Below, one piece after another: positions 1 to 64,000 of a DNA stretch of 64,000 nt. Both the position numbers and the translations under genes were made by a program. This stretch comes from Planktothrix rubescens CCAP 1459/22 (GTDB lineage Bacteria; Cyanobacteriota; Cyanobacteriia; Cyanobacteriales; Microcoleaceae): contig LR882958.1 of the NCBI GenBank assembly GCA_904830895.1, positions 1,048,001 to 1,112,000 of the forward strand, in the 5' to 3' direction. The notes under the pieces are model-generated. The model was given only the letters and a program-made list of their open reading frames with translations, was not told the origin of the DNA and did not search any database. Numbering within the stretch: the stretch's first letter is position 1; each line of letters starts with the position of its first letter.

Positions 1-133
1 CTTGTTCCTGTCGTTTTTCTTGTTCTAATAACTCCGCAGCTTGAATGAGTTCTATCAACTGTTCATATTCCATCCCTAATAGCCTTTTTGCTTGCTGGGG
101 ATTCTTGTCCAGATACTCTCTTAAGTTACTCAT
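1..133 (-). CDS. Transposase, N-terminal 44 residues only (cut by window edge)
   Basis: An open frame reads leftward from an ATG at 131-133 and runs off the window. The 44 visible residues begin MSNLREYLDKNPQQAKRLLG and continue with a Glu/Gln-rich helix. This resembles the leader seen before the helix-turn-helix domain of IS5-like cyanobacterial transposases. No DDE residues or terminal repeat are visible, so I cannot tell whether the element is intact. The family call rests on the N-terminus alone. Confidence 0.45.
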   Translation of the reverse strand, partial: MSNLREYLDKNPQQAKRLLGMEYEQLIELIQAAELLEQEKRQEQ

Positions 134-355
134 CTCTTATTGGGGTAAAATCCAATTTTACCATCTTGCTATCCTTCCCAATTTATATTTTGGAGATGTC
201 TATTGAGTCCCCAGTGTTCAGAAAGCAATCCCTAAAATTATCTCGATTTTATGGCGGATTTTAGGGAAAAACTTCCGACAGAATCAAAATTTTGTGCCGG
301 GGTTACTTAACCACTGTTATCCTTATATAATAGCCCTGTCCCTGCCCTCTAACCT

Positions 356-1609
356 ATGGCTTCCCTTGCTCGAAAAAACCTATTTGAAGACATTCCCCGT
401 TTTTTGGTCGCGCAAGCTGGGATTATGTTTGCTGTTAGTTTAGTAACTATTCAAAATGGAATTTTAACCGGGTTTATTCGGTCTTCTTCTATCTTAATTG
501 ATCACTCGAAAGCAGATTTTTGGATTGCTTCTAAGGATATGATTCACTTAGAGTTAACCATGCCAATTTCTTTAGAACGGATGACCCAATCCCAGACTGT
601 TGAGGGCGTTGAACGAGCCGAAGCCTTTATTTTTAGAAATGCCCGTTGGCGTGATCCCCTAGAGAATAAAATTCATGCCGTTACCGTAGTAGGTTCCGAT
701 CCCGATGGAGAATTATTTTCTCCTTGGAATATTATTCAAGGAGATGCTAATGCTTTAAAAAATCCCTATACAATTATGGTTGATGAGAGCAAATTAAATG
801 CTCTAAAAATTAAAAATATTGGTGATATTGCTAAACTCGGAGGATTAGAAGTAAAATTAGGAGGAATTACCCAGGGAACCCAATCAATTGTAAGTAATAG
901 TTTTATCTTTACTTCTTTAAAAAATGCTAATGCTTATGTTAATAGCCCCGTAAAAACTCAAACCCTGTGTCAACTTCAAAATGATGATTTACAATGTACT
1001 CAAAGTTATGAGGATCAATCTTCTACTCAAAAACCCGTTAATTCTCCGCCCCCAAGACCTTTAAATCTAGCTGACCCAATTACTTATGTTTTAATTAAAG
1101 CTAAACCCGATCAAGACTTAACCCAACTCAAGCAAAAACTAAAAGAAACTTTACCCAATGATGTTCAAGTTTTGAGCCGGGAAGAAATGTCAATGGTGAT
1201 GCGAACCTTTTGGCAAAAACGCACAGGAGTCGGATTTGTTCTCAGTTTGGGGGCTGCGATCGGAGTATTAGTCGGGATGGTGGTAGTCGGACAAATTCTT
1301 TATTCTTCTGTCAGTGACCACTTAAAAGAATTTGGGACTCTAAAGGCGATGGGAGCCTCCGACTGGGTGATTTATGGAATTATTTTAGAACAGGCTCTCT
1401 GGATGGCGGTTTTAGGTTATATCCCAGGTATGGCCCTATGTTTTGGTGTTGCGTATTGGGCGGGTGCGACCCAGGGAATTTTGATTTTAATTACCCCGTT
1501 ATCGGCTTTAGGGGTATTCGGGTTAACGGTTGCAATGTGTACCGGGTCGGCGTTTTTTGCTATTCAAAAAGTCACTAAAGTTGATCCGGCGATTGTGTTT
1601 AAAGCTTGA
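356..1609 (+). CDS. devC: DevC-like ABC exporter permease
   Basis: This 417-residue inner-membrane protein has the FtsX/MacB layout: one N-terminal membrane segment (about residues 17-40), a large extracytoplasmic domain (about 45-285) and three C-terminal membrane segments (about 290-315, 340-365 and 380-410). In cyanobacteria, DevC works with the ATPase DevA and the membrane-fusion protein DevB in envelope export. An ATPase gene follows 220 bp downstream, but no DevB-like gene lies upstream inside the window. A Pro/Ser-rich insertion around residues 222-236 makes it somewhat longer than a typical DevC of about 385 residues. Membership of the DevC-like permease family is clear; the cargo is not known. 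Confidence 0.8.
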   Translation: MASLARKNLFEDIPRFLVAQAGIMFAVSLVTIQNGILTGFIRSSSILIDHSKADFWIASKDMIHLELTMPISLERMTQSQTVEGVERAEAFIFRNARWRDPLENKIHAVTVVGSDPDGELFSPWNIIQGDANALKNPYTIMVDESKLNALKIKNIGDIAKLGGLEVKLGGITQGTQSIVSNSFIFTSLKNANAYVNSPVKTQTLCQLQNDDLQCTQSYEDQSSTQKPVNSPPPRPLNLADPITYVLIKAKPDQDLTQLKQKLKETLPNDVQVLSREEMSMVMRTFWQKRTGVGFVLSLGAAIGVLVGMVVVGQILYSSVSDHLKEFGTLKAMGASDWVIYGIILEQALWMAVLGYIPGMALCFGVAYWAGATQGILILITPLSALGVFGLTVAMCTGSAFFAIQKVTKVDPAIVFKA

Positions 1610-1829
1610 TAGGATTGAGCTTTTGTTGCTCTGTTGAGTCAGATCACAGGCAATTGAGAACATTTAAGTTTAGAATATTAAAACTAAACTGTACAGGATA
1701 GTTAATGTTCAGTCTTCCTTCTCGGACAATCTCTGATTTATTCAGTAAACTGATAATAAGCCCTTGTAATTTAGTTTATTAGATCTGTCAATTTACGTCA
1801 TAAGCCCACATCATAATTAATTTGGAACA

Positions 1830-2585
1830 ATGATACCCACTAAAGTTAACGAGGCAAAATCTACTATATCCCGCAATCAGGCTGCATACTATTCACCGAA
1901 TGCAAAAGTTAAACCGATTGGAATTCAATCTTGCGGTGTGGAAATGGCATATAAATCCGGGCGACAAACTGTTCAAGTCCTGCAAAATATTAATTTTGAA
2001 GTTGAACAAGGTGATATTCAACTGTTAATGGGGCCAAGTGGATCGGGTAAAACCACATTACTATCAATTATCGCCGGACTTTTAACTCCAACGGCGGGAC
2101 AAGTCTTTTTATTGGGTGAAGAAATTACAAAATTATCTCGGACTCAATTAGCAGAATTTCGTTTACATAATATTGGGTTTATTTTCCAAGGATTTAATTT
2201 ATTCCCGGCTTTAACCGCCTTGGAAAATGTGGAATTAGCCCTTCACCTCAAAGGAATTAGGGGAAGAAATGCGAGAGAAGAGGCAAAAACTCGCTTAGAA
2301 CAAGTTGGTTTACAGGATAAAATTCATCTTTTACCCCAGGATTTATCGGGTGGGCAAAAACAACGGGTAGCCGTCGCGCGAGCGTTAACAGGAGAGCCAC
2401 CATTAATTATGGCCGATGAACCTACGGCGGCTTTAGATTCTAGCAGTGGTCGAGGAGTAATTGATCTGTTGAAAACCTTAGCTAAACAAGGAAATACTAC
2501 GGTATTAATGGTGACACACGATCCCCGAATTATGGATGTTGCTGATAGTATTTTGACCTTAGAAGATGGCAGGATTAAAAATTAA
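1830..2585 (+). CDS. devA: DevA-like ABC transporter ATP-binding protein
   Basis: This 251-residue ABC ATPase has Walker A GPSGSGKTT at 68-76, the signature LSGGQ at 172-176 and Walker B LIMADE at 192-197. It belongs to the LolD/MacB/DevA class that pairs with FtsX-type permeases, so the upstream permease is its probable partner. About 35 residues precede the usual first beta strand of the family. The true start could therefore be the internal Met at residue 39 (MAYKSGRQ), although the upstream ATG is open and usable. The 220 bp between the two genes may hold a separate promoter. Confidence 0.8.
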   Translation: MIPTKVNEAKSTISRNQAAYYSPNAKVKPIGIQSCGVEMAYKSGRQTVQVLQNINFEVEQGDIQLLMGPSGSGKTTLLSIIAGLLTPTAGQVFLLGEEITKLSRTQLAEFRLHNIGFIFQGFNLFPALTALENVELALHLKGIRGRNAREEAKTRLEQVGLQDKIHLLPQDLSGGQKQRVAVARALTGEPPLIMADEPTAALDSSSGRGVIDLLKTLAKQGNTTVLMVTHDPRIMDVADSILTLEDGRIKN

Positions 2586-2599
2586 AATCCAAAGGTCAG

Positions 2600-2702
2600 T
2601 AAGCTGTTGTGCATTTAAACTGTATATTCCAGCGAGCGAGGACGCTCGCACTCCATAAGCTTCAAGATTTCTGCATGACCAATTTAGATGCTGAACAGCT
2701 TA
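2600..2702. repeat. Foldback element, copy 1 (103 bp)
   Basis: Near-matching inverted ends of 20 bp lie at 2600-2619 and 2683-2702 (TAAGCTGTTGTGCATTTAAA against TTTAGATGCTGAACAGCTTA). The same ends recur at 5008-5098 with a different interior. No coding frame lies inside. It behaves like a small non-autonomous repeat or a transcribed hairpin downstream of the DevA-like gene. The copies at 2.6 and 5.0 kb bracket the J-domain and HNH genes. Confidence 0.7.
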
Positions 2703-2786
2703 TCAACTTAATTTCCCATTAGTAGCTCATCTGCTAAGGGGGTTTTTATCATTTGTCATCAGGGTTATAGATGGTGTTTGTGAGAC

Positions 2787-2816
2787 TTGACACTTTTGAA
2801 CAGAGGATCGTATAAT
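2787..2816 (+). promoter_or_regulatory. Consensus sigma-70 type promoter for the J-domain/HNH genes
   Basis: TTGACA at 2787-2792 and TATAAT at 2811-2816 are both perfect consensus hexamers, separated by 18 bp. The start codon at 2894 lies about 70 bp beyond the expected transcription start. This predicts strong constitutive transcription of the accessory gene pair. Confidence 0.65.
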
Positions 2817-2893
2817 CAATAACACGGAATCCTATTCAGGTTTATTCTAAAATATGACAACCTAAAATTTAAACACAAAATCACCTGAAAATT

Positions 2894-3469
2894 ATGGCAA
2901 CTACACCTCTAACTCCAAAAGTACAAGAAGAAATTACCAAACTTTCCCAAAAGTCTCAGAAATCAGAAACCTTTTCAAAAGATCAGGAACTTACTGAAAA
3001 GTATGACAGGATATTAAAGACACCCTCAGAAAAACTTTCAAAAAACAAACAACTTAAAATACAAGACCTTAAAGAAGCGATATATAAACACTTTGGCGTT
3101 AAAAATACTGATGAATTAAAAAAATCAGAACGATTCAAAATGGCAACTGATGGCATGGATGAATTAAATTTCACCCCAAAACAAACCTGGGAAATGTTAT
3201 ATCGTAAATGGATTGATATTTTACCAAATGAAACCAATGAACAAGGCTATGGTTGTATTAATGGTAGTAACATTTTTAAATACTTTCGACCTTGGCAGGT
3301 TTTTAATTTAGACTCTAAGACGGCAACCCAAGATGATATTAAAACAGCTTTTCGTCAATTATCTAAAATTTATCATCCAGACAATCAAGAAACTGGCGAT
3401 CGCAAAATATTTGAACGTCTGACGCAAATGTCTAATAGTCTAATTGCGGCAATACCTAAAAAGTCTTAA
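2894..3469 (+). CDS. J-domain-like accessory protein
   Basis: This is a 191-residue protein. The first 100 residues are Lys/Glu/Ser-rich and probably helical, with no recognised domain. Residues 134-188 read as a J domain: Trp-Gln-Val-Phe-Asn-Leu, a basic helix with AFRQLSKIYH, the HPD tripeptide at 161-163, and a following helix. J domains recruit and stimulate Hsp70 (DnaK). The domain sits at the C-terminus rather than the N-terminus, which is unusual. A consensus promoter lies upstream. The next gene starts 38 bp downstream on the same strand, so the two are probably co-transcribed. The role is unknown. Confidence 0.65.
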   Translation: MATTPLTPKVQEEITKLSQKSQKSETFSKDQELTEKYDRILKTPSEKLSKNKQLKIQDLKEAIYKHFGVKNTDELKKSERFKMATDGMDELNFTPKQTWEMLYRKWIDILPNETNEQGYGCINGSNIFKYFRPWQVFNLDSKTATQDDIKTAFRQLSKIYHPDNQETGDRKIFERLTQMSNSLIAAIPKKS

Positions 3470-3507
3470 GCAAACCTATCATAATCTAATAGCAGAGGGA
3501 TTTTAAA

Positions 3508-4803
3508 ATGGCACTAGCAGATTTCTTTATTACTGAAGAAGATGTTTTACAAGGTCTTGACCTACAAAAACCAGAATTAGAGCAAATAATATCAGCAATA
3601 GAAAAGGAGAAAGACAAGTTTGTCTGGGAAGAAGAAACACATTTTAGATATGTCCATAAAGGTCATAAAAAAAGAGATTTTTCTCGATTAGCTCTAATTG
3701 TTATAGGGGAATACTTTGAAACTAATCAGCAATCAAAGCAAGCCACAAAAGTTCTTGATTTACTGACAAAAAAAATCAGTGAAGAAGAAAAGAAACAAAT
3801 TGATCTTGAGATTGTAGAAAGCACCCTTTCAATTCTAAGTGATAATTCAAGCAAAATAGAGCTAAGGCGGAATCGTTATTGGATAAATTTTCGGGATGTG
3901 CTTAAACTACTTAAAACCAATACACATCGCTTAGAACAAGCATTTGAAGATATTGCAAGGTCTGATCTCCCCTTAATTATAGAGGTGGATTTTGAAGATA
4001 TAGAGGATGATCGTCATTATTCTTTTTCGGGTTTAGAACGAATTAGCCTAGAATTATCTGAGAAATTAACTGATAGATTAGAACGTCTATATGCTGCTAG
4101 GGTTCATAAAGTTGCTATCCCAATTATTAAATACAAAGCAACACCGAAGCTGCCTTTAAAAGCTGAGATTGATAGTGCAATTAAAGCAGCACTCAAAAAA
4201 CAGAAGAATCAATGTCAAATCACAGGAGAATCAATGTCAAAAACGATGACCTTAGCCGTACATCATCTTTATAATAAAAGTACATATCCTGAACTAGCTG
4301 CTGAACAGGATAATCTTTTAGTTATTAAACAAGAAATTCATCAAGAGTTTCATTGTTGGCATGAAGGTTATATGAAACCTTGTACAATCAGTGATTTTAG
4401 ATTATTTATTGAAGTAAAATATTCTAGTAATTATGAACTTTTAACTGAACTTAATGACCGCAAAAGAACTTTAGAAACTAAATTAAGTTCAAAGTTCTTA
4501 GCACCAGCCCCATCACCCACACCGACACCAGCCCCAATACCGACCCCATCACCCACACCGACACCCACACCCACACCCACACCCACCCCGACACCAACCA
4601 CATCACCAACCACATCACCCACACCGACACCAACCCAGACACCAACCCCGACACCAACCCCGACACCAACCCCATCACCAACCCCATCACCAACCCCAAC
4701 CAATAATCAAACATCTAAAACCCAAGAAACTAACACAACATCCTTCTCAGAACTTGAAATCGTTACTATAATTTCCAAAGGTTCGATTTTAGCGTATAAA
4801 TAG
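3508..4803 (+). CDS. Putative HNH nuclease with long Pro-Thr repeat tail
   Basis: A 431-residue protein. Residues 1-230 are charged and mostly helical, with no recognised fold. Residues 236-290 look like an HNH/McrA finger: Cys236, Gln-Ile-Thr-Gly, His252-His253, Pro261-Glu262-Leu263, Asn269, His278 and His282. The order of HH, N and H..xH matches HNH endonucleases, which cut DNA using a bound metal ion. Residues 332-398 form a low-complexity Pro-Thr-Pro-Ser tract like an extended linker or surface stalk, then about 30 ordinary residues. AGAGGGA lies upstream of the ATG. It is likely expressed with the preceding J-domain gene. Nuclease activity is inferred from motifs only. Confidence 0.6.
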
Positions 4804-4833
4804 AATCTAAAAATAATTTAATGGATCAGCACT

Positions 4834-4983
4834 ATGGCAACTAAAAAGCGTTATATCCCTTCCGAAGAATATCGTCAGATGTTAGTCCGTGATGGCGATC
4901 GCCGTTTTAAAGAATGGCATGACAAATTCTTGAAATATCAACAGCTATTTCTGGCAGATATGAACAAACGCAAAGTAGTATAA
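4834..4983 (+). CDS. Small basic hypothetical protein (49 aa)
   Basis: A short frame starts at ATG 4834 and gives a 49-residue protein, MATKKRYIPSEEYRQMLVRD followed by a charged helical second half ending in KRKVV. It lies 30 bp after the HNH gene on the same strand and includes a HIP1 site. The composition is that of a compact soluble protein rather than chance translation. Function is not recognised. Confidence 0.5.
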   Translation: MATKKRYIPSEEYRQMLVRDGDRRFKEWHDKFLKYQQLFLADMNKRKVV

Positions 4984-5007
4984 TTTTTAGTTAAATTACT
5001 ATTTTCG

Positions 5008-5098
5008 TAAGCTGTTAAGCATTTAAACCGCATATTTTAGAGGCTGAAAGCCCTTACTGGCTTGGATCGCCTCGAAAATTTAGATGCTTAACAGCTTA
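5008..5098. repeat. Foldback element, copy 2 (91 bp)
   Basis: The ends TAAGCTGTTAAGCATTTAAA (5008-5027) and TTTAGATGCTTAACAGCTTA (5079-5098) are reverse complements with one mismatch in 20. The interior differs from copy 1 at 2600-2702, so the conserved part is the inverted ends. A partial further arm may lie at about 5108-5124. Confidence 0.75.
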
Positions 5099-5239
5099 TT
5101 TAATCTTAGGTGCTTAATCGCTTATTGTGATATTGGTCACATAATTTCTACGGAAACATCACTTCAGCAGACCTAAATCAATCACCTCCCAAATCGGGTA
5201 AACACGAGATGATAAAAGTGTCGAGTTCAAGGTCTTGCC

Positions 5240-5440
5240 ATGATGCCCTACGTTAATCTTCTCCCCGGTGCGATTACTGAAATGGTTGCTTCTATCGCCG
5301 ATAACCACTGTTTGACCCAAGCTGACCGCTACGGATTAATGGCCGCGATTTTGGACGATTCCTTACCCGAAGAAGAACGGATGTGTGTTGACCGGGTGTT
5401 ACGGTCACTACTGCGCGGAAAAATTGCCATTGTGAATTAA
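5240..5440 (+). CDS. Conserved cyanobacterial hypothetical protein (66 aa)
   Basis: This 66-residue acidic protein runs from MMPYVNLLPGAI to LRSLLRGKIAIVN. It has a Leu/Ile-spaced helical pattern and the segment DDSLPEEERMCVDRVLRSLL. I recognise the type as a small soluble protein widespread in cyanobacteria, without a known function. Start codons at 5240 and 5243 are equally possible. No obvious partner gene is adjacent. Confidence 0.6.
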   Translation: MMPYVNLLPGAITEMVASIADNHCLTQADRYGLMAAILDDSLPEEERMCVDRVLRSLLRGKIAIVN

Positions 5441-5554
5441 GTCTGTTACGATCGCCTCAATTTAAAACCATAACCCATATTTTGTGAACTCGACAAACTC
5501 ACAATGGGGAATTAGGAATTACGAATGGGGAATTTTGCGATAAACTGATAGTAC

Positions 5555-5574
5555 AGACGCGCCATGGCACGTCT
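5555..5574. repeat. Palindromic repeat centred on CCATGG
   Basis: AGACGCGCCATGGCACGTCT is a 20-bp near-palindrome with one mismatched pair. It belongs to the common cyanobacterial AGACG-CGTCT hairpin type. It lies just before the hydrolase gene, followed by an ACTGATGACTGATAA heptamer-type repeat that creates an artificial upstream ATG at 5583. Confidence 0.55.
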
Positions 5575-5594
5575 CTACACTGATGACTGATAAT

Positions 5595-6482
5595 ATGTTT
5601 CCGAGTTTTCTCCCTGAATCTGTACAGAAATTAACCGAAGCTACTTCCATCGCCTTCGCTCAAAATCTCAGATGTGAACCCATTTCTACTCCTTTACGAA
5701 AGCAACCGATTCAAACCACTTATATTCGTCAAGGTCAGGGGGGAACCCCGATTTTATTAATTCATGGATTTGATAGTTCTGTCTTTGAATATCGGCGATT
5801 ATTACCATTATTAGCCACAGAAAATGAAACTTTTGCCGTGGATATTTTAGGGTTTGGATTCACAGAACGGGGAACGGAATTTAAGTTAAATCGCTCGGAA
5901 ATAGCGACTCATTTATATTCATTTTGGCAAACTTTAATTAATCAACCTGTGATTTTGGTTGGGGCTTCCATGGGGGGTGCAGTTGCCTTGGATTTTACCC
6001 TATTGTATCCTGAAGCGGTGAAATCTCTAGTATTATTAGACAGTGCGGGCATGAAACCAGGGCCAGTTATGGGTAAGTTTTTATTACCGCCTTTTGACCA
6101 TTTAGCTACAGAATTTTTAAGGAATCCTAAAGTCCGTCAAGCGATTAGTGAAAGTGCTTATTATGATAAAACTTTTGCGTCTGTCGATGCTCAAATTTGC
6201 GCCGCCTTGCATTTAGAAGCTATGGGTTGGAATCAAGGCTTGATTAGGTTTAGTAAGACCGGGGGATATGGAAAGTTTGGTAAGCAATTGAATAATATTC
6301 AACAACAAACCTTGATTTTATGGGGAGATCATGATAAAATATTAGGAACCAAAGATGCGTATAAATTTGAAAAAGCTATTCCCCACTCTCAATTGATTTG
6401 GGTTAAAAACTCTGGTCATGTTCCCCATTTAGAACAACCCCAAACCACGGCACAATATATTTTAGATTTTGTGAAAAATTAA
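5595..6482 (+). CDS. Alpha/beta-hydrolase
   Basis: A 295-residue alpha/beta-hydrolase fold enzyme. The oxyanion region is HGFDSS. The nucleophile elbow GASMGG carries Ser125, WGDHDK carries the probable catalytic Asp247, and SGHVPH carries His275 (numbering from this start). The substrate cannot be read from the sequence. I start it at MFPSFLPESV because the ATG 12 bp upstream (5583) lies within a heptamer-type repeat (ATGACTGATAAT). There is no signal peptide, so it is probably cytoplasmic. A clear terminator follows, so it is likely monocistronic. Confidence 0.8.
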   Translation: MFPSFLPESVQKLTEATSIAFAQNLRCEPISTPLRKQPIQTTYIRQGQGGTPILLIHGFDSSVFEYRRLLPLLATENETFAVDILGFGFTERGTEFKLNRSEIATHLYSFWQTLINQPVILVGASMGGAVALDFTLLYPEAVKSLVLLDSAGMKPGPVMGKFLLPPFDHLATEFLRNPKVRQAISESAYYDKTFASVDAQICAALHLEAMGWNQGLIRFSKTGGYGKFGKQLNNIQQQTLILWGDHDKILGTKDAYKFEKAIPHSQLIWVKNSGHVPHLEQPQTTAQYILDFVKN

Positions 6483-6490
6483 ACCTTGTA

Positions 6491-6553
6491 GGGGCGGGTT
6501 ATTCAATAATATTGAATACTCTCAAAAGAACTCAATAAACCCGCCCTTTTTTT
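6491..6553 (+). terminator. Rho-independent terminator after the hydrolase gene
   Basis: GGGCGGGTT at 6492-6500 pairs with the AACCCGCCC at 6538-6546, and seven T residues follow (6547-6553). The inserted loop is long (about 37 nt) and contains a smaller internal palindrome (TTCAATAATATTGAA), which would shorten it. Confidence 0.7.
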
Positions 6554-6617
6554 CCTAATGGCTACTGCTATACATTAAAACAGGGTGAAATCTACTGATA
6601 TAGGCGATAAAAAATTA

Positions 6618-7196
6618 ATGTTTAATCAAAATAAAACCGAATTAAGACGTTTATTAATTAAACAACGTCGTTCAATTGCAACCAGAGAATATCAGGAAAA
6701 AAGCGATCGCATTTGTCAAAACTTACAAAAAAATCCCCTATTTGAACAAGCAAAAACTATTTTATCCTATTTCAGTTTTCGCCAAGAACCCGATTTAAGT
6801 TTATTATTGAATAACACCGATAAAAAATGGGGATTTCCCCGTTGTGTTGAACAATCTTTAAGCTGGCATTATTGGCAACATGGGGAAACCTATGATATTA
6901 ATAGTTATGGTATTATTGAACCCGATGCTAATTTAATGCAACTACATCCGAGTGAAGTTGACTTAATCTTAGTACCATCCGTTGCTTGTGATCCTCAAGG
7001 ATATCGGTTAGGATATGGAGGTGGATTTTATGACCGAATGTTAAGTCTATCCGAATGGAATTTAATTCCGACGGTGGGAATTATTTTTGATTTTGCTTAT
7101 GTTCCTCAATTACCAATTGATGCTTGGGATAAACCTTTAAACGCGGTTTGTACAGACTCTCAATTTATTAATGTTTCCTATTGTTTACCCGCTTAA
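6618..7196 (+). CDS. 5-formyltetrahydrofolate cyclo-ligase
   Basis: This 192-residue enzyme converts 5-formyl-THF to 5,10-methenyl-THF with ATP, salvaging folate. The N-terminal basic helix (ELRRLLIKQRR) and the hallmark LGYGGGFYDR motif near the C-terminus are both present, along with PSVACDPQGYRLG. I prefer the ATG at 6618, because the family begins just before the basic helix. A GTG at 6585 would add 11 atypical residues. The following ABC permease frame overlaps the last 16 bp. Confidence 0.85.
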   Translation: MFNQNKTELRRLLIKQRRSIATREYQEKSDRICQNLQKNPLFEQAKTILSYFSFRQEPDLSLLLNNTDKKWGFPRCVEQSLSWHYWQHGETYDINSYGIIEPDANLMQLHPSEVDLILVPSVACDPQGYRLGYGGGFYDRMLSLSEWNLIPTVGIIFDFAYVPQLPIDAWDKPLNAVCTDSQFINVSYCLPA

Positions 7197-8029
7197 TTAA
7201 CTTGAACAATAAAACCATAAAAACAGTAATTATTTATATAATTCTCGGAATAATTGCCGTATTAATGCTATTTCCTCTGGTTTGGTTAGTGAGTACCGCC
7301 TTTAAATCTCCCAGTGAAAATATCTTTCAATTTCCACCCCAATTTATTCCCCGTCAACCGACATTTCAGAATTTTATTAAGGTCTGGCAAACTAATCCTT
7401 TTGGGCGGTATTTATTTAATAGTTCTTTTGTCGCCCTATTAACAGTTAGTTTAAATTTATTATTTTGTTCCTTAGCCGCCTATCCCCTAGCGAGATTAAA
7501 CTTTAAAGGCAGAGATGGCATTTTTACAGCCATTATTGCCACCATCATGATTCCTTTTCAAATTGTGATGATTCCCTTGTATATACTAACCGTACAATTA
7601 GAATTAAGAAATAGTTATTTGGGAATTATTTTTCCCAGTATTGCCTCGGCATTTGGTATATTTCTGTTAAGACAAGCCTTTCAAACTGTCCCGAAAGAGT
7701 TAGAAGAAGCCGCTAGAATTGATGGCTGTTCAGAATTAGGAATTTGGTGGAATGTGATGATACCTGCGGTTAAACCCGCCTTAATTACCCTAGCAATATT
7801 TGTGTTTATTGGGTCGTGGAGTGACTTTCTCTGGCCCCTATTAGTTTTAGACCAACCGGACTTCTATACCATGCCTTTAGGAGTAGCAACCCTAGCCGGA
7901 ACATTCTCCCTCGACTGGCGATTAATTGCGGCGGGCTCTGTAATTTCTATTGCCCCCGTTTTGCTATTATTCTTAATATTACAACGCTATATTGTACCCA
8001 CAGATGCCGGGTCAGGGGTGAAAGGGTGA
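7181..8029 (+). CDS. Sugar-type ABC transporter permease (MalG family)
   Basis: This 282-residue inner-membrane permease has six predicted membrane segments and the EAA loop (ELEEAARIDGCSELGIWWN) that contacts the ATPase. It resembles MalG/LacG-type carbohydrate importers. No MalF-type partner, ATPase or binding protein is next to it, as is common for scattered cyanobacterial sugar transporters. The start is uncertain. TTG 7181 and TTG 7202 are both possible and there is no ATG before the first membrane segment; the former overlaps the folate gene and suggests translational coupling. Confidence 0.75.
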   Translation: MFTRLINLNNKTIKTVIIYIILGIIAVLMLFPLVWLVSTAFKSPSENIFQFPPQFIPRQPTFQNFIKVWQTNPFGRYLFNSSFVALLTVSLNLLFCSLAAYPLARLNFKGRDGIFTAIIATIMIPFQIVMIPLYILTVQLELRNSYLGIIFPSIASAFGIFLLRQAFQTVPKELEEAARIDGCSELGIWWNVMIPAVKPALITLAIFVFIGSWSDFLWPLLVLDQPDFYTMPLGVATLAGTFSLDWRLIAAGSVISIAPVLLLFLILQRYIVPTDAGSGVKG

Positions 8030-8054
8030 ATTAGTTGAATTATGAATTATGAAT

Positions 8055-8075
8055 GGGTAATGGGTAATGGGTAAT
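8055..8075. repeat. Heptamer tandem repeat (GGGTAAT x3)
   Basis: Three perfect GGGTAAT units follow the permease gene, preceded by a related TATGAAT-type run. This is one of several seven-base repeat tracts in the window. Confidence 0.6.
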
Positions 8076-8150
8076 AGAAAGAATTCACCCTATAGGTTTG
8101 GGTATAAGTCTATATTTAAACTTTTTGAAAAATTACCTTTTTTCAATTCT

Positions 8151-8187
8151 GTTTCAATCCCTGAAAGGGATTATAGGTGATTTCAAC
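8151..8187. CRISPR. Isolated CRISPR-type repeat (37 bp)
   Basis: This 37-bp unit begins GTTTCAATCCCTGAAAGGGA and ends TTATAGGTGATTTCAAC. It differs from the unit at 8679-8715 at only one position (A/T in the loop). Its stem is AATCCC/GGGATT. It lies 419 bp from the next repeat, with an HTH gene filling the gap. The stop codon of that gene (8183-8185 on the minus strand) falls inside the repeat. Confidence 0.7.
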
Positions 8188-8551
8188 ACTTGGATGAATT
8201 TTTCAATCTCTTGCTGATTGCAACAACAATATCAGCAACCTCGCTGCTAATCATAGCCACTTCATAATCTGATAATCGCCCAGAATCAATCTGTTGAGCA
8301 ATTTCACTGAGAGACAAACTGGATTTATCAAAATCGCTCTGATAGATTTGCCTAGCGAGTTGCTTTTTAAACCCAGGGTACATTCCATCACAGACTTCAA
8401 CAAAATTCCCAAAGTCTTTGATCGCCAAATTAACCTTCCCATTCCTAATTTGCGAAATATTCACAACTGATCGCCCCAATTTAGAAGCTAGATCCTTATT
8501 CCTAATCCCACTCCATCCAATGAGTTCATCAAATATTTTATGTAAATCCAT
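8183..8551 (-). CDS. XRE-like HTH protein between CRISPR-type repeats
   Basis: A 122-residue protein. Residues 17-58 form a Cro/CI-type helix-turn-helix (NKDLASKLGRSVVNISQIRN with a Lys/Asn recognition helix). The C-terminal half is helical with no recognised fold. It looks like a small DNA-binding regulator, possibly an antitoxin-like protein, but no toxin gene is adjacent. The gene reads toward the first repeat and its last two codons plus stop overlap or abut that repeat. Its start lies 56 bp from the second repeat. It therefore occupies what would be a spacer position in a broken array. Confidence 0.6.
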   Translation of the reverse strand: MDLHKIFDELIGWSGIRNKDLASKLGRSVVNISQIRNGKVNLAIKDFGNFVEVCDGMYPGFKKQLARQIYQSDFDKSSLSLSEIAQQIDSGRLSDYEVAMISSEVADIVVAISKRLKNSSKC

Positions 8552-8606
8552 TTATAATAATCCTTAACATAAAAAATAACTCTAAAAGATTGATTATAGT
8601 ATAATT

Positions 8607-8715
8607 GTTTCAATCTCTGATCGGGATCATAGGTGATTTCAACTATTAATTGTTCCAGGAGATGTTTCATCATAGAAAGTTTCAATCCCTGATAGGGATT
8701 ATAGGTGATTTCAAC
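8607..8715. CRISPR. Two-repeat mini CRISPR array with one 35-bp spacer
   Basis: Repeats of 37 bp occupy 8607-8643 and 8679-8715, with a 35-bp spacer at 8644-8678 beginning TATTAATTGTTCCAGGAGAT. The 8679 copy matches the 8151 copy almost exactly. The 8607 copy has three changes clustered in the stem-loop (CTCTGATCGGGATCAT). Length, spacing and the GTTTCAATCCC...TTTCAAC form are typical of cyanobacterial arrays. No cas genes occur in the window. Confidence 0.75.
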
Positions 8716-8737
8716 CAGGTTATCGCCAAAAACTAGA

Positions 8738-10531
8738 TCAATTCATCATCTCAATTCTGGCTCGCAACCCACTGCGGGTTAACTGTTGCAAAAGGTAATT
8801 TGCCCGATATTGATCTCGAAACGCCCCCGCTTGCACCACAGAGCGCCCCTGTACCACCGTTGTAAAGGCTTCAGGGACAACCGACCGCACACGGCGCAGG
8901 TCTGCATCACTGCTACTTTCCACCACCACCCGATACCGTAACCCTAAAGCCATCGGACTCAGAGGGATATTCCCCAAATTCCCACTCGCCACCTCATTTG
9001 GGAGTAAACCTCCCCCCGACCCAATCGGAATATCCGGCCCAGGAACCGCTAAAATCCCGATGGCTGCTACGGAAGTCGGTTGAGCTTGGGGCGGTTGAGT
9101 AATTGCTTGGGGGGTTTGGCGTGGTTGAGTACGGGGGGGAACCGGAACTGAAGCCCGACGACCCAAAATCAAATCAGAAACCACTGGAACTAATAATCCC
9201 AGCACCCGGTCACCGGAACTCTGGGGTCTGGGGGCAGGTTGGGGGGGTAAACGGGAAGACTCCGGGGGGGGAACCGGAATCGGAATGCTGTTAGGGTTAG
9301 CCGGATTGGATTCTGGAAGATAGACCGGAAGGGAAGAAGCCGTATTAATTGGGGTCATGGTGGAGGGATCATTGGCCACCGCCGTTCGAGACACTGGGCT
9401 GCTGGTGGGGTTTGAGAGTTGACGGGCTAGGGGAGATGTCCCGGCCATGGCCGTTTGGTAGGGGGACAGTTGAATTGGCCCAATAATTTTGTTGGCCGCC
9501 AGTTGATTCCCATAGGCCAGGATTTCTTGACCCTTTGTGCCGTTATTGAGATCATAACGACCATTATTGCGAATTACGTTTCCTCCGGGTTCCTGGGTAT
9601 TTCCTAAGTCTGGTAAGGATTCAGCGATCGCAACAACTCCATCCCGTTGATTTCTTTCAATTTGATTATTTCTTAAAATCGGTCGAGCATTGGCTTGAAT
9701 TACAATCCCGTCTTTATTATAAAAAACCCGATTTCCAATCACAAAAGGGGCGGCATTTTGAGAAATATTAATCCCAAATCCGGTATTCTGAAACTCATTA
9801 TTTCTGATTTCTGGGCGAGAATTTCCATAAATTGTAATTCCATTAGCCCCATTTTGAATAAAAGAATTATCTTGAATAATTGGCGCACTAATTCCGACAA
9901 TAGAAATCCCATCATGGCTATTTCCAGTAAACGTATTTTGAGAGACAATTAAAGAACTCGATTCGATCCAAAGTCCATAACCTCGCTCGTTAGGATTAGT
10001 AATTGTGACGCCACTAATTCTGGAGCTATTTGCCCCCAATATTGTAATATTTTGTTGAGCCGAAGTCTTGCTGGTGTAAAAGCCTCCCCCCGTGATGATC
10101 ACATCTTTTCCCTTAGTATTGGGATTCCCCTGAAGGGTGACATTATTATGTAAAATAATCGGGAATTGTTCTCCCGTTTGACTGCTATAGGTTCCCGGCG
10201 CTAAAATAATTGCCGTATTTGAAGGCGCCATACTTACGGCTTTTGTAATTGTTTTGAACGGGGATTGTTGCGTCCCTTGTCCGCCATCATTACCCAGGAT
10301 AGAACTTACATAAATTACCGCAATAGAACGATTATTAGTCGCCGGGGCCGTTTGTTGATTTCTAGGGGGAATGGCTAACCCGCAGAGGGGGTTAAATAGT
10401 CCTAATCCCAAACTGATTAATAAAAATGGCGAAAAAGATCGCAGTACCATTAATGAAAATGGAGAAGTCAATGCGATCGCAGTTCGGGGAAAAGATGAAC
10501 CAAGTTGAGAAATATCAGATAACCTTGTCAT
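8738..10531 (-). CDS. Secreted DUF1565 beta-helix protein with SPOR-like C-terminus
   Basis: A 597-residue exported protein. A hydrophobic segment around residues 22-45 looks like a signal or anchor. The DUF1565 segment follows (SILGNDGGQGTQQSPFKTI), then a right-handed beta-helix with many N-N/G-I-x-I turns (about residues 90-330), a Pro-rich linker (about 390-490) and a C-terminal SPOR-like module containing VVQAGAFRDQYRAN. SPOR domains bind denuded peptidoglycan; beta-helix folds often bind or cleave polysaccharide. The start at 10531 (MTRLSDIS) is preferred because the longer frame begins inside the inverted repeat at 10570-10626. Substrate unknown. Confidence 0.75.
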   Translation of the reverse strand: MTRLSDISQLGSSFPRTAIALTSPFSLMVLRSFSPFLLISLGLGLFNPLCGLAIPPRNQQTAPATNNRSIAVIYVSSILGNDGGQGTQQSPFKTITKAVSMAPSNTAIILAPGTYSSQTGEQFPIILHNNVTLQGNPNTKGKDVIITGGGFYTSKTSAQQNITILGANSSRISGVTITNPNERGYGLWIESSSLIVSQNTFTGNSHDGISIVGISAPIIQDNSFIQNGANGITIYGNSRPEIRNNEFQNTGFGINISQNAAPFVIGNRVFYNKDGIVIQANARPILRNNQIERNQRDGVVAIAESLPDLGNTQEPGGNVIRNNGRYDLNNGTKGQEILAYGNQLAANKIIGPIQLSPYQTAMAGTSPLARQLSNPTSSPVSRTAVANDPSTMTPINTASSLPVYLPESNPANPNSIPIPVPPPESSRLPPQPAPRPQSSGDRVLGLLVPVVSDLILGRRASVPVPPRTQPRQTPQAITQPPQAQPTSVAAIGILAVPGPDIPIGSGGGLLPNEVASGNLGNIPLSPMALGLRYRVVVESSSDADLRRVRSVVPEAFTTVVQGRSVVQAGAFRDQYRANYLLQQLTRSGLRARIEMMN

Positions 10532-10569
10532 TGTTGGGGGGGGGAGATAAAACTGATATTGATTAACCC

Positions 10570-10626
10570 GTTGTTGCGCTTCAGCGCATCTTCTCATAAA
10601 TCATGAATGTGCTGAAGCACTACAAC
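10570..10626. repeat. Inverted repeat with GCTTCAGC arms
   Basis: Arms at 10570-10589 and 10607-10626 pair at 17 of 20 positions (GTTGTTGCGCTTCAGCGCAT against ATGTGCTGAAGCACTACAAC). It lies between the divergent beta-helix and thiE genes and creates a spurious ATG for the former. It could be a foldback repeat or a transcribed hairpin. Confidence 0.55.
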
Positions 10627-10827
10627 AGTGGGCAAAAACTTAAGGAGTCTGACGGACTGAATTTAGTTTAAAATGTCATTTGCGTCAAATCAGCCTCAAT
10701 TTTACCTTAAACTTAACATTTTGGCTGTTAAGAATTTTGAACTTTGTTCACACGCACCCAGCATCAAAATCGAACTGGGGAAATTATACCCCGAATCTCA
10801 CCAAATTACACAACAGAGGAACATTGA

Positions 10828-11898
10828 ATGGATCAACAATACACTCCCCTAGCACAGCCGATTCTTTATCGGATTTTAGATGCTAACCTAGACCGCACCC
10901 GGGAGGGCTTGAGAATTATCGAGGAGTGGTGTCGGTTTGGGTTAAATAGCGGAGAACTCGCGGAAGAATGTAAACATCTGCGCCAAGAAATCGCCCGTTG
11001 GCATACGATGACCTTACGTTCCTATCGTAATACCACTGATGATCCTGGCACAGAATTAACCCATCCCCAAGAAGAACAACGGTCAGGTATTGAACAACTG
11101 TTACAAGCCAATTTCTGTCGGGTACAAGAAGCCTTAAGAGTGCTTGAAGAATACGGGAAATTATATCATCCCGAAATGGGGCGCACCTTTAAACAAATGC
11201 GCTATCAAGTTTATACCTTAGAAAGCCGTTTACTCGCCCATGAACGTCATAAGGTTTTACAAAATTCCTATCTCTATTTAGTTACTTCCCCCGGGGAAAA
11301 ATTATTCGCCATTGTCGAAGCAGCCCTACAAGGAGGATTAACTTTAGTTCAATATCGGGATAAGACTTCTAATGACGAAATTCGATTAAAAACTGCACAG
11401 AAATTATGTCAACTCTGTCATCGCTATGATGCTTTATTCTTAGTTAATGATCGGGTCGATCTTGCCGTCGCCGTTGACGCCGATGGAGTTCATTTAGGCC
11501 AAGACGATATCCCGATTCAATTAGCCCGACAAGTCCTTGGCCCTCAACGATTAATTGGTCGTTCTACCCATAGTCCTGAAGACATGAAACGAGCCATTCA
11601 AGAGGGTGCAGATTATATCGGGGTCGGCCCGGTTTATGAGACTCCTACCAAGGCAGGGAAGGCGGCTGCGGGCTTAGAATATGTTCGTCATGCGGTTAAA
11701 AATTCTACCCTTCCTTGGTTCGCTATTGGTGGAATTGATATGAATAATTTTGATGATGTGATGGCGACCGGGTGCGAACGGGTTGCCGTTGTACGTTCGA
11801 TTATGAACGCTGAACAACCTACTTTAGTCACCCAATATTTTCTATCCCAATTGCATCGCGTTAGAAACCTCCGCACCCACAAAGTTTTACCTAATTAA
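10828..11898 (+). CDS. thiE: Thiamine-phosphate synthase, ThiD2-ThiE fusion type
   Basis: A 356-residue protein. Residues 10-125 match the ThiD2-like N-terminal domain typical of cyanobacterial ThiE (LDANLDRTREGLRIIEEWCR). Residues 140-345 are the ThiE TIM barrel that joins HMP-pyrophosphate to thiazole phosphate. Visible motifs are LVQYRDK, LVNDRVDLA, DGVHLGQDD and GPVYETPTKAG for substrate and pyrophosphate binding, plus AIGGI. AGAGGA precedes the ATG. thiS follows after 13 bp, so the two form an operon. I looked for a TPP riboswitch upstream and saw none. Confidence 0.9.
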   Translation: MDQQYTPLAQPILYRILDANLDRTREGLRIIEEWCRFGLNSGELAEECKHLRQEIARWHTMTLRSYRNTTDDPGTELTHPQEEQRSGIEQLLQANFCRVQEALRVLEEYGKLYHPEMGRTFKQMRYQVYTLESRLLAHERHKVLQNSYLYLVTSPGEKLFAIVEAALQGGLTLVQYRDKTSNDEIRLKTAQKLCQLCHRYDALFLVNDRVDLAVAVDADGVHLGQDDIPIQLARQVLGPQRLIGRSTHSPEDMKRAIQEGADYIGVGPVYETPTKAGKAAAGLEYVRHAVKNSTLPWFAIGGIDMNNFDDVMATGCERVAVVRSIMNAEQPTLVTQYFLSQLHRVRNLRTHKVLPN

Positions 11899-11911
11899 CC
11901 GAAAATTAAGC

Positions 11912-12124
11912 ATGAAAGAAACAATGACGGTTAAAGTTAATGGGGAATTAAAAACCTGTTCTTCGGGGTTAAAACTTCCCCAGTTTTTACAAGAACAAGG
12001 TTTAAATTCTCGTTTAATTGCCATAGAATATAATGGTGAAATTCTCCATCACCAATTTTGGGAAACTACCGAAATCCAACCTGGGGATATCTTAGAAATA
12101 GTAACTATTGTTGGCGGGGGATAA
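11912..12124 (+). CDS. thiS: Sulfur carrier protein ThiS
   Basis: This is a 70-residue beta-grasp protein ending in Gly-Gly-Gly. The C-terminal glycine is adenylated and thiocarboxylated to donate sulfur to the thiazole ring. The segment PGDILEIVTIVGGG is typical. A second Met at 11924 (MTVKVNGE) is an equally plausible start. It is co-transcribed with thiE. Confidence 0.9.
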   Translation: MKETMTVKVNGELKTCSSGLKLPQFLQEQGLNSRLIAIEYNGEILHHQFWETTEIQPGDILEIVTIVGGG

Positions 12125-12163
12125 TTTACTATTACCCATTACCTATTACCCATTCCCCATTCC

Positions 12164-13006
12164 CTACTTGTAAGGTTTTATTCTTAATAATCCTTGGGTG
12201 GGACTGAATAAAAATACTAGGATAAATAGACTCGATGTTACTAACACAATGGCTGGGCCGGAAGGGAGGTTATAAAAGTAACTGAGGTACATTCCGCTAA
12301 TACTGGAAATTACCCCAATTATTACTCCTAATATCATGACTAAATGCAGACGTTCTACTAATAAATAAGCTGTGGCTGCGGGAGTAATTAATAGGGATAA
12401 TACTAGGATAACACCGACGGCTTTTAAACTGGCAACAATGGTTAAGGCAATTAATCCCATTAATCCTAAATTGAGCAGATTAACGGGTAAACCTGTGGCT
12501 TCTGCACCCAGGGGATCGAAGGTATAAAACAGTAGTTCTTTATAGATTAAGGTGACTACTGTTAGGATAATCATAGCAATAATAAATGTATCCCTAACAT
12601 CCTCTCCTGTTACTCCGAGAATATTACCAAATAGAAAATGATTTAAGTCAATTTTATTGTCTTTTTGAACTAAAGTAATTAAGGTTATTCCTAAAGCAAA
12701 GAAGGCAGAAAATACTATTCCCATCGCGGCATCTTCTTTAATTCGGGAATAGGTTCTAATAATATTCATGCAAATTGTACTTATAATCCCAGCAATAAAA
12801 GCCCCGATAAAGATATTAGCATTGAGGATAAATGCGATCGCTAAACCGGGTAAGACCGAATGACTAATGGCATCTCCTAATAATGCCAGTCGTTGCACCA
12901 TTAAATAGCTACCGACAACGGCACAAATAATACCAACTAAAATCGCTACGGTTAGCGATCGCTGCATAAAACTATACTGCAAAGGTTCAATAAAAAGATT
13001 AATCAT
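12164..13006 (-). CDS. ZnuB/MntB-type metal ABC transporter permease
   Basis: A 280-residue membrane protein of the ABC-3 family, with about eight membrane segments. The conserved loop is GDAISHSVLPGLAIAF and the C-terminal region contains VGVILVLSLLITPAATAYL. It would carry zinc, manganese or iron with an ATPase and a periplasmic binding protein, but neither is adjacent in the window. I chose the Met at 13006. The longer open frame to 13105 reads into a repeat (13059-13210), and its extra 33 residues do not look like family sequence. Confidence 0.8.
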   Translation of the reverse strand: MINLFIEPLQYSFMQRSLTVAILVGIICAVVGSYLMVQRLALLGDAISHSVLPGLAIAFILNANIFIGAFIAGIISTICMNIIRTYSRIKEDAAMGIVFSAFFALGITLITLVQKDNKIDLNHFLFGNILGVTGEDVRDTFIIAMIILTVVTLIYKELLFYTFDPLGAEATGLPVNLLNLGLMGLIALTIVASLKAVGVILVLSLLITPAATAYLLVERLHLVMILGVIIGVISSISGMYLSYFYNLPSGPAIVLVTSSLFILVFLFSPTQGLLRIKPYK

Positions 13007-13058
13007 CTGATTTAAACTCACAAAAGAAATTAGATTATTTTTATATCCTCCATGATCT

Positions 13059-13210
13059 AGGGCTGTTTCATTTTTGATCACAAACTTGTGTGACCTCTCC
13101 CCCAACCCCTCTCCTAAAAGGAGAGGGGAGAATAATTCTTCTCCCCCTTCCCTGCGAGGGAAGGGGGTCGGGGGGTTAGGTCTTAAACGAAGGAAAAATG
13201 AAACAGCCCT
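13059..13210. mobile_element. ISAs1-related MITE (152 bp)
   Basis: Perfect 17-bp terminal inverted repeats (AGGGCTGTTTCATTTTT and its complement) lie at 13059-13075 and 13194-13210. The first 12 bases match the ends of the ISAs1-type element at 23218-24139. The interior is itself a foldback of CCTCTCCCC/GGGGAG runs, with no gene. I see no clear target duplication. It is probably a non-autonomous element once mobilised by an ISAs1 transposase. Confidence 0.7.
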
Positions 13211-13233
13211 GCTATAATCAAGGGGGAATCATA

Positions 13234-15072
13234 TTAAGCAACAGGAGCGCGTTCAGGAACAATAAAGGTTCGCTCCCCTGATAATTCAAAGACTTCATGA
13301 ACCGCTTTTAAGGCTTCTATGCCTTGGTCTTCATCCACTAAACAACTGACTTTAATTTCAGAAGTAGCAATCATAGAAATATTAATATTTTTATTAGCTA
13401 AAGCCTCAAACATTTTAGCAGCCACCCCCGGATGATTTAACATTCCTGAACCCACCACACTCAGTTTAGCAATGGATTTATTCACAACAATTTCACCACA
13501 GCCTAATTCAGATACGGCTTGTTCTAAAATTTGTTGAGATTCATCGGCGTCTCCCTGGGCAACGGTAAAGGCAATATCTCTAGTTAAAATCCCATTAATT
13601 TGATGACAGCGTTGGGATTGAATAATCATATCCACACTAATATTATGGTTGGCTAAAAGGGAGAATATTCTTGCCGCCATTCCCGGACGGTCGGGAATAT
13701 AACGAACGGCTAAACGGGCTTGTTTAACATCTAATGCCACCCCACGCACGGGGGGTAAAGATTGATCAAGTTGGGTTTTTTCTAGTGTAGAATTACCGGA
13801 TTTTTTTTCGGAAATATTCACCTCACAGGATTGACATAAAGCTGCCACAGCCCGTTCACAATCTTGGGCAGCAATCACGCAACTCACCTTAACTTCTGAA
13901 GTCGAAATCATCTGAATATTAATTCCGGCTTCGGCGAGGGTATTAAACATTTGAGAGGCAACTTTCGGGCGACCAATCATTCCCGCCCCCACAATACTAA
14001 CCTTAGCAATGGGACTATCATCGACCGTGACTTCTGCATTACCAATATCGGAACTATTGGGTTTTCCTAAAGCGGGTAATAAGGCATCAGCAACGGCGAT
14101 CGCTTTAGTAAAATATTTCTGTTCTACAGTAAAAGTAATATCATTAATATTGCCTTCGTGAATTGATTGAATAATCAAATCAACATCTAAATTCTGTAAG
14201 GCAATTCCGCCGAATAATTTAGCCGCAATTCCAGGGCGATCTGGTATTCTTAATAAAGAAACCGATGCCTGATCCGTATCAAATTCGACTCCATCGACCG
14301 GACGAGCTAATTCTAATCCTTCTAGGGGTCGAGGCTGGGATTTTGGAGGAATAACTTTTGTTCCTGGGTCATCTGTCCAACTGGAACGAACTACTAAAGA
14401 AACCCCATAATTTCGGGCTATTTCTACGGCGCGAGGATGCAAAACTTTTGCCCCCAAACTGGCAAGTTCTAACATCTCATCACAGGTAATTTCTGTCATC
14501 AATTGAGCATTAGGAATTAAGCGGGGATCGGTGGTTAAAATCCCTGGAACATCTGTATAAATTTCACATAAATCCGCTTTTAAAGCCGCCGCTAAAGCCA
14601 CCGCCGAGGTATCAGAACCGCCCCTTCCTAGGGTAGTAATTTCTAAATAATCTTGACTACTAACCCCTTGAAATCCGGCGACAACTACCACTTGTCCTTG
14701 ATTTAAGTGACGTTCTATCCGTTCAGTTTCAATATTTAAAATTCGGGCGCGAGTGTGTTCGGCTTCGGTGACAATTCCCACTTGAGCGCCTGTTAAAGAA
14801 ATTGCAGGTTGTCCTAATTCCTGCAATGCCATACTGAATAAAGCAATACTGACTTGTTCTCCGGTTGAGAGTAACATATCCATCTCTCGACGGTTAGGAA
14901 TCGGAGAAATTTGTTGAGCTAAACTAACTAATTGATCAGTGGTTTTTCCCATAGCAGAAAGAACGACAACCACTTGATGATCTTGGGCTGTTTTTAACAC
15001 CCTTTGAGCAACAGATTGAATGCGTTCAACGGAACCCACAGAACTACCACCGTATTTTTGAATAATTAGCAT
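13234..15072 (-). CDS. lysC: Aspartate kinase with four ACT domains
   Basis: A 612-residue enzyme that phosphorylates aspartate, the first step to lysine, threonine and methionine. The catalytic amino-acid-kinase domain spans about 1-240, with KYGGSSVG at 6-13, a [14 protein letters not shown] segment, and YTDVPGI. Four ACT domains follow (about 260-330, 345-415, 440-515 and 525-595), each with the [12 protein letters not shown] or NISMI/NIQMIS pattern. Doubling of the regulatory ACT pair is characteristic of cyanobacterial aspartate kinases and implies feedback control by amino acids. It is a single gene with no close partner. Confidence 0.9.
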
Positions 15073-15388
15073 ATTAACTTCAGAGTTAGCAATTGGGATT
15101 TGACAATTAAACTAATTTAAGATTAGGCTGAATCAACCTATTGTATTCTACAGGAAAATAGGAGAAAATCATCCTCAAGTTTTGAAAAATATTTTAGGGA
15201 ATGTTGACATAAAGGAGATGGAAGTTGGGATTTGGGATGTTAATATCATAGCACAGAGAAAGGGAAACCCCGATCTTTTCATGATCTAAGTTGCCAAATG
15301 TTGATATTTTTTATATAATTCATCTACTCTGACTGAGGTTTTTCTGTTTTAGTATTTTAGAGGCAACATTATTAATTTTGAATACCCA
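15073..15388. other. Intergenic region, nothing recognised
   Basis: This 316-bp AT-rich stretch separates divergent lysC and histidine-kinase genes and must contain both promoters. A TTGACA occurs at 15203 but no matching -10 box follows at normal spacing. No repeat, RNA gene or small coding frame stands out. Confidence 0.5.
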
Positions 15389-18157
15389 ATGTTTCAAAAA
15401 CTTCCCCTTCGCTTTATTTTAATTGTTCCATTTGTCTTACAAATTTTTGCTGCGGTTAGTTTGACGGGATATTTGTCTCTAAGAAATGGTCAAAAAGCGG
15501 TAAATAATTTAGCAAGCAAGTTACAGAATGAAGTCAGTAGTCGCATTTATCAACACTTAAATAGTTATCTTTCTATTGCACCACAACTAAATCAAATCAA
15601 TGCTAATGCGATCGAAACAGGAATCCTTGATCCCGATAATTTAACTCAACTCGTACAGTTTTTTTGGAAACAGCGAGTTACTTTTGATATTGGTTATGTA
15701 TTATTAGGAACACCGACGGGAATTTTTTCTAGTGTTGGTAATTATTTTGGAGATCAAAGAATTACCTTCGATACTACTGACCTCCAAAATTATGGCAATT
15801 CTTTGATGCACACTTTTGAAATCAATACTCAGGGAAAACCATCAAAACTCATCTTAAAAAGCCAGAAAGATCATTTTTTTAAAAAAGAAGGATGGTATGC
15901 CGCCGGAGCCCAATTAGAAAAACCCACCTGGAGTAAAGTTTATAACTGGGAAGTTGAACCCTTTCCCCTTTGTATTGCGGCTAGTCATCCCTTATTTGAT
16001 GATAATAAAAAATTAACTGGCGTCTTGGGTGTAGAAATGCGCTTATCCCAAGTGAGTAATTTTTTAGAACAATTGAAAGTTAGTCCTTCCGGTCAAACCT
16101 TTATTATAGAACGGAATGGATTACTAATTGCTAGTTCTGGTGATCAAAAACCTTTTATAATTAAACCTGGACAAAAACCGCAAAGATTAAAAGCCATAGA
16201 TAGTCAACAACCTTTAATTAAAGCCACAGCAAATTATTTAGAATCACAGATTAAAGATTTTCAAACTATTGAAACAACTCAAAACCTCAAATTTTCTTGG
16301 GAGCATGATAAACAATTTGTGAAAATTACCCCTTGGCGAGATCCATTAGGGTTAGATTGGTTAGTGATTGTGGTGGTTCCACAATCGGATTTTATGGCAG
16401 AAATTGATAGGAATACTCAAACTACAATTTTACTTTGTTTGGGAGCATTAATATTAGCAACTATATCGGGAATTTATACCACTCGTCGAATTACTCAACC
16501 GATTTTACACTTGAGTGCTGCATCAAAAAATATTGCCAAAGAAGCTGAACAAGGGTTTAGAGGTGACTTAGTTAAACCTCGAGTAGAAGAACCCACAATT
16601 AAAGAATTAGGAATTTTAGCCCATGCTTTTAATCAAATGATTCAACAGTTACAAGATGCTTTTGTTAGCTTAGAACAGGCAAATAAAGCCTTAGAAAAAC
16701 GGGTAGAAGAACGGACAATTGAACTTAAAACCGCCAAGGAAAAAGCGGATGCAGCTAATCAAGCAAAAAGTGAATTTTTAGCTAATATGAGCCATGAGTT
16801 ACGCACTCCCTTAAATGGAATTTTGGGTTATGCTCAAATTTTACAACAATTAGAGCCTCTGACGGCTAAAGGACAGAAAGGGGTAGAAGTTATTCAACAA
16901 TGTGGGTATCATTTATTAACCCTAATTAATGATGTTTTAGATCTATCCAAAATTGAAGCTCGCAAAATGGAACTTTACCCCTCGGATTTTCATTTTCCGG
17001 CATTTTTAGAAGGGGTAGTCGAAATGTGTAATATCAAAGCTGAACAGAAAAAAATTAAGTTTAATTATCGACCTCAAGAGGGTCTTCCAATTGGAATTAA
17101 AGCCGATGAAAAACGTCTGAGACAAGTATTAATTAATTTATTGGGAAATGCAATTAAATTTACGGATCAAGGCAGTGTGACCTTTTCAATTCAAGCTATA
17201 TTTATCCCAAAATCTTCTATATGTCGCCTAAATTTTCAAATTAAAGATACTGGAATCGGGATGAGTTCAGAACAATTATCCCGAATTTTTATGCCATTTG
17301 AACAAGTAGGAGAAATAAAAAGAAACACGGAAGGAACAGGTTTAGGATTAGCGATTAGTCAACAAATTGTTTCCTTAATGGGAAGCCAACTTCAGGTACA
17401 AAGTCAAGAAGGAGAAGGGAGTATTTTCTGGTTTGATGTGGAATTATCAGAAGCCAAAGAATGGGCAAATACCTCTCGTAATATTCAAAAAGGAAACGTT
17501 ACCGGATATCAAGGAGAACAAAAAACTATTCTAATTACTGATGATAATTTGGCAAATCGTTCTGTGATTATAAATTTATTAGAACCGATTGGATTTAAAG
17601 TTATAGAAGCCAATAATGGTCAGGAAGGATTGCAGCAAGCGATCGCAATTCTCCCCGATTTAATTATTACTGATTTAGTCATGCCTGTGATGGATGGATT
17701 TAAGTTTATTAATCTGTTGCGCCAATCGCCAAAACTAAAAGATATTATGGTGATTGCTTCCTCTGCTAGTGTATTTGATAGCGATCAACACCGCAGTTTA
17801 AATGCCGGAGCGGATGGGTTTTTACCTAAACCAATTTCAGCCGATTTATTACTGGATTTATTGCAAGTTCATCTAAAATTAGAGTGGATTTATATTTCCT
17901 CTGACCCTCTCGTTAAAAATCTGAATCAATCCGTAGATACTCAACCAGAAAATCCGAAAATTCCGGTTGAAATCCTATCCAGATTATATGAATTAGCTCA
18001 AGAAGGGGATGTAGATGGTATACTAGCGGAGGTAGCTCTGATTGAAACGAGTCATCCAGTTTATTCTGCCTTTACTCAACAAGTAATCCAACTTACAGAA
18101 AACTTTCAACTCAAAAAGCTGCGAGAGTTGTTGAGTCAAACCCTCAGCCAATCTTAA
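15389..18157 (+). CDS. Hybrid sensor histidine kinase (extracytoplasmic sensor, HAMP, HK, REC)
   Basis: A 922-residue membrane kinase. Its order is N-terminal membrane helix (about 7-28); periplasmic double-Cache-like sensor (about 30-345, with [16 protein letters not shown]); second membrane helix (about 352-370); HAMP (about 370-425); coiled coil; HisKA with His469 in [12 protein letters not shown]; HATPase with [10 protein letters not shown] and GTGLGLAI; and a receiver domain with phospho-acceptor Asp762 in [11 protein letters not shown] short helical tail follows. The next gene, another kinase with an N-terminal receiver, starts 49 bp downstream, so a phosphorelay between the two is likely. 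The ligand is unknown. Confidence 0.85.
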
Positions 18158-18206
18158 ACCCTGGATATTTCTCATACAATTCAAATAAAATTCCCAACTT
18201 TTATCT

Positions 18207-19484
18207 ATGCAAGACCTTGGTTTTATCTTAATTGTTGATGACAATCCCACTAATTTAGCCGTTTTATCCCAAACTCTAAAAAGTGCAGGATTTGCTGTGC
18301 GAGTAGCTGAAGATGGAGAAAGCGCTTTACAATTAGTTGCACGGAAACCACCCGCCCTAATTTTATTAGATGTACAAATGCCTGGTATTGATGGGTTTGA
18401 AACTTGCAAAAAATTAAAAGCTGATCCAAAAACCCAAGCAATTCCGATTATTTTTTTAACGGCTTTAACGGATGTTCAAAATAAAGTCAAGGGACTTTCT
18501 TTGGGGGCGGTTGATTATATTTCTAAACCCTTTGAACAGGAGGAAGTTTTAGCTAGGGTGCGGGTGCATTTACAACTCAAAAATTTGACGGAAAACCTAG
18601 AACAACTGGTTGCGGAAAGGACGGCAGTTTTAGAACAAGCTCAAGTTCAATTAGTTCAACAAGAAAAACTTTCAACTCTCGGACAATTAGTGACAGGAAT
18701 TGCCCATGAAATGAATAATCCGATTAGCTGTATTGTCAATAATATTCCTCCGGCTCAGGAATATATTCTCGATATAAATCATATTTTAACTTTATGTCAA
18801 AGCCATTATGATCAGCTACCAAAACCCATACAAAAAGCGATAATTGCAACGGATTTAGATTTTGTTTTGGATGATTTAAACAAACTGCTGAATTCCATAA
18901 GATTAAGCACTGATCGAATTCAAGATATTTCAATTTCTTTAAGGAATTTTGCCCGTTCTGATGCCTCAATTAAGGTTTTATTTGATATTCATAAAAGTAT
19001 TGATAGCACTCTGTTAATTTTGAGTCATCGCCTCAAGCCATTAGGAGAAAGAGCCGCTATTCAATTAGTTAAAGAATATGGTGATTTACCGCTTATTGAA
19101 TGTTATCCTGGTCAACTGAATCAAGTCTTTATGAATATTTTAGCAAATTCTATTGATGCGATTGAAGAAGCGGGTAAAAATGGAGAATTTGATCATCATA
19201 TTCCTATAATTAAAGTTGAAACTACACAACCCGATTCAAAATCAGTTTTAATTAAAATTTCTGATAATGGAATTGGCATGACCAAGGAAATTAGTCAGCG
19301 AATTTTTGAACCTTTATTTACTACAAAACCTGTCGGTCAAGGAACTGGATTAGGATTACTAATTGTTAATCAAATTATTGAAAGACATCATGGTAAACTC
19401 AATCTATATTCAACACCAAGAGAGGGAACAAAATTAGAAATTATACTTCCTTTGAATGAGCAACAGGCAATAGACAGGATATAA
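18207..19484 (+). CDS. Response regulator/histidine kinase (REC-HK)
   Basis: This is a soluble 425-residue protein. Residues 7-122 are a receiver with Asp55 (LLDVQMPGIDG) and the conserved Thr/Lys (FLTAL, ISKPF). A coiled coil leads to a HisKA-type motif with His167 (GIAHEMNNP), then a HATPase domain with NILANSIDAI and GTGLGLLI. It probably receives phosphate from the upstream hybrid kinase and relays it onward. No DNA-binding output is nearby, so the final target lies elsewhere. Confidence 0.85.
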   Translation: MQDLGFILIVDDNPTNLAVLSQTLKSAGFAVRVAEDGESALQLVARKPPALILLDVQMPGIDGFETCKKLKADPKTQAIPIIFLTALTDVQNKVKGLSLGAVDYISKPFEQEEVLARVRVHLQLKNLTENLEQLVAERTAVLEQAQVQLVQQEKLSTLGQLVTGIAHEMNNPISCIVNNIPPAQEYILDINHILTLCQSHYDQLPKPIQKAIIATDLDFVLDDLNKLLNSIRLSTDRIQDISISLRNFARSDASIKVLFDIHKSIDSTLLILSHRLKPLGERAAIQLVKEYGDLPLIECYPGQLNQVFMNILANSIDAIEEAGKNGEFDHHIPIIKVETTQPDSKSVLIKISDNGIGMTKEISQRIFEPLFTTKPVGQGTGLGLLIVNQIIERHHGKLNLYSTPREGTKLEIILPLNEQQAIDRI

Positions 19485-19506
19485 AATATTAATATTGGCT
19501 TTGTTC

Positions 19507-20070
19507 CTACCTCTTTAAATCCAGAATTTCTGGTGCAGTAGATAGGGTTTCTGCGGCGGTTTTCAACAGTTCAAATTCCGAAGCACTCCAAAGATGAGGA
19601 AATCGACAATGATGAGCAATTAATAAACCCCAGAGTTCGTTATCAACAATCACAGGAACAACTAAATTAGCCCGCACATAAATACTGCGTAAAAAGTTTT
19701 GATGACAGGGATGAATAGCTGCGGTTTCAATATCGGAGATCGCTCGAATTCTTCCCTGTTGATACAATTGAGCATATTCCTGATTAAAACAATCATCTGC
19801 ACCCGTAGAACCATAGATTGAGAAGATTGGTTGACTCGAAGATTCAAAGGTAACTTGTCCTTTCCATTGATAATAAAGATAATATAAAATTACTCGATCA
19901 CATTGCAGTTGAGTTCTGAGTTTATCCAATTCTGTTTGGACTAAAATATCTCGTCCCATGCTGTTTTTTAACCGCAGTGCAAACCGTTGTAAACCGGGAT
20001 CACCTGAATCGGGTTGATTTTCCCGGTCTTCGATGTTATTGAATTCGTTAGGGGTTGGGGAAGAATTCAT
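19507..20070 (-). CDS. Stand-alone GAF protein, probable cyanobacteriochrome
   Basis: A 187-residue protein consisting of one GAF domain (about residues 35-178) and no output domain. Two hallmarks of bilin-binding cyanobacteriochromes are present. One is the canonical Cys122-His123 in AIHPCHQNFL, followed by VRANLVVPV and LWGLLIAHHC. The other is Asp92-Asp93-Cys94-Phe95, which fits the DXCF motif of dual-cysteine blue/green types. Such proteins bind phycocyanobilin or phycoviolobilin and switch with light. The gene converges on the kinase pair with a 22-bp gap. It may be a light-sensing partner acting in trans, but bilin attachment is inferred from motifs only. Confidence 0.65.
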   Translation of the reverse strand: MNSSPTPNEFNNIEDRENQPDSGDPGLQRFALRLKNSMGRDILVQTELDKLRTQLQCDRVILYYLYYQWKGQVTFESSSQPIFSIYGSTGADDCFNQEYAQLYQQGRIRAISDIETAAIHPCHQNFLRSIYVRANLVVPVIVDNELWGLLIAHHCRFPHLWSASEFELLKTAAETLSTAPEILDLKR

Positions 20071-20184
20071 GTAGAACCAGTAAAATCATATTTCAGTTGA
20101 AAATTATATCATAAACTGATAATATTAAGCTAATGAATCAGCGAACTTGAATTAAATTTTAGCTTTTCTTTAGATTTATAACTT

Positions 20185-20976
20185 ATGCTAACAGCCGAAC
20201 AACAAAGGGAATTATTGATTAAATTAGCTGAATCAATTATCGGGTTAGGAATTCAATTTTTAATGGCAATTCTGATCCTGTTAATTGGTTTATGGGTGGC
20301 GAAATTTATCCAAAATCTCAGTAAACATCTGATGATCAAGGCTCAACTAGAGCCAACTCTAATTAGATTTTTTGTCAACTTAATTTATATTGCCATTGTT
20401 ACCTTTGTAAGTTTAGCAGCACTGGGACAACTGGGAATTAAAACCACATCATTTATTGCGGTTTTAGGTGCTGCTGGGTTAGCTATTGGTTTAGCTTTGC
20501 AGGGGTCTTTATCTAATTTTGCTTCGGGTGTATTTATGATAGTTTTTCGCCCGTTTAAAGTCCATGATTATATTGAAGGTGGGGGAGTAGAGGGAATAGT
20601 TGAGGAAATCCAAATTTTTACTACCCTGTTAAAAACACCCGATAATAAAACAATTATTATTCCCAATAGTAAACTCTATGGGGATAAAATAGTAAATCAC
20701 TCAATTCAACCTATCCGTAGGGTTGATATTAAGTTGAATTTAAGTTATAATACGGATCTGGATCAAGTTAGAGAACTTTTTACTAATTTAGTTCAAACTG
20801 ATCCACGGGTTTTATTAGAACCGATACCCGATATGGAGATTCAGGAAATAGCTGCGGGTGGGATTAAAACATTATTAACGGTTTGGGTGATTAATTCTGA
20901 CTATTTTCGGGTACGTTCTGATTTGAATCAAAGTCTGAAACAGATGTTAGATGGGGGTGAGATTCAATTGGTTTGA
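20185..20976 (+). CDS. Small MscS-type mechanosensitive channel
   Basis: A 263-residue inner-membrane protein with three membrane segments and the MscS pore helix (GAAGLAIGLALQGSLSNFASG, about residues 94-114). The beta domain follows (FKVHDYIEGGGVEGIVEEI and IIIPNSKLYGDKIVN) and then the C-terminal alpha/beta domain. It opens under membrane tension to release solutes during osmotic downshock. The length is close to E. coli MscS (286 residues). It is divergent from the GAF gene. Confidence 0.88.
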   Translation: MLTAEQQRELLIKLAESIIGLGIQFLMAILILLIGLWVAKFIQNLSKHLMIKAQLEPTLIRFFVNLIYIAIVTFVSLAALGQLGIKTTSFIAVLGAAGLAIGLALQGSLSNFASGVFMIVFRPFKVHDYIEGGGVEGIVEEIQIFTTLLKTPDNKTIIIPNSKLYGDKIVNHSIQPIRRVDIKLNLSYNTDLDQVRELFTNLVQTDPRVLLEPIPDMEIQEIAAGGIKTLLTVWVINSDYFRVRSDLNQSLKQMLDGGEIQLV

Positions 20977-21054
20977 TCCCTTTGTTGTTAAGGTGCGATC
21001 GCCAAAATTAGAATTATTTGTGTTATAACTACTCATAAGAGTTAGGCATAAAAT

Positions 21055-21198
21055 ATGGCATCCGACTTAGATCGTGGAATCATGAAATTTAAAGGGGCGG
21101 ACAGTCCCACGGCAATTATTATTTCTTCTGTGCTGGTTTTGGGAGGTATCGGCGTTCTAGTTTGGTGGGCAATGCAAACAGCCTATTCTCTGTCTTGA
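21055..21198 (+). CDS. Small single-span membrane protein (47 aa)
   Basis: A short gene starts at ATG 21055 and encodes 47 residues: a charged N-terminus (MASDLDRGIMKFKGADSP), one membrane helix (about 19-40) ending in WWAM, and a short tail. A strong terminator at 21257-21288 supports a real transcript. It resembles the small membrane proteins of cyanobacterial photosynthetic complexes in layout, but I cannot assign it to one. Confidence 0.65.
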   Translation: MASDLDRGIMKFKGADSPTAIIISSVLVLGGIGVLVWWAMQTAYSLS

Positions 21199-21256
21199 TC
21201 AGGAACTATAACGGATATTGATATTAATAAATCAATCTCCATTACTATTTTAGCAA

Positions 21257-21288
21257 CTGGGTTTCTAACAGAAATCCGGTTTTTTTTT
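21257..21288 (+). terminator. Rho-independent terminator
   Basis: CTGGGTTTCT (21257-21266) pairs with AGAAATCCGG (21270-21279), including two G-T pairs, across a 3-nt loop. Nine T residues follow at 21280-21288. This is the clearest intrinsic terminator in the window. Confidence 0.8.
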
Positions 21289-21375
21289 AATAATAACTGT
21301 TGGAAACGGGTTATATTAAGATCAATAGGTGCGATTAATCTTCGTCGTAAATCTAGGCAAGGAAAGCAAAACAGT

Positions 21376-22266
21376 ATGTTTGAAATTAAACAAGGGTTAT
21401 TTCAGTTTGAGTTTATGGATAATCACGGGATTTTAGGGGTTTCCCTAGAAGCCGAATTTGACGATATCCGCAAACGCTATATGCAGATCGCCCGTCGTTT
21501 GCATCCTGATACCTGTCCCTTTGAGAACCCCCAAGATCGTGATTTAGCCAAGCAATTGTTAGCTAAATTAGTCAGTCCGGCCTATAATCAGTTTTCTAAG
21601 GAAGCTGAACGTAAGGAATATACACTGCTATTAAAAACCATTGGCGATCGCATTGTCAAAGAACAGCATCACCTCAAACCTCAAACAGAAGCCGGTCAAA
21701 AACTTCTCCAAGCCTCCGATTATCAAAATGCCTATGAAAGCGCAATTAAAGCCTTAGCAAAACATCAATATGAATCCCCTGAAAAAGTCTTAGATATTAC
21801 GGGTCAAATTAGTGATTTAAACCTGGTTTACTTGCTTCGTAAAAATCAAAAAAGTGCCGCGTCTCCATCTCCTAAAGTTCCTGAAACAACTCCCACCCAG
21901 CACTCAGCAATACCTAAAAAAGATTCCTTTGTTGAACAAGCCTGTCACCGTGCCGAACAGTTAATGGCTAGTCAAAACTATACCCAAGCGGCTTCAGAAT
22001 TAAAAGACGCCATTAAACGGGAACCTGATAATAGTCATTGTCATGGTTTATTAGGGTTAGTTTATTTAAAACAAAATCAACCTAAACTAGCTACTCCCCA
22101 TATTAATCGGGCTTTACAACTTGATCCCAAACAACCCCAAGCCTTAGAAGCGAAAAAAGAACTAGAAAAATCCACAGCTTCAGCCGGGACAAAATCCAAA
22201 ACCAAATCCGATAAATCCTCCGGTGGTGGTTTGTTTGGCGGGCTATTTGGTGGCAAGAAAAAATAG
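21376..22266 (+). CDS. J-domain and TPR protein
   Basis: A 296-residue protein. Residues 17-80 resemble a J domain (ILGVSLEAEFDDIRKRYMQI, then ARRLHPDTC with HPD), suggesting interaction with Hsp70. Residues 195-255 contain about two TPR units (YTQAASELKDAIKREPDNSH). The tail is a Lys/Ser-rich linker ending in Gly-Gly-Leu-Phe-Gly repeats and KKK. This arrangement is conserved in cyanobacteria as far as I recognise it, with no proven role. The interrupted protease-like gene follows 57 bp downstream. Confidence 0.7.
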   Translation: MFEIKQGLFQFEFMDNHGILGVSLEAEFDDIRKRYMQIARRLHPDTCPFENPQDRDLAKQLLAKLVSPAYNQFSKEAERKEYTLLLKTIGDRIVKEQHHLKPQTEAGQKLLQASDYQNAYESAIKALAKHQYESPEKVLDITGQISDLNLVYLLRKNQKSAASPSPKVPETTPTQHSAIPKKDSFVEQACHRAEQLMASQNYTQAASELKDAIKREPDNSHCHGLLGLVYLKQNQPKLATPHINRALQLDPKQPQALEAKKELEKSTASAGTKSKTKSDKSSGGGLFGGLFGGKKK

Positions 22267-23217
22267 AAATTATCGCAGTCAGGGGCATCGAATCAAAAGT
22301 TATTAAAGCTGTTTAATTAAATCATGTCTAAACTCACGGGTTTATCATCTTCTAAAATAGGATTAACTTGGTTAATTGTGGCAGCTATTGTCACAATTAT
22401 TTTATGGCAATTTCCTTGGGGAAGTTATATTTTATATCCCTTCTCAATTTTAGCAACTTGGTTCCATGAAATGGGACATGGATTAACTGCAATTCTATTA
22501 GGAGGCAATTTTTATAAACTATTAATGTTTCCCGATGGTTCAGGAATAGCCTACAATTCTGTATCTTTTGGAGGTCGAATTGGAAGGGCATTAGTGGTGA
22601 TGGGAGGCCCTATGGGGCCAGCTTTTGCGGGGGGGCTGTTAATTTTATCTAGCCGTCGTTATAACATAAGTCTGGGAGCTTGAAAACTCAGTGTCTTCAG
22701 ACCACCAGATGAAAAGCGACCCAGGGGAATAAATTCCCCGTGAATATTTCTCCAATTTATGTTAACATAAGGTAGGTCGAAAAAAGGAGATTTCTATGAT
22801 AGTTCACCGAATATAAGTGCCAAGGCAAACCCAATCAATATAAAGCGATTGATGAAGCAATTCGCACCACCCAATTCATTCGCAATAAAGCAATTAGATA
22901 TTGGATGGATAATTCAAGAGAATTAAAGATTGATAGATTTGCCTTAAATAAATATTCTACAACTCTTAGAAATGAATTCCCCTTTGTTGCCGACTTAAAT
23001 TCAATGGCAGTCCAATCCGCCGCCGAGCGAGGATGGACTGCCATTAGTCGTTTTTACGACAATTGTAAGAAAAAGATTTCCGGTAAAAAAGGATATCCCA
23101 AATTCCAAAAAGATTGCCGTTCCGTTGAATATAAAACATCGGGATGGAAACTACACCCAACTAAAAGACAAATTACCTTAACCGATAAAAACGGCCCCCC
23201 TAGCCCCCCCGTGCACG

Positions 23218-24139
23218 CAGGGCTGTTTCAAAGTCGGGTGGAAAAGAGTAAAGAAAGAGCGATCGCTACCTGATAAAATAGAGAGCGACCGCCATTATTT
23301 TCTAAAATAAAGATGCTAACAAGTTTAATAGAAAATTTAAAAGAAGTCAAGGATTTCCGAAAAAATCAGGGAAAAAGGTATAGTTTATGGGAAGTGCTAT
23401 TAGTAGTAGTTTTAGGGGTGATGTCAGGGCATCAAGGATATCGAGAGATGGAATATTTTGTCAAAGCCAACGAAGTTATCCTGAAAAGAACATTCAATAT
23501 CTATAGCCAAGGAATGCCATCTTATTCAACAATAAGGAGGGTGATGAGAGGAGTAGACGAGAAGGATTTAAGCAAAATAGTAAAAGAATGGTCAAGAGAG
23601 AATTCTCCTAAATTAAAGTCTTATAAAGAAACGGTTTATTATATAAGTAGTATCTGGGAAAAGGCAGATTTTTTTTCCCAAAAGATTAAAGGGCATTGGG
23701 GGATTGAGAATCAAGTTCATTGGGTAAAAGATGTGTTATTTAAAGAGGATAGTATGAAAATTCATCAAGTACAAGCCGCGACTAATTGGGCACTGCTCAA
23801 CACCCTAGGATTGAATATTTTCAGAGGTTTAGGATTTTTGTCAATAACAGAGGGAAGAAGGTGGTTAGGAAATCATTGGGAGAAATTACTGGCTATCTCT
23901 TAATCCCAAAGTTAAAACTGAAACAATAGAGCGATTAATTTAGGAAAAATAGATAAAAATCGGAAACGTAAGTCTTACTCCGTAGGGAATAAGAATATTT
24001 ATGCTGTTTAAATGATATTTCCTATAATTAATATTAATATAGCAATTATATGAAATATTAATTATTCGGAAAATAGCTATCATGTTTGAGAATTATGACC
24101 CAAAAGTAGGCTATAATTTTCAAACATGAAACAGCCCTG
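23218..24139 (+). mobile_element. ISAs1-family element with internal deletion (922 bp)
   Basis: Ends are CAGGGCTGTTTCA and its exact complement (13 bp). A 9-bp direct target duplication CCGTGCACG flanks it at 23209-23217 and 24140-24148. The target is the GTGCAC centre of a G/C-rich hairpin inside tnpB, the same hairpin found in the core of the 135-bp MITEs. The ends also match the 152-bp MITE at 13059-13210. Confidence 0.85.
23313..23903 (+). pseudogene. ISAs1-type transposase with in-frame internal deletion
   Basis: The 196-residue frame keeps the typical N-terminus (VKDFRKNQGKRYSLWEVLL, then GYREMEYF) and C-terminus (KGHWGIENQVHWVKDVLF). Family members are about 370-380 residues. The middle part holding the first catalytic aspartates is missing, with a junction near SPKLKSYKETVYYISS. 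The reading frame is preserved, but the protein cannot be catalytically complete. It may have moved only with help from a full copy elsewhere. Confidence 0.8.
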
Positions 24140-25480
24140 CCGTGCACGGGGGGGTTTGGGGGGGGTAAACTCAAATTATTGGGTAAATGGGATATCCACA
24201 CCTACAATGTTAAAGACATAAAACGGGTGCGTTTAATTCGTCGTGCCGATGGATATTACGCACAATTTTGTCTGAATATTAATGTCACCGATATTCAACC
24301 CAAAACTGGAAAGGAAATAGGACTTGATGTTGGTATTGAGTCGTTTTATACAGATTCAAATGGATATCAAGAAGCTAATCCTAAGTTTCTCAGAAAAGCT
24401 GAACAATCAATTAAGCAATCTCAGAAACAAATCTATAAAAAAGTTAAAGGTTCATCGGGGAGACGGAAAGCTAGAAAAGTTTATGCAAAAAAACACTTAA
24501 AAGTAAGTAGACAACGGAATGAACACGCAAAGAGAATTGCGCGTAACGTATGCACATCTAACGATGTAGTAGTCTATGAAGATTTAAGTGTTAGAAATAT
24601 GGTTAAAAACCATTGTTTAGCTAAATCAATTAGCGACGCAAGTTGGTATTTATTTCGGCTATGGATAGAATATTTTGCGTCTAAATTTGATAAATTAGCA
24701 ATTCCGGTTGCACCCCATTACACTTCACAGAAATGTTCTAATTGTGGGGTAATAGTGAAAAAATCTCTATCAACCCGCACCCATGTTTGTAATTGTGGAT
24801 GTGAGTTGCATCGAGATACAAATGCTGCAATTAATATTCTAAATCTTGGTAAACAAGCTAGGGGAGGGCATCCCCAAAGTAACGCTAATGGACTGGAAAC
24901 CTCTACTCCTCTTGATGAAAGTCTGGTCGAGTAAGTGTCCAGGTTGAAGTTAGAATCTCAGTGTCTTCAGACGGTGAGAGTGTCAAAAAACCGCCCGTTG
25001 GTGTTTAATAGCTTTGGGTTCGGTGATGTTGCTTTCAGTATTATTATGGATACGGACTTGGTTTGGGGCTGTTGCTATGTCTCTGTGGGGACTATTTGTT
25101 TTATTAATAGCTTGGAAAACTCCCCAAGGGATTCAGGCTTGGACGGTACAATTTTTAGGTGTACAAGCGATTGTTAGTACCTATCATCAAAGAGAATATT
25201 TATTCGGGCAAAGTTCAGTCAATATTAATGGTCAACAGTTAGTTTCCGATACTGGAAAAATAGCCGAATATTTATTCCTTCCCTACTGGTTTTGGGCAAC
25301 ATTGATTATTATTGTTTCTAGTTTAATTTTTTGGGTGAGTTTGAATATCGCCTATGGCTCCAAGGATTAAAAATCACAGTTTTAATTAATTTTTAGTTTG
25401 TGGGTAACAGAATAGGGTATCGTAGGGAAAGTTACGAATTTATCGGTTTGTAACTCTATGTTAATTCTTAATTCTCAAGT

Positions 25481-26713
25481 ATGGTTTATCAACCCCCGTC
25501 GGGTGCGCGAGATTTACTTCCCCTCGATGTTGCTCAAAAAATTTGGATTGAAAGGCGCTTACAACAGGTGTTTCACCGTTGGGGCTATCATCGAATTATT
25601 ACCTCCACTTTAGAACGGTTAGACACCCTCATGGCTGGAGGTGCGGTACAACCCTCAACGGTAATTCAACTGCAAGATGCTGAAAATCAGGGTCTAGGAC
25701 TGCGCCCCGAATTAACCGCATCCATCGCCAGAGCCATTGCGAGTCGTATGGGCAAACTACCATCATGGCCCCAACGCCTCTATTACAGTGCCAATGTCTT
25801 CCGCAAAGGCAAAGCCCTTGACCACGGACAACAGTTAGAATTTTATCAAGCGGGTGTGGAACTTTTGGGCGCTGGTGGGTTACGCGCTGATTCGGAAATT
25901 CTGTTATTGTTGCGGGACTGTCTGCAAACCTTGGGGCTAAATAATGCCGATTTAATTATCGGAGAAGCGGGTTTAACTCAATCGTTATTATCACCTTTTC
26001 CTGCTAAAGAACGGGAAAAAGTTAGAACTGCGATCGCTAATTTAGATAGAATTGGTTTAGAATCCCTATCACTTTCTTCGGAACTTAGAGAGCGAGCGTT
26101 ATTTTTATTTGATTTACGCGGTCGTCCCGAAACAGTATTATCCCAAGTTTCTCAACTAGATTTAGATTCTTCCCAACGGCAAGCAGTTAATAACCTAAAA
26201 TCCTTAATGGAATTATTGCACAAATGTTGGGAAAATTCTGAAGTTCAACCCTCAATTACCCTGGATTTAAGTTTAGTTCAAACCTTTGATTATTATACCG
26301 GAATTGTGTTTATTGCCGTGAGTGATACCGCATCTGGAGCAAGGGTATTGGGACAGGGAGGCCGTTATGATCAACTACTAGGACTGTATCATCCCCAAGG
26401 ACAAACCGAACCGGGAATTGGGTTTTCTTTGAATACTGAAAACCTGCATCAAGTATTATTAGGACGGGGTGAACTCCCCCATCAAACCCCCGCCAGCGAA
26501 TGGTTAGTGGTGGCGCAAACTCCCGAAGCAGATGCAGCCGCCTTTGCCTATGCCAGTCAGTTAAGGTGTTCTGGTGATTTATTACGGGTGGAAGTGGAGT
26601 TAGGACATCGGGAAACCCCCGAAGATATCCGCGACTATGCTCGACGTCGAGGTATTGGTCAAATTGCCTGGATTAATATTAACGGCGACCCCAAAATTGA
26701 AGAAATTCTTTAA
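25481..26713 (+). CDS. hisZ: ATP phosphoribosyltransferase regulatory subunit
   Basis: A 410-residue HisRS-like protein that lacks tRNA-charging activity and activates the short form of HisG, the first enzyme of histidine synthesis. It has class II synthetase motif 2-like sequence (GLRPELTASIARAIASRM and QRLYYSANVFRKG) and the HisZ-type FDYYTGIVFIAVS plus GGRYDQLLGLYHPQG. The N-terminus is PPSGARDLLP. The presence of hisZ implies that this organism uses the short HisG. hisG is not in the window. Confidence 0.9.
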   Translation: MVYQPPSGARDLLPLDVAQKIWIERRLQQVFHRWGYHRIITSTLERLDTLMAGGAVQPSTVIQLQDAENQGLGLRPELTASIARAIASRMGKLPSWPQRLYYSANVFRKGKALDHGQQLEFYQAGVELLGAGGLRADSEILLLLRDCLQTLGLNNADLIIGEAGLTQSLLSPFPAKEREKVRTAIANLDRIGLESLSLSSELRERALFLFDLRGRPETVLSQVSQLDLDSSQRQAVNNLKSLMELLHKCWENSEVQPSITLDLSLVQTFDYYTGIVFIAVSDTASGARVLGQGGRYDQLLGLYHPQGQTEPGIGFSLNTENLHQVLLGRGELPHQTPASEWLVVAQTPEADAAAFAYASQLRCSGDLLRVEVELGHRETPEDIRDYARRRGIGQIAWININGDPKIEEIL

Positions 26714-26839
26714 GTTTAGAGTGGGAAAAGGGAGAAATTTCTAATTCAGTTTAGAACAATTCTATCCTTTCTCTCCCTAACAAATTCTCTAATAATTAAC
26801 CAGAATTAAATCTTATTTTCAACTCGGAGAAAATTAACC

Positions 26840-27067
26840 ATGCCCCATAGTATTGTCACTAATATTTGTGAAGGTGTCGCCGATTGTGTTGAGGCTTGTC
26901 CGGTTGCCTGTATTCATGAAGGGCCGGAAAAAAATATCAAAGGAACAGATTGGTATTGGATTGATTTTTCCACCTGTATTGACTGCGGAATTTGTCTACA
27001 AGTTTGTCCAGTAGAAGGGGCAATCGTAGCAGAAGAACGCCCCGAATTACAGAAAACTCCCAAATAA
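26840..27067 (+). CDS. 4Fe-4S (bacterial-type) ferredoxin
   Basis: A 75-residue ferredoxin with two cysteine clusters: Cys9...Cys16..Cys20..Cys24 in the first half and CIDCGICLQVCPVEG in the second. The second is a complete CxxCxxCxxxCP 4Fe-4S motif. The first has wider spacing (C-x6-C-x3-C), like seven-iron ferredoxins with 3Fe-4S plus 4Fe-4S. It is a small soluble electron carrier conserved in cyanobacteria. GGAG precedes the ATG by about 10 bp. Confidence 0.85.
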   Translation: MPHSIVTNICEGVADCVEACPVACIHEGPEKNIKGTDWYWIDFSTCIDCGICLQVCPVEGAIVAEERPELQKTPK

Positions 27068-27223
27068 AATCCGCTAAAATTTAATCCCAGAAACCCGGTT
27101 TTGTCAAACAATCCTTGTCGGATTTTTATCAAAATATTTAATCCTATCCTTAGCCCTCCATTTGCTAAGGGGAGGGTTGGGAGGGGTCGATAGAGTTGAC
27201 AATATTACAACTGATTATTTAAT

Positions 27224-28171
27224 ATGGAAAACTCTAATCTATCCGGTCAAGAGATTTATCAGAGAATTAATCATAATATTCAGCAGGTGATGAAGGGGCA
27301 GTCCCTTGCCATTAGAAAGCTATTAGCCGCCTTTTTTAGTGGGGGTCATGTTCTACTTGAAGATTATCCCGGCACAGGAAAAACCACCCTTGCTAAAGCC
27401 CTTGCCGCCTCCATAGATGCTAGTTTTAAACGGATTCAATTCACCCCAGATCTTTTACCTTCAGATATTTTAGGAGTTTCAATTTTTGACCAGAATGAAC
27501 GCAGCTTTCATTTCCATGAAGGGCCGATTTTTGCTAATATTGTTTTAGCCGATGAAATTAATCGCGCCTCTCCTCGAACTCAATCAGCTATGTTAGAAGC
27601 CATGGCAGAATCTCAAGTTAGTATTGATGGAAATTTGAGAAAACTCAAGGATTTATTTTTCGTAATTGCTACTCAAAATCCCGTGGAATCTCGCGGAACC
27701 TATCCCCTTCCCGAAGCCCAAATGGATCGATTTGCCCTACAATTTAGTCTGGGTTATATTCTCCCTGAAGATGAAGTGAATTTACTCTCAGATCAAATTA
27801 GTCAAAATCCGATTGATACCCTCAAATCCTGTGTTTCCTTGCCAGAAATATTGGCTTTAAAACAACAGGTAAAACAAATTAGAATTAGTGCGGAAATCAA
27901 ACGTTATATTGTTGATTTAATTAATGCAACTCGCACCGCAGCCGATGTACAATTAGGAGCTAGTCCGAGGGCATCTATTGCTTTAATGAAAATAGCCCAA
28001 GCCTTAGCTTTATTCGATGGCTATGAATTTGTCACCCCCGAACATATTCAAGAATTGGCGATTCCAGTTATTGCCCATCGTTTAGTTTTAGAACCTCGTT
28101 CAAGATTTACAGGAAGAACTGCCCCTGTTATTGTAGAAGAAATTCTCAAATCCGTTCCCGTTCCTGCCTAA
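27224..28171 (+). CDS. MoxR-family AAA+ ATPase
   Basis: A 315-residue AAA+ protein with Walker A DYPGTGKTT from residue 47, Walker B VLADEI at 107-112, and sensor motifs (FFVIATQNPVE, and LPEAQMDRFALQ). MoxR ATPases act as chaperones for VWA or DUF58 proteins. The DUF58 and transglutaminase genes that normally follow directly are present at 29666 and 31015. They are separated from moxR by a minus-strand toxin-antitoxin pair and a fibrillin gene. Confidence 0.88.
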   Translation: MENSNLSGQEIYQRINHNIQQVMKGQSLAIRKLLAAFFSGGHVLLEDYPGTGKTTLAKALAASIDASFKRIQFTPDLLPSDILGVSIFDQNERSFHFHEGPIFANIVLADEINRASPRTQSAMLEAMAESQVSIDGNLRKLKDLFFVIATQNPVESRGTYPLPEAQMDRFALQFSLGYILPEDEVNLLSDQISQNPIDTLKSCVSLPEILALKQQVKQIRISAEIKRYIVDLINATRTAADVQLGASPRASIALMKIAQALALFDGYEFVTPEHIQELAIPVIAHRLVLEPRSRFTGRTAPVIVEEILKSVPVPA

Positions 28172-28208
28172 GTTGATGATTAGCGATCGCACTAAAATTA
28201 CTTAAATT

Positions 28209-28481
28209 TTACTTCAATTGCTCGTAATGACCTCCAATGGCAAAAATATAAACATATTGATCATCAAATTTGTAAATTAGACGATCTTTTTGAGAAATTC
28301 TTCTTGACCACAACCCCGATAAATTATGTTTTAACGGTTCTGGTTTTCCTAGTCCTTTAGCGGGATCATCTCTCAGCATTTCTTTGATAATCTTACAAAG
28401 ATTTTTATGGAGGTTTTTGTCTTTTTGCCTCAGTTCTTCATAAATTTCCCAGGTGTTGCCCTCAAATACTAAGTATCTCAT
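28209..28481 (-). CDS. YoeB/Txe-type toxin
   Basis: This 90-residue ribosome-dependent mRNA nuclease has the full family pattern: LRDDPAKGLGKPEPLKHNL, the WSRRISQKDRLIY core, and a C-terminal GGHYEQ (catalytic His, with Tyr near the end). The gene overlaps the antitoxin gene by 20 bp and both read leftward. It lies between moxR and the fibrillin gene, on the opposite strand. Confidence 0.88.
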   Translation of the reverse strand: MRYLVFEGNTWEIYEELRQKDKNLHKNLCKIIKEMLRDDPAKGLGKPEPLKHNLSGLWSRRISQKDRLIYKFDDQYVYIFAIGGHYEQLK

Positions 28482-28734
28482 CTAGTTCTTCCTGATTGGG
28501 AGAGTAGCCTTTATTTTGGGTATGGGTTGCCATAGAATAGGTAATTTGTTCCATTAAATAGCTATTTTGTAAAACAGATAAGGTTTCTTGTTGTTGTTCC
28601 CAATCTTCAGCACTTATAATAATAAAATCCCCACTATTTTGATCAGTGATTTTGAGAGGAGTATGTTGACTGATGACTTGTTCAAGAAAGTCTTGGATGT
28701 TATTTTTAAATTGAATAAATGGGATTGAATTCAT
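28462..28734 (-). CDS. Phd/YefM-type antitoxin
   Basis: A 90-residue protein with the Phd/YefM fold (residues 3-60, FIIISAEDWEQQQETL). It has an acidic C-terminal tail (about 61-90) that would wrap the YoeB toxin. It would also repress its own promoter, which should lie in the 28735-28953 gap. Confidence 0.85.
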   Translation of the reverse strand: MNSIPFIQFKNNIQDFLEQVISQHTPLKITDQNSGDFIIISAEDWEQQQETLSVLQNSYLMEQITYSMATHTQNKGYSPNQEELDEILSI

Positions 28735-28953
28735 TTTTTTATCACTTCAATGCTTGAGTTATCCTCTTATTATACCTGTATGTCAGCTAAGGCTGTAAAT
28801 TATCTCAATACCTGATATAGCAAAAAGCCTACCAGATCAATTTAAGTCCCATCAGCACAGTCAGTAATATAGAACCAAGAGACTTACATTTTTACCTGAA
28901 ATCATCTAAAATATATCTTAGCTAAAACTTGATTTATTGAAAAGATAATCTCA

Positions 28954-29604
28954 ATGAAATTCATGATGTTAACCCAAACGGACTTAAAACAACAATTAAT
29001 CGCTAAAATTGAGTCAGTTCAATCCCAACTTGGAGGAATAGGAGGATCTCCCGTTACCAACAGTAAAATTAAACCCGATCTCGCCGCAGAAATTGAAGTA
29101 ATGGTGATTCAATTAGAGGCTAAAAACCCTAACTATCGACCCTTACTGTTTAAACCATTATTATTAGATGGTGCTTGGTTACTGCTCTATTCCACAGCCA
29201 GAGAAATTCGTAATTTAGCCTCACTTCCTTTAGGGTTAAAAGTTGGGAAAATCTATCAAATTATTGATGTCGCTTCGGGAAGTTTTTTGAATCAAGCCTT
29301 TGTCAAACATCCATTAGGATTGATTTCTGGGTATGTAAAAGTAACAGCTAATTTTGAAATTGTTCGTGATGACAATAGCTTGCCTAATAACCGTCTGAAT
29401 GTTTATTTTCAACAACGTTATTTAGCTATTTCTAATATTTTAGGGGTCAAAACTCCGCAACTGGAACCCGCCCGAGTTGTCCCAGCAAAAAATCCCGTTG
29501 GGCGCATTCCCAGTTTAGAAATTACTTACCTCGATGAAACTTTTCGTATTGGTCGAGGGGGAGATGGAAGTTTATTTGTTTTGGTTAAAAGTGAATTACC
29601 ATAA
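28954..29604 (+). CDS. PAP/fibrillin-family protein
   Basis: This 216-residue lipocalin-like protein carries the fibrillin signatures DGAWLLLYSTAREIRNL near residues 69-86 and a C-terminal LEITYLDETFRIGRGGDGSL. Fibrillins bind hydrophobic molecules at thylakoids or carotenoid globules and appear under photo-oxidative stress. A second Met at 28963 is an alternative start. The DUF58 gene follows after 61 bp. Confidence 0.85.
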   Translation: MKFMMLTQTDLKQQLIAKIESVQSQLGGIGGSPVTNSKIKPDLAAEIEVMVIQLEAKNPNYRPLLFKPLLLDGAWLLLYSTAREIRNLASLPLGLKVGKIYQIIDVASGSFLNQAFVKHPLGLISGYVKVTANFEIVRDDNSLPNNRLNVYFQQRYLAISNILGVKTPQLEPARVVPAKNPVGRIPSLEITYLDETFRIGRGGDGSLFVLVKSELP

Positions 29605-29665
29605 GAGCAGCAGTTAGACGCTGATACTACCAAAACCTGATGTTAAATAACTCAATTAATGAGAA

Positions 29666-31018
29666 ATGAAAAGGTTATTTTATCGCCTATTTTATTTTAG
29701 TTATGCTGTTAAACAATCTCGGAGAAAACGATTTACAACTCGTGGGTTAATAGTTCTTTCGGGTGTCGTAGTTACGGCTTTTTTGGGATTAGATACTAAC
29801 CAAAGTTTGACCTATCAAATATTTACCTTTCTCGTCTCTCTCCTGGTGGTTTCTCGCATTTCAGGTCTATGGTTTCGGTTCCGTTTTAATGCAACTCGAA
29901 CTTTACCCCGATTTGCCACGGTGGGTGTCCCTTTTAAGTCGCGTATTATTATTCATAATAACACCAATAAAACTCAAATAGGATTGCAAATTATTGAAAA
30001 TTTTGCCGATCCCCGTCCGACTCTACAAGAGTTTATTGAAACTCCAGAACCTGGAGAAAAACAGCGAAATTCTATTGATAAAATATTAGGTTATTATCGC
30101 TGGTTATGGTTAATTAATCAAAAACAATATGCCCTAGCAAAACCTCAAGATTTGCCTCCCCTTCTTCCTCGACGTTCAACGGAAATTGAGATTAATATTA
30201 TACCCTCCCGCCGGGGAGTTTTGCAATTCAACAGTTTAACGGTTTCTTGTTGTGATCCTTTGGGTCTTATCTATGCTCGAAAGACGATTTTTTTACCTCA
30301 ATCTTTATTAATTCTTCCTCCATTTTATCAGGTTCCACCGATTAAACTTCCCGGCTCAAAACAATATCAATCCGGTGGTGTTAGCCTCGCTTCTTCCGTT
30401 GGAGATTCGGAAGAATTTAGAGCTTTACGAGATTACCGTCCGGGGGATTCTTTAAGGAAAATTCATTGGAAAAGTTGGGCAAAATTAGGCAAACCAATTG
30501 TTAAAGAGGAACAGGATGAATTTTTTGTCCGCCATGCTTTAATTTTAGATACCTTTCATCCTTTAAAATATAGTGAATGTTTGGAAGAAGCGATCGCCAT
30601 TGCTGCTTCTGTTGCCTATGAAATTCAAACTCAAGAATCTTTATTAGATTTAATGTTTGTCGGTCATGAAGCCTATTGTTTTACCTTTGGTCGAGGGTTA
30701 AGTCATACAGATAAAATGTTAGAAATTTTAGCCTCTGTTGTTTGTTGTCAGGATAAAACCTTTGATTCTATTATTCCGATTATCATGGATAGGGTTTCCC
30801 TATTAAGTGGGTGTATCTGTATTTTTATTGATTGGGATGAACACCGCAAAACCCTAATTAATCATCTTAATAGTATGGGGATTCATACTTTGGTTTTAGT
30901 AGTGACAGATGATCAAAATTCTAAAAAACAGCTTGACTTAGAATCTCTCAATAATAATTTTACGACTTTTTATCCATTACATTTAGGCAAAATTCAAGAG
31001 GAGTTAATGAAACCATGA
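29666..31018 (+). CDS. DUF58 protein of the MoxR cluster
   Basis: This 450-residue protein has two membrane segments near the N-terminus (about 24-65). Its DUF58 core is at about 245-280 (SEEFRALRDYRPGDS, then HWKSWAKLGKP), followed by a VWA-like fold (ALILDTFHPL). Such proteins work with MoxR ATPases and transglutaminase-like membrane proteins. The stop overlaps the start of the next gene (ATGA at 31015-31018), showing translational coupling. Confidence 0.85.
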   Translation: MKRLFYRLFYFSYAVKQSRRKRFTTRGLIVLSGVVVTAFLGLDTNQSLTYQIFTFLVSLLVVSRISGLWFRFRFNATRTLPRFATVGVPFKSRIIIHNNTNKTQIGLQIIENFADPRPTLQEFIETPEPGEKQRNSIDKILGYYRWLWLINQKQYALAKPQDLPPLLPRRSTEIEINIIPSRRGVLQFNSLTVSCCDPLGLIYARKTIFLPQSLLILPPFYQVPPIKLPGSKQYQSGGVSLASSVGDSEEFRALRDYRPGDSLRKIHWKSWAKLGKPIVKEEQDEFFVRHALILDTFHPLKYSECLEEAIAIAASVAYEIQTQESLLDLMFVGHEAYCFTFGRGLSHTDKMLEILASVVCCQDKTFDSIIPIIMDRVSLLSGCICIFIDWDEHRKTLINHLNSMGIHTLVLVVTDDQNSKKQLDLESLNNNFTTFYPLHLGKIQEELMKP

Positions 31019-33006
31019 AAACCCCACCCTTGCTGTTAGGTGTAACTTTAATCTTTTGGGGATGGCAAACAGGGCTATTAATTTTTGCCCTACCAATGGC
31101 TTTAATTATTGAAGGTTCCCGGTGGATTCAATGGCGGTGGGATCTATCCTCTAAAGATATTAAAAATATAGCCTATTTTTGTTTAATTCTTATAATTTTA
31201 GTTACCTTTATTTTAATTATTATTAATCGCTCAATTGAATTTATTTATACTCTATTACAATGGCTGCCCATCCTGCTTTTTCCCCTGATCATTGCTCAAA
31301 TTTATGCCATCAGCGATCGCTTTAATATTCGTTATCTATTTTTATTCTTAAATTCTTTTTTGTCCTCACAAAAACAAGAAAGTTTTTATCTGAATTTAAC
31401 CTATCCCTATTTCATTCTTTGTATTATCTCGACCAGTGCGGTAAATATTCAAGATATATCGTTTTACGTTGGGATGTTTTTATTGGTAGCAATTACCCTC
31501 TTTTCTGGTCGATCTAAACGATTTTCTCCCCTAATTTGGACAGGGTTAATAATCATTTCAGGAAGTTTAGGAATGGTTGGATTTATGGGACTCCACCGCC
31601 TCCATTTAACCTTTGAACAAGCCGTAATTGAAAAATTAAGCGGTTTATCTTCCCAAGATGCTGATCCCTTTCAAAGAAGGACAGCTATGGGTGATATCGG
31701 GGTTTTAAAACGTTCTAATCACATATTTTTTAGAGTAGCTACGGAGGACAAAAAAACAACACCTATTCTTCTGAGACAATCTAGCTATAATAAATATAAT
31801 TTATCCAGTTGGTTAGCAGCAGATTCTCAATTTCAGCCGATTCAACCTGCTCAAAATTCAACAACTTGGTTATTAGCAAAACCTGATTTTAACTATTCTA
31901 AAATCACAATTTCTGGACAGCTAAAGGATGGAAAAGGGTTATTAAAACTTCCCAATGGAGCATTTCAAATTGATCAATTACCTGTTTTAAGTTTAGAAAA
32001 AAATCAATATAGTACAGTTAAAATAGAAAGTAAACCAGATTTAATATCCTATCAAGTTTTATTTAATTCTAGTATTAGTATTGATAGTTCTCCCACGCCA
32101 GCCGACTTACAAATTCCTAAATCAGAAAAACCAGCCATTGCTCAAATTGCCCAGGAATTAAATTTAAAAGGAAAACCCCCTCAAGAAATTTTAAAACAGG
32201 TTCAAGATTTTTTTAATAATAATTTTGATTATTCTTTGAAATTATTAGGACAAGACCAAAAGACCACACCACTCTCTACTTTTTTACTCAAAAATCGGTC
32301 GGGACACTGTGAATATTTTGCCACAGCCACAACACTTTTATTGCGGGAAGTTGGAATTCCAGCCCGTTATGCGATTGGGTTTTCTGTTAGTGAATTTAGC
32401 CCCCTAGAGAATCAATTTATTGTTCGAGGTCGGGATAGTCATGCTTGGACTTTAGTTTATTTAGATGGGGTTTGGCAAAATTTTGATACCACTCCGGCGG
32501 GATGGTCTGCTTTTGAAGATGCGACGGCATCTAAATGGGAATTTATCACCGATATTGGGTCTTTTTTATGGTTTCAATTGACTCTATTTTTAAAATCTAT
32601 CCCCACCATAAATCTATTAAAATATAGCGGGTTATTTATCATTCCTATATTGTTAATTGTTGGGTTTCAGGCGAAAAAAAGAGTCCATCGTTTCAAGTCT
32701 AAAAAAATCCCATCAACGCCTATCTTACCAGTTCAAAAACTGGGTACAGATTCAGAATTTTATAAGATTGAGAAATCTCTCAATAATTTAGGTTTTTTTC
32801 GTTATCCCTCTGAGTCTTTAAAATCTTGGATGAAACGATTAAAATGGGAGTTACCTCAAAATCTGTTAATAGATGATTTATCCTCTATAGTTGAACTTCA
32901 TTATCGTTATCGTTTTGATCCTCAAAGCATTAATCAAGCCGAAAAACAAAAATTAAAGGAGATGATTGAATCTTGGTTAAATCTTTATCAAAAACTAGAT
33001 CAATGA
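31015..33006 (+). CDS. Membrane transglutaminase-like protein (TgpA type)
   Basis: A 663-residue protein. Several N-terminal membrane segments span about 1-190 (DUF3488 region). A transglutaminase core follows with Cys432 (SGHCEYFATATTLLLREVGI), His476 (RDSHAWTLVY) and Asp491 (FDTTPAG). One more membrane segment lies at about 538-552, and a DUF4129-like cytoplasmic tail ends the protein. The catalytic triad is intact, so a periplasmic peptidase or amide-transfer activity is likely. It is translationally coupled to the DUF58 gene. Confidence 0.85.
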   Translation: MKTPPLLLGVTLIFWGWQTGLLIFALPMALIIEGSRWIQWRWDLSSKDIKNIAYFCLILIILVTFILIIINRSIEFIYTLLQWLPILLFPLIIAQIYAISDRFNIRYLFLFLNSFLSSQKQESFYLNLTYPYFILCIISTSAVNIQDISFYVGMFLLVAITLFSGRSKRFSPLIWTGLIIISGSLGMVGFMGLHRLHLTFEQAVIEKLSGLSSQDADPFQRRTAMGDIGVLKRSNHIFFRVATEDKKTTPILLRQSSYNKYNLSSWLAADSQFQPIQPAQNSTTWLLAKPDFNYSKITISGQLKDGKGLLKLPNGAFQIDQLPVLSLEKNQYSTVKIESKPDLISYQVLFNSSISIDSSPTPADLQIPKSEKPAIAQIAQELNLKGKPPQEILKQVQDFFNNNFDYSLKLLGQDQKTTPLSTFLLKNRSGHCEYFATATTLLLREVGIPARYAIGFSVSEFSPLENQFIVRGRDSHAWTLVYLDGVWQNFDTTPAGWSAFEDATASKWEFITDIGSFLWFQLTLFLKSIPTINLLKYSGLFIIPILLIVGFQAKKRVHRFKSKKIPSTPILPVQKLGTDSEFYKIEKSLNNLGFFRYPSESLKSWMKRLKWELPQNLLIDDLSSIVELHYRYRFDPQSINQAEKQKLKEMIESWLNLYQKLDQ

Positions 33007-33023
33007 AGATATGAAATCGTGGT

Positions 33024-33401
33024 TTACTTCAATACATAATAGGCTAAAACACTTTGAACTTCATAGATATTTAACCTTCTGTTAAACTCCCTTTCTATGG
33101 GTGCAGAACTTCCCGATATCCAGATTTTTAATTCAGCATCGAGGTCAAAGTGTCCCGATGTTTCAATGCTAAAATGAATAATACTGCGGTAAGGAATAGA
33201 ATGATATTCAATTTTTTTTCCGGTGATTCCTTGTTTATCAACAAAGATTAATCGTTTATTGGTGAATACAATTAAATCCCGAATTAACTGATAAGCCCTT
33301 TCTACAGACTCACCCTCTGCTAAAAGTTTCACCAGTCCCGCCTGTAGCTTTTCTGAATCGATTTCAGATGCGTTACCTAACAATCCATCCATTAGTCCCA
33401 T
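33024..33401 (-). CDS. Bacterial PH-domain protein
   Basis: This 125-residue protein matches the bPH_1 family of small soluble proteins (RDLIVFTNKRLIFVDKQGIT, then EYHSIPYRSIIHFSIETSGH). Several bacterial PH proteins act in envelope stress or lipid sensing, but no specific role is known. It converges on the transglutaminase gene with a 17-bp gap. Confidence 0.8.
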   Translation of the reverse strand: MGLMDGLLGNASEIDSEKLQAGLVKLLAEGESVERAYQLIRDLIVFTNKRLIFVDKQGITGKKIEYHSIPYRSIIHFSIETSGHFDLDAELKIWISGSSAPIEREFNRRLNIYEVQSVLAYYVLK

Positions 33402-33597
33402 GATTAACTCCTAACTCAAATTAAAGAATATGTCTTTTAAAGGTTATCTACATGATATCCCTCTTCTGTCACTCTCCCAAAACTTTTGCCATTTCTGGAT
33501 TATAGAGCTTTTGCAGGCGAGGCGATCGCAAGATTTCTTTCTACCAACAAATACAAACCTGATAGTTTTATCCTTAAACTTTAATTCCTATTATAAA

Positions 33598-33622
33598 CCC
33601 CCCTAAAATAAAAATAGGGGGG
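33598..33622 (-). terminator. Probable ndhB terminator hairpin
   Basis: Read on the minus strand after ndhB, CCCCCCTA pairs with TAGGGGGG around a 9-nt loop and is followed by TTTATAAT. An outer inverted pair (TTAATTCCTATTA near 33581 and TAATAGGAATT near 33656) brackets it, so the whole could instead be a small foldback repeat. Confidence 0.5.
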
Positions 33623-33675
33623 AGGGGGGAAACAAAAGATCAAAGTCCCCATTGTTAATAGGAATTTAAGGGTAT

Positions 33676-35244
33676 CTAATCTCGTTGGGAAATTAACGGA
33701 GATTTTGTTAGATGAGCAACGGTTTTTGTTTTCACCAATACACCGTCAAACATGGTGCTATGAGTAATAGCTTCGGTGGATAAGGTAAATAACGGATTTG
33801 ATAAAATCCCCGCCAAAGAAGTTGCTACCAAAGTTAAAACTAAACCCACTTGTAGGGGACGCATTCCAGGTAAATTCCACTGAACTGCGGGATAGTTTTT
33901 CACCACATCCGACATTTCTTGGGGTTCTTTGACCACCATCATTTTTACGACTCGAATATAGTAATAAATCGAGATCACACTGGTGACTAAACCCAACAAT
34001 ACTAAACTATATAGACCCGCTTGCCAACCTGCCCAAAACAGGTAAATTTTGCCAAAAAATCCAGCTAAGGGGGGAATACCACCCAGGGATAATAGACAAA
34101 TACTTAAACACAGGGTTAATAGGGGATCTTTTTGATACAATCCACTATATTCACTAATTTGATCGGTTCCAGTTCTCAGGGAGAATAGAATCACACAAAT
34201 GAAGCCACCCAAGTTCATAAACAGATAAATCAACAGGTAGAATACCATGCTGGAATATCCCGCTTCAGTTCCGGCAATTAACCCAATCATCACAAACCCG
34301 GCTTGGGCAATGGAAGAATAGGCTAACATCCGTTTCATGCCCGTTTGCGCCAAGGCTACCACGTTTCCTAAGATCATACTCAGGATGGCTAAGGCGGTGA
34401 ATACAAAGCGCCATTCATCGGCAACGGTGGGAAAGGCGTTAATCAGTAAACGAATGGCTAGGGCAAATCCTGCGGCTTTGGAACCGACGGATAAAAATGC
34501 CACCACTGGAGTTGGTGAACCTTCATAAACGTCCGGTGTCCATTGGTGAAAGGGAACCGCAGAAATTTTAAAAGAAATTCCAGCAATTACGAAAACTAAA
34601 GCGATAACCACCGCTAAAGATTCGCCGTTTGATTGGGCTAAAACCTTGGCAATTTCGGTTAAATTGGTTTGACCGCCCGATAGTCCATATAGTAGGGATA
34701 AACCATAAAGAAATACGGCGGAACTGGCGGCTCCAATTAATAAATATTTCAACGCAGCTTCATTGGAACGGGGGTCACGTTTGGTATATCCTGTTAATAA
34801 ATAAGAGGAGATACTTAAGGTTTCCAGAGCCACAAAAATGGTGACTAATTCATTCGCCCCGGAGAGGAACATTGCCCCTAATGTTGCGGTTAATAGAATG
34901 GCGATAAATTCAGCTAAGGCGGTTCCCGTCTGTTCAATGTAGCGAATGGACATCAAAATAGTGACGGCTGAAGTTATGGCAATAATCCCCCGAAACACGA
35001 TGCTCAGGTCATCGCCATTGAAACTGCCGAGGAAGGCGATGGTATTTCTATTGTCCCATTGAGTGTATAATACCCCGACGGAAATCAGTAAACCCGCGAT
35101 CGCCGCATAAGGTGTCCACAGAGAAGACCGACTGCGCCCGACAATTAAATCACCCACCAACACCACCAAGAGGGTAATAATCACAATCCCTTCTGGCCAA
35201 ATAACCCCAGTATTCAACTGGGCTACAAGAGTCGAAAAATCCAT
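33676..35244 (-). CDS. ndhB: NAD(P)H-quinone oxidoreductase subunit 2 (NDH-1)
   Basis: A 522-residue proton-pumping membrane subunit of the thylakoid NDH-1 complex, which takes part in respiration, cyclic electron flow and CO2 uptake. It is strongly hydrophobic with about 14 helices. The Proton_antipo_M region contains [40 protein letters not shown] and [19 protein letters not shown], with the conserved Lys and Glu residues. Length matches cyanobacterial NdhB. Single gene, as is usual in cyanobacteria. Confidence 0.93.
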
Positions 35245-35353
35245 AGTCTAACCTAAATGGATAATACCGTTTACAACTAATGGGACTTTGAGAATTCCTC
35301 TCAATTCCCAATAATTTGACCACGTTTTAACATCTGTTTAAGGATAGCAGACA

Positions 35354-35423
35354 GGGGCCTCCGTAGTAAGCCCGACCGGGCTTAATCAGGGGCCTCCGTA
35401 GTAAGCCCTTCAGGGCTTAATCC
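35354..35423. repeat. Two tandem 35-bp hairpin repeats (CCGTAGTAAGCCC type)
   Basis: Copies at 35354-35388 and 35389-35423 share GGGGCCTCCGTAGTAAGCCC and then a GGGCTTAAT arm. Each can fold as AAGCCC/GGGCTT. They lie in the ndhB upstream region. Reverse-oriented relatives occur at 35487-35574 and 43627-43656. Confidence 0.7.
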
Positions 35424-35486
35424 CCTAAACCTAATACTAATAAATTTAATTTCTTGTTATTGGTTTTGGGTTTTGTTACTAATTCT

Positions 35487-35574
35487 GGGGAATGAAGCCC
35501 TAAAGGGCTTACTACTTTTAGGAGTGTGATTTTTTCTCTAAGTTTGGGGAATGAAGCCCTAAAGGGCTTACTAC
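35487..35574. repeat. Two reverse-oriented GTAGTAAGCCC hairpin repeats
   Basis: Copies at 35487-35515 and 35546-35574 read GGGGAATGAAGCCCTAAAGG and then GCTTACTAC. The second copy supplies the stop codon (minus-strand TAG at 35571-35573) of the nuclease-like/WD40 gene. Confidence 0.7.
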
Positions 35575-37409
35575 GTTTGTTGCCAAATTTTAATTGTGCC
35601 ATCTCCATGACTACTAGCAAGAGTATGACCATCTTGGGTAATAAATGTAACTGAATAAATTGCACCGCCTTGAGGGTTTAAACTATCAATTAATTCTCCG
35701 GTGTGTAAATTCCATATATTAATGGTTTGATCAGCACTACAACTAGCTATTATATTACCATCGGGACTAATGGCAACGGTATAAATCCAATTTTTATGAT
35801 GATTTAAGGTGTGGAGGAGTTGACCTTTTTGCAGATTCCAAATAAAGATTTTACCATCATCGCTACTGGTGACAATGAATTGATTATCGGGACTAATTGC
35901 TAAGGATCTAATATAAAATCGTTGAATTAAAGTCCGGCAAATTTTCATATTTCTCAAGTCCCAAATAATTACTCGTTTATCCCGGCCTCCACTAACAATA
36001 AAATCCCAATTGGAAGTCATATCAACACAATCAACTTCGCCAGAATGTCTATAAAGAGTTCTCAGGTTTTCTCCGGTTGCGACTTTCCATAACTGCACGG
36101 TATAATCCCAACTACCACTAATTAAGTTTTCGCCATCGGGAGTGAATTTTAAACTGGTGATATAATGGGAATGAATTGTAATAGTTTTAATTAATTCTCC
36201 GGTTTTTAAATTCCAGAGTTTTATGGTATTATCACAACTACCACTGGCAATTAAGGAATTATTCGGACTAATAGCAACGGCATAAATATAATCTCGATGT
36301 CCTGTAAAACTGTGTAATATTTCTCCAGTTTGGGGATTTAAAACCTTAACGGTTTTATCTTTACTTCCGGTAACTAAAATTTGACCGTTGGTGCTAATAG
36401 TACAGCAAAAAATATGAGCAGAATGAGCTTTTATGGTTTGAGTACAATTCCATTTTGGCAAAGAAGGGAGAACTTGATTAATTTTTTGAGCATCTCTAAT
36501 CATTAAATTAATATTTTGAACTGCGTTAATATTGCCTTGTTTTGAATATAAATCGGAAGCATCTAATAAATCATCAATTGCTTCGGTGTTTTTGCCTAAT
36601 TTAAAGTAAGCCAAGCCGCGATAGCGATAGGCGTCTGCATAAGTTGGTTGCAGTTTTAGTGCTTTGGTATAGTTTTTAATCGCTGAGGTATAATCTTTCT
36701 GTTGTTCGGCACAATTTAAGCCTGATTCTAGGTAAAATTCAGGATTATTAGTTAATCCTTTTAAGAAATTTCTTAGACCATCGCCATAATGTAAGTCACT
36801 AATATTCAATTTAACAATACTTTTATTCTGATGATATTCTAAACCGATTTCTTTTTGTTCTATACGTTTCTGAAGTAAACTTGCGGGTATAAACCCGGCA
36901 ATAATTGCGGAATATTCTGATTGAAACTCATCAAATCTAACAATATTCGGAGAATTAGAATAAATTAATATACAAACAATAGCTTGATTTTTAGTGATTT
37001 CTTCCCAACTTACCCACCATTGCGCTGAAGTTGGGAAACTATAGCGAGTTTTAACTTGAATTCCGATAGAATCATCCGTACCAATACGGAGATCAATTCG
37101 ACCATCGCCACTTTCGGGGATAATTTCATAGTTAATATTACTGACAAAATCCCCTAAATATTTCTTAACTATTTCTTCTCCCAATTTTCCCATCATCGTA
37201 TTCCTGAAAACCACCTGGGGGTCAGCTTTCCTATATTTTCTAACCATATCCCAAGCGTGTTGACGAATGGGGTTTAAGTCTTGACCAGAAAGGGTTTTAA
37301 TCTCTCCATAGATTCCCTGTCTTTGATAACAGAGTAAACTGCTTAATCCAGTTTTGAGACGATGAATAAATTCCGCTTGTTTATCTTTGAGATAATCATT
37401 CATGTACAT
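35571..37409 (-). CDS. Nuclease-like/TPR/seven-blade WD40 fusion protein
   Basis: A 612-residue protein in three parts. Residues 70-220 look like a PD-(D/E)xK-type domain of the DUF4365 kind: GKLGEE with Glu78/Glu79, Gly-Asp-Gly-Arg-Ile-Asp106, Gln118-Val-Lys120 and a downstream WWVSWEEI. Residues 222-290 hold two TPRs. Residues 325-612 hold seven WD40 repeats, enough for one closed propeller (for example SPNNSLIASGSCDNTIKLW). Nuclease-like, TPR and propeller domains together suggest a sensor plus DNA-cutting effector, as in defence or conflict systems. The domain order is visible; the function is inferred. The gene stands alone beside several toxin-antitoxin pairs. Confidence 0.7.
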   Translation of the reverse strand: MYMNDYLKDKQAEFIHRLKTGLSSLLCYQRQGIYGEIKTLSGQDLNPIRQHAWDMVRKYRKADPQVVFRNTMMGKLGEEIVKKYLGDFVSNINYEIIPESGDGRIDLRIGTDDSIGIQVKTRYSFPTSAQWWVSWEEITKNQAIVCILIYSNSPNIVRFDEFQSEYSAIIAGFIPASLLQKRIEQKEIGLEYHQNKSIVKLNISDLHYGDGLRNFLKGLTNNPEFYLESGLNCAEQQKDYTSAIKNYTKALKLQPTYADAYRYRGLAYFKLGKNTEAIDDLLDASDLYSKQGNINAVQNINLMIRDAQKINQVLPSLPKWNCTQTIKAHSAHIFCCTISTNGQILVTGSKDKTVKVLNPQTGEILHSFTGHRDYIYAVAISPNNSLIASGSCDNTIKLWNLKTGELIKTITIHSHYITSLKFTPDGENLISGSWDYTVQLWKVATGENLRTLYRHSGEVDCVDMTSNWDFIVSGGRDKRVIIWDLRNMKICRTLIQRFYIRSLAISPDNQFIVTSSDDGKIFIWNLQKGQLLHTLNHHKNWIYTVAISPDGNIIASCSADQTINIWNLHTGELIDSLNPQGGAIYSVTFITQDGHTLASSHGDGTIKIWQQT

Positions 37410-37497
37410 GGGTCTATCAATCCCCTCTGATTTGGTGAAATCACTGATTTTATTTTAATTGATTGGGGTGATAAAATTATTAAAAATATAGATGCTC

Positions 37498-37640
37498 CAT
37501 CGCAGCGATCGCACCACCAACTCCCCCACACTAAAGAGCGATCGCACCTCAACCTTCCCTAAATCCTAAAGAGCGATACCTACGGTAAGCTGCGCTAACG
37601 CACCACTAACTCCCAAGAGCGATTTGCAATCATTAAAAAT
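37498..37640. repeat. HIP1-rich repeat region (AAAGAGCGATCGCACC...CTCCC)
   Basis: The segment repeats an AAAGAGCGAT(CGC)ACC...AACTCCC unit about four times, with intact GCGATCGC at 37505-37512 and 37538-37545. Related units recur at about 38215-38252 and 38895-38943, each time next to a toxin-antitoxin gene. The 293-bp gap holds no gene apart from this and the promoter of the following pair. Confidence 0.55.
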
Positions 37641-37702
37641 GACACAAAATGATAAAAATCAGTTAAGCTAAGGTAAGATTATCAAGTTACATGGTTTAAT
37701 TT

Positions 37703-37927
37703 ATGAATAGTCTCTTGTCTGAACAAATTTTACCCCTAACTATTCCCGAAAAGATTAAATTAATAGAAGATATTTGGGATAGTATTGTTATTGATGCGGA
37801 TCAAATTCCTTTAACTCAATCTCAGAAACAAGAATTAGATCGGCGTTTAGCATCCTATCAAAATATTGAAAATCAAGGTGAATCTTGGGAAGTAGTTAAG
37901 CAAAGAATTATTAAAAATGACATATAA
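37703..37927 (+). CDS. Addiction-module antitoxin (TIGR02574-like)
   Basis: This 74-residue protein has the family pattern LPLTIPEKIKLIEDIWDSI near the start, then LTQSQKQELDRRLASYQ and ESWEVVKQRI. Such proteins neutralise a RelE/ParE toxin encoded directly downstream. The two genes overlap by 11 bp. Confidence 0.85.
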   Translation: MNSLLSEQILPLTIPEKIKLIEDIWDSIVIDADQIPLTQSQKQELDRRLASYQNIENQGESWEVVKQRIIKNDI

Positions 37928-38213
37928 AATTAAAATTTCAGAGGAGGCTGAATTAGATTTAGATGAGGCTTATCAGTGGTATGAATCACAAATTAGTCAA
38001 CTGGGATCGGAGTTTATTAGAGTTGTAGATAAAAATTTAACTGCGATTCAACAAAATCCTTTGGCTTACCCTATTATTTATAATAATGTACGCCGAAAAT
38101 TATTGCCAAGATTTCCCTATGGTTTGTTTTATCTAATTCAAGATGATATTATTTTTATCTTGGCTTGTTTCCATGTCAAACGTGATCCCCAACAGTGGAA
38201 AAGACGTTTATAG
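37917..38213 (+). CDS. RelE/ParE-family toxin
   Basis: This 98-residue toxin has the usual core: EEAELDLDEAYQWYESQ in the N-terminal helices, RRKLLPRFPYGLFYLI in the central strands, and CFHVKRDPQQWKRR at the end. Whether it attacks mRNA (RelE) or gyrase (ParE) cannot be read from sequence. It is coupled to the upstream antitoxin. Confidence 0.87.
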   Translation: MTYKIKISEEAELDLDEAYQWYESQISQLGSEFIRVVDKNLTAIQQNPLAYPIIYNNVRRKLLPRFPYGLFYLIQDDIIFILACFHVKRDPQQWKRRL

Positions 38214-38272
38214 AGATCGCACCCTAAACTCCCCTTTACCCCAAAAAGCGATCGCAAAAATTCTTAATTTGA

Positions 38273-38677
38273 TTATTTTGTTGATATAATATTTGGCATG
38301 GCTATCAAAATTAACATTAAAGCAACAAGACGAATATCGAAAATTTTTGCTGAAGTTACATTATTATTAACTGCTAATTCTAAGACTTTCTCTACTGTTA
38401 ACTTAGTAGGATAAAGAATTTCAAAATTACCATTCAAATAAATAGAGTTAATTAAATTATTTGTTTGTAAAGGAGTTAAAGGTGTTCCTTTCATCGCCAC
38501 AGAATTAGTTAAAATGCGATATAATTCAATAATATTTTGCTCGGCTAATATTCCTTGAATTTGATTTTCTATAGCTAATTTTAACAATTCTGCCGAATCT
38601 GTATGATAAGTTGCAGATTCATCATGGGCATATACTAAAATATTGGTATCAAACAATACTCTAATTTTCTGGTTCAT
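38273..38677 (-). CDS. PIN-domain ribonuclease toxin, atypical C-terminus
   Basis: This is a 134-residue PIN protein with Asp10 (VLFDTNILVYAHDE), a central acidic residue in AEQNIIELYRIL, and Asp in KIFDIRLVA. The normal ending with a T-x-N-x-x-D-F strand is missing and replaced by hydrophobic MLILIAMPNIISTK. The end may be frameshifted, or the gene may be decaying. It overlaps its probable antitoxin gene by 17 bp. Confidence 0.7.
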   Translation of the reverse strand: MNQKIRVLFDTNILVYAHDESATYHTDSAELLKLAIENQIQGILAEQNIIELYRILTNSVAMKGTPLTPLQTNNLINSIYLNGNFEILYPTKLTVEKVLELAVNNNVTSAKIFDIRLVALMLILIAMPNIISTK

Positions 38678-38849
38678 AAATTTTTTCTCGATTAAGATAT
38701 TCTTCTTTAACTCCTAGTTTAAATGTAGGAAAAGGATATTGTTTTTGAGGTTTGGTTGTGATTGAAACATCTACTTCATCACCTTCTCTGAGATTTTCAG
38801 GTAAGGTTTCTAAAAGAATAATTGTTTGTCCTTGTATGTAGCCTTTCAT
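38661..38849 (-). CDS. Small antitoxin partner of the PIN protein
   Basis: This 62-residue protein starts MKGYIQGQTIILLETLPENL and continues REGDEVDVSI, a short beta-rich N-terminus like AbrB- or DUF104-type antitoxins. A Lys/Pro tail follows. I use the Met at 38849; the longer frame to 38924 gives no family-like sequence. Confidence 0.7.
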   Translation of the reverse strand: MKGYIQGQTIILLETLPENLREGDEVDVSITTKPQKQYPFPTFKLGVKEEYLNREKIYEPEN

Positions 38850-39004
38850 TGTTTTTAGGGTATGATTAAGTCTAACTATATTATAGAACAGAATTGCAAA
38901 GCGATCGCACCTCAACTCCCCCAAACATCAAAGAGCGATCGCCCAATCAATTTCAAAGTTTAACTTAATTTTTTGTGAGTGTTTTTACTTAAATACTTAT
39001 TAGC

Positions 39005-39292
39005 CTAACTATACCTGCGTGAATCCTTTTTAATTAAATCTCTAATCATTTTATCTCTTTTATCTTTATCTTTCATTCTAGCTACAGATTTCTTAATTTC
39101 TACATCAATAGACTCACAAGAAGCACCTCTTTCAATCGCTTTTTCAAACCATTTTTCTCCTTCATAACGATCATAACGATCAAAACAAATTGCACCCATT
39201 AAAGTATAAGGATGATGACTTGATGGCTGAACTTCCATACTTGTAATCCTAAAAATATAAGGACTAGCAAAAATTAAATATTTTTTAGCCAT
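39005..39292 (-). CDS. Hypothetical protein (95 aa)
   Basis: Not recognised. It has a hydrophobic start (KKYLIFASPYIF), the segment TLMGAICFDRYDRYEGEKWF like a TPR-style helix pair (EKAIERGA), and a very basic tail (KDKDKRDKMIRDLIKKDSRR). It may be the remains of a longer repeat protein. It sits between the PIN locus and a dehydrogenase gene. Confidence 0.5.
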   Translation of the reverse strand: MAKKYLIFASPYIFRITSMEVQPSSHHPYTLMGAICFDRYDRYEGEKWFEKAIERGASCESIDVEIKKSVARMKDKDKRDKMIRDLIKKDSRRYS

Positions 39293-39317
39293 TTGATATA
39301 ATACAATTGGGGTATTT

Positions 39318-40109
39318 TTAATTCAAAATTAACTGGATTAATCCAGGAAATAATCGATAGGTTTCTGTTGCTAATAGGGCTGGCCCTACCACCACTTCAG
39401 CTTGTTTTTTCTCCACCGCATTCCAAATCGCTTGAGCAATATCTTCCGGTTGACTTACCCAAGTCGAAGCTAAAGCGGAGTCCAAGCGTTGACGTAGTTG
39501 TTCAATTTCTAACTCATCTTCTCCCCGAAATTGCGCTCTTTCGAGAAAATTACTATTAATAATCCCCGGATGAACAGCACAGACATTAATTCCTTTTTTT
39601 TGCACTTCCAACCTCAAGGATTCTGTGAGTCCCGTCACCGCATATTTACTAGCACAATAGGCCGCCATTTGGGGAAGGGGCATTTTCCCGCCAAAAGAAC
39701 CAACATTCACAATTGTTCCTTGTTTCTGTTTCAAAAAATGGGGTAATAATGTATGAATCATATTTACATAACCAAAGAAGTTTGTATTCATTAATTTATG
39801 CCAATCTTCTAGGGTTGTATGTTCCACCGATGCGGTCAAACAAATTCCAGCATTATTTACTAAAACATCAATACTTTCATAATAATCTAAGGATTGATTG
39901 ACTAAATATTTAACCTGCTCAATATTAGTTACATCTGTCGGAATCGCTAGGGTAGAAACCCCTAAAGATAAAACTTCATTTGCTAGGGTTTCTAAACGTT
40001 CCGATTCCCGGGCAGCTAAAATTACATTATAGCCTTTTTTTGCAAATAATAAAGCTGTTGCTTTACCCGTTCCTTGAGACGCACCTGTAATCAAAACTGT
40101 TGATGTCAT
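39318..40109 (-). CDS. Short-chain dehydrogenase/reductase
   Basis: A classical 263-residue SDR. The NAD(P) site is TGASQGTG at 8-15, NNAG lies at 85-88, and the catalytic residues are Ser138 and Tyr151-x3-Lys155 (YCASK). An Ala-Ala-Arg-Glu after strand 2 hints at NADP preference. The substrate is not predictable. It is single, with a heptamer repeat tract directly upstream. Confidence 0.85.
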   Translation of the reverse strand: MTSTVLITGASQGTGKATALLFAKKGYNVILAARESERLETLANEVLSLGVSTLAIPTDVTNIEQVKYLVNQSLDYYESIDVLVNNAGICLTASVEHTTLEDWHKLMNTNFFGYVNMIHTLLPHFLKQKQGTIVNVGSFGGKMPLPQMAAYCASKYAVTGLTESLRLEVQKKGINVCAVHPGIINSNFLERAQFRGEDELEIEQLRQRLDSALASTWVSQPEDIAQAIWNAVEKKQAEVVVGPALLATETYRLFPGLIQLILN

Positions 40110-40138
40110 ATAAATAGGTAATAGGTAATGGGTAATAA

Positions 40139-40180
40139 ACTGATGACTGATAACTGATAACTGATGACTGATGACTGATG
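40139..40180. repeat. Heptamer tandem repeat (ACTGATG/A x6)
   Basis: Six units of ACTGATG or ACTGATA fill the short gap between the SDR and pentapeptide genes, preceded by AGGTAAT-type units. The reverse complement of the same heptamer recurs at 54465-54506. Confidence 0.7.
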
Positions 40181-40708
40181 TTATCTTCTGTTATTGCATT
40201 TGACGCGCTGACTTTCTATTGTGTAATCTCGCGGAATTGTACTTAAATCCATTCCGGGTCGGAAAATTGTGGCTGCATCCCAGAGTTTTGCTCCAGTTAA
40301 ATTAGCTCCAGAAAAATTAGTTCTTTCATCAATAATTGCTCCACTTAAGTCCGTTCTACTTAAATCTGCGCCACTTAAATCGACTCCACTTAAGTTAGCA
40401 TCGACAAAATTAGCAAAGGAAAAATTAGTGTTTCTCATGGTGCTATTGGAGAGGTTTGCACAGGTAAAAAATGCTCCTCGGAAGTTGGCATCATTAAAGT
40501 TGGCATTGGTCAAATCGGCTTGTCTCAGTTGAGCATTAACTCGGCTTTGCTTGCTTAAATCTGCCCCTTGTAAATTACATCCTTGACAGGAGCGAGCATT
40601 ACCTTTTAAAAAAACAGCCGGATCAGTTGTATTAGATTGAGCCACCGTTGGGGCTACAAAAATAACGGGTGTAAACATGGCTAAAATTGCCAATAATTTA
40701 TATTTCAT
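40181..40708 (-). CDS. Secreted pentapeptide-repeat protein
   Basis: A 175-residue protein with a signal peptide (residues 1-23, cleavage likely after VAQ). About 18 A(D/N)LxN-type pentapeptides follow between residues 40 and 145 (LQGADLS, LTNANFNDANF, LSGADLSRTDLSGA) and form a right-handed quadrilateral helix. Two Cys pairs (CQGC near 41-44) may form a disulfide. It is probably periplasmic or lumenal. Function of the class is unknown. Confidence 0.82.
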   Translation of the reverse strand: MKYKLLAILAMFTPVIFVAPTVAQSNTTDPAVFLKGNARSCQGCNLQGADLSKQSRVNAQLRQADLTNANFNDANFRGAFFTCANLSNSTMRNTNFSFANFVDANLSGVDLSGADLSRTDLSGAIIDERTNFSGANLTGAKLWDAATIFRPGMDLSTIPRDYTIESQRVKCNNRR

Positions 40709-40762
40709 GGTTGACTATGTTTAATTTTATAACTTAATTAATAACACATAAAATCCATCATG

Positions 40763-40951
40763 TCAATTCTTAGGTAAAACTTGATTTTCTTGAAATTGAA
40801 AGGGGGGACAAGCGGGATCGGTGGCAACTTTAAGAATATTAGAAGTTTTCTTGTCGGGTGCAAATATTGAATTACAAGCTATAATTAAACCTAGACTAAT
40901 TAAAATTAGGCTAAATTGACGCAAGATTTGACCGAGAGTTAAGTTAATCAT
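40763..40951 (-). pseudogene. Truncated amino-acid-type ABC binding protein (N-terminal fragment)
   Basis: The 62-residue frame begins with a lipoprotein signal (LISLGLIIAC) and then ILKVATDPACPPFQFQE, the start of a family 3 solute-binding protein (usually about 250 residues). It then stops at NQVLPKN. The rest of the gene is absent. Its ATG overlaps the stop of the upstream RelE-type toxin gene (ATGA), so it may still be translated as a short lipopeptide. Confidence 0.6.
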
Positions 40952-41298
40952 TGGTAAAATTTATTGATTACATCTCGAATTTGGTTAGTTGAAATGTCTG
41001 TTTGGTCAGATTTTGCATAGATGAGCAGCATCAGGATACAAGTATTATCTTTAAGTTGATAAATAACACGATATCCGCTACTTTTACCCTTTGAAATGTC
41101 ACTATTTTTGAGGCGAACCTTAAAGACAGTGTAGCCCGTTCCTTGAATTTGATCGCCGATAAAGTTGCCCGATTGAAGGTCATTAATTAAGGGTTGTAGG
41201 TCATTGCGAATACTACGATAGCGTTTCGCAAGGGCGCGAATTCTGGTCTTGAAATCATCGGAGAAAAAAATTTTAATGTAGGGGATTTGTTCAGACAT
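40948..41298 (-). CDS. RelE-type toxin
   Basis: A 116-residue protein with the pattern FFSDDFKTRIRALAKRYRSI, GYTVFKVRLKNSD, SSGYRVIYQL and ILMLLIYAKSDQTDI, typical of RelE-like toxins of cyanobacteria. It starts at the ATG 41298, 8 bp inside the antitoxin gene, so translation is coupled. Confidence 0.8.
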   Translation of the reverse strand: MSEQIPYIKIFFSDDFKTRIRALAKRYRSIRNDLQPLINDLQSGNFIGDQIQGTGYTVFKVRLKNSDISKGKSSGYRVIYQLKDNTCILMLLIYAKSDQTDISTNQIRDVINKFYQ

Positions 41299-41599
41299 CA
41301 ATGTTATCCCACAGTTCAGATATAGGTTGTACTTTACCTTCTTTAGCTTGTTGAAGGGAAGTGCGAAGACTGGCGAGAATAAGTTCGTTGGGTTCGTCGT
41401 CGGGGTCAGTGGGTGGCGTGATCAGATTGCGATCAACGAGCAGTTGGTAGAAATCATGGATGGTCATTTCGGTGATTTTTGCAGCTTGTTCTAAGTAAAT
41501 ACGCTGCTGCTGATAAAGCATAATGGCAATTTCCTGAAGCATTTCTGCTTCAGTCATTTGGGCGGTTTGCAGGAGTTCAGTGGGGAGAGTCAAGTTCAT
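41291..41599 (-). CDS. UPF0175-type HTH antitoxin
   Basis: This 102-residue protein begins with the UPF0175 pattern (LPTELLQTAQM, EMLQEIAIMLYQQQRIYLEQ, AAKITEMTIHDFYQLLVDRN). The acidic tail (DPDDEPNELILASL) would bind the RelE-type toxin encoded next. It probably represses its own operon. Confidence 0.78.
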   Translation of the reverse strand: MNLTLPTELLQTAQMTEAEMLQEIAIMLYQQQRIYLEQAAKITEMTIHDFYQLLVDRNLITPPTDPDDEPNELILASLRTSLQQAKEGKVQPISELWDNIDV

Positions 41600-41705
41600 G
41601 GATTTTATTAGATAGTTATGGTTTTATTGTACTTTTTAAATATAACTAATTTCTCCATTATTAATTTCCAATTAGAAAAAATTGTGTATTTTACATAACA
41701 ATAAA

Positions 41706-42623
41706 TTAATGGGATTGGGGATCTAAAGCATCCCTTAAACCATCCCCCACAGCATTGATACTCAAAACCGTTAAAAAAATCGCTAACCCGGGAAATAAAG
41801 CTAAATAGGGGGCGGTTTCTAAATAGTTTTGAGCATCATAAAGCATTCTTCCCCAGGTAGGAACATCGGGGGGAAATCCTAATCCTAAAAAACTTAATGT
41901 CGATTCTGTAATAATAGCAGTTCCCACCGCTAAAGTCGCTGCTACAATTACCGGACTTAAAACATTCGGGAGAATATGTACCCAAATTAATCGCCGAGAA
42001 GACGCACCAATAGCTTTTGCTGCGGTGACAAAATCCTGTTCTCTTGTGGTTAGAAAACTCGCCCTAACTAATCGCGCTACCGACATCCAATTTAACCCGC
42101 CAACTACTATAATAATTAATAGGAAAATTCCCACTTCTGGCCCGACAATTTGTTTGATAGATTCTCGAAATAAATAGATTACTAATAATAATACAGGTAA
42201 TTGGGGTAAAGAAATAAATAAATCTGTTAATCGCATTAGCAAACTATCAATAATTCCCCCATAAAATCCGGCGATCGCCCCTACTAATGTTCCGAATAAA
42301 ATTGCTACCGCCATGGCTGCGACACCAACGGTTAAAGAAACTCGTCCTCCTATTAATAAACGGGCTAATTGATCCTGTCCTAAATCATTAGTTCCAAAAA
42401 AATGTTTTCCCGTTGGCGGAGAAAGGGAATTAACAAAATCAATTTCTGTCGGAGAAATTCCATAAATCCCAGGGCCAATAATTACAGATAAAATCATTAA
42501 TCCTAAAATAATTAATCCTAAAAGGGCGATTTTATCCCGTTTAAACTGTCGCCAAGCAGTCTGAATTAGGCTTCTGGGTTGGCGGTTTTTGGAAGTTGTT
42601 TCTGAAGGTTTAATTACAGTCAT
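41706..42623 (-). CDS. Oligo/dipeptide ABC transporter permease (DppC type)
   Basis: A 305-residue permease with an N-terminal OppC_N helix (ALLGLIILGLMILSVIIGP) and five further membrane segments. The EAA-like loop is FLTTREQDFVTAAKAIGAS, and LSFLGLGFPPDVPTWG is typical. It forms the channel with the DppB-type permease encoded 9 bp upstream. No ATPase subunits are in the window, so they must be encoded elsewhere. Confidence 0.88.
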   Translation of the reverse strand: MTVIKPSETTSKNRQPRSLIQTAWRQFKRDKIALLGLIILGLMILSVIIGPGIYGISPTEIDFVNSLSPPTGKHFFGTNDLGQDQLARLLIGGRVSLTVGVAAMAVAILFGTLVGAIAGFYGGIIDSLLMRLTDLFISLPQLPVLLLVIYLFRESIKQIVGPEVGIFLLIIIVVGGLNWMSVARLVRASFLTTREQDFVTAAKAIGASSRRLIWVHILPNVLSPVIVAATLAVGTAIITESTLSFLGLGFPPDVPTWGRMLYDAQNYLETAPYLALFPGLAIFLTVLSINAVGDGLRDALDPQSH

Positions 42624-42632
42624 ATTTAATAA

Positions 42633-43589
42633 TTAATATTGAACTCTAGGATCTAAAAACCCATATAAAATATCAGCAAATAGGTTGAAAATTACCACTA
42701 AAATGGCATAAACCATCGTAATTCCCATAATTACCGGGGTATCACTGCGAAAAATTGAATCAATTAATAACGCTCCAATACCGGGAATCCTAAACACCTG
42801 TTCGGTGACTAATGATCCAGCAAATAAACCGGGAATTTGTAAAGCAATTAAGGTTACGACCGGAATTAAGGCATTTCTTAAAATATGACCATTAATTACA
42901 TTCAATTTAGGTAAACCTTTAGCATAAGCGGTGCGAACATAATTTTGATTCAACTGTTCTAAAAAAGAAGAACGAATAAACCGCATTAAAATTGCAGCTT
43001 GATAAAATCCTAACACACAAACGGGCATAATAGACTGTTGGATTTGTTGCCAAAATGTTTGTAAATTTGTCACTTCTAAGGTACTATTATAAATGAAAGG
43101 AAGCCATTTAAGTTGAACACTGAAAATAATAATAAATAGTAACCCTGTAAAAAATGTGGGTAAGGAAAACCCAATAAAGGAAACCGTTGTGATGATTTGA
43201 TCCCAAAAAGAATAGCGTTTTAATGCCGAAATAATCCCCAAGGGAAAGGCGATTAAAACCGCTAAACTATAAGCCGCCCCCATAATCCAAAGGGTTGTCG
43301 GTAAACGTTGGAAAATTAAATCTAAAACCGGGCTGCGACTGGTAAAGGAATAGCCGAGATCTCCTTGTAAAAATGCCCAAATCCATTTTAAATACCGGAT
43401 GGGAATGGGTTGGTCTAAACCTAGCGATCGCTTAATATTTTCTCTAACTTCGGGTGTAATTGAAGGATTATTAGCAAATTCTCCCATCGGATTACCGGGA
43501 GCTAATGCTAGGATTAAAAACACTACCATACTAATAGCTATTAGGGTGGGAATGGAGGTTAAAATCCGGTTAATTAGGTATCGGGTCAT
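42633..43589 (-). CDS. Oligo/dipeptide ABC transporter permease (DppB type)
   Basis: This 318-residue permease has six membrane segments, the N-terminal MTRYLINRILTSIPTLIAIS typical of DppB, NQNYVRTAYAKGLPKLNVI as EAA-like loop, and the C-terminal ILYGFLDPRVQY ending. It is co-transcribed with the DppC-type gene and probably with the binding-protein gene 65 bp upstream. Confidence 0.88.
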   Translation of the reverse strand: MTRYLINRILTSIPTLIAISMVVFLILALAPGNPMGEFANNPSITPEVRENIKRSLGLDQPIPIRYLKWIWAFLQGDLGYSFTSRSPVLDLIFQRLPTTLWIMGAAYSLAVLIAFPLGIISALKRYSFWDQIITTVSFIGFSLPTFFTGLLFIIIFSVQLKWLPFIYNSTLEVTNLQTFWQQIQQSIMPVCVLGFYQAAILMRFIRSSFLEQLNQNYVRTAYAKGLPKLNVINGHILRNALIPVVTLIALQIPGLFAGSLVTEQVFRIPGIGALLIDSIFRSDTPVIMGITMVYAILVVIFNLFADILYGFLDPRVQY

Positions 43590-43626
43590 GGTGGGTTAAT
43601 TAAGAAATAATAATAAAATAAAAGAT

Positions 43627-43656
43627 AGCCCTGAAGGGCTTACTACGGGGCTTACT
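43627..43656. repeat. GTAGTAAGCCC-type hairpin repeat
   Basis: AGCCCTGAAGGGCTTACTAC followed by GGGGCTTACTA lies between the binding-protein and DppB-type genes. It belongs to the hairpin family at 35.35-35.57 kb and may serve as an mRNA processing or attenuation hairpin that lowers permease expression relative to the binding protein. Confidence 0.55.
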
Positions 43657-45388
43657 AGGGGGTCTTTTTCCAATCTTTGATATTCCAGACGGTTAAATCC
43701 CAAGGGGTTAATTCTACGCCCGTTAAATTTTTATTGACTCCTTCAACTTCCGCCCGATGAATTAAGGGAATCACAATATAATTATTAACTAACATATCAT
43801 TCATTTTAATCCAGATTTTTTTTTGTTTTTCGGGGTTAATTTCAGTGGTCGCTTGTTTCCAAAGTGCATCATATTCTGGGTTACAATAGCGAGAATAATT
43901 ATTCCCTATCCAATTATTCGCTTTTTGAGGAATTTGATCACAGGTATAGGTTTTTAAATAGGCGGTGGGATCGGGATTAGTATTTCCGGTACTAAATAAT
44001 TGTAAATCCGCCGCAAATCTTTCTGTAGTATCGGGATTAGCAGGATCACCGGAAAAATATACACTGGGATCAATACTTTTGAGTTCTACTTTCATACCTA
44101 ATTGCTCTAAGGATTGTTTAATCACTTCTTGGGTTTTTTGCCGTAAAGGATTAACGGAAGTTTGAAAAACTAAGTTCATTTCTACCCCATTTTTATCTCG
44201 AATCCCATTATTATTTGTATCTTTCCATCCCGCTTCATCTAATAGTTTTGCGGCTTTTTCTAAATTAAATTGATAGGTGGTATTAGGAGAAACAACTTGA
44301 GCCGGATTAACTACAAAATTAGAAGTAGATTTTCCTAAAATTCCATAGAGTTGATTAGCAATAATCTCTCGATTGATTGCTAAACTTAAAGCCTGACGTA
44401 CTTTAGGATCACTAAAGAAAGGATGGGGGAATTTTAAACTCGATCTTTCTCCATCGGGTGTAGTTTTATTCGGATCGGTTTGATTAATCAAAATTCGTTC
44501 CATTAATGCTCCAAAATTAGAAATAACCTTACCTTTTCCCGTCGCTTCTAAGGGTTTTAAAACATTAGATTCTACCTGAAGATTATAGGCATAATCCGCG
44601 TCTCCCGTTTGCAAAACTGCCCTTGCTGCTGATGCTGCATCCCCTCCCCCTTTTAACTCTAAGCGTTCAAATTCTAACTGTTTGGCTTCTCGAAAATTGG
44701 GATTAGCTTCATAAACAACCACATCCCCAGGTTTAAATTCTACCACTCGATAGGGGCCAGTTCCTATGGGTTTTAAATTACCAGGTGCTTGTCGAGCATT
44801 TTCTCCATTATAGGCTTGAAAAATATGACGAGGTAAGATCATTCCTTCGGTTCCTACAAACACAGAATACCATCCAGGGGTTACGGATTTAAAGTTAATT
44901 TTGATGGTGTGATCATCAATTTTTTCAATATTTTTAATAATCTCATACGTCCCAGATGTCGTAGTTCCAACTTTGGGATTACTAATAAATTCATAAGTAA
45001 AAATTACATCATCTGCTGTAAAGGGTTTACCATCAGACCAGTTAACATTTTTTTTCAGTTTCCATGTCACTGATTTACCATCTTTAGCAATTCCTCCATT
45101 TTCTAAGGTCGGAATTTCTGCGGCTAAGAAAGGCACTAATTCTAATTCATTGTTGAAACTGGCTAAGGGTTCTAAAGTAATCCGACTAGCTTCGGAATCT
45201 TTGAACCCGGTTGATAAATGGGGATTCAGAATAGTTGGTGCTTGCCAATATAATAATTTTAGGGTTTTTTCTGTGGGTTGCTGATTGGAATTAGTTGGGT
45301 TTGTTGAGGTAGAATTTGGAGAAGACCCACAGGAACTTAGGGTTAAACTAATCAGAGAAATCAACAGAGAACATTTATAAAAATTCAT
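43655..45388 (-). CDS. Peptide ABC transporter substrate-binding lipoprotein
   Basis: A 577-residue family 5 binding protein with a lipoprotein signal (MNFYKCSLLISLISLTLSSC; Cys20 would be lipidated). It has the expected WKLKKNVNWSDGKPFTADDV, FKPGDVVVYEANPNF and VRQALSLAINREIIA motifs. It delivers peptides or similar solutes to the DppB/DppC-type channel. I start at 45388, because the longer frame translates the GAGGCATTTATGCCTC repeats upstream. Confidence 0.88.
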   Translation of the reverse strand: MNFYKCSLLISLISLTLSSCGSSPNSTSTNPTNSNQQPTEKTLKLLYWQAPTILNPHLSTGFKDSEASRITLEPLASFNNELELVPFLAAEIPTLENGGIAKDGKSVTWKLKKNVNWSDGKPFTADDVIFTYEFISNPKVGTTTSGTYEIIKNIEKIDDHTIKINFKSVTPGWYSVFVGTEGMILPRHIFQAYNGENARQAPGNLKPIGTGPYRVVEFKPGDVVVYEANPNFREAKQLEFERLELKGGGDAASAARAVLQTGDADYAYNLQVESNVLKPLEATGKGKVISNFGALMERILINQTDPNKTTPDGERSSLKFPHPFFSDPKVRQALSLAINREIIANQLYGILGKSTSNFVVNPAQVVSPNTTYQFNLEKAAKLLDEAGWKDTNNNGIRDKNGVEMNLVFQTSVNPLRQKTQEVIKQSLEQLGMKVELKSIDPSVYFSGDPANPDTTERFAADLQLFSTGNTNPDPTAYLKTYTCDQIPQKANNWIGNNYSRYCNPEYDALWKQATTEINPEKQKKIWIKMNDMLVNNYIVIPLIHRAEVEGVNKNLTGVELTPWDLTVWNIKDWKKTP

Positions 45389-45438
45389 AGAAATTGTAGA
45401 AAAGGGCGATCGCATTCTGTACTGAGTGTGTTTCATTA

Positions 45439-45548
45439 CCGTAGTGAGGCATTTATGCCTCCATTCATGGAAAACCCGTAGTGAGGCATTTATGCCTCTA
45501 TTCTCGAATTTCGTTAATTCTATTACCGTAGTGAGGCATTTATGCCTC
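45439..45548. repeat. Three CCGTAGTGAGGCATTTATGCCTC hairpin repeats
   Basis: Identical 23-bp units at 45439-45461, 45476-45498 and 45526-45548 each contain the palindrome GAGGCATTTATGCCTC. Units 2 and 3 form a 50-bp tandem repeat with an almost identical trailing ATTCTCGAATTTCGTTAATT segment. They lie between the divergent binding-protein and cupin genes. Confidence 0.8.
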
Positions 45549-45603
45549 GATTCTCGAATTTCGTTAATTTTATTACAAAATTTTACAAAAACACCGCTTA
45601 TAC

Positions 45604-45632
45604 TTGACAAAAGCATAACATTTTGCATTGTG
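45604..45632 (+). promoter_or_regulatory. Possible promoter for the cupin gene
   Basis: TTGACA at 45604-45609 is followed 17 bp later by a poor -10 (CATTGT). A TGAGGA ribosome site at 45631-45636 precedes ATG 45645. The short distance to the ribosome site makes the promoter assignment weak. Confidence 0.3.
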
Positions 45633-45644
45633 AGGACTATCAAT

Positions 45645-46085
45645 ATGGGTCTGATCCACCAAGTTGAAGTTCGCAGACTCAACTCAATGAGGTCTGGGAT
45701 GGTTGAATTTTTCACTCCTCAAACCAGCGATGAAACGATGACAGTACAGGTTGAAGCGGGCGCGGTAGAGAAGTTATTTGTCCATCGTTTTCAAACTGAT
45801 CAATTATTGGTCGTCCGAGGTCAATTTGTCTTAGTGATTTTACAGAATCGTCAATATCGTTATATTCCCTTGAGTGATCGGGTTCCAACTGTGGTTAAAA
45901 TTCCCCCAGGGGTTCCTCACGGTGCAGTTAATCTGGGTACAGAAGACTGTTTAATGGTGAATGCGCTACTGCGACATGGGGAACCCCATGAACTAGATTA
46001 TCGCCCCTTAAACCCCCCTTTTCCCTACAATTTAGTCGCGGTAAAACGGGCGTTAGAAAGTTTAGATTATCCCCTGACAGCTTAA
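45645..46085 (+). CDS. Cupin-fold protein (sugar-epimerase-like)
   Basis: A 146-residue protein with an RmlC-type cupin fold (LLVVRGQFVLVILQNRQY in one barrel half, then VPTVVKIPPGVPHGAVNLG in the other), like dTDP-sugar epimerase relatives. The His in VPHGA is conserved, but the full RmlC catalytic set is not clear. Enzyme activity is therefore uncertain. ATG 45645 has a good ribosome site, whereas the longer frame crosses the repeats. Confidence 0.72.
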   Translation: MGLIHQVEVRRLNSMRSGMVEFFTPQTSDETMTVQVEAGAVEKLFVHRFQTDQLLVVRGQFVLVILQNRQYRYIPLSDRVPTVVKIPPGVPHGAVNLGTEDCLMVNALLRHGEPHELDYRPLNPPFPYNLVAVKRALESLDYPLTA

Positions 46086-46097
46086 TTTTAAAATCAT

Positions 46098-46146
46098 CTT
46101 ATATCAATATAGGATACCAAATTGCTGTATCCTATATTAATATAAG
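46098..46146. repeat. Long hairpin between cupin and DUF167 genes
   Basis: CTTATATCAATATAGGATAC (46098-46117) and GTATCCTATATTAATATAAG (46127-46146) pair at 19 of 20 positions around a 9-nt loop. No T tract follows, so it is more likely a foldback repeat or RNA-stability hairpin than a simple terminator. Confidence 0.6.
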
Positions 46147-46167
46147 CGATCGCAATTCTTTAAACCT

Positions 46168-46401
46168 TTGGCACTCTTAAAAATTAAAGTTAAACCCAAT
46201 TCTAAACAGCAAGCTTTCCATGAAGAAACTGATGGAAGTTTTACAGTACATCTGAAATCTCCCCCAGTCGAAGGAAAAGCCAATCAAGAATTAATTAAAT
46301 TTTTAGCCAAACACTTAGGAGTTCCCAAATCCCAAATTACCATTAAATCGGGCCTATTCTCCCGTCATAAATTTGTAGAAGTTCCTGATCTTAATTCCTA
46401 G
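46168..46401 (+). CDS. DUF167/YggU-family protein
   Basis: A 77-residue protein with the full family pattern: [52 protein letters not shown]. It is a small alpha/beta protein of unknown function. Only a TTG start (46168) gives the expected N-terminus. Confidence 0.8.
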
Positions 46402-46444
46402 TATAATCGGTGAGTAGACATCATTAATTTCAGTATTTTTGCCA

Positions 46445-46708
46445 ATGGATGCGTTTCAACCCACCCCTCCAGATTGGACGACTGATGCAATTCACGCTTC
46501 TGAGTTTTGCTGTCCTGAATGTTCCGCGAGTAGTTTAGAAGCCCAAAAGGTTTGGATTAATCGTCGTTCTCCAGTGTACAGCGAAAATAACCATCGCAAA
46601 TGGCAGGAATTTTATACTTGTCAATGTGGCTGTGTTTGGTGGGCTTGGAGTAGCGATCGCCCCCCGTCTAATTTGCTTCCTCAACCTGAAGATTCTGATA
46701 TTTTTTGA
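46445..46708 (+). CDS. Small zinc-ribbon-like hypothetical protein
   Basis: A 87-residue protein with Cys pairs (CCPECS and CQCGCVWW) that could bind one zinc ion, and a Trp-rich end. It looks conserved in cyanobacteria. The ATG 46445 is preferred to a TTG 6 bp earlier. Function unknown. Confidence 0.6.
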   Translation: MDAFQPTPPDWTTDAIHASEFCCPECSASSLEAQKVWINRRSPVYSENNHRKWQEFYTCQCGCVWWAWSSDRPPSNLLPQPEDSDIF

Positions 46709-46744
46709 TCCTCTCAAATCAATAATTCAATCTCAAAAACTAGA

Positions 46745-48487
46745 ATGAATCTAAATTTACTGTCCCAATACTTTAAAATTTCTCCTAAAAATTTATTGGC
46801 GATCGCTTTAAATATTCCTTTCCTAACAATTCCGGTTGTATTTCTACCCCATTTGTCCTCTTTCCCCTTACAAATTGCTGAAAAAATAGCCCTATCTCCC
46901 ACCGACATTAACACCATTGCTGGAGAAATTACCGTTAGAATTGACGGGCCAAAAGGCGGATCGGGATTTATTGTAGAAAAACAAGGAAATACCTATTATG
47001 TTTTAACAAATTGGCACGTTGTTGATCGCGTGGGAGACTATGAAATTGTCACCCCCGATGGTGAACGCCACTTTGTTTATTATAGTTTAATTCAACAACT
47101 TCCCAACCTAGATTTAGCCCTAGTTCCCTTTAGTAGTTCCCAACGATATCGAGTAGCAATTCCCGCCGATGCTAATAATATTCAGTCGGGAAATCCTTTA
47201 TATGTAGCCGGATGGCCCCGTTCTGGAAGTTCCCTAGGACAAAGACTTTTTTTAAGTACCAGTGGAACCTTTAGCCAACGTCAACAACCTCGGTTGGGAT
47301 ATAGTTTAGTTTACACAAATTTAGTCAGAAGTGGGATGAGTGGCGGCCCAATTTTAGATGGAGAAGGAAAGGTTATTGGAGTCAATGGAATTGTCCAGCT
47401 AGGCACTAATCCTGATAAAATTGTTTCTGCGGGAATCCCGATCAATTATTTTTTTAATTGGCGAAAAACAGCAACATTATCTTCAATTATTCCCTCCCCT
47501 AATCCCTCTGCACCGATTACCAATAATCCCGATCTTAATACTTCAAATTCACCCGCAAAACCCCCTATTAATATCGCTGCGGTCACTAATTCCTTTTCTT
47601 TAGCTACGACTTTAACCGAAGAATCAGGAGAAATATTATCCATCGCTTTAGTCTTTCCCTATGCTATTATTGGCAATAGTAATGGAAATATTTCGATTTG
47701 GAATATTACCACCAGTGGACTAACTCGAACTTTACCCGCTCATCAAGGATCAATTTATAGCATTAGCCTCAGTCAAGATAACAAATATTTAGTTACAGGA
47801 GGGGAAGATGGATTAATTAAAATTTGGGATTTAGCCACGGGTTTACAATCTTCAACTTTGCCCTTACTTCAAACAATTCAAGCCCATAATAATCCCATTT
47901 TAGCAGTAAAAATTAGCCCTGATGGTAAAATGATTGCCAGTGGAGGTTGGGATAAAACCATTAAACTTTGGAATCTGCAAACAGGTCAACTTTTAAAAAC
48001 CTTTATCGGACATGAACAGTTAGTTGGCGCGATCGCATTTAGTCCCGACAGTCAAATTTTAGCCAGTGGAAGTAAAGATAGTAGTATCAAATTATGGAAT
48101 ATTCAAACTGGAGAATTAATTCGTACATTAAAAGGTCATGAATTATCGGTTTTATCCTTAGCAATTAGTCCTGATGGAGAGACTTTAGCCAGTAGCAGCG
48201 CCGATGGAACAATTGGATTATGGAAATTAAAAACAGGTCAACCCATTCGTAAGTTAAGTGGTCATACCGATGGCGTTTGGTCAATCGTAATTACCAAGGA
48301 TGGGAAAACATTAATTAGTGGAAGTTGGGATAAAACCGTCAAACTTTGGGACTTAGCCACGGGTCAATTAAAAGGGAATTTAAGAGGTCACTCCGGTTAT
48401 ATAAATGCAGTTGGGATTAGTCCCGATGGTAATACCCTAGTTAGTGGGGGATGGGATGGACAAGTAAAGGTTTGGAAGCATCCCTAA
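46745..48487 (+). CDS. Trypsin-like protease fused to seven WD40 repeats
   Basis: A 580-residue protein. A hydrophobic N-terminus (about 16-38) may be a signal or anchor. The trypsin-like domain (about 55-230) has a full triad: His91 (TNWHVV), Asp123 (NLDLALV) and Ser199 (GMSGGPIL). Residues 290-580 hold seven WD40 repeats (for example SPDGKMIASGGWDKTIKLWN) forming one propeller. Protease-propeller fusions are known in cyanobacteria, and the propeller may select substrates. The gene is single; a 135-bp MITE follows directly. Confidence 0.85.
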   Translation: MNLNLLSQYFKISPKNLLAIALNIPFLTIPVVFLPHLSSFPLQIAEKIALSPTDINTIAGEITVRIDGPKGGSGFIVEKQGNTYYVLTNWHVVDRVGDYEIVTPDGERHFVYYSLIQQLPNLDLALVPFSSSQRYRVAIPADANNIQSGNPLYVAGWPRSGSSLGQRLFLSTSGTFSQRQQPRLGYSLVYTNLVRSGMSGGPILDGEGKVIGVNGIVQLGTNPDKIVSAGIPINYFFNWRKTATLSSIIPSPNPSAPITNNPDLNTSNSPAKPPINIAAVTNSFSLATTLTEESGEILSIALVFPYAIIGNSNGNISIWNITTSGLTRTLPAHQGSIYSISLSQDNKYLVTGGEDGLIKIWDLATGLQSSTLPLLQTIQAHNNPILAVKISPDGKMIASGGWDKTIKLWNLQTGQLLKTFIGHEQLVGAIAFSPDSQILASGSKDSSIKLWNIQTGELIRTLKGHELSVLSLAISPDGETLASSSADGTIGLWKLKTGQPIRKLSGHTDGVWSIVITKDGKTLISGSWDKTVKLWDLATGQLKGNLRGHSGYINAVGISPDGNTLVSGGWDGQVKVWKHP

Positions 48488-48490
48488 TCT

Positions 48491-48625
48491 AAGTAGTTGC
48501 ACAAAATAAATTACCTAGTTGAGAGAGGGAACACCGGAACAGCCCCCCCAAACCCCCCGTGCACGGTGGGCTAGGGGGGGAGGGAACAGGGTAGAGGATG
48601 TGTAATTAATTTTGTTTAGGTACTT
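48491..48625. mobile_element. 135-bp MITE, copy A (inverted)
   Basis: Imperfect inverted ends (AAGTAGTTGCACAAAATAAA at the left; TTAATTTTGTTTAGGTACTT at the right) surround a G/C-rich hairpin with GTGCAC at its centre. Copies B (51037) and C (62578) are nearly identical in the opposite orientation. Copies A and B flank the TPR-glycosyltransferase gene. No coding capacity. Confidence 0.8.
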
Positions 48626-48713
48626 AAATATTTATTCTGTTTAATACGGATAAACAAGAGAACGTTTCAATTATTTACAATCCGTCGGAGGAATTCATCA
48701 ATTCCCCCCATAT

Positions 48714-50909
48714 TTAGGCAGTTTTCTGCTTAATTAATTGTTGGAAAATCCCATATAAATTTTGAGCAAATTGTTGAGGATTCCATAGAGGAGCCAAAGA
48801 TTCAGATTGCTTAGATTTAATCAATTTTTCTTGAACTAAAGTTCTCAAAACCTGATCCTGACCTAAACGCACCCCCCAGTTAATATAGTCCTTCCAAGAC
48901 TCAGAAATTCCTTCTTCAATTGATAATCCTTGTAAAAAAGAATAACCCATCCGCGATAAAAATTGTTCCCCTTTATAAGTCACCACAGGAACATTAAACC
49001 AGAGGGCTTCTAAAGTGTGAGTCCCACCATTATAGGGGTAGGAATCCAAGAAAACATCCGTAATCCCATACACTTGACGGTGTTCTTCTTCCCTGGGAAA
49101 ACGGGGGAGAAATTTAATCCGATGTTTCCCCACACCCAAGCCATCACAAACTTGACGATAGGTTGAAATTACCACATCTTGATCCGCCAAACCCTTATAA
49201 ATTAAAATACTATCGGGAACTTGTTTAAGAATTTCGACTTGAGCTTTAACTAATTCCAGATTGAATTTCCGACCCGACGCCACACATAAATAAACAATTT
49301 GATCCGAACTAATTCGATAGGTTTTTCGCAATTGAATTGGATTAGTTTCAACTCGCTCAAACCCAGAAACCGCCATAAAAGACTGCGGCATTTTTAATAA
49401 TTGTTCCGTGTAGTATTTTTCCGTCCCTTTGGGATGGGTATATTCATCCCCTAAAAAATAAGTTTGATTAGAGACTTGCAAGGCATCAAACCCCAGCCAA
49501 GAAATACAAATAGGGGCAGGTTTGTAATAAAAAATATCGCTGTGAATAGGTAAACTTAACGCATCTAAATCTAAAATAATATCAATTTGATCATTAGTAA
49601 TTTCTTGAATAATTTCTTCCGGTGTGGGTAATCCATTGGGATAGTGTTTAGGAATAAAAAACTTATTTGCGATCGCTTCAAATAATGGGGTACGATCATC
49701 CGCCTGGAGGCGATCAGTACAATAAAGATAGAGCTTAACGGGTAAATTTGATAATTCGCGTAAAACATCCAAACTACACCAACCCACCGAATGACGATTA
49801 AAATGGCTAGATAAGATGCCAATTCTTAACGGAGAATTGGGAAATGTAGCGGGAATAGTATCGGAAATTGATTGATATTTAGGCTTGAGAATTTTCTCAA
49901 TATATTTTTTAGTAATTCGATGATGGAGCTTAATGTTTTTATCCAAATCATCTCTTAAATAGGGCATACTAAAGAGTAAATTAGAATACAGGGATTTAAT
50001 TTCTACTAAAGTCGTCCGATCTAATTTAGAATAAAGTTGAGATTCTAACTTTAAAAACCGATCTTTAGCGATATGGTTTAATCCCGATACCTGATAGGTG
50101 CTAATCCCATAAATTGCCGCCATAATCGGGTCAATTTCATGACAACATTCGATATAGCGATCCACCGCTTTACGGGCAGCAGCTAAATTACTACTATCGC
50201 GATAAATGCCACATAAATGTTGATGGGCTAGGGGTAAATTAGGTTTAATTTCAATTGCTTTTTCTAATAAAGGAATTGCCTCTTTATATTTTCCCTGATG
50301 TCGTAAAACCATCCCCATTTGACCATAGGCTTCAGCAAAATCTGGCTTCAACTCCACAACTTTTTGCCAAAGGGCGATCGCTTCCTCAACCTTGCCTTGG
50401 AGCGCTAATTGATTCCCTTGATTAAATAGAACATCCGCCCCGCCCAATTGGGGATTTAAGGCTAAGGCTCGTTGCTCTGAAATCTGGGCTTCCCCGTCCT
50501 GTCCTAAGTGTTTTAAAACCTGCGCCAAATTCCAATGGACAGCAGCTAAATCCGGCTGTAAATTCACCGCTTGGCGATAACTATTAATCGCGGATTCCAG
50601 TTGTCCTTGTCGGTAAAACATACTCCCCAAATTAACATGGGCTTGGGGTAAATTCGGGTTAATTGCTAATGCTTGTTGATAGGATCGAATCGCCTCTTGT
50701 ATTTGACCCTGGGCTTGATAAATATTCCCCATGGTCACATAGGCTAATGGCTCATTCGGCTCAAGGGCGATCGCGTTTTGGCAGGCTGCGATCGCCTCAG
50801 AATACAATTTCTGAACATAGTAAGTTTCCGCCAATTGTGTCCACCCTTGAGGACTATCAGGCTGTATTGCGGTAGAGGGATCAGAGAATTGATTCGGATT
50901 CACGGACAT
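48714..50909 (-). CDS. TPR protein with OGT-like (GT41-type) glycosyltransferase domain
   Basis: A 731-residue protein. Residues 20-255 hold about seven TPRs (AIALEPNEPLAYVTMGNIYQ, AINPNLPQAHVNLGSMFYRQ, and others). Residues 350-725 resemble the catalytic part of O-GlcNAc transferase/SPINDLY proteins: RIGILSSHFNRHSVG, LDLDAL, ISWLGFDA, and DVFLDSYPYNGGTHTLEALW then VPVVTYKGEQFLSRMG. It probably glycosylates proteins or surface structures in the cytoplasm with a UDP- or GDP-sugar. Inverted MITE copies lie on both sides. The donor sugar and target are unknown. Confidence 0.82.
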   Translation of the reverse strand: MSVNPNQFSDPSTAIQPDSPQGWTQLAETYYVQKLYSEAIAACQNAIALEPNEPLAYVTMGNIYQAQGQIQEAIRSYQQALAINPNLPQAHVNLGSMFYRQGQLESAINSYRQAVNLQPDLAAVHWNLAQVLKHLGQDGEAQISEQRALALNPQLGGADVLFNQGNQLALQGKVEEAIALWQKVVELKPDFAEAYGQMGMVLRHQGKYKEAIPLLEKAIEIKPNLPLAHQHLCGIYRDSSNLAAARKAVDRYIECCHEIDPIMAAIYGISTYQVSGLNHIAKDRFLKLESQLYSKLDRTTLVEIKSLYSNLLFSMPYLRDDLDKNIKLHHRITKKYIEKILKPKYQSISDTIPATFPNSPLRIGILSSHFNRHSVGWCSLDVLRELSNLPVKLYLYCTDRLQADDRTPLFEAIANKFFIPKHYPNGLPTPEEIIQEITNDQIDIILDLDALSLPIHSDIFYYKPAPICISWLGFDALQVSNQTYFLGDEYTHPKGTEKYYTEQLLKMPQSFMAVSGFERVETNPIQLRKTYRISSDQIVYLCVASGRKFNLELVKAQVEILKQVPDSILIYKGLADQDVVISTYRQVCDGLGVGKHRIKFLPRFPREEEHRQVYGITDVFLDSYPYNGGTHTLEALWFNVPVVTYKGEQFLSRMGYSFLQGLSIEEGISESWKDYINWGVRLGQDQVLRTLVQEKLIKSKQSESLAPLWNPQQFAQNLYGIFQQLIKQKTA

Positions 50910-51036
50910 TAGGACAGTGCAATGAAGGTATCACCTATAATTTTAACGGCTAACGGGAGCAGGGGAAAGGGGGAAGTAGGGGAGCAGGAAAAGAAGGGGA
51001 AAATTATCTCCATCCTTGAATCTTCAATATCCGAAT

Positions 51037-51171
51037 AAGTACCTAAACAAAATTAATTACACATCCTCTACCCTGTTCCCTCCCCCCCTAGCCCCCGTGC
51101 ACGGGGGGTTTGGGGGGGGCTGTTCCGGTGTTCCCTCTCTCAACTAGGTAATTTATTTTGTGCAACTACTT
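51037..51171. mobile_element. 135-bp MITE, copy B
   Basis: Begins AAGTACCTAAACAAAATTAA, ends GTGCAACTACTT, with the G/C-rich GTGCAC hairpin in the middle. It is the mirror orientation of copy A. A GTG inside its right end starts a false N-terminal extension of tldD. The true tldD start is 43 bp beyond the element. Confidence 0.8.
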
Positions 51172-51213
51172 ATAAGGCAAAATAGGGAAATACAGTCAAC
51201 CTTGCCGACCCCT

Positions 51214-52614
51214 ATGCCTAGCTTGCTTGCTGATGTGAAGAATCTGTTGGCCGATTTAATGGGGCGTTACCAGTCCCAAGTTGATTATTTAGCCATTCGT
51301 CTGGAAGAAGCCGAAGAAACAGATATATTATTACGCGGAGATCGAATTGAAACCTTAAGTGAAGGACTTTCCATCGGCGGTCAAGTTCGGGCTTGCTATC
51401 GAGGCGGATGGGGATTTTCTAGTTTTAATCGCCTCTCAACCCTAGAAGATCGCATTGGTGAAGCCATCACCGCCGCCAAACTTATTGGTACAGAAACAAC
51501 TATTCTCGCTCCAATTCCGATTATTCAAGATAGCTGTAACTTACCCCTAACTGGAACCGATCCCCGTCAAATTCCCTTAGCTGAAAAAAAAGAATTATGC
51601 GATCGCTACGGCCAAATTCTTCGCAGTGTTGACCCCTGTATTGCTACAATTGCCGTCCGCTACAACGATAGTACCCAAAGAATAATTCTGATCACCTCCG
51701 AAGGAACTCTATTAGAACAATCTTGGGTCGATATGGAAATGCGTTTTGCAGCCACGGCCAGAAATGGGGAAACCGTACAAACCGGAAGGGAAACCACAGG
51801 TTCCCGCAAAGCATACCAAGACCTGACAAATCTCGATCAGCAGGTTCGTAGTGCAGCGTTGCGGGCGGTGAATTCCCTAGCCCTTCCCCCCGTTAAGGGT
51901 AATGTTTATACCGTTGTGATTGACCCCATTTTGTCGGGTTTATTTGTCCATGAAGCCTTCGGTCATTTGTCTGAAGCGGATATGACCTACCAAAATCCTG
52001 ATTTATTAGAAGTCATGACCTTGGGCCGTCAATTTGGCCCGAAAAATCTGCAAATCTTTGATGGTGCAGCCCCGACCGGACATCGGGGAAGCTATTTTTA
52101 TGATGATGAAGGAACTCCGGCGACGACCACCCAACTGATCCAAGATGGGGCCTTAGTCGGTCGCCTTCATTCCCGTGAAACCGCAGGTAAATTAGGAGAA
52201 GTCCCCACCGGAAATGCCCGTTGTTTGAATTATCATTTTCCGCCCTTAGTTAGAATGACAAATACCTGGATCGAACGGGGTGATACTGCCGTTGAGGACT
52301 TATTAAGTGATGTGAAAGAAGGGGTTTATGCTCGCAATTGGTTAGGAGGAATGACCAATGGTGAAATGTTTACATTCACTGCTGGGGAGGCGTGGATGAT
52401 TAGAAATGGCAAACTGGAAGAACCAGTTCGGGATGTGACGTTATCGGGAAATGTCTTTACCACCCTAGCAGATATCGAAGCGATTGGTGATGACTTTTAT
52501 TGGGATGAATCGGGGGGTTGTGGTAAGGGAGGACAAAATGGTTTACCTGTTGGTTGCGGAGGCCCAAGTTTACGCCTTCGCAATGTCGTTGTCGGAGGGG
52601 AAGCAATAGATTGA
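51214..52614 (+). CDS. tldD: TldD-type metalloprotease
   Basis: A 466-residue PmbA/TldD family protein. The zinc motif HEAFGH lies in SGLFVHEAFGHLSEAD. The C-terminal half contains GEMFTFTAGEAWMIRNGKL and GNVFTTLADIEAIG. TldD and TldE/PmbA degrade or mature small peptides in E. coli (for example microcin B17 and CcdA). The pmbA-type partner is not in the window. I start at MPSLLADVKN because the longer frame reads through a MITE. Confidence 0.88.
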   Translation: MPSLLADVKNLLADLMGRYQSQVDYLAIRLEEAEETDILLRGDRIETLSEGLSIGGQVRACYRGGWGFSSFNRLSTLEDRIGEAITAAKLIGTETTILAPIPIIQDSCNLPLTGTDPRQIPLAEKKELCDRYGQILRSVDPCIATIAVRYNDSTQRIILITSEGTLLEQSWVDMEMRFAATARNGETVQTGRETTGSRKAYQDLTNLDQQVRSAALRAVNSLALPPVKGNVYTVVIDPILSGLFVHEAFGHLSEADMTYQNPDLLEVMTLGRQFGPKNLQIFDGAAPTGHRGSYFYDDEGTPATTTQLIQDGALVGRLHSRETAGKLGEVPTGNARCLNYHFPPLVRMTNTWIERGDTAVEDLLSDVKEGVYARNWLGGMTNGEMFTFTAGEAWMIRNGKLEEPVRDVTLSGNVFTTLADIEAIGDDFYWDESGGCGKGGQNGLPVGCGGPSLRLRNVVVGGEAID

Positions 52615-52618
52615 GGAT

Positions 52619-52646
52619 TTGACACTCCCACCCCTGAAGGGGTGGG
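52619..52646. mobile_element. Possible remnant end of an IS605/tnpB-type element
   Basis: TTGACACTCCCACC followed by a CCCACCCCTGAAGGGGTGGG hairpin resembles the end of tnpB elements. The tnpB element at 22.7-25.0 kb ends GGTGAGAGTGTCAA, which is the complement of TTGACACTCTCACC. It lies 5 bp after the tldD stop. Without a tnpB it is a remnant, or simply a terminator-like hairpin. Confidence 0.4.
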
Positions 52647-52679
52647 CTTGCGTCGCGGACAAATTCTGTCACTCGGTGA

Positions 52680-52916
52680 TCAGTTTTCCCGTCGTCCATC
52701 ACCACGTTTAGGAGAAATATCATTGGTATTTTGATCATCATAGTTGTGGTGTGTAACTTTTATGGGATCGGGGTTCAGAGATATGAAGACTGATCCGGAC
52801 TGGGAAGACTGAATTTGTTCTGGATCACGCTGTTGCATAATTTGAGGTTGAGGGTCAAAACTCTGAGGCAAACCCACAATGGTACTAATCATTAAGACGG
52901 TAATAAAGTTAGACAT
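52680..52916 (-). CDS. Short secreted peptide with RGDGR near C-terminus (PatX-like)
   Basis: A 78-residue protein with a signal-like start (MSNFITVLMISTIVGLP). The linker is Gln/Asp/Asn-rich, and it ends DISPKRGDGRREN. The layout (signal, low-complexity linker, basic RGxGR end) matches the adjacent gene at 53111-53290, which ends in RGSGR. I infer a divergent paralogue. RGDGR at 71-75 is not the classical pentapeptide and is followed by three more residues. Start chosen at the Met that opens the signal segment. Confidence 0.5.
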   Translation of the reverse strand: MSNFITVLMISTIVGLPQSFDPQPQIMQQRDPEQIQSSQSGSVFISLNPDPIKVTHHNYDDQNTNDISPKRGDGRREN

Positions 52917-53026
52917 TTTTGGCTGAGTATTGGGACGACTATTCCTGAATACCAATGCTTTAATTACTGATCCGGATCATCAATAAAATCCTGATTGATC
53001 ATCCCCTTATCAAAGGTAAAAAAAAT

Positions 53027-53088
53027 GGAGTGAGTCTCAAATTCCAAGAAATATATAGATATGATTCTATTTTTTCTTGACTCACTCC
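53027..53088. terminator. Hairpin between the two secreted-peptide genes
   Basis: GGAGTGAGTC (53027-53036) pairs with GACTCACTCC (53079-53088), with an AT-rich 42-nt loop. On the minus strand it follows the RGSGR gene and is succeeded by CATTTTTTTTACC, so it could terminate that transcript. Confidence 0.5.
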
Positions 53089-53110
53089 TCTGTAGTTTTA
53101 ATCATGATAA

Positions 53111-53290
53111 TTAACGTCCACTTCCCCGATGAGGAAGTCCTTGTGTGTCAATATCTGTACTGGTTTCAGTTGCAAGAAAAGCCACAACTTCACTTTTTGA
53201 AGATAAATTAATGTTAATAGGATTAAGACATTGACGAGTCATGGCAGAGACTAACAAAGTCGATAATAAAATGGTGCTGTAGATTCGCAT
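53111..53290 (-). CDS. patX: PatX-like secreted peptide precursor ending in HRGSGR
   Basis: This 59-residue protein has a signal-like hydrophobic N-terminus (residues 3-17, IYSTILLSTLLVSAM), a short polar middle, and a C-terminus reading GLPHRGSGR with RGSGR exactly at 55-59. I checked these codons on the minus strand. RGSGR is the pentapeptide of heterocyst inhibitors PatS and PatX; PatX is known from filamentous cyanobacteria, including ones without heterocysts, where it pairs with HetR. hetR is not in this window. A palindrome lies 11 bp upstream of the start. A mature peptide released by processing is inferred. Confidence 0.75.
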   Translation of the reverse strand: MRIYSTILLSTLLVSAMTRQCLNPININLSSKSEVVAFLATETSTDIDTQGLPHRGSGR

Positions 53291-53301
53291 AAGAGTTGTC
53301 C

Positions 53302-53327
53302 GTATTAGAGTGTCCATTCTCTAATAC
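53302..53327. promoter_or_regulatory. Perfect palindrome upstream of the PatX-like gene
   Basis: GTATTAGAG (53302-53310) and CTCTAATAC (53319-53327) are exact complements around 8 nt. It sits 11 bp before the start codon of the PatX-like gene and could be an operator or a 5'-UTR hairpin affecting its translation. Confidence 0.45.
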
Positions 53328-53452
53328 AAGTTGAATGAAATTGATCCGGTAAAAAAGACAAACTTTCCCTAGATTGCTTTTGAGTCCTGTAATAGTGTTA
53401 TAATAAAAGGGATAAATCTTGTGATCAAGAATCAAGTAAGCGATCGCTAGTT

Positions 53453-53734
53453 ATGACAACTCAAGAACAAAAACATCCTCAATACAATACTGATCGAAAG
53501 ATTGTTCTGAGTCTTTTAGAGCAAGAAGCAACGGACTATAATCTAGTAGAATTAGCCCGTTTAAAAATTCGCTATCGAGGTTTTCCGGGTGCAAAGGATA
53601 TTCAAAGCGATTTAGAAAGAATCTTACAAACCTGGGGATATACCGACGAAACTTTATTTGAAAAAACTCGCCAAATTCACGCCACAGGTCAAATTTATAG
53701 AGGCAAAAAAAACGATCAAGAAGATTGGATTTGA
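53453..53734 (+). CDS. DUF3288 family protein
   Basis: This 93-residue cyanobacterial protein has the full DUF3288 pattern: HPQYNTDRKIVLSLLEQEAT, DYNLVELARLKIRYRGFPGA, KDIQSDLERILQTWGYTDET and FEKTRQIHATGQIY. Function unknown. It is divergent from the PatX-like gene, sharing a 162-bp upstream region. Confidence 0.8.
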   Translation: MTTQEQKHPQYNTDRKIVLSLLEQEATDYNLVELARLKIRYRGFPGAKDIQSDLERILQTWGYTDETLFEKTRQIHATGQIYRGKKNDQEDWI

Positions 53735-53924
53735 AGGGTATATTCTTTCTTCTTCACGGTCAAGATCAGATTCTCCGGCTAAATCCAGAACAAAATTTTC
53801 CTGTGCCACTGCGAGTTTTGTGGCGATTTTGTGCAAATATGGAAAGACTGTCTGATAAGAGTGCCAGTGACACTTACAGGTGCTATTACCGGGGAGTTAG
53901 AGAGGAAATACTAGGTTACAATTT

Positions 53925-54149
53925 ATGAAGGCTGGCGATCGCGTTTCGGTTAAAACATCTGTTGTCGTTTATGTCCATCCCAAACATCGGAATCAGGAAT
54001 TTGATGCTCAGGGACTCGAAGGAAATGTTCTATCTGTGATTACTGATTGGCAGGGAAGACCCATAAGCCCGAATTTGCCTATTGTTGTGGATTTTGGCAA
54101 TAAATTTAAGGCCCATTTCCGAGAAGACGAGTTAGAATTGATAGAATAG
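53925..54149 (+). CDS. ftrV: Ferredoxin-thioredoxin reductase, variable chain
   Basis: A 74-residue SH3-like protein: KAGDRVSVKTSVVVYVHPKH, then RNQEFDAQGLEGNV, ending FKAHFREDELELIE. The variable chain stabilises the catalytic chain of FTR, which passes electrons from photosystem I via ferredoxin to thioredoxin. The catalytic subunit gene is elsewhere. The 190 bp upstream hold open frames but none with recognisable sequence. Confidence 0.88.
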   Translation: MKAGDRVSVKTSVVVYVHPKHRNQEFDAQGLEGNVLSVITDWQGRPISPNLPIVVDFGNKFKAHFREDELELIE

Positions 54150-54195
54150 TTTGAGAAGCTAGGAGAATATTAGATAAATAATTTCTCCTAGTCTC

Positions 54196-54420
54196 CTATT
54201 TTCTGCCCAAAAACCAACCTAAAATATTAATATCTCCTCGCATTTTTTCGATTTCTTGACGGTGGCGTGCGGCGGTTTGATAATACCAGGAACAATATTG
54301 AGCAAATTCATCCCGATATTCAACTTCTTGATGGAATTCCCGCGTAAGTTGATGAGCTTGGAGCGCAGCCACCACAGCGTGATCAGGTTGTTTAACAGTC
54401 TGTTCCCATTCAAATGGCAT
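54196..54420 (-). CDS. Conserved cyanobacterial hypothetical protein (74 aa)
   Basis: This 74-residue soluble protein is rich in His/Gln/Tyr/Trp (REFHQEVEYRDEFAQYCSWY) and ends INILGWFLGRK. It is probably helical. I recognise the type as conserved in cyanobacteria but not its role. It converges on ftrV, with a 46-bp gap. Confidence 0.6.
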   Translation of the reverse strand: MPFEWEQTVKQPDHAVVAALQAHQLTREFHQEVEYRDEFAQYCSWYYQTAARHRQEIEKMRGDINILGWFLGRK

Positions 54421-54464
54421 GATTACACAATCCTAGATTAAGGAATGCTTTTACCTTAACACAG

Positions 54465-54564
54465 TTATCAGTTATCAGTCATCAGTTATCAGTTATCAGT
54501 CATCAGTGTAAGAATTGATTTATTACCCATTCCCTATTCGTAATTCGTAATTCGTAATTCATAA
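54465..54564. repeat. Heptamer repeat tracts (TTATCAG x6 and TTCGTAA x3-4)
   Basis: Six TTATCAG/TCATCAG units at 54465-54506 are the complement of the tract at 40139-40180. TTCGTAA units at 54537-54564 follow after TTACCCATTCCC. The tract lies between the 74-aa gene and the ydcF-like gene. Confidence 0.7.
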
Positions 54565-54568
54565 TTCC

Positions 54569-55363
54569 CTACAACCAACCTCGTAACCGATAAACTCCTA
54601 ATCCAATATATTCTTTTAAGGCTTGAGTTGTTTGATGCAAAGACAGAGTATCGGGTATCCAACTGAGTAAAACTCCTTGCCAAGTTTTTTGAGCTTGATT
54701 AATTTCAGAAGGAATCATTAAAAAATCCGTGGGTGCTGGAATTACATCCATTCCTAGATGTTTAAAAATTAATAGCGATCGCGGCGTATGTAAGGCAGAA
54801 GTAACTAATAAAATCTGTCCTTGAATATTATTTTCTTTTAAAATACTCCGTACATTCACCGCATTTTCATAAGTATTTAATGAAGTGGGATCTTGTAAAA
54901 TTGCCGAGGGAGAAACACCCATAGCTTCAGCAATTTTAGCCATATCTTGAGATTCGGGATCTCCCCCGCCTTGCCAATTAATTCTACCCCCACTTAAGAT
55001 TAACCAAGGGGCTTTTTTCTGACGATGTAATAATGATCCATATAAAATCCGATCGCCTGCTTCTGAGACATCTACCCAAGGACGTGGCGGTAAAGCGGGT
55101 TTAGTCCCACCGCCTAAAACAACGATTGCCGCAGCATTAGGAAGTTCAGTATTAGGCACATTTTGAGATTCAAGAGATCCGACTAATAATTGAGCAACTC
55201 CTCGACTACTTCCTAATAATAAAATTACTAGGGCGCAACTAATTACTGCCCCTGTCCATCGCGGATATTTCCACAGGGTAAATAGAGCCACAAACATTAA
55301 TAAACAACTCAATCCCAAGGGATAAATAAATAGAGGTAAAAGTTTAGATAAGAATAGAAACAT
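54569..55363 (-). CDS. YdcF/ElyC-like DUF218 membrane protein
   Basis: A 264-residue protein with two N-terminal membrane segments (about 5-52) and a DUF218 domain (IVVLGGGTKPALPPRPWVDV; APWLILSGGRINWQ; SLNTYENAVNVRSIL; LLVTSALHTPRSLLIF). ElyC-like relatives influence envelope polysaccharide and lipid-carrier use. The gene overlaps no neighbour; the 107-residue membrane protein gene lies 9 bp upstream, so co-transcription is likely. Confidence 0.82.
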   Translation of the reverse strand: MFLFLSKLLPLFIYPLGLSCLLMFVALFTLWKYPRWTGAVISCALVILLLGSSRGVAQLLVGSLESQNVPNTELPNAAAIVVLGGGTKPALPPRPWVDVSEAGDRILYGSLLHRQKKAPWLILSGGRINWQGGGDPESQDMAKIAEAMGVSPSAILQDPTSLNTYENAVNVRSILKENNIQGQILLVTSALHTPRSLLIFKHLGMDVIPAPTDFLMIPSEINQAQKTWQGVLLSWIPDTLSLHQTTQALKEYIGLGVYRLRGWL

Positions 55364-55372
55364 GGTAAAAAA

Positions 55373-55696
55373 TCAATTTTTATTCCGTTTAAAAATCCAA
55401 CCTAAAAGGGTTGTAGCTTCGGTGGGACGAGGAGTAGATTTAGAAGCAGTTGGTAATAGTTTTGATTTAGCCAGAATACCGGAAAGATTATCGGCGATCG
55501 CTTCAATTTCAAAAATTTCCGTTGATTCTGGTTTTTGATCAATTTGCCACCATTTGACTAAACAACCTACAGACCATCCCGATACAATCCCTAACTCTAA
55601 ACTGCTTAATACTGAATTATTTAATCCGATAAAACAGAGGGTAAAAAATAATCCTGATCCTAATCCTGTACGAAACACTATTGATGATTTTAACAT
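55373..55696 (-). CDS. Hypothetical membrane protein (107 aa)
   Basis: This protein has two hydrophobic segments (about residues 8-30 and 36-50) and a soluble tail ending LLGWIFKRNKN. I use ATG 55696; the TTG 12 bp upstream is less likely. Found just upstream of the ydcF-like gene. No function recognised. Confidence 0.6.
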   Translation of the reverse strand: MLKSSIVFRTGLGSGLFFTLCFIGLNNSVLSSLELGIVSGWSVGCLVKWWQIDQKPESTEIFEIEAIADNLSGILAKSKLLPTASKSTPRPTEATTLLGWIFKRNKN

Positions 55697-55753
55697 AGAT
55701 TTTGTCAAATTTGTGGAGCCTATTTCCTAGTTCAGAAATCAGATTGAGTAATT

Positions 55754-56644
55754 TTAAGCAATCGAAGAATTTTGATGAGAAATAGGACAATAGTTAATTG
55801 GTTTATCTTCAGGATAATTTAGGGCAAATTCAACATTTTGATAGAGGTGACTGATCATTTGATTTCCCTCAACCGTAAAAGTTAAATAATGCAATCCGGT
55901 TTGAATATATTGGGCGACAACATTTTTAAAGAAATTGGGATAAGCCTGTCTAATATGATCGGGATGGTGATAGCCAAACTGTCGATTTGATCCGGTTTCT
56001 TCAAACTCTTGAAATAAATCGGGCATTTTATGAATATACCTTGGATCAGCTAACTGACCAATTAAATCCGCAGCCCGAATTAAACCAGGATAATCACTGG
56101 TACCTCGATGTTCTTCATCATTAGGAACCGGAAAACGAGTTAACTCAATATAGTGTTGAATTGTGTTAATATTAACCAAGGGATTATGCTTAAAATATTC
56201 TTGAATAAACTGTTTTCCCCGATCAACATGATAAGGAGTTAAACTTGCATCCGTTGTTTCTGGTAAAAGTTGAATTATTTCTCCATTTTTTCCGGTGGAA
56301 TAGATTCTATCTTCAATCCTATCTTCACTACAAATGCCTTTAACATAGCCAATATCATGGCAGAGTAAAGCAATAATTGTATATAGCCAATCTTGAGGGG
56401 AAACATTTTTTTCACTGAGATATTTTCCTCGCAAAATTGCTTGTCCAGTTAAAGTTACTAGAATCGTGTGTTCAACATTGTGGTAGGGTGCATTACTTTG
56501 TAAAATTTGATGCAAAGTAAAGTTAGCTACTTCAACCATCAAGTTTGCATAATCAAGTTGTTGCTGGCCATAAACTTGATAGTAACATAAGTATAAACGA
56601 TGAATGCAGTCTTGAATCATCAGAGTTTGAGTTCGGTGGCACAT
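55754..56644 (-). CDS. HD-domain metalloprotein
   Basis: This protein of about 296 residues has an HD phosphohydrolase-like core: YHNVEHTILVTLTGQAIL (first His), LLCHDIGYVKG (His-Asp), YHVDRG, and RAADLIGQLADPRY. HD proteins cleave phosphodiesters or phosphomonoesters, often of nucleotides; the substrate is unknown. ATG 56644 (MCHRTQTL) is preferred over 56686, but MIQDCIHRLYL further in is also possible. Confidence 0.72.
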   Translation of the reverse strand: MCHRTQTLMIQDCIHRLYLCYYQVYGQQQLDYANLMVEVANFTLHQILQSNAPYHNVEHTILVTLTGQAILRGKYLSEKNVSPQDWLYTIIALLCHDIGYVKGICSEDRIEDRIYSTGKNGEIIQLLPETTDASLTPYHVDRGKQFIQEYFKHNPLVNINTIQHYIELTRFPVPNDEEHRGTSDYPGLIRAADLIGQLADPRYIHKMPDLFQEFEETGSNRQFGYHHPDHIRQAYPNFFKNVVAQYIQTGLHYLTFTVEGNQMISHLYQNVEFALNYPEDKPINYCPISHQNSSIA

Positions 56645-56686
56645 ATAGAGGGTTTTCCTTAAAGATAGAGGGGATTTTCCATTCAA

Positions 56687-57088
56687 TTGTGATCAGAGAT
56701 GGATTTACTTATATCTTGATTCAATTTCAACCGAATGAAAACCAGAAAAGCTCATTAGTTTTGCTAAATTTTTACCGACCTGTAAAATCCCTCCAAGCTA
56801 AGTTAATATTTTATCCTGAATTGTCTCCTTAAAACCTCATAAAACCTCAGAAATATTCAGGAATTACCAAGGTTTAATTGACTTTTATCACAATTCTCTA
56901 TACACTTTCAGTGATTTCACTCACACCGGGATCAAAATAAATACTTATAATTAAAATATACCTGTTCGTAAAGGGTATAATGGTTAAGGATGAGAGAGGT
57001 TTGTGCAAAAATCTTGATTAAAATTGTAATATCATCAGTTTGATCACAGTATTTTTTATGAATAAACTAAATATATTAGAACTAGAAT
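56687..57088. other. Intergenic region before the TIR-ATPase operon
   Basis: A 402-bp AT-rich gap between divergent genes. A TATAAT lies at 56976-56981, about 110 bp before the TIR gene, without a recognisable -35. No repeat family member or RNA gene is visible. Confidence 0.4.
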
Positions 57089-59044
57089 ATGGATGCTAAA
57101 GCAGCATTAGAATGGATTGATCAATTGATTTTTGAACATCAGGGTAAGCATCTCAATGATTTAGAAAGGGAGGTTTTTATTGGCTCTTGGGAAGGAAAAA
57201 GTTACCATGAAATTTATCCTTTAAATCCTAGCTATATTGAAAAATATGTGGGATATAAACTTTGGCAGAAAATCTCTCAAACCTTCGGAGAAAAAGTCAC
57301 AAAAAAAACGATTAAAGGAGCAGTAGAACGCTATCAAAATCAAGATAATTTTGTTCAGTTGAGTCAAATTCCTGGGGACTTGCTGCAACTCTCTCCCCAT
57401 TGTTATCGAGTATTTATCAGTCACGGAAATACTGAGTTAAATATTCATTTTGCACAGCAGTTAGAAGCGATTTTAATTCAAGTTGGACATTCTGTATTCT
57501 TAGCAGCTTGGGAAGTCACCCGCTCTCAAATCAATCAACAGGAAACCGATTTTTTAGCTGAAATTGATACAGAATTAAAACACTGTGACTATTTTATTTT
57601 ACTATTATCCCCTCAATCAACCCTTAGTGAAATGGTGATTGAAGAATTGCGTCAAGTCCGAGAATTACAAGATACTCATTCTCACCGTTTACCAATAATT
57701 ATTCCAATTTGGGTGAATTGTCCGGCAAATTTAGCCTTAAATCATGATCTAAGAAGTTATTTATTGGGAACCGTTCAACGAACCTGGACAGGTCAACAAG
57801 ATACAGCTTTAATTATACAAGAAATTCTCTGTCTTTTGCAAGATTCTATTCCTGAATCTCCACCGCAAAATTTACAGTTAAATTGGGATGAATCGGAACT
57901 CGAAAAACCCGATAATTTAGCCATAGAATCCCATCAACTATCCTCGGTTTCTGCCATTTCAATTAAACCCATTTATTCCTCGGAAATTCCCTCTCCCCTT
58001 CCCGTAGCAGAACCGGAATTACCCAGTGGACAAGTCCGTTTAGAATCGGTTTTTTATATTAAACGGGTTCCCCATGAAGATCAATGTTATCACGAAATGA
58101 CCCATCCGGGGGCATTAATTCGTTTAAAAGCACCCCGTCAGATGGGGAAAACTTCACTAATGGCGCGAATTTTAGAACAGGGACGGAAACAGGGTTATCG
58201 CACGGTTCCTTTGAGTTTTCAACACGCGGATAAATCTATTTTTACTAACTTAAATCATCTGTTACAATGGTTATGTTCTAAAGTAACTCGCAAATTAAAA
58301 TTAGCCCATCACGTTCCCGATTATTGGAGTAATACTTTTGGAAGTAAAGATAATTGTACAGCTTATTTTGAGGATTATTTATTATCAGAAAGTGATACCC
58401 CTTTAGTCCTAGGATTAGATGAAGTAGATCGAGTGTTTCAATATCCAAATATTGCCGATGATTTCTTTAGTTTACTTCGAGCTTGGTATGAAGAAGCTAA
58501 CTATGGGGGAGGAGATAGTGAACTTTGGGAAAAATTGCGGTTAGTGATTGTTCATTCCACAGAAGTTTATATCCCTTTAGACATTAATCAATCCCCCTTT
58601 AATGTCGGTTTACCGATTGAATTAACCGAATTTACCGCAACTCAAGTTAACGAGTTAGCACACCGACATGGATTAAATTGGGGAGATATTGAAGTCGAAA
58701 CTTTAATGAAAATAGTGGGTGGACATCCCTATTTAGTTCGAGTAGCACTTTATCATCTCGTTCAATATTCCATGAGTTTAGAACAATTCGCAGAAATAGC
58801 ACCCACAGAAGCCGGAATTTATGGCGACCATCTTCGCCGACATTTATGGAATTTGCAACAACATCCTGAATTAGCTCAAGCTTTTTATCAGGTGGTTTGT
58901 TCTCCTCAACCTGTAGAATTAGAATCAATTTTGGCGTTTAAATTACATAGTTTAGGTTTAGTTCATTTGCAAGGAAATGAAGTCACTCCTCGTTTTGAAC
59001 TTTATCAAAACTATTTTGGTCATCGTTTAATGATTAAAACCTAA
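57089..59044 (+). CDS. TIR-domain protein with AAA-35-type ATPase
   Basis: A 651-residue protein. Residues 1-85 match the N-terminal helical domain of vWA-MoxR-associated conflict proteins ([20 protein letters not shown], then YHEIYP). Residues 105-250 are a TIR domain ([27 protein letters not shown], with Glu186 at the position of the NADase glutamate). Residues 315-640 are an AAA-35-type P-loop ATPase with Walker [11 protein letters not shown] near 347-356 and Walker B LGLDEVD near 441-447. TIR domains can cleave NAD on activation. The next gene, starting 17 bp later, carries the same ATPase type. A sensing-effector pair is inferred. Confidence 0.75.
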
Positions 59045-59061
59045 TAATTTACTTTAATTAT

Positions 59062-62000
59062 ATGAATTTAACATCTACTCCAACCTATCATTATAAAGTC
59101 GGTGGACATCTATCTTTAGATACTCCTAGTTATGTAATTCGACAAGCCGACCGGGACTTATATGAAGCCTTAAAAGCGGGAGAATTTTGTTATGTTTTGA
59201 ATGCGCGTCAAATGGGAAAAACCAGTTTACGAGTCAGAACTTTACATCAACTACAAGATGAAGGTTTTGCTTGTGCGGCGGTAGATTTAACAAAAATTGG
59301 TTCCCAAGATATTACACCCGATCAATGGTATGCGGGAATTATGAGGCGTTTAGTCACCAGTTTTCGGCTTCCCATTCATTTAAAAGCTTGGTTACAGGAA
59401 CGAGAATTTTTACCCCCAATTCAACGGTTAAGCGAGTTAATTGAACAGGTTTTATTAGACTGTATTCAACAACCAATTATTATTTTTATTGATGAAGTTG
59501 ATAGTATTCTTAGCCTGAATTTTTGTGCGGATGATTTTTTTGCATTTATTAGAACCTGTGACGAATATCCTTTATTAACTTTTGCCTTATTAGGGGTCGC
59601 CACACCCAATGATTTAATGCAGGATAAAAGCTGTAATCCCTTTAATGTCGGTCGTCCGATTCAACTGAATGGATTTTGTTATCAAGAAGTGCAACCCTTA
59701 ATTGATGGATTAATCGGGAAAATTAGTCAGCCTGAATTAGTTCTAAAAACTATTTTAGAGTGGACAGGAGGACAACCTTTTTTAACTCAAAAATTGTGTT
59801 ATCTAATCCATCAAAAAGTAATTGAGAATACTCAACCTTTAGATATTCCTAGTTTTCAAGTATCGAGTTGGGTTGAACAGTTAATCTATACCCATTTTAT
59901 TAAAAATTGGGAATCTCAAGATGAACCTCCCCATTTAAAAACCATTCGAGATCGGATTCTAAAAGCCGATAATCGGATTACATCTCGCTTAACTTTATAT
60001 CAAAATATTTTGCAAAAAGGTAGTATTTCTACGGATATTACTGTGGAACAAATGGAATTGAGATTATCGGGATTAGTGGTTAAACAGGGAACCGATTTAA
60101 AAGTCTATAACCGAATTTATGAAACGGTTTTTAACGAAAATTGGTTGCAAAAAACTTTAGCCAGTCAAGAGCCGAATTTTAATCAAATTATTGGGGAAAA
60201 AGAACAAAAACTCCTATCCATGTTGCGAGAAATGGAAGGAAAAGAATTTGATGATATTTTAAGCGAAATTTTAGGTTCAATTGCCTTAAAACTGGTAGAA
60301 TTAATGTGTGTGGATCGGATGACGATTTATTTTATTGATAAAGAAAAAAACGAAATTTGGTCAATTAGTACCAGATTCACCGGAAATCAAACCACAAAAA
60401 TTTCAATTTTAGCTAATAATCAAACCGCCGGACGAGTCACAATTTATAAAAAAGCGATTCCCAGGACTTCAGATTATTCTGCGGATTGGTATTCGATTTT
60501 TGCCGAAACCCAAAATCCTAGAATTGGGTATCAAATTTATAATCAGTTAACACTTCCTCTAGGAGAAGATAATCAAACAATTTTTGCTTTTGTGCATTTA
60601 GTTAATAAACTTAAAAAAACTCATCTTTTAGCCGATTCTTTTCAAGATAAAATTGATAAAGCTGGATTTACTGAAATCGAACCTCAGCAATTTTTACAAT
60701 ATGCTCCCGGTTTACAACGCATTTTAGCAAGCTGTTATGAAAGTTATAAACTAACCCAAAGAATACAAGCCTCTGAAGCCTTAACAGAAGCCACTAGAAC
60801 GGTTCATCAAAGTAGTTTAGACTGTGAAGAAATTATTCAACGGGTGATGAAAGCCGCTAAAAAATTGATGAATGCAGATCGAAGTACCCTATGGTTATTA
60901 GATAAAATTACCCAGGAACTTTGGACACAAATTCCCTTTGAAGATGGATCTATCCGAGAACTGCGATTAAAAATCGGACAAGGATTTGCGGGAAAAGTTG
61001 CAGAAACGGGAAATACTTTAAATATTCCCTTTGATTTATATGCTCATCCTGAGTCGGAAATATCGCAAAAAACCGATCAAAAAACTGGATATCGTACCTG
61101 TAGTTTATTGTGTATGCCTGTTTTGAATCCCGATGGTGAATTAATTGGTGTAACTCAATTAATTAATAAACGTAAACAGGGTGAATTTGCCGAATATGAA
61201 CCCGATGACTGGCCGACAGCACCGGAATGTTTTGAAGCGAGTTTTGATGCTAATAGTCAAAAATATATGCAGATTTTTAATTCCCAAGTCGGGGTAGCTT
61301 TATATAATGCCAGACAATATGAAGCTATGAAAGAACACGCAGAAAATACTCCCCAAGGCGTGATTAGCCAAACCTTAGCTATGTTAAATCAAGTTATGGA
61401 TGGACAGGGGTTTGATGAAATTTTAGATGCCACATTACGGTCAATTACTTTAAAAACAGGAAAGTTATTAAATGCAGATCGCACGACTATTTTTATGTTA
61501 GATGAAGAACGGAATGAATTTTGGTCAATGATTGCTGAAAGTGAAGGAAATTGTCCCTTGGAAATTCGAGTTCCGGCTGATAAAGGTATTGTGGGAGAAG
61601 TTGCTAAATTAAAAAAATTAGTGAATATTCCTTATGATTTTTATGATGATCCTAGATCAAAAACGGCTCAAGAACAAGATCGGAAAAATGGTTATCGAAC
61701 TTATTCAATGTTGGCTTTTCCATTATTAAATGAACAGGGAATTTTAGTGACGGTTGTACAAGCGATTAATAAGTTAAAATCAGGATGCGATCGCAGTCTT
61801 TCCTTATCAGAAAAAATCGATCATCAAGGATTTACAACTGATGATGAACAACAATTTTTAGAAAATGCTCCCTTAATTCGGATGATTTTAGAAAGTTTTT
61901 GTTCCTATCATAAAACCGCCAGAGGACAAAGAGTTGCAGCCGCCCTAATGGCCGCGACTCGTTCTGTAAGTCAAAGTAGTTTAGAATTCGATGAAATCCT

Positions 62001-62544
62001 CAAACGAGTCATGGCTGCTGCCAAGGATTTAATGATGGCAGATCGCAGTACATTATGGTTATTAGATCGTCAAAATCATCAACTTTGGACTAAAATTACT
62101 TTTAATGATGGTTCCGAGCATGAAATTAGAATTAAAGTCGGTCAAGGGTATGCGGGAAAAGTTGCGGAAATGGGAGTTTCTTTGAATATTCCCTTTGATT
62201 TATATGATTATCCTGACTCAGAAACTGCTAAAAAAACCGATCAAAAAACGGGATATCGTACCTGTAGTTTATTGTGTATGCCTGTTTGGAACCCCGATGG
62301 CGAGTTAATTGGTGTGACTCAATTAGTTAATAAAAAGAAACCGCTTGAAGATGATGATCAAGTATTAAGTTATGATACGGAAGTTCCCGAAGCATTTCGA
62401 GTTAGTTTTGATAGCAATGATCAGAAATATATGCAAGTTTTTAATAATCAAGTTGGGGTAATATTACAAAATGCCGAACTTTTAGCAGCCGTTAAACACC
62501 AGGAGAAAAGTTTCCGCGAGAAATTTAATCAAGGGAATGGGTAA
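59062..62544 (+). CDS. AAA-35-type ATPase with four GAF domains
   Basis: This 1160-residue protein opens with an ATPase like that of its neighbour (Walker [10 protein letters not shown] near 47-55; Walker [10 protein letters not shown] near 139-147). Four GAF domains follow at about 393-565, 585-755, 780-950 and 972-1140. GAF2 and GAF4 are closely similar ([35 protein letters not shown]), and GAF1 and GAF3 form a second pair, so a GAF pair was duplicated. The domains resemble the cyclic-nucleotide-binding GAFs of cyanobacterial adenylate cyclases (INKRKQ/VNKKK ends), but no cyclase follows. It is likely a ligand-sensing partner of the TIR protein. Confidence 0.75.
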
Positions 62545-62571
62545 TTACGAATTACGAATTACGAATTACGA
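62544..62571. repeat. Heptamer tandem repeat (ATTACGA x4)
   Basis: Four perfect ATTACGA units start at the stop codon of the GAF gene, just before MITE copy C. Confidence 0.65.
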
Positions 62572-62577
62572 ATTGGT

Positions 62578-62711
62578 AAGTACCTAAACAAAATTAATTA
62601 CACATCCTCCACCCTGTTCCCTCCCCCCCTAGCCCCCCGTGCACGGGGGTTTGGGGGGGCTGTTCCGGTGTTCCCTCTCTCAACTAGGTAATTTATTTTG
62701 TGTAACTACTT
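62578..62711. mobile_element. 135-bp MITE, copy C
   Basis: Same ends and core as copies A and B (starts AAGTACCTAAACAAAATTAA, ends GTGTAACTACTT), in the orientation of copy B. It differs from B at only a few positions and G-run lengths, so insertion was recent or copies are being homogenised. Confidence 0.8.
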
Positions 62712-62764
62712 AATAGAAAAAGTTTACTCCCCCTGCTCCCCCTGCCTCCCCTGCCCATTACCTA

Positions 62765-63079
62765 TTACCATTCCCTCTCTAAACGAGGGGGTAAACGCAA
62801 TTTAGGAAACTGATAAAAGGTGTTTCCCTCGTCATCAATTTCGGGAAAGGCTAAAAAAACTTGAACTTGATGATCTAAATATTTTTGAGCGACTTCGGGG
62901 CTAACTCCGGCTAAAGCTGATAGTTGAATTAGGGATACTTTACCACCTTGGGCCGCAACTAATCTATAAAACGCCGAATCTAATTGACGTTGTTGTTCTC
63001 GATTATTTCCTAAATTGACAATTAATAAAGTCATCAATACACCCAAACCAGCAACAGAAATTAACTCTAGGATAGCCAT
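62765..63079 (-). CDS. Hypothetical membrane-anchored protein (104 aa)
   Basis: One N-terminal membrane helix (about 3-24) is followed by a basic stretch and a small winged-helix-like domain (LIQLSALAGVSPEVAQKYLD). The C-terminus is FPKLRLPPRLEREW. It is probably a conserved cyanobacterial protein. Function unknown. It lies 87 bp downstream of the cyclophilin gene on the same strand. Confidence 0.6.
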   Translation of the reverse strand: MAILELISVAGLGVLMTLLIVNLGNNREQQRQLDSAFYRLVAAQGGKVSLIQLSALAGVSPEVAQKYLDHQVQVFLAFPEIDDEGNTFYQFPKLRLPPRLEREW

Positions 63080-63166
63080 AATTAATAATAGATAAATTAC
63101 ACAAAATAAGAGATTAACAATTAACAGTTTACGGTCTTCTGTTAATTGTTAATAATTTACCCTAAA

Positions 63167-64000
63167 TTAAGAGGGTTGAACAAGATTATCGGCCCCTCGA
63201 ATCACTTTTGCTGATTCAATCACATCTCCTTTTCGCAGTTCTTCTAATACTTCTTTCCCCTCGGTGACATAGCCAAAGACAGCATAACGACCATCTAATA
63301 AATTAAGTCCAGCCGGAGTTAATTCCGGTTGAAAAAGGAAGAAGAAAATTTGAGAAGATCCACCGTCAGGAATCGCTTCTGGACGGGCTAAAGCTAAGGT
63401 TCCAAAAGCAGAAAAAGGTAAAACTGGATGATCTTGATAACGACCGATTTCTTCAAAGGTGGTGTTATAAATCGGTTCTTGATCTTCCTGGGCTAAAATT
63501 TCCAACGGAATGCCCCGATATTTTCCAGTTTTAGGATCAATAAAACCATCATCTGCACCTTCAGGATCTCCAACTTGTAGGGCATAGGATTCTTCTGAAC
63601 GAATGAATTTTAAGCCATCATAAAATCCCCGTTGCACTAAATCAACAAAATTACCCGCCGTCACCGGGGCACTATAACCATCCACGACAACAGTTAAGTT
63701 ACCTTTATTGGTTTTGATTTCAACGGTAGCCCGACCTTTCAATTGAGGCAAATTAGAATATTCTGCCGGAACTTCAAAGGGAAATTCCTTAACCATTAAT
63801 TCTTCTAATGTGCCAATGTTATCTAATATTTTACCCTGGGTTAATAAAAGCGTTTGCGGATCTTTGAATTCAACCGCCGCCCGCAAACTATCAATATCCT
63901 GTTTAATTTGTTCAACTAATAATTGAGCTTGGGGTTGGCGTTCTTCGGGAATATTAGCTAATAATTCCGCCTCTTTGGTGCTCAAAACCCGAGAAGCGGT
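63167..64000 (-). CDS. Thylakoid-lumen-type cyclophilin (CYP38/TLP40-like), 5' end cut
   Basis: The visible 278 or so residues lack the N-terminus, which lies beyond the window. Residues before about 95 (counted from the visible Ser-Thr-Lys) form a helical bundle (PQAQLLVEQIKQDIDSLRAA). A cyclophilin-like barrel follows (GNLTVVVDGYSAPVTAGNFV, RGFYDGLKF, SSQIFFFLFQPELTPAGLNL, YAVFGYV). Plant CYP38 is needed for photosystem II assembly and has this order. The canonical isomerase Arg/His/Trp residues look incomplete, so it may be a chaperone rather than an active isomerase. Confidence 0.82.
   Translation of the reverse strand, partial: TASRVLSTKEAELLANIPEERQPQAQLLVEQIKQDIDSLRAAVEFKDPQTLLLTQGKILDNIGTLEELMVKEFPFEVPAEYSNLPQLKGRATVEIKTNKGNLTVVVDGYSAPVTAGNFVDLVQRGFYDGLKFIRSEESYALQVGDPEGADDGFIDPKTGKYRGIPLEILAQEDQEPIYNTTFEEIGRYQDHPVLPFSAFGTLALARPEAIPDGGSSQIFFFLFQPELTPAGLNLLDGRYAVFGYVTEGKEVLEELRKGDVIESAKVIRGADNLVQPS

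Follow-up and report, generated by a model that had tools for sequence, protein, structure and literature searches.

Bacterial TIR domains are known to signal through exotic messengers, among them cyclic ADP-ribose forms, cyclic oligonucleotides and cyclic pyrimidines, and in the Pycsar system a cyclic pyrimidine signal acts on a TIR effector. The module described here lies in a 64,000-nucleotide stretch of Planktothrix rubescens CCAP 1459/22 (the window, which denotes the whole stretch analyzed) and consists of two AAA_35 ATPase genes, A and B, and a divergent HD-domain gene. As in Pycsar, a cyclic mononucleotide appears to be linked to a TIR domain, but the putative sensor is on a separate protein and is formed by CyaB2-type GAF domains; the CAP12-PCTIR model (PF10137) matched at E 0.1, below its cut-off, and no cyclase was found among the 8 neighboring ORFs scanned. 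Thoeris ThsB, Cat1 and AbTir share with gene A the TIR fold and the position of Glu186, whereas the TIR domain of gene A is without the tryptophan of the WxxxE motif and is fused to AAA_35. The ThsB models gave E values of just 2.8e-4 and 0.016, ThcB4 of NCBIfam reached 22 bits (cut-off 220), and Pfam named no ThsA-like gene among the 8 neighboring ORFs.

Two other described systems are close to the ATPase and GAF parts of the module. The VMAP/iSTAND systems, as presented in PMC7159879, resemble it in being built around a P-loop ATPase to which TIR, caspase-like, trypsin, cyclase or GGDEF domains are attached interchangeably, and in their multi-gene layout and occurrence in cyanobacteria; the core of the present module is instead a pair of AAA_35 ATPases with a GAF or WD40 sensor, and MoxR and vWA, which belong to the VMAP/iSTAND ternary system, had no Pfam match in genes A and B or the 8 neighboring ORFs. 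Anabaena CyaB2 (1YKD; PMC4411481) is matched by gene B in the tandem order of GAF3-GAF4 and in the conserved equivalents of R291 and I308, but the GAF domains of gene B are carried on an AAA_35 ATPase and those of CyaB2 on a PAS-cyclase, and gene B has two tandem GAF pairs, the first GAF being degenerate. Among the matches listed by our searches, whose coverage excluded most subscription papers and preprints, there was no recognizable description of the gene A/gene B pair; a search on PF14516 returned no paper, and the name Npun_R2479 occurred in no paper among the matches listed.

Organization of the locus

The initial annotation had proposed a two-gene unit, and both genes were recovered as open reading frames separated by 17 bp, each encoding an AAA_35 domain by Pfam. 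The pairing of genes A and B stood, whereas the restriction to two genes did not, as the HD gene at 55754..56686, which belongs to the unit, had been overlooked. The features of the locus are as follows.

55754..56686, minus strand: HD-domain gene, divergent from gene A; NCBIfam Npun_R2479 family metalloprotein, candidate cyclic-nucleotide phosphodiesterase
56687..57088: intergenic region of 402 bp, from which the HD gene and gene A diverge
56910..56925, plus strand: tentative CRP-like palindrome AGTGATTTCACTCACA, 1 mismatch to TGTGAN6TCACA
57089..59044, plus strand: gene A, helical/HTH-like domain-TIR-AAA_35, 651 aa (open ORF, Pfam)
57089..57352, plus strand: N-terminal helical/HTH-like domain, aa 1-88 (alignment of 26 orthologues chosen for having it)
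57401..57838, plus strand: TIR domain, aa 105-250 (Pfam and weak profile matches to TIR structures)
57644..57646, plus strand: Glu186 codon, aligned with the AbTir catalytic Glu
58022..59020, plus strand: gene A AAA_35 ATPase, aa 312-644 (P-loop APRQMGKT at 348-355, Walker B LGLDE)
59062..62544, plus strand: gene B, AAA_35-GAF1-GAF2-GAF3-GAF4, 1160 aa (open ORF, Pfam)
59104..59985, plus strand: gene B AAA_35 ATPase, aa 15-308 (Pfam, alignment)
60187..60741, plus strand: GAF1, aa 376-560, degenerate (alignment)
60757..61386, plus strand: GAF2, aa 566-775 (alignment)
61432..61941, plus strand: GAF3, aa 791-960 (alignment, full NKFDE motif)
61957..62496, plus strand: GAF4, aa 966-1145 (alignment, NKFD with Gln for Glu)

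Pfam searches identified TIR_2 (108-213, E 1.8e-12) and AAA_35 (312-644, E 4.5e-149) in gene A, and AAA_35 (15-308, E 7e-27) and GAF in three stretches (E 2e-39) in gene B. The P-loop lysine motif is kept throughout both alignments, as GKT in 26 of 26 gene A sequences and as GK[T/S] in 21 of 21 gene B sequences, and the Walker B DE is likewise kept in both. The N-terminal helical domain of the window gene A had no curated Pfam match; a GMT-wHTH match at 0.025 was obtained for 2 of the 26 orthologues, and related N-termini are found on an NB-ARC protein, on an AAA_35 protein and on a giant WD40 protein.

Conservation, pairing and sister variants

Across 56 dereplicated cyanobacterial loci of the window gene-A (HTH-TIR) type, gene B adjoins gene A downstream in 46, and a chance neighbor pair was rejected on this count. 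Of the remaining loci, nine are without an adjacent gene B, three of these lying close to the end of a contig, and in the tenth the frame is broken; two of the genomes concerned had no match at all to the GAF part of gene B. In a sample of 148 genomes, tallied by eye with gene B counted by a spanning match of at least 42% identity, gene B was present in 24 of the 28 genomes with gene A and in none of the other 120, so that the co-occurrence anticipated by the initial annotation was borne out. Related TIR-AAA_35 genes pair mostly with AAA_35-WD40/TM genes, and the type of gene A separates loci with GAF partners from those with WD40/TM partners (Fisher p 9.9e-23, kinship ignored). The ATPase distance matrices of genes A and B correlate (r 0.87, 90 pairs, 0 of 2000 permutations), which shows co-inheritance and not contact.

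Other AAA_35 gene-A proteins carry TIR, caspase-like, trypsin, class III cyclase or GGDEF domains, and the P. rubescens genome itself encodes three head-to-tail AAA_35/AAA_35 gene pairs among 11 AAA_35 matches, 10 of which are above cut-off. A sister variant without TIR was fetched from 9 loci, and in all 6 that have gene A (4 genera) a CyaB2-like adenylate cyclase lies divergently in the place of the HD gene; the other three, along with four further AAA_35-GAF loci, are without gene A and cyclase. A link to nucleotides, which had been read from the GAF domains, is suggested independently by the neighbors, either a PDE-like HD gene or, in the sister variant, a CyaB2-like cyclase.

We tentatively propose, with slightly less than even confidence, that these loci represent a class of paired AAA_35 switches of cyanobacteria, one ATPase bearing exchangeable outputs (TIR, CHAT, trypsin, cyclase, GGDEF, HTH) and the other exchangeable sensors (GAF, WD40). 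Of these, the window form would be a TIR protein controlled by ordinary 3',5'-cAMP with a dedicated, divergently encoded phosphodiesterase, and the sister form one in which a dedicated divergent adenylate cyclase replaces the phosphodiesterase. The wider AAA_35 family appears little-explored, modular and signaling-related.

Proposed mechanism

We consider it somewhat probable, from sequence comparison, that the module is a cyclic-nucleotide-gated two-ATPase switch with a TIR output, reset by the HD gene. Gene B would be the sensor, its CyaB2-type GAF2-4 binding cAMP, as suggested by the conserved pocket residues and by GAF3-4 being 60% identical to a structure with cAMP bound, and gene A would be the output protein. 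The AAA_35 ATPases of the two proteins would assemble together, as gene order, modular variants and co-inheritance suggest. Once gene B binds the nucleotide, this assembly would change, with ATP taking part, and draw the gene A TIR domains into proximity. These domains may act chiefly by assembling or by recruiting partners, and lineages that retain Glu186, Planktothrix among them, may also cleave NAD. The HD protein would hydrolyze the cyclic nucleotide and in this way set the threshold or reset the switch, a role suggested by where the gene lies, by its invariant His and Asp residues and by its weak resemblance to PDEs. The domain content, the conservation and pairing of the genes, the third gene and the sister variant with its cyclase are observed, whereas we infer the binding, assembly and enzyme activities in this scheme, as well as the biological role of the module. 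If true, a TIR domain placed under cAMP control by way of a partner ATPase would connect domains of the immune type with the most familiar second messenger, and the module offers a directly testable three-protein system.

Genomic setting and intergenic signals

The named genes flanking the module in its own genome are housekeeping-like (8 neighboring ORFs scanned, Pfam), and its position among housekeeping genes is conserved in Planktothrix. CRP-like sites with at most 1 mismatch occurred in 11 of 50 HD-gene A intergenic regions, as compared with 0.65 expected; 6 of the 11 loci are of one Planktothrix lineage, with about three lineages in all, and the sites stay tentative because the enrichment comes mostly through that one lineage. 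Allowing up to 2 mismatches, the motif was not enriched across the whole window (20 found versus 22.2 expected); promoter-like sites were about as frequent as chance predicts, and terminator-like sites less frequent.

The CRP-like sites and the conserved housekeeping surroundings are what would be expected if the module were a cAMP-/CRP-linked regulator of cyanobacterial physiology (light, redox, motility) in which the TIR domain is a passive scaffold and the HTH-like domain acts on DNA or partners, and the CyaB2-type GAF domains, the cyclase or PDE-like neighbors and the unconserved catalytic residues of the TIR domain point the same way. However, the patchy presence of gene A (28 of 148 genomes) and the swapping of N-terminal enzymes in sister systems would be less usual for core regulation than for conflict or stress modules, and we regard this reading as rather unlikely, though it is the alternative that survives best.

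The TIR domain and the question of NAD cleavage

The initial annotation put Glu186 of the TIR domain at the NADase position. The residue does align with the catalytic Glu of AbTir, and a profile of the gene A TIR domain matched AbTir (8g83/7uwg), 7uxr and Cat1 weakly in the PDB (E 0.00014-0.0027); designed helical proteins matched the same profile at a comparable level (0.0003 and 0.005), and phmmer of the gene A TIR alone against the PDB gave no match. Near-invariant Glu185 (55 of 56) was rejected as the catalytic residue, as the AbTir alignment puts the catalytic Glu at 186. As to conservation, the Glu186 equivalent is kept in 34 of the 56 HTH-TIR loci and 71 of 105 TIRs overall, has changed at least 9 times on a quick tree and is absent in 17 of the 46 loci having an adjacent gene B, while the Trp of WxxxE was found in 0 of 105 TIRs, position 182 being Met (as in gene A), Leu or Ile where AbTir carries Trp. 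According to PMC11374754, AbTir requires W204, whereas the equivalent Trp is dispensable in TcpC. On these counts the case for NADase chemistry as a conserved output is weakened, and without the Trp, products of the cyclic ADP-ribose kind are less likely; the unconserved catalytic Glu makes these loci a natural test of TIR domains without NADase chemistry.

These data also weigh on an anti-phage or cell-death role, in which a phage-induced nucleotide would be sensed by the GAF domains and Glu186-dependent NAD depletion would kill the infected cell. Besides the alignment of Glu186 with AbTir, such a role would fit the many named hosts that belong to filamentous genera. PADLOC, NCBIfam and Pfam scans of genes A and B yielded no known defense-system assignment; the best PADLOC match of the window TIR was weak (1.4e-4), with relatives reaching 2.3e-11 against other TIR models. 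The TIR, caspase-like, trypsin, cyclase and GGDEF domains of AAA_35 gene-A proteins are conflict-system vocabulary (PMC7159879), but the uneven conservation of Glu186, the absence of Trp182, the weak PADLOC matches and the non-defense genes named next to the module in its own genome all run against this role, which we judge unlikely. Taken as a whole, the interpretation of the initial annotation is partly supported.

GAF domains of gene B

The cAMP-gated switch that we favor depends on the GAF domains, and their assignment to the cAMP-binding CyaB type was upheld: 1YKD, the cAMP-bound tandem GAF of Anabaena CyaB2, is their best PDB match, with 229 of 381 residues of GAF3-GAF4 identical (60%, E 7.4e-144). 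Another kind of GAF sensor was rejected on the basis of this PDB match. Of the four GAF domains originally claimed, three stretches were found by Pfam, and the degenerate GAF1 by alignment only. The equivalent of CyaB2 R291, a ligand contact, is Arg in 21 of 21 sequences for GAF2-4, and I308 corresponds to Ile in all 21 sequences for GAF2 and GAF4; the T309 equivalent is variable in GAF2 and GAF4 and Ala in 21 of 21 for GAF3. In the window protein, the Arg, Thr and Ile that correspond to CyaB2 pocket residues are retained in GAF2, which has NKF with D and E lost, GAF1 has lost E and has Glu in place of D, and NKFDE is complete in GAF3 only.

The three incomplete NKFDE motifs and the varying T309 equivalents, together with gene-A variants carrying class III cyclases of unspecified product, would suit a ligand other than cAMP (cGMP or an infection-made cyclic nucleotide) and a system nearer Pycsar-like signaling; given the identity of GAF3-4 to a cAMP-binding pair and the CyaB2-like adenylate cyclase adjoining the sister variant, this seems improbable. 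Two GAF-PAS-cyclases are encoded in the P. rubescens genome (reading of translations) and are possible sources of cAMP.

The HD gene

The HD gene adjoins gene A divergently in 50 of the 56 HTH-TIR loci, at distances of 356-1265 bp; among the other AAA_35 gene-A loci, none of the 48 whose upstream sequence extends to 1.2 kb or more has it. It scored 389 bits against NF045583 (Npun_R2479 family; cut-off 400), with the orthologue L061 at 516 bits, and matched PDEase_I (PF00233, class I cyclic-nucleotide phosphodiesterases) over residues 68-114 at E 0.002, below the Pfam cut-off; a PDEase_I match at 0.1 was obtained for 7 of 33 family members, and a PDB profile search with the HD family found no PDE. 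His69, His73, His110-Asp111 and Asp207 are invariant in 33 HD sequences.

Exclusivity of the HD gene to the module was rejected, as the HD family is represented by 1-5 copies in 79 of 148 genomes; of 20 neighborhoods of such paralogues examined, 17 had no AAA_35-GAF or cyclase neighbor. That the HD gene is an unrelated neighbor kept through shared ancestry of the loci would accord with these unlinked paralogues and with the correlation of HD and gene-A distances (r 0.81, 47 loci), expected of any co-inherited genes, but is the least probable of the alternatives, as the gene is kept in 50 of 56 loci whereas YdcF, PPIase and small ORFs, the other neighbors tested, are hardly kept outside Planktothrix, and as it also adjoins AAA_35-GAF genes without TIR or without gene A (L174, L182). 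An in-frame ATG lies 14 codons into the HD gene (about 56644), where many homologues begin, and the true start may be at this codon.

A conserved pair of AAA_35 genes with a divergent third gene

The unit includes, beside gene A and gene B, a third gene on the opposite strand (the HD gene) that was absent from the initial annotation.

Features of the unit in the window
55754-56686, minus strand: HD gene
56910-56925: tentative CRP-like palindrome, HD-gene A intergenic region
57089-59044, plus strand: gene A, open ORF of 651 aa
59062-62544, plus strand: gene B, open ORF of 1160 aa

Pfam analysis of gene A resulted in matches to TIR_2 (residues 108-213, E 1.8e-12) and AAA_35 (312-644, E 4.5e-149), while gene B, 17 bp downstream, matched AAA_35 (15-308, E 7e-27) and, in three stretches, GAF (E 2e-39). 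The P-loop is kept in both ATPases (GKT in 26/26 aligned gene A sequences, GKT or GKS in 21/21 of gene B), and Walker B DE is retained in the same alignments. Among the matches listed, the nearest relatives (95-97% identical) came from three records of Planktothrix and from an uncultured Oscillatoriales bin, which makes a Planktothrix origin of the genome very probable.

In a search of 148 genomes of the order with gene A residues 1-251, 28 had matches that extended over the helical domain as well as the TIR (counted from the listing, with a stop-ridden match in genome G024 left out). Longer stretches were fetched from 27 of the 28 (loci L037-L063), the 28th being the window's own genome, together with 13 of the TIR-only matches (L064-L076) and, from titled contigs, the 80 best of 551 confirmed loci. 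Removal of rows with an identical AAA_35 segment reduced 124 gene-A rows to 111, among which near-copies remain. Fifty-six of these dereplicated loci encode a helical domain-TIR-AAA_35 gene A, and in 46 the next gene is an AAA_35-GAF gene, including L082, where gene B is split over two frames, and L099, where it is truncated at the contig end. A frame-broken gene B follows in one locus, and nine have none adjacent, three of them near a contig end and six (L086, L092, L058, L124, L118, L121) with at least 3.5 kb downstream. Gene B lies elsewhere in the genomes of L086 (G108) and L092 (G098), and its GAF part had no match in those of L058 (G119) and L124 (G017). Where gene A has TIR or CHAT(-TIR) and lacks this helical domain, the next gene is AAA_35-WD40/TM in 39 cases and AAA_35-GAF in two (L110, L142), both with gene A cut at the contig start. 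The association of gene-A type with partner type (Fisher p 9.9e-23, uncorrected for relatedness) was calculated with rows left out that had no partner, an AAA_35-only partner or an unrecognised N-terminus.

At the genome level, matches of at least 42% identity spanning at least 239 of the 247 residues of a gene B segment (AAA_35 end plus GAF1) were found, by eye, in 24 of the 28 genomes with this gene A vs 0 of the 120 others, some of which hold a sister-type gene or GAF-cyclases matching GAF1 alone. The four exceptions comprise G061 (frame-broken), G102 (remnant), and G017 and G119 (none). The two-gene unit described in the initial annotation is real and conserved, with both frames open. Pairwise distances among the A ATPases and among the B ATPases correlate at r 0.87 over 90 pairs (0/2000 permutations) and at r 0.90 over the 50 GAF pairs alone; this shows co-inheritance, which does not by itself prove contact, and we consider it likely that A and B form a complex. 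Apparent decay was seen in L055/L102, where gene B is broken in frame, and in L063, where gene A is short (249 aa) and gene B is a remnant.

Domain variety around AAA_35

The genome holding the window has 11 AAA_35 matches, 10 above cut-off, among which three head-to-tail pairs stand out clearly: the one in the window, CHAT-AAA_35 plus AAA_35-WD40 (L001), and an AAA_35 gene whose N-terminus has no domain assignment plus AAA_35-WD40 (L002). Its orphans include an AAA_35-WD40 gene (L003) and an AAA_35-GGDEF fusion (L005). In other cyanobacteria, gene-A proteins combine TIR with trypsin, class III cyclase or sigma70-r4, and some carry CHAT with TIR (by BLAST). We read the family as a two-ATPase switch with interchangeable halves, in which gene A would provide the output and gene B the sensor.

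Several fusions were observed in addition. The L005 gene (2948-4579, minus strand) has a gene-A type AAA_35 with GGDEF at its C-terminus, possibly a c-di-GMP output within the same ATPase family. Class III cyclase, TIR and AAA_35 share one chain in gene A of L064, L065, L066, L067, L075, L125 and L141, the cyclase being N-terminal in six and C-terminal in L125. Trypsin-TIR-AAA_35 fusions occur in L123, L128, L132 and L151, and the gene-B partner in L123 has peptidoglycan-binding repeats. In the window's own genome, L006:4506-7073 (minus strand) is an 855-aa ORF with a long V/A/G/F-rich repeat stretch before a weak AAA_35-like ATPase; the 369-aa ORF upstream matches AAA_35 in part as well, so that the two may form a fourth, diverged pair.

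Probable cyclic nucleotide sensing by gene B

Over residues 767-1151, gene B aligns with 1YKD, the structure of the Anabaena CyaB2 tandem GAF with cAMP bound (E 7.4e-144; 229/381 residues identical). The window protein was aligned with 20 orthologues, excluding the near-copy L045 and any locus where no complete gene B lies adjacent. At the position of CyaB2 R291, which we take to be a ligand contact, GAF2, GAF3 and GAF4 have Arg in 21/21. The I308 equivalent is Ile in 21/21 for GAF2 and GAF4 and in 14/21 for GAF3; that of T309 is variable in GAF2 and GAF4 and Ala in 21/21 for GAF3. Of the NKFDE motif, GAF3 keeps all five residues and GAF4 all but the last, which is Gln instead of Glu; in GAF2 of the window protein the D and E are lost, and GAF1 is degenerate. 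As described in passages of PMC4411481, I308 and T309 of CyaB2 GAFb contact cAMP, and T293A lowers affinity for cGMP and not for cAMP. The nucleotide-binding role first suggested for these domains is well supported by the identity to 1YKD and the conserved pocket Arg, and gene B very probably binds a cyclic nucleotide, judging from its sequence. Two GAF-PAS-cyclases encoded in the same genome (from reading of translations) are possible cAMP sources.

From nine genomes (L184-L192) we fetched a further type of AAA_35-GAF gene, 34-38% identical in the test segment. Six of these sister loci have an upstream gene A that carries AAA_35 and no TIR, sometimes with a class III cyclase at the C-terminus (in L186 and L187 one extra ORF intervenes before gene B), and all six have a divergent CyaB2-type GAF-GAF-PAS-cyclase, 60-65% identical in the cyclase domain to those of the window's genome (Pfam on L184 alone). 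In five of them a gap of 189-258 bp separates this cyclase from gene A; in the sixth it overlaps the predicted start of gene A. The six represent four genera, L185/L188 and L186/L187 each sharing a genus, with gene B 92-94% identical within each couple. Neither gene A nor such a cyclase was found in sister loci L189-L191 or in four loci whose AAA_35-GAF genes are of other types (L193-L195, L198). Among the loci fetched earlier such neighbours were rare, with one clear case after an AAA_35 pair (L066) and weaker ones near L042/L087 and L089. Because a PDE-like gene in the TIR variant is replaced by an adenylate cyclase in the sister variant, cAMP as the signal is independently supported, and the evidence points to cAMP.

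The HD gene

A divergent HD homologue lies 356-1265 bp upstream of gene A in 50/56 loci; it is missing from L104, L119, L124 and L058, and from L113 and L099, which have less than 1.2 kb upstream. None was found at the 55 other AAA_35 gene-A loci (48 with at least 1.2 kb upstream, seven with less). Conservation of the other neighbours compared (YdcF-like, PPIase, small ORFs) is nearly confined to Planktothrix; L108 also has the PPIase and the 104-aa ORF, and L060 has a weak PPIase match.

The HD protein scores 389 bits against NF045583 (Npun_R2479 family HD metalloprotein; cut-off 400) and its L061 orthologue 516, so that it appears to belong to or border this family. Its match to class I PDE PF00233 (residues 68-114, E 0.002) is below cut-off, and 7/33 family members match at 0.1. 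Across 33 sequences His69, His73, His110-Asp111 and Asp207 do not vary, and in our view they resemble the PDE metal-binding pattern; a PDB profile search with the family found no PDE. On balance we slightly favor a phosphodiesterase.

The family is not exclusive to the module (1-5 copies in 79/148 genomes). Of 20 paralogue neighbourhoods, picked from the listing plus the own genome's second copy, two have the paralogue divergent beside AAA_35-GAF genes, L174 by an AAA_35 pair without TIR and L182 by a gene B without gene A; these suggest that HD, where linked at all, tracks the GAF sensor rather than the TIR. In L180 a class III cyclase is found on either side of it, one gene away, and in the other 17 neither an AAA_35-GAF gene nor a cyclase flanks it. 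Near the L182 genes, two ORFs (2694-3817, plus strand) resemble, by eye, a split IS605-type TnpB.

TIR chemistry and the question of defence

The TIR fold is supported by the Pfam TIR_2 match at 1.8e-12. A profile of 39 TIRs matched 7uxr, AbTir (7uwg, 8g83) and Cat1 weakly (E 0.00014-0.0027), and designed helical proteins matched it at 0.0003 and 0.005. In this weak alignment Glu186 falls on the catalytic Glu of AbTir and Met182 on its Trp; judged by eye, the profile consensus departs from AbTir at R151 and D167 too. Passages of PMC11374754 state that most bacterial TIR NADases require the WxxxE Glu, that W204 is needed in AbTir and its equivalent dispensable in TcpC, and that the Trp is linked to the formation of cyclic ADPR. 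At position 182 all 105 sequences have Met, Leu or Ile, and position 186 is Glu in 34/56 helical-TIR loci and 37/49 others, with at least nine changes on a quick tree of the 56; Glu186 is absent from 17/46 loci with an adjacent gene B, and position 185 is Glu in 55/56. With Glu186 patchy and the Trp absent, the window protein may still cleave NAD, but this is unlikely to be what the family as a whole conserves. The NADase idea raised for gene A in the initial annotation is weakly supported, and we regard such activity of the window's gene A as rather unlikely.

Gene-A proteins share domain vocabulary with published conflict systems, whereas the MoxR and vWA genes of those systems were not found by Pfam in genes A and B or the neighbouring ORFs scanned; portions of their accounts (PMC7159879, PMC10907252) contain no AAA_35 pair. 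A role in defence or cell death, through whatever chemistry, is less likely than not.

Candidate regulatory sites

CRP-like sites with at most one mismatch occur in 11/50 HD-gene A intergenic regions vs 0.65 expected from shuffles, six in the Planktothrix lineage and the others in L108 and in L094, L100, L101 and L107, while over the whole window the motif is at chance level; the site upstream of gene A is tentatively a regulatory element. Elsewhere in the window, a perfect CRP-like palindrome, TGTGATATTGGTCACA (5126-5141), lies upstream of ORF 5583-6482, and 48714-50909 (minus strand) encodes a TPR protein that also has a domain of the O-GlcNAc transferase type (Glyco_transf_41).
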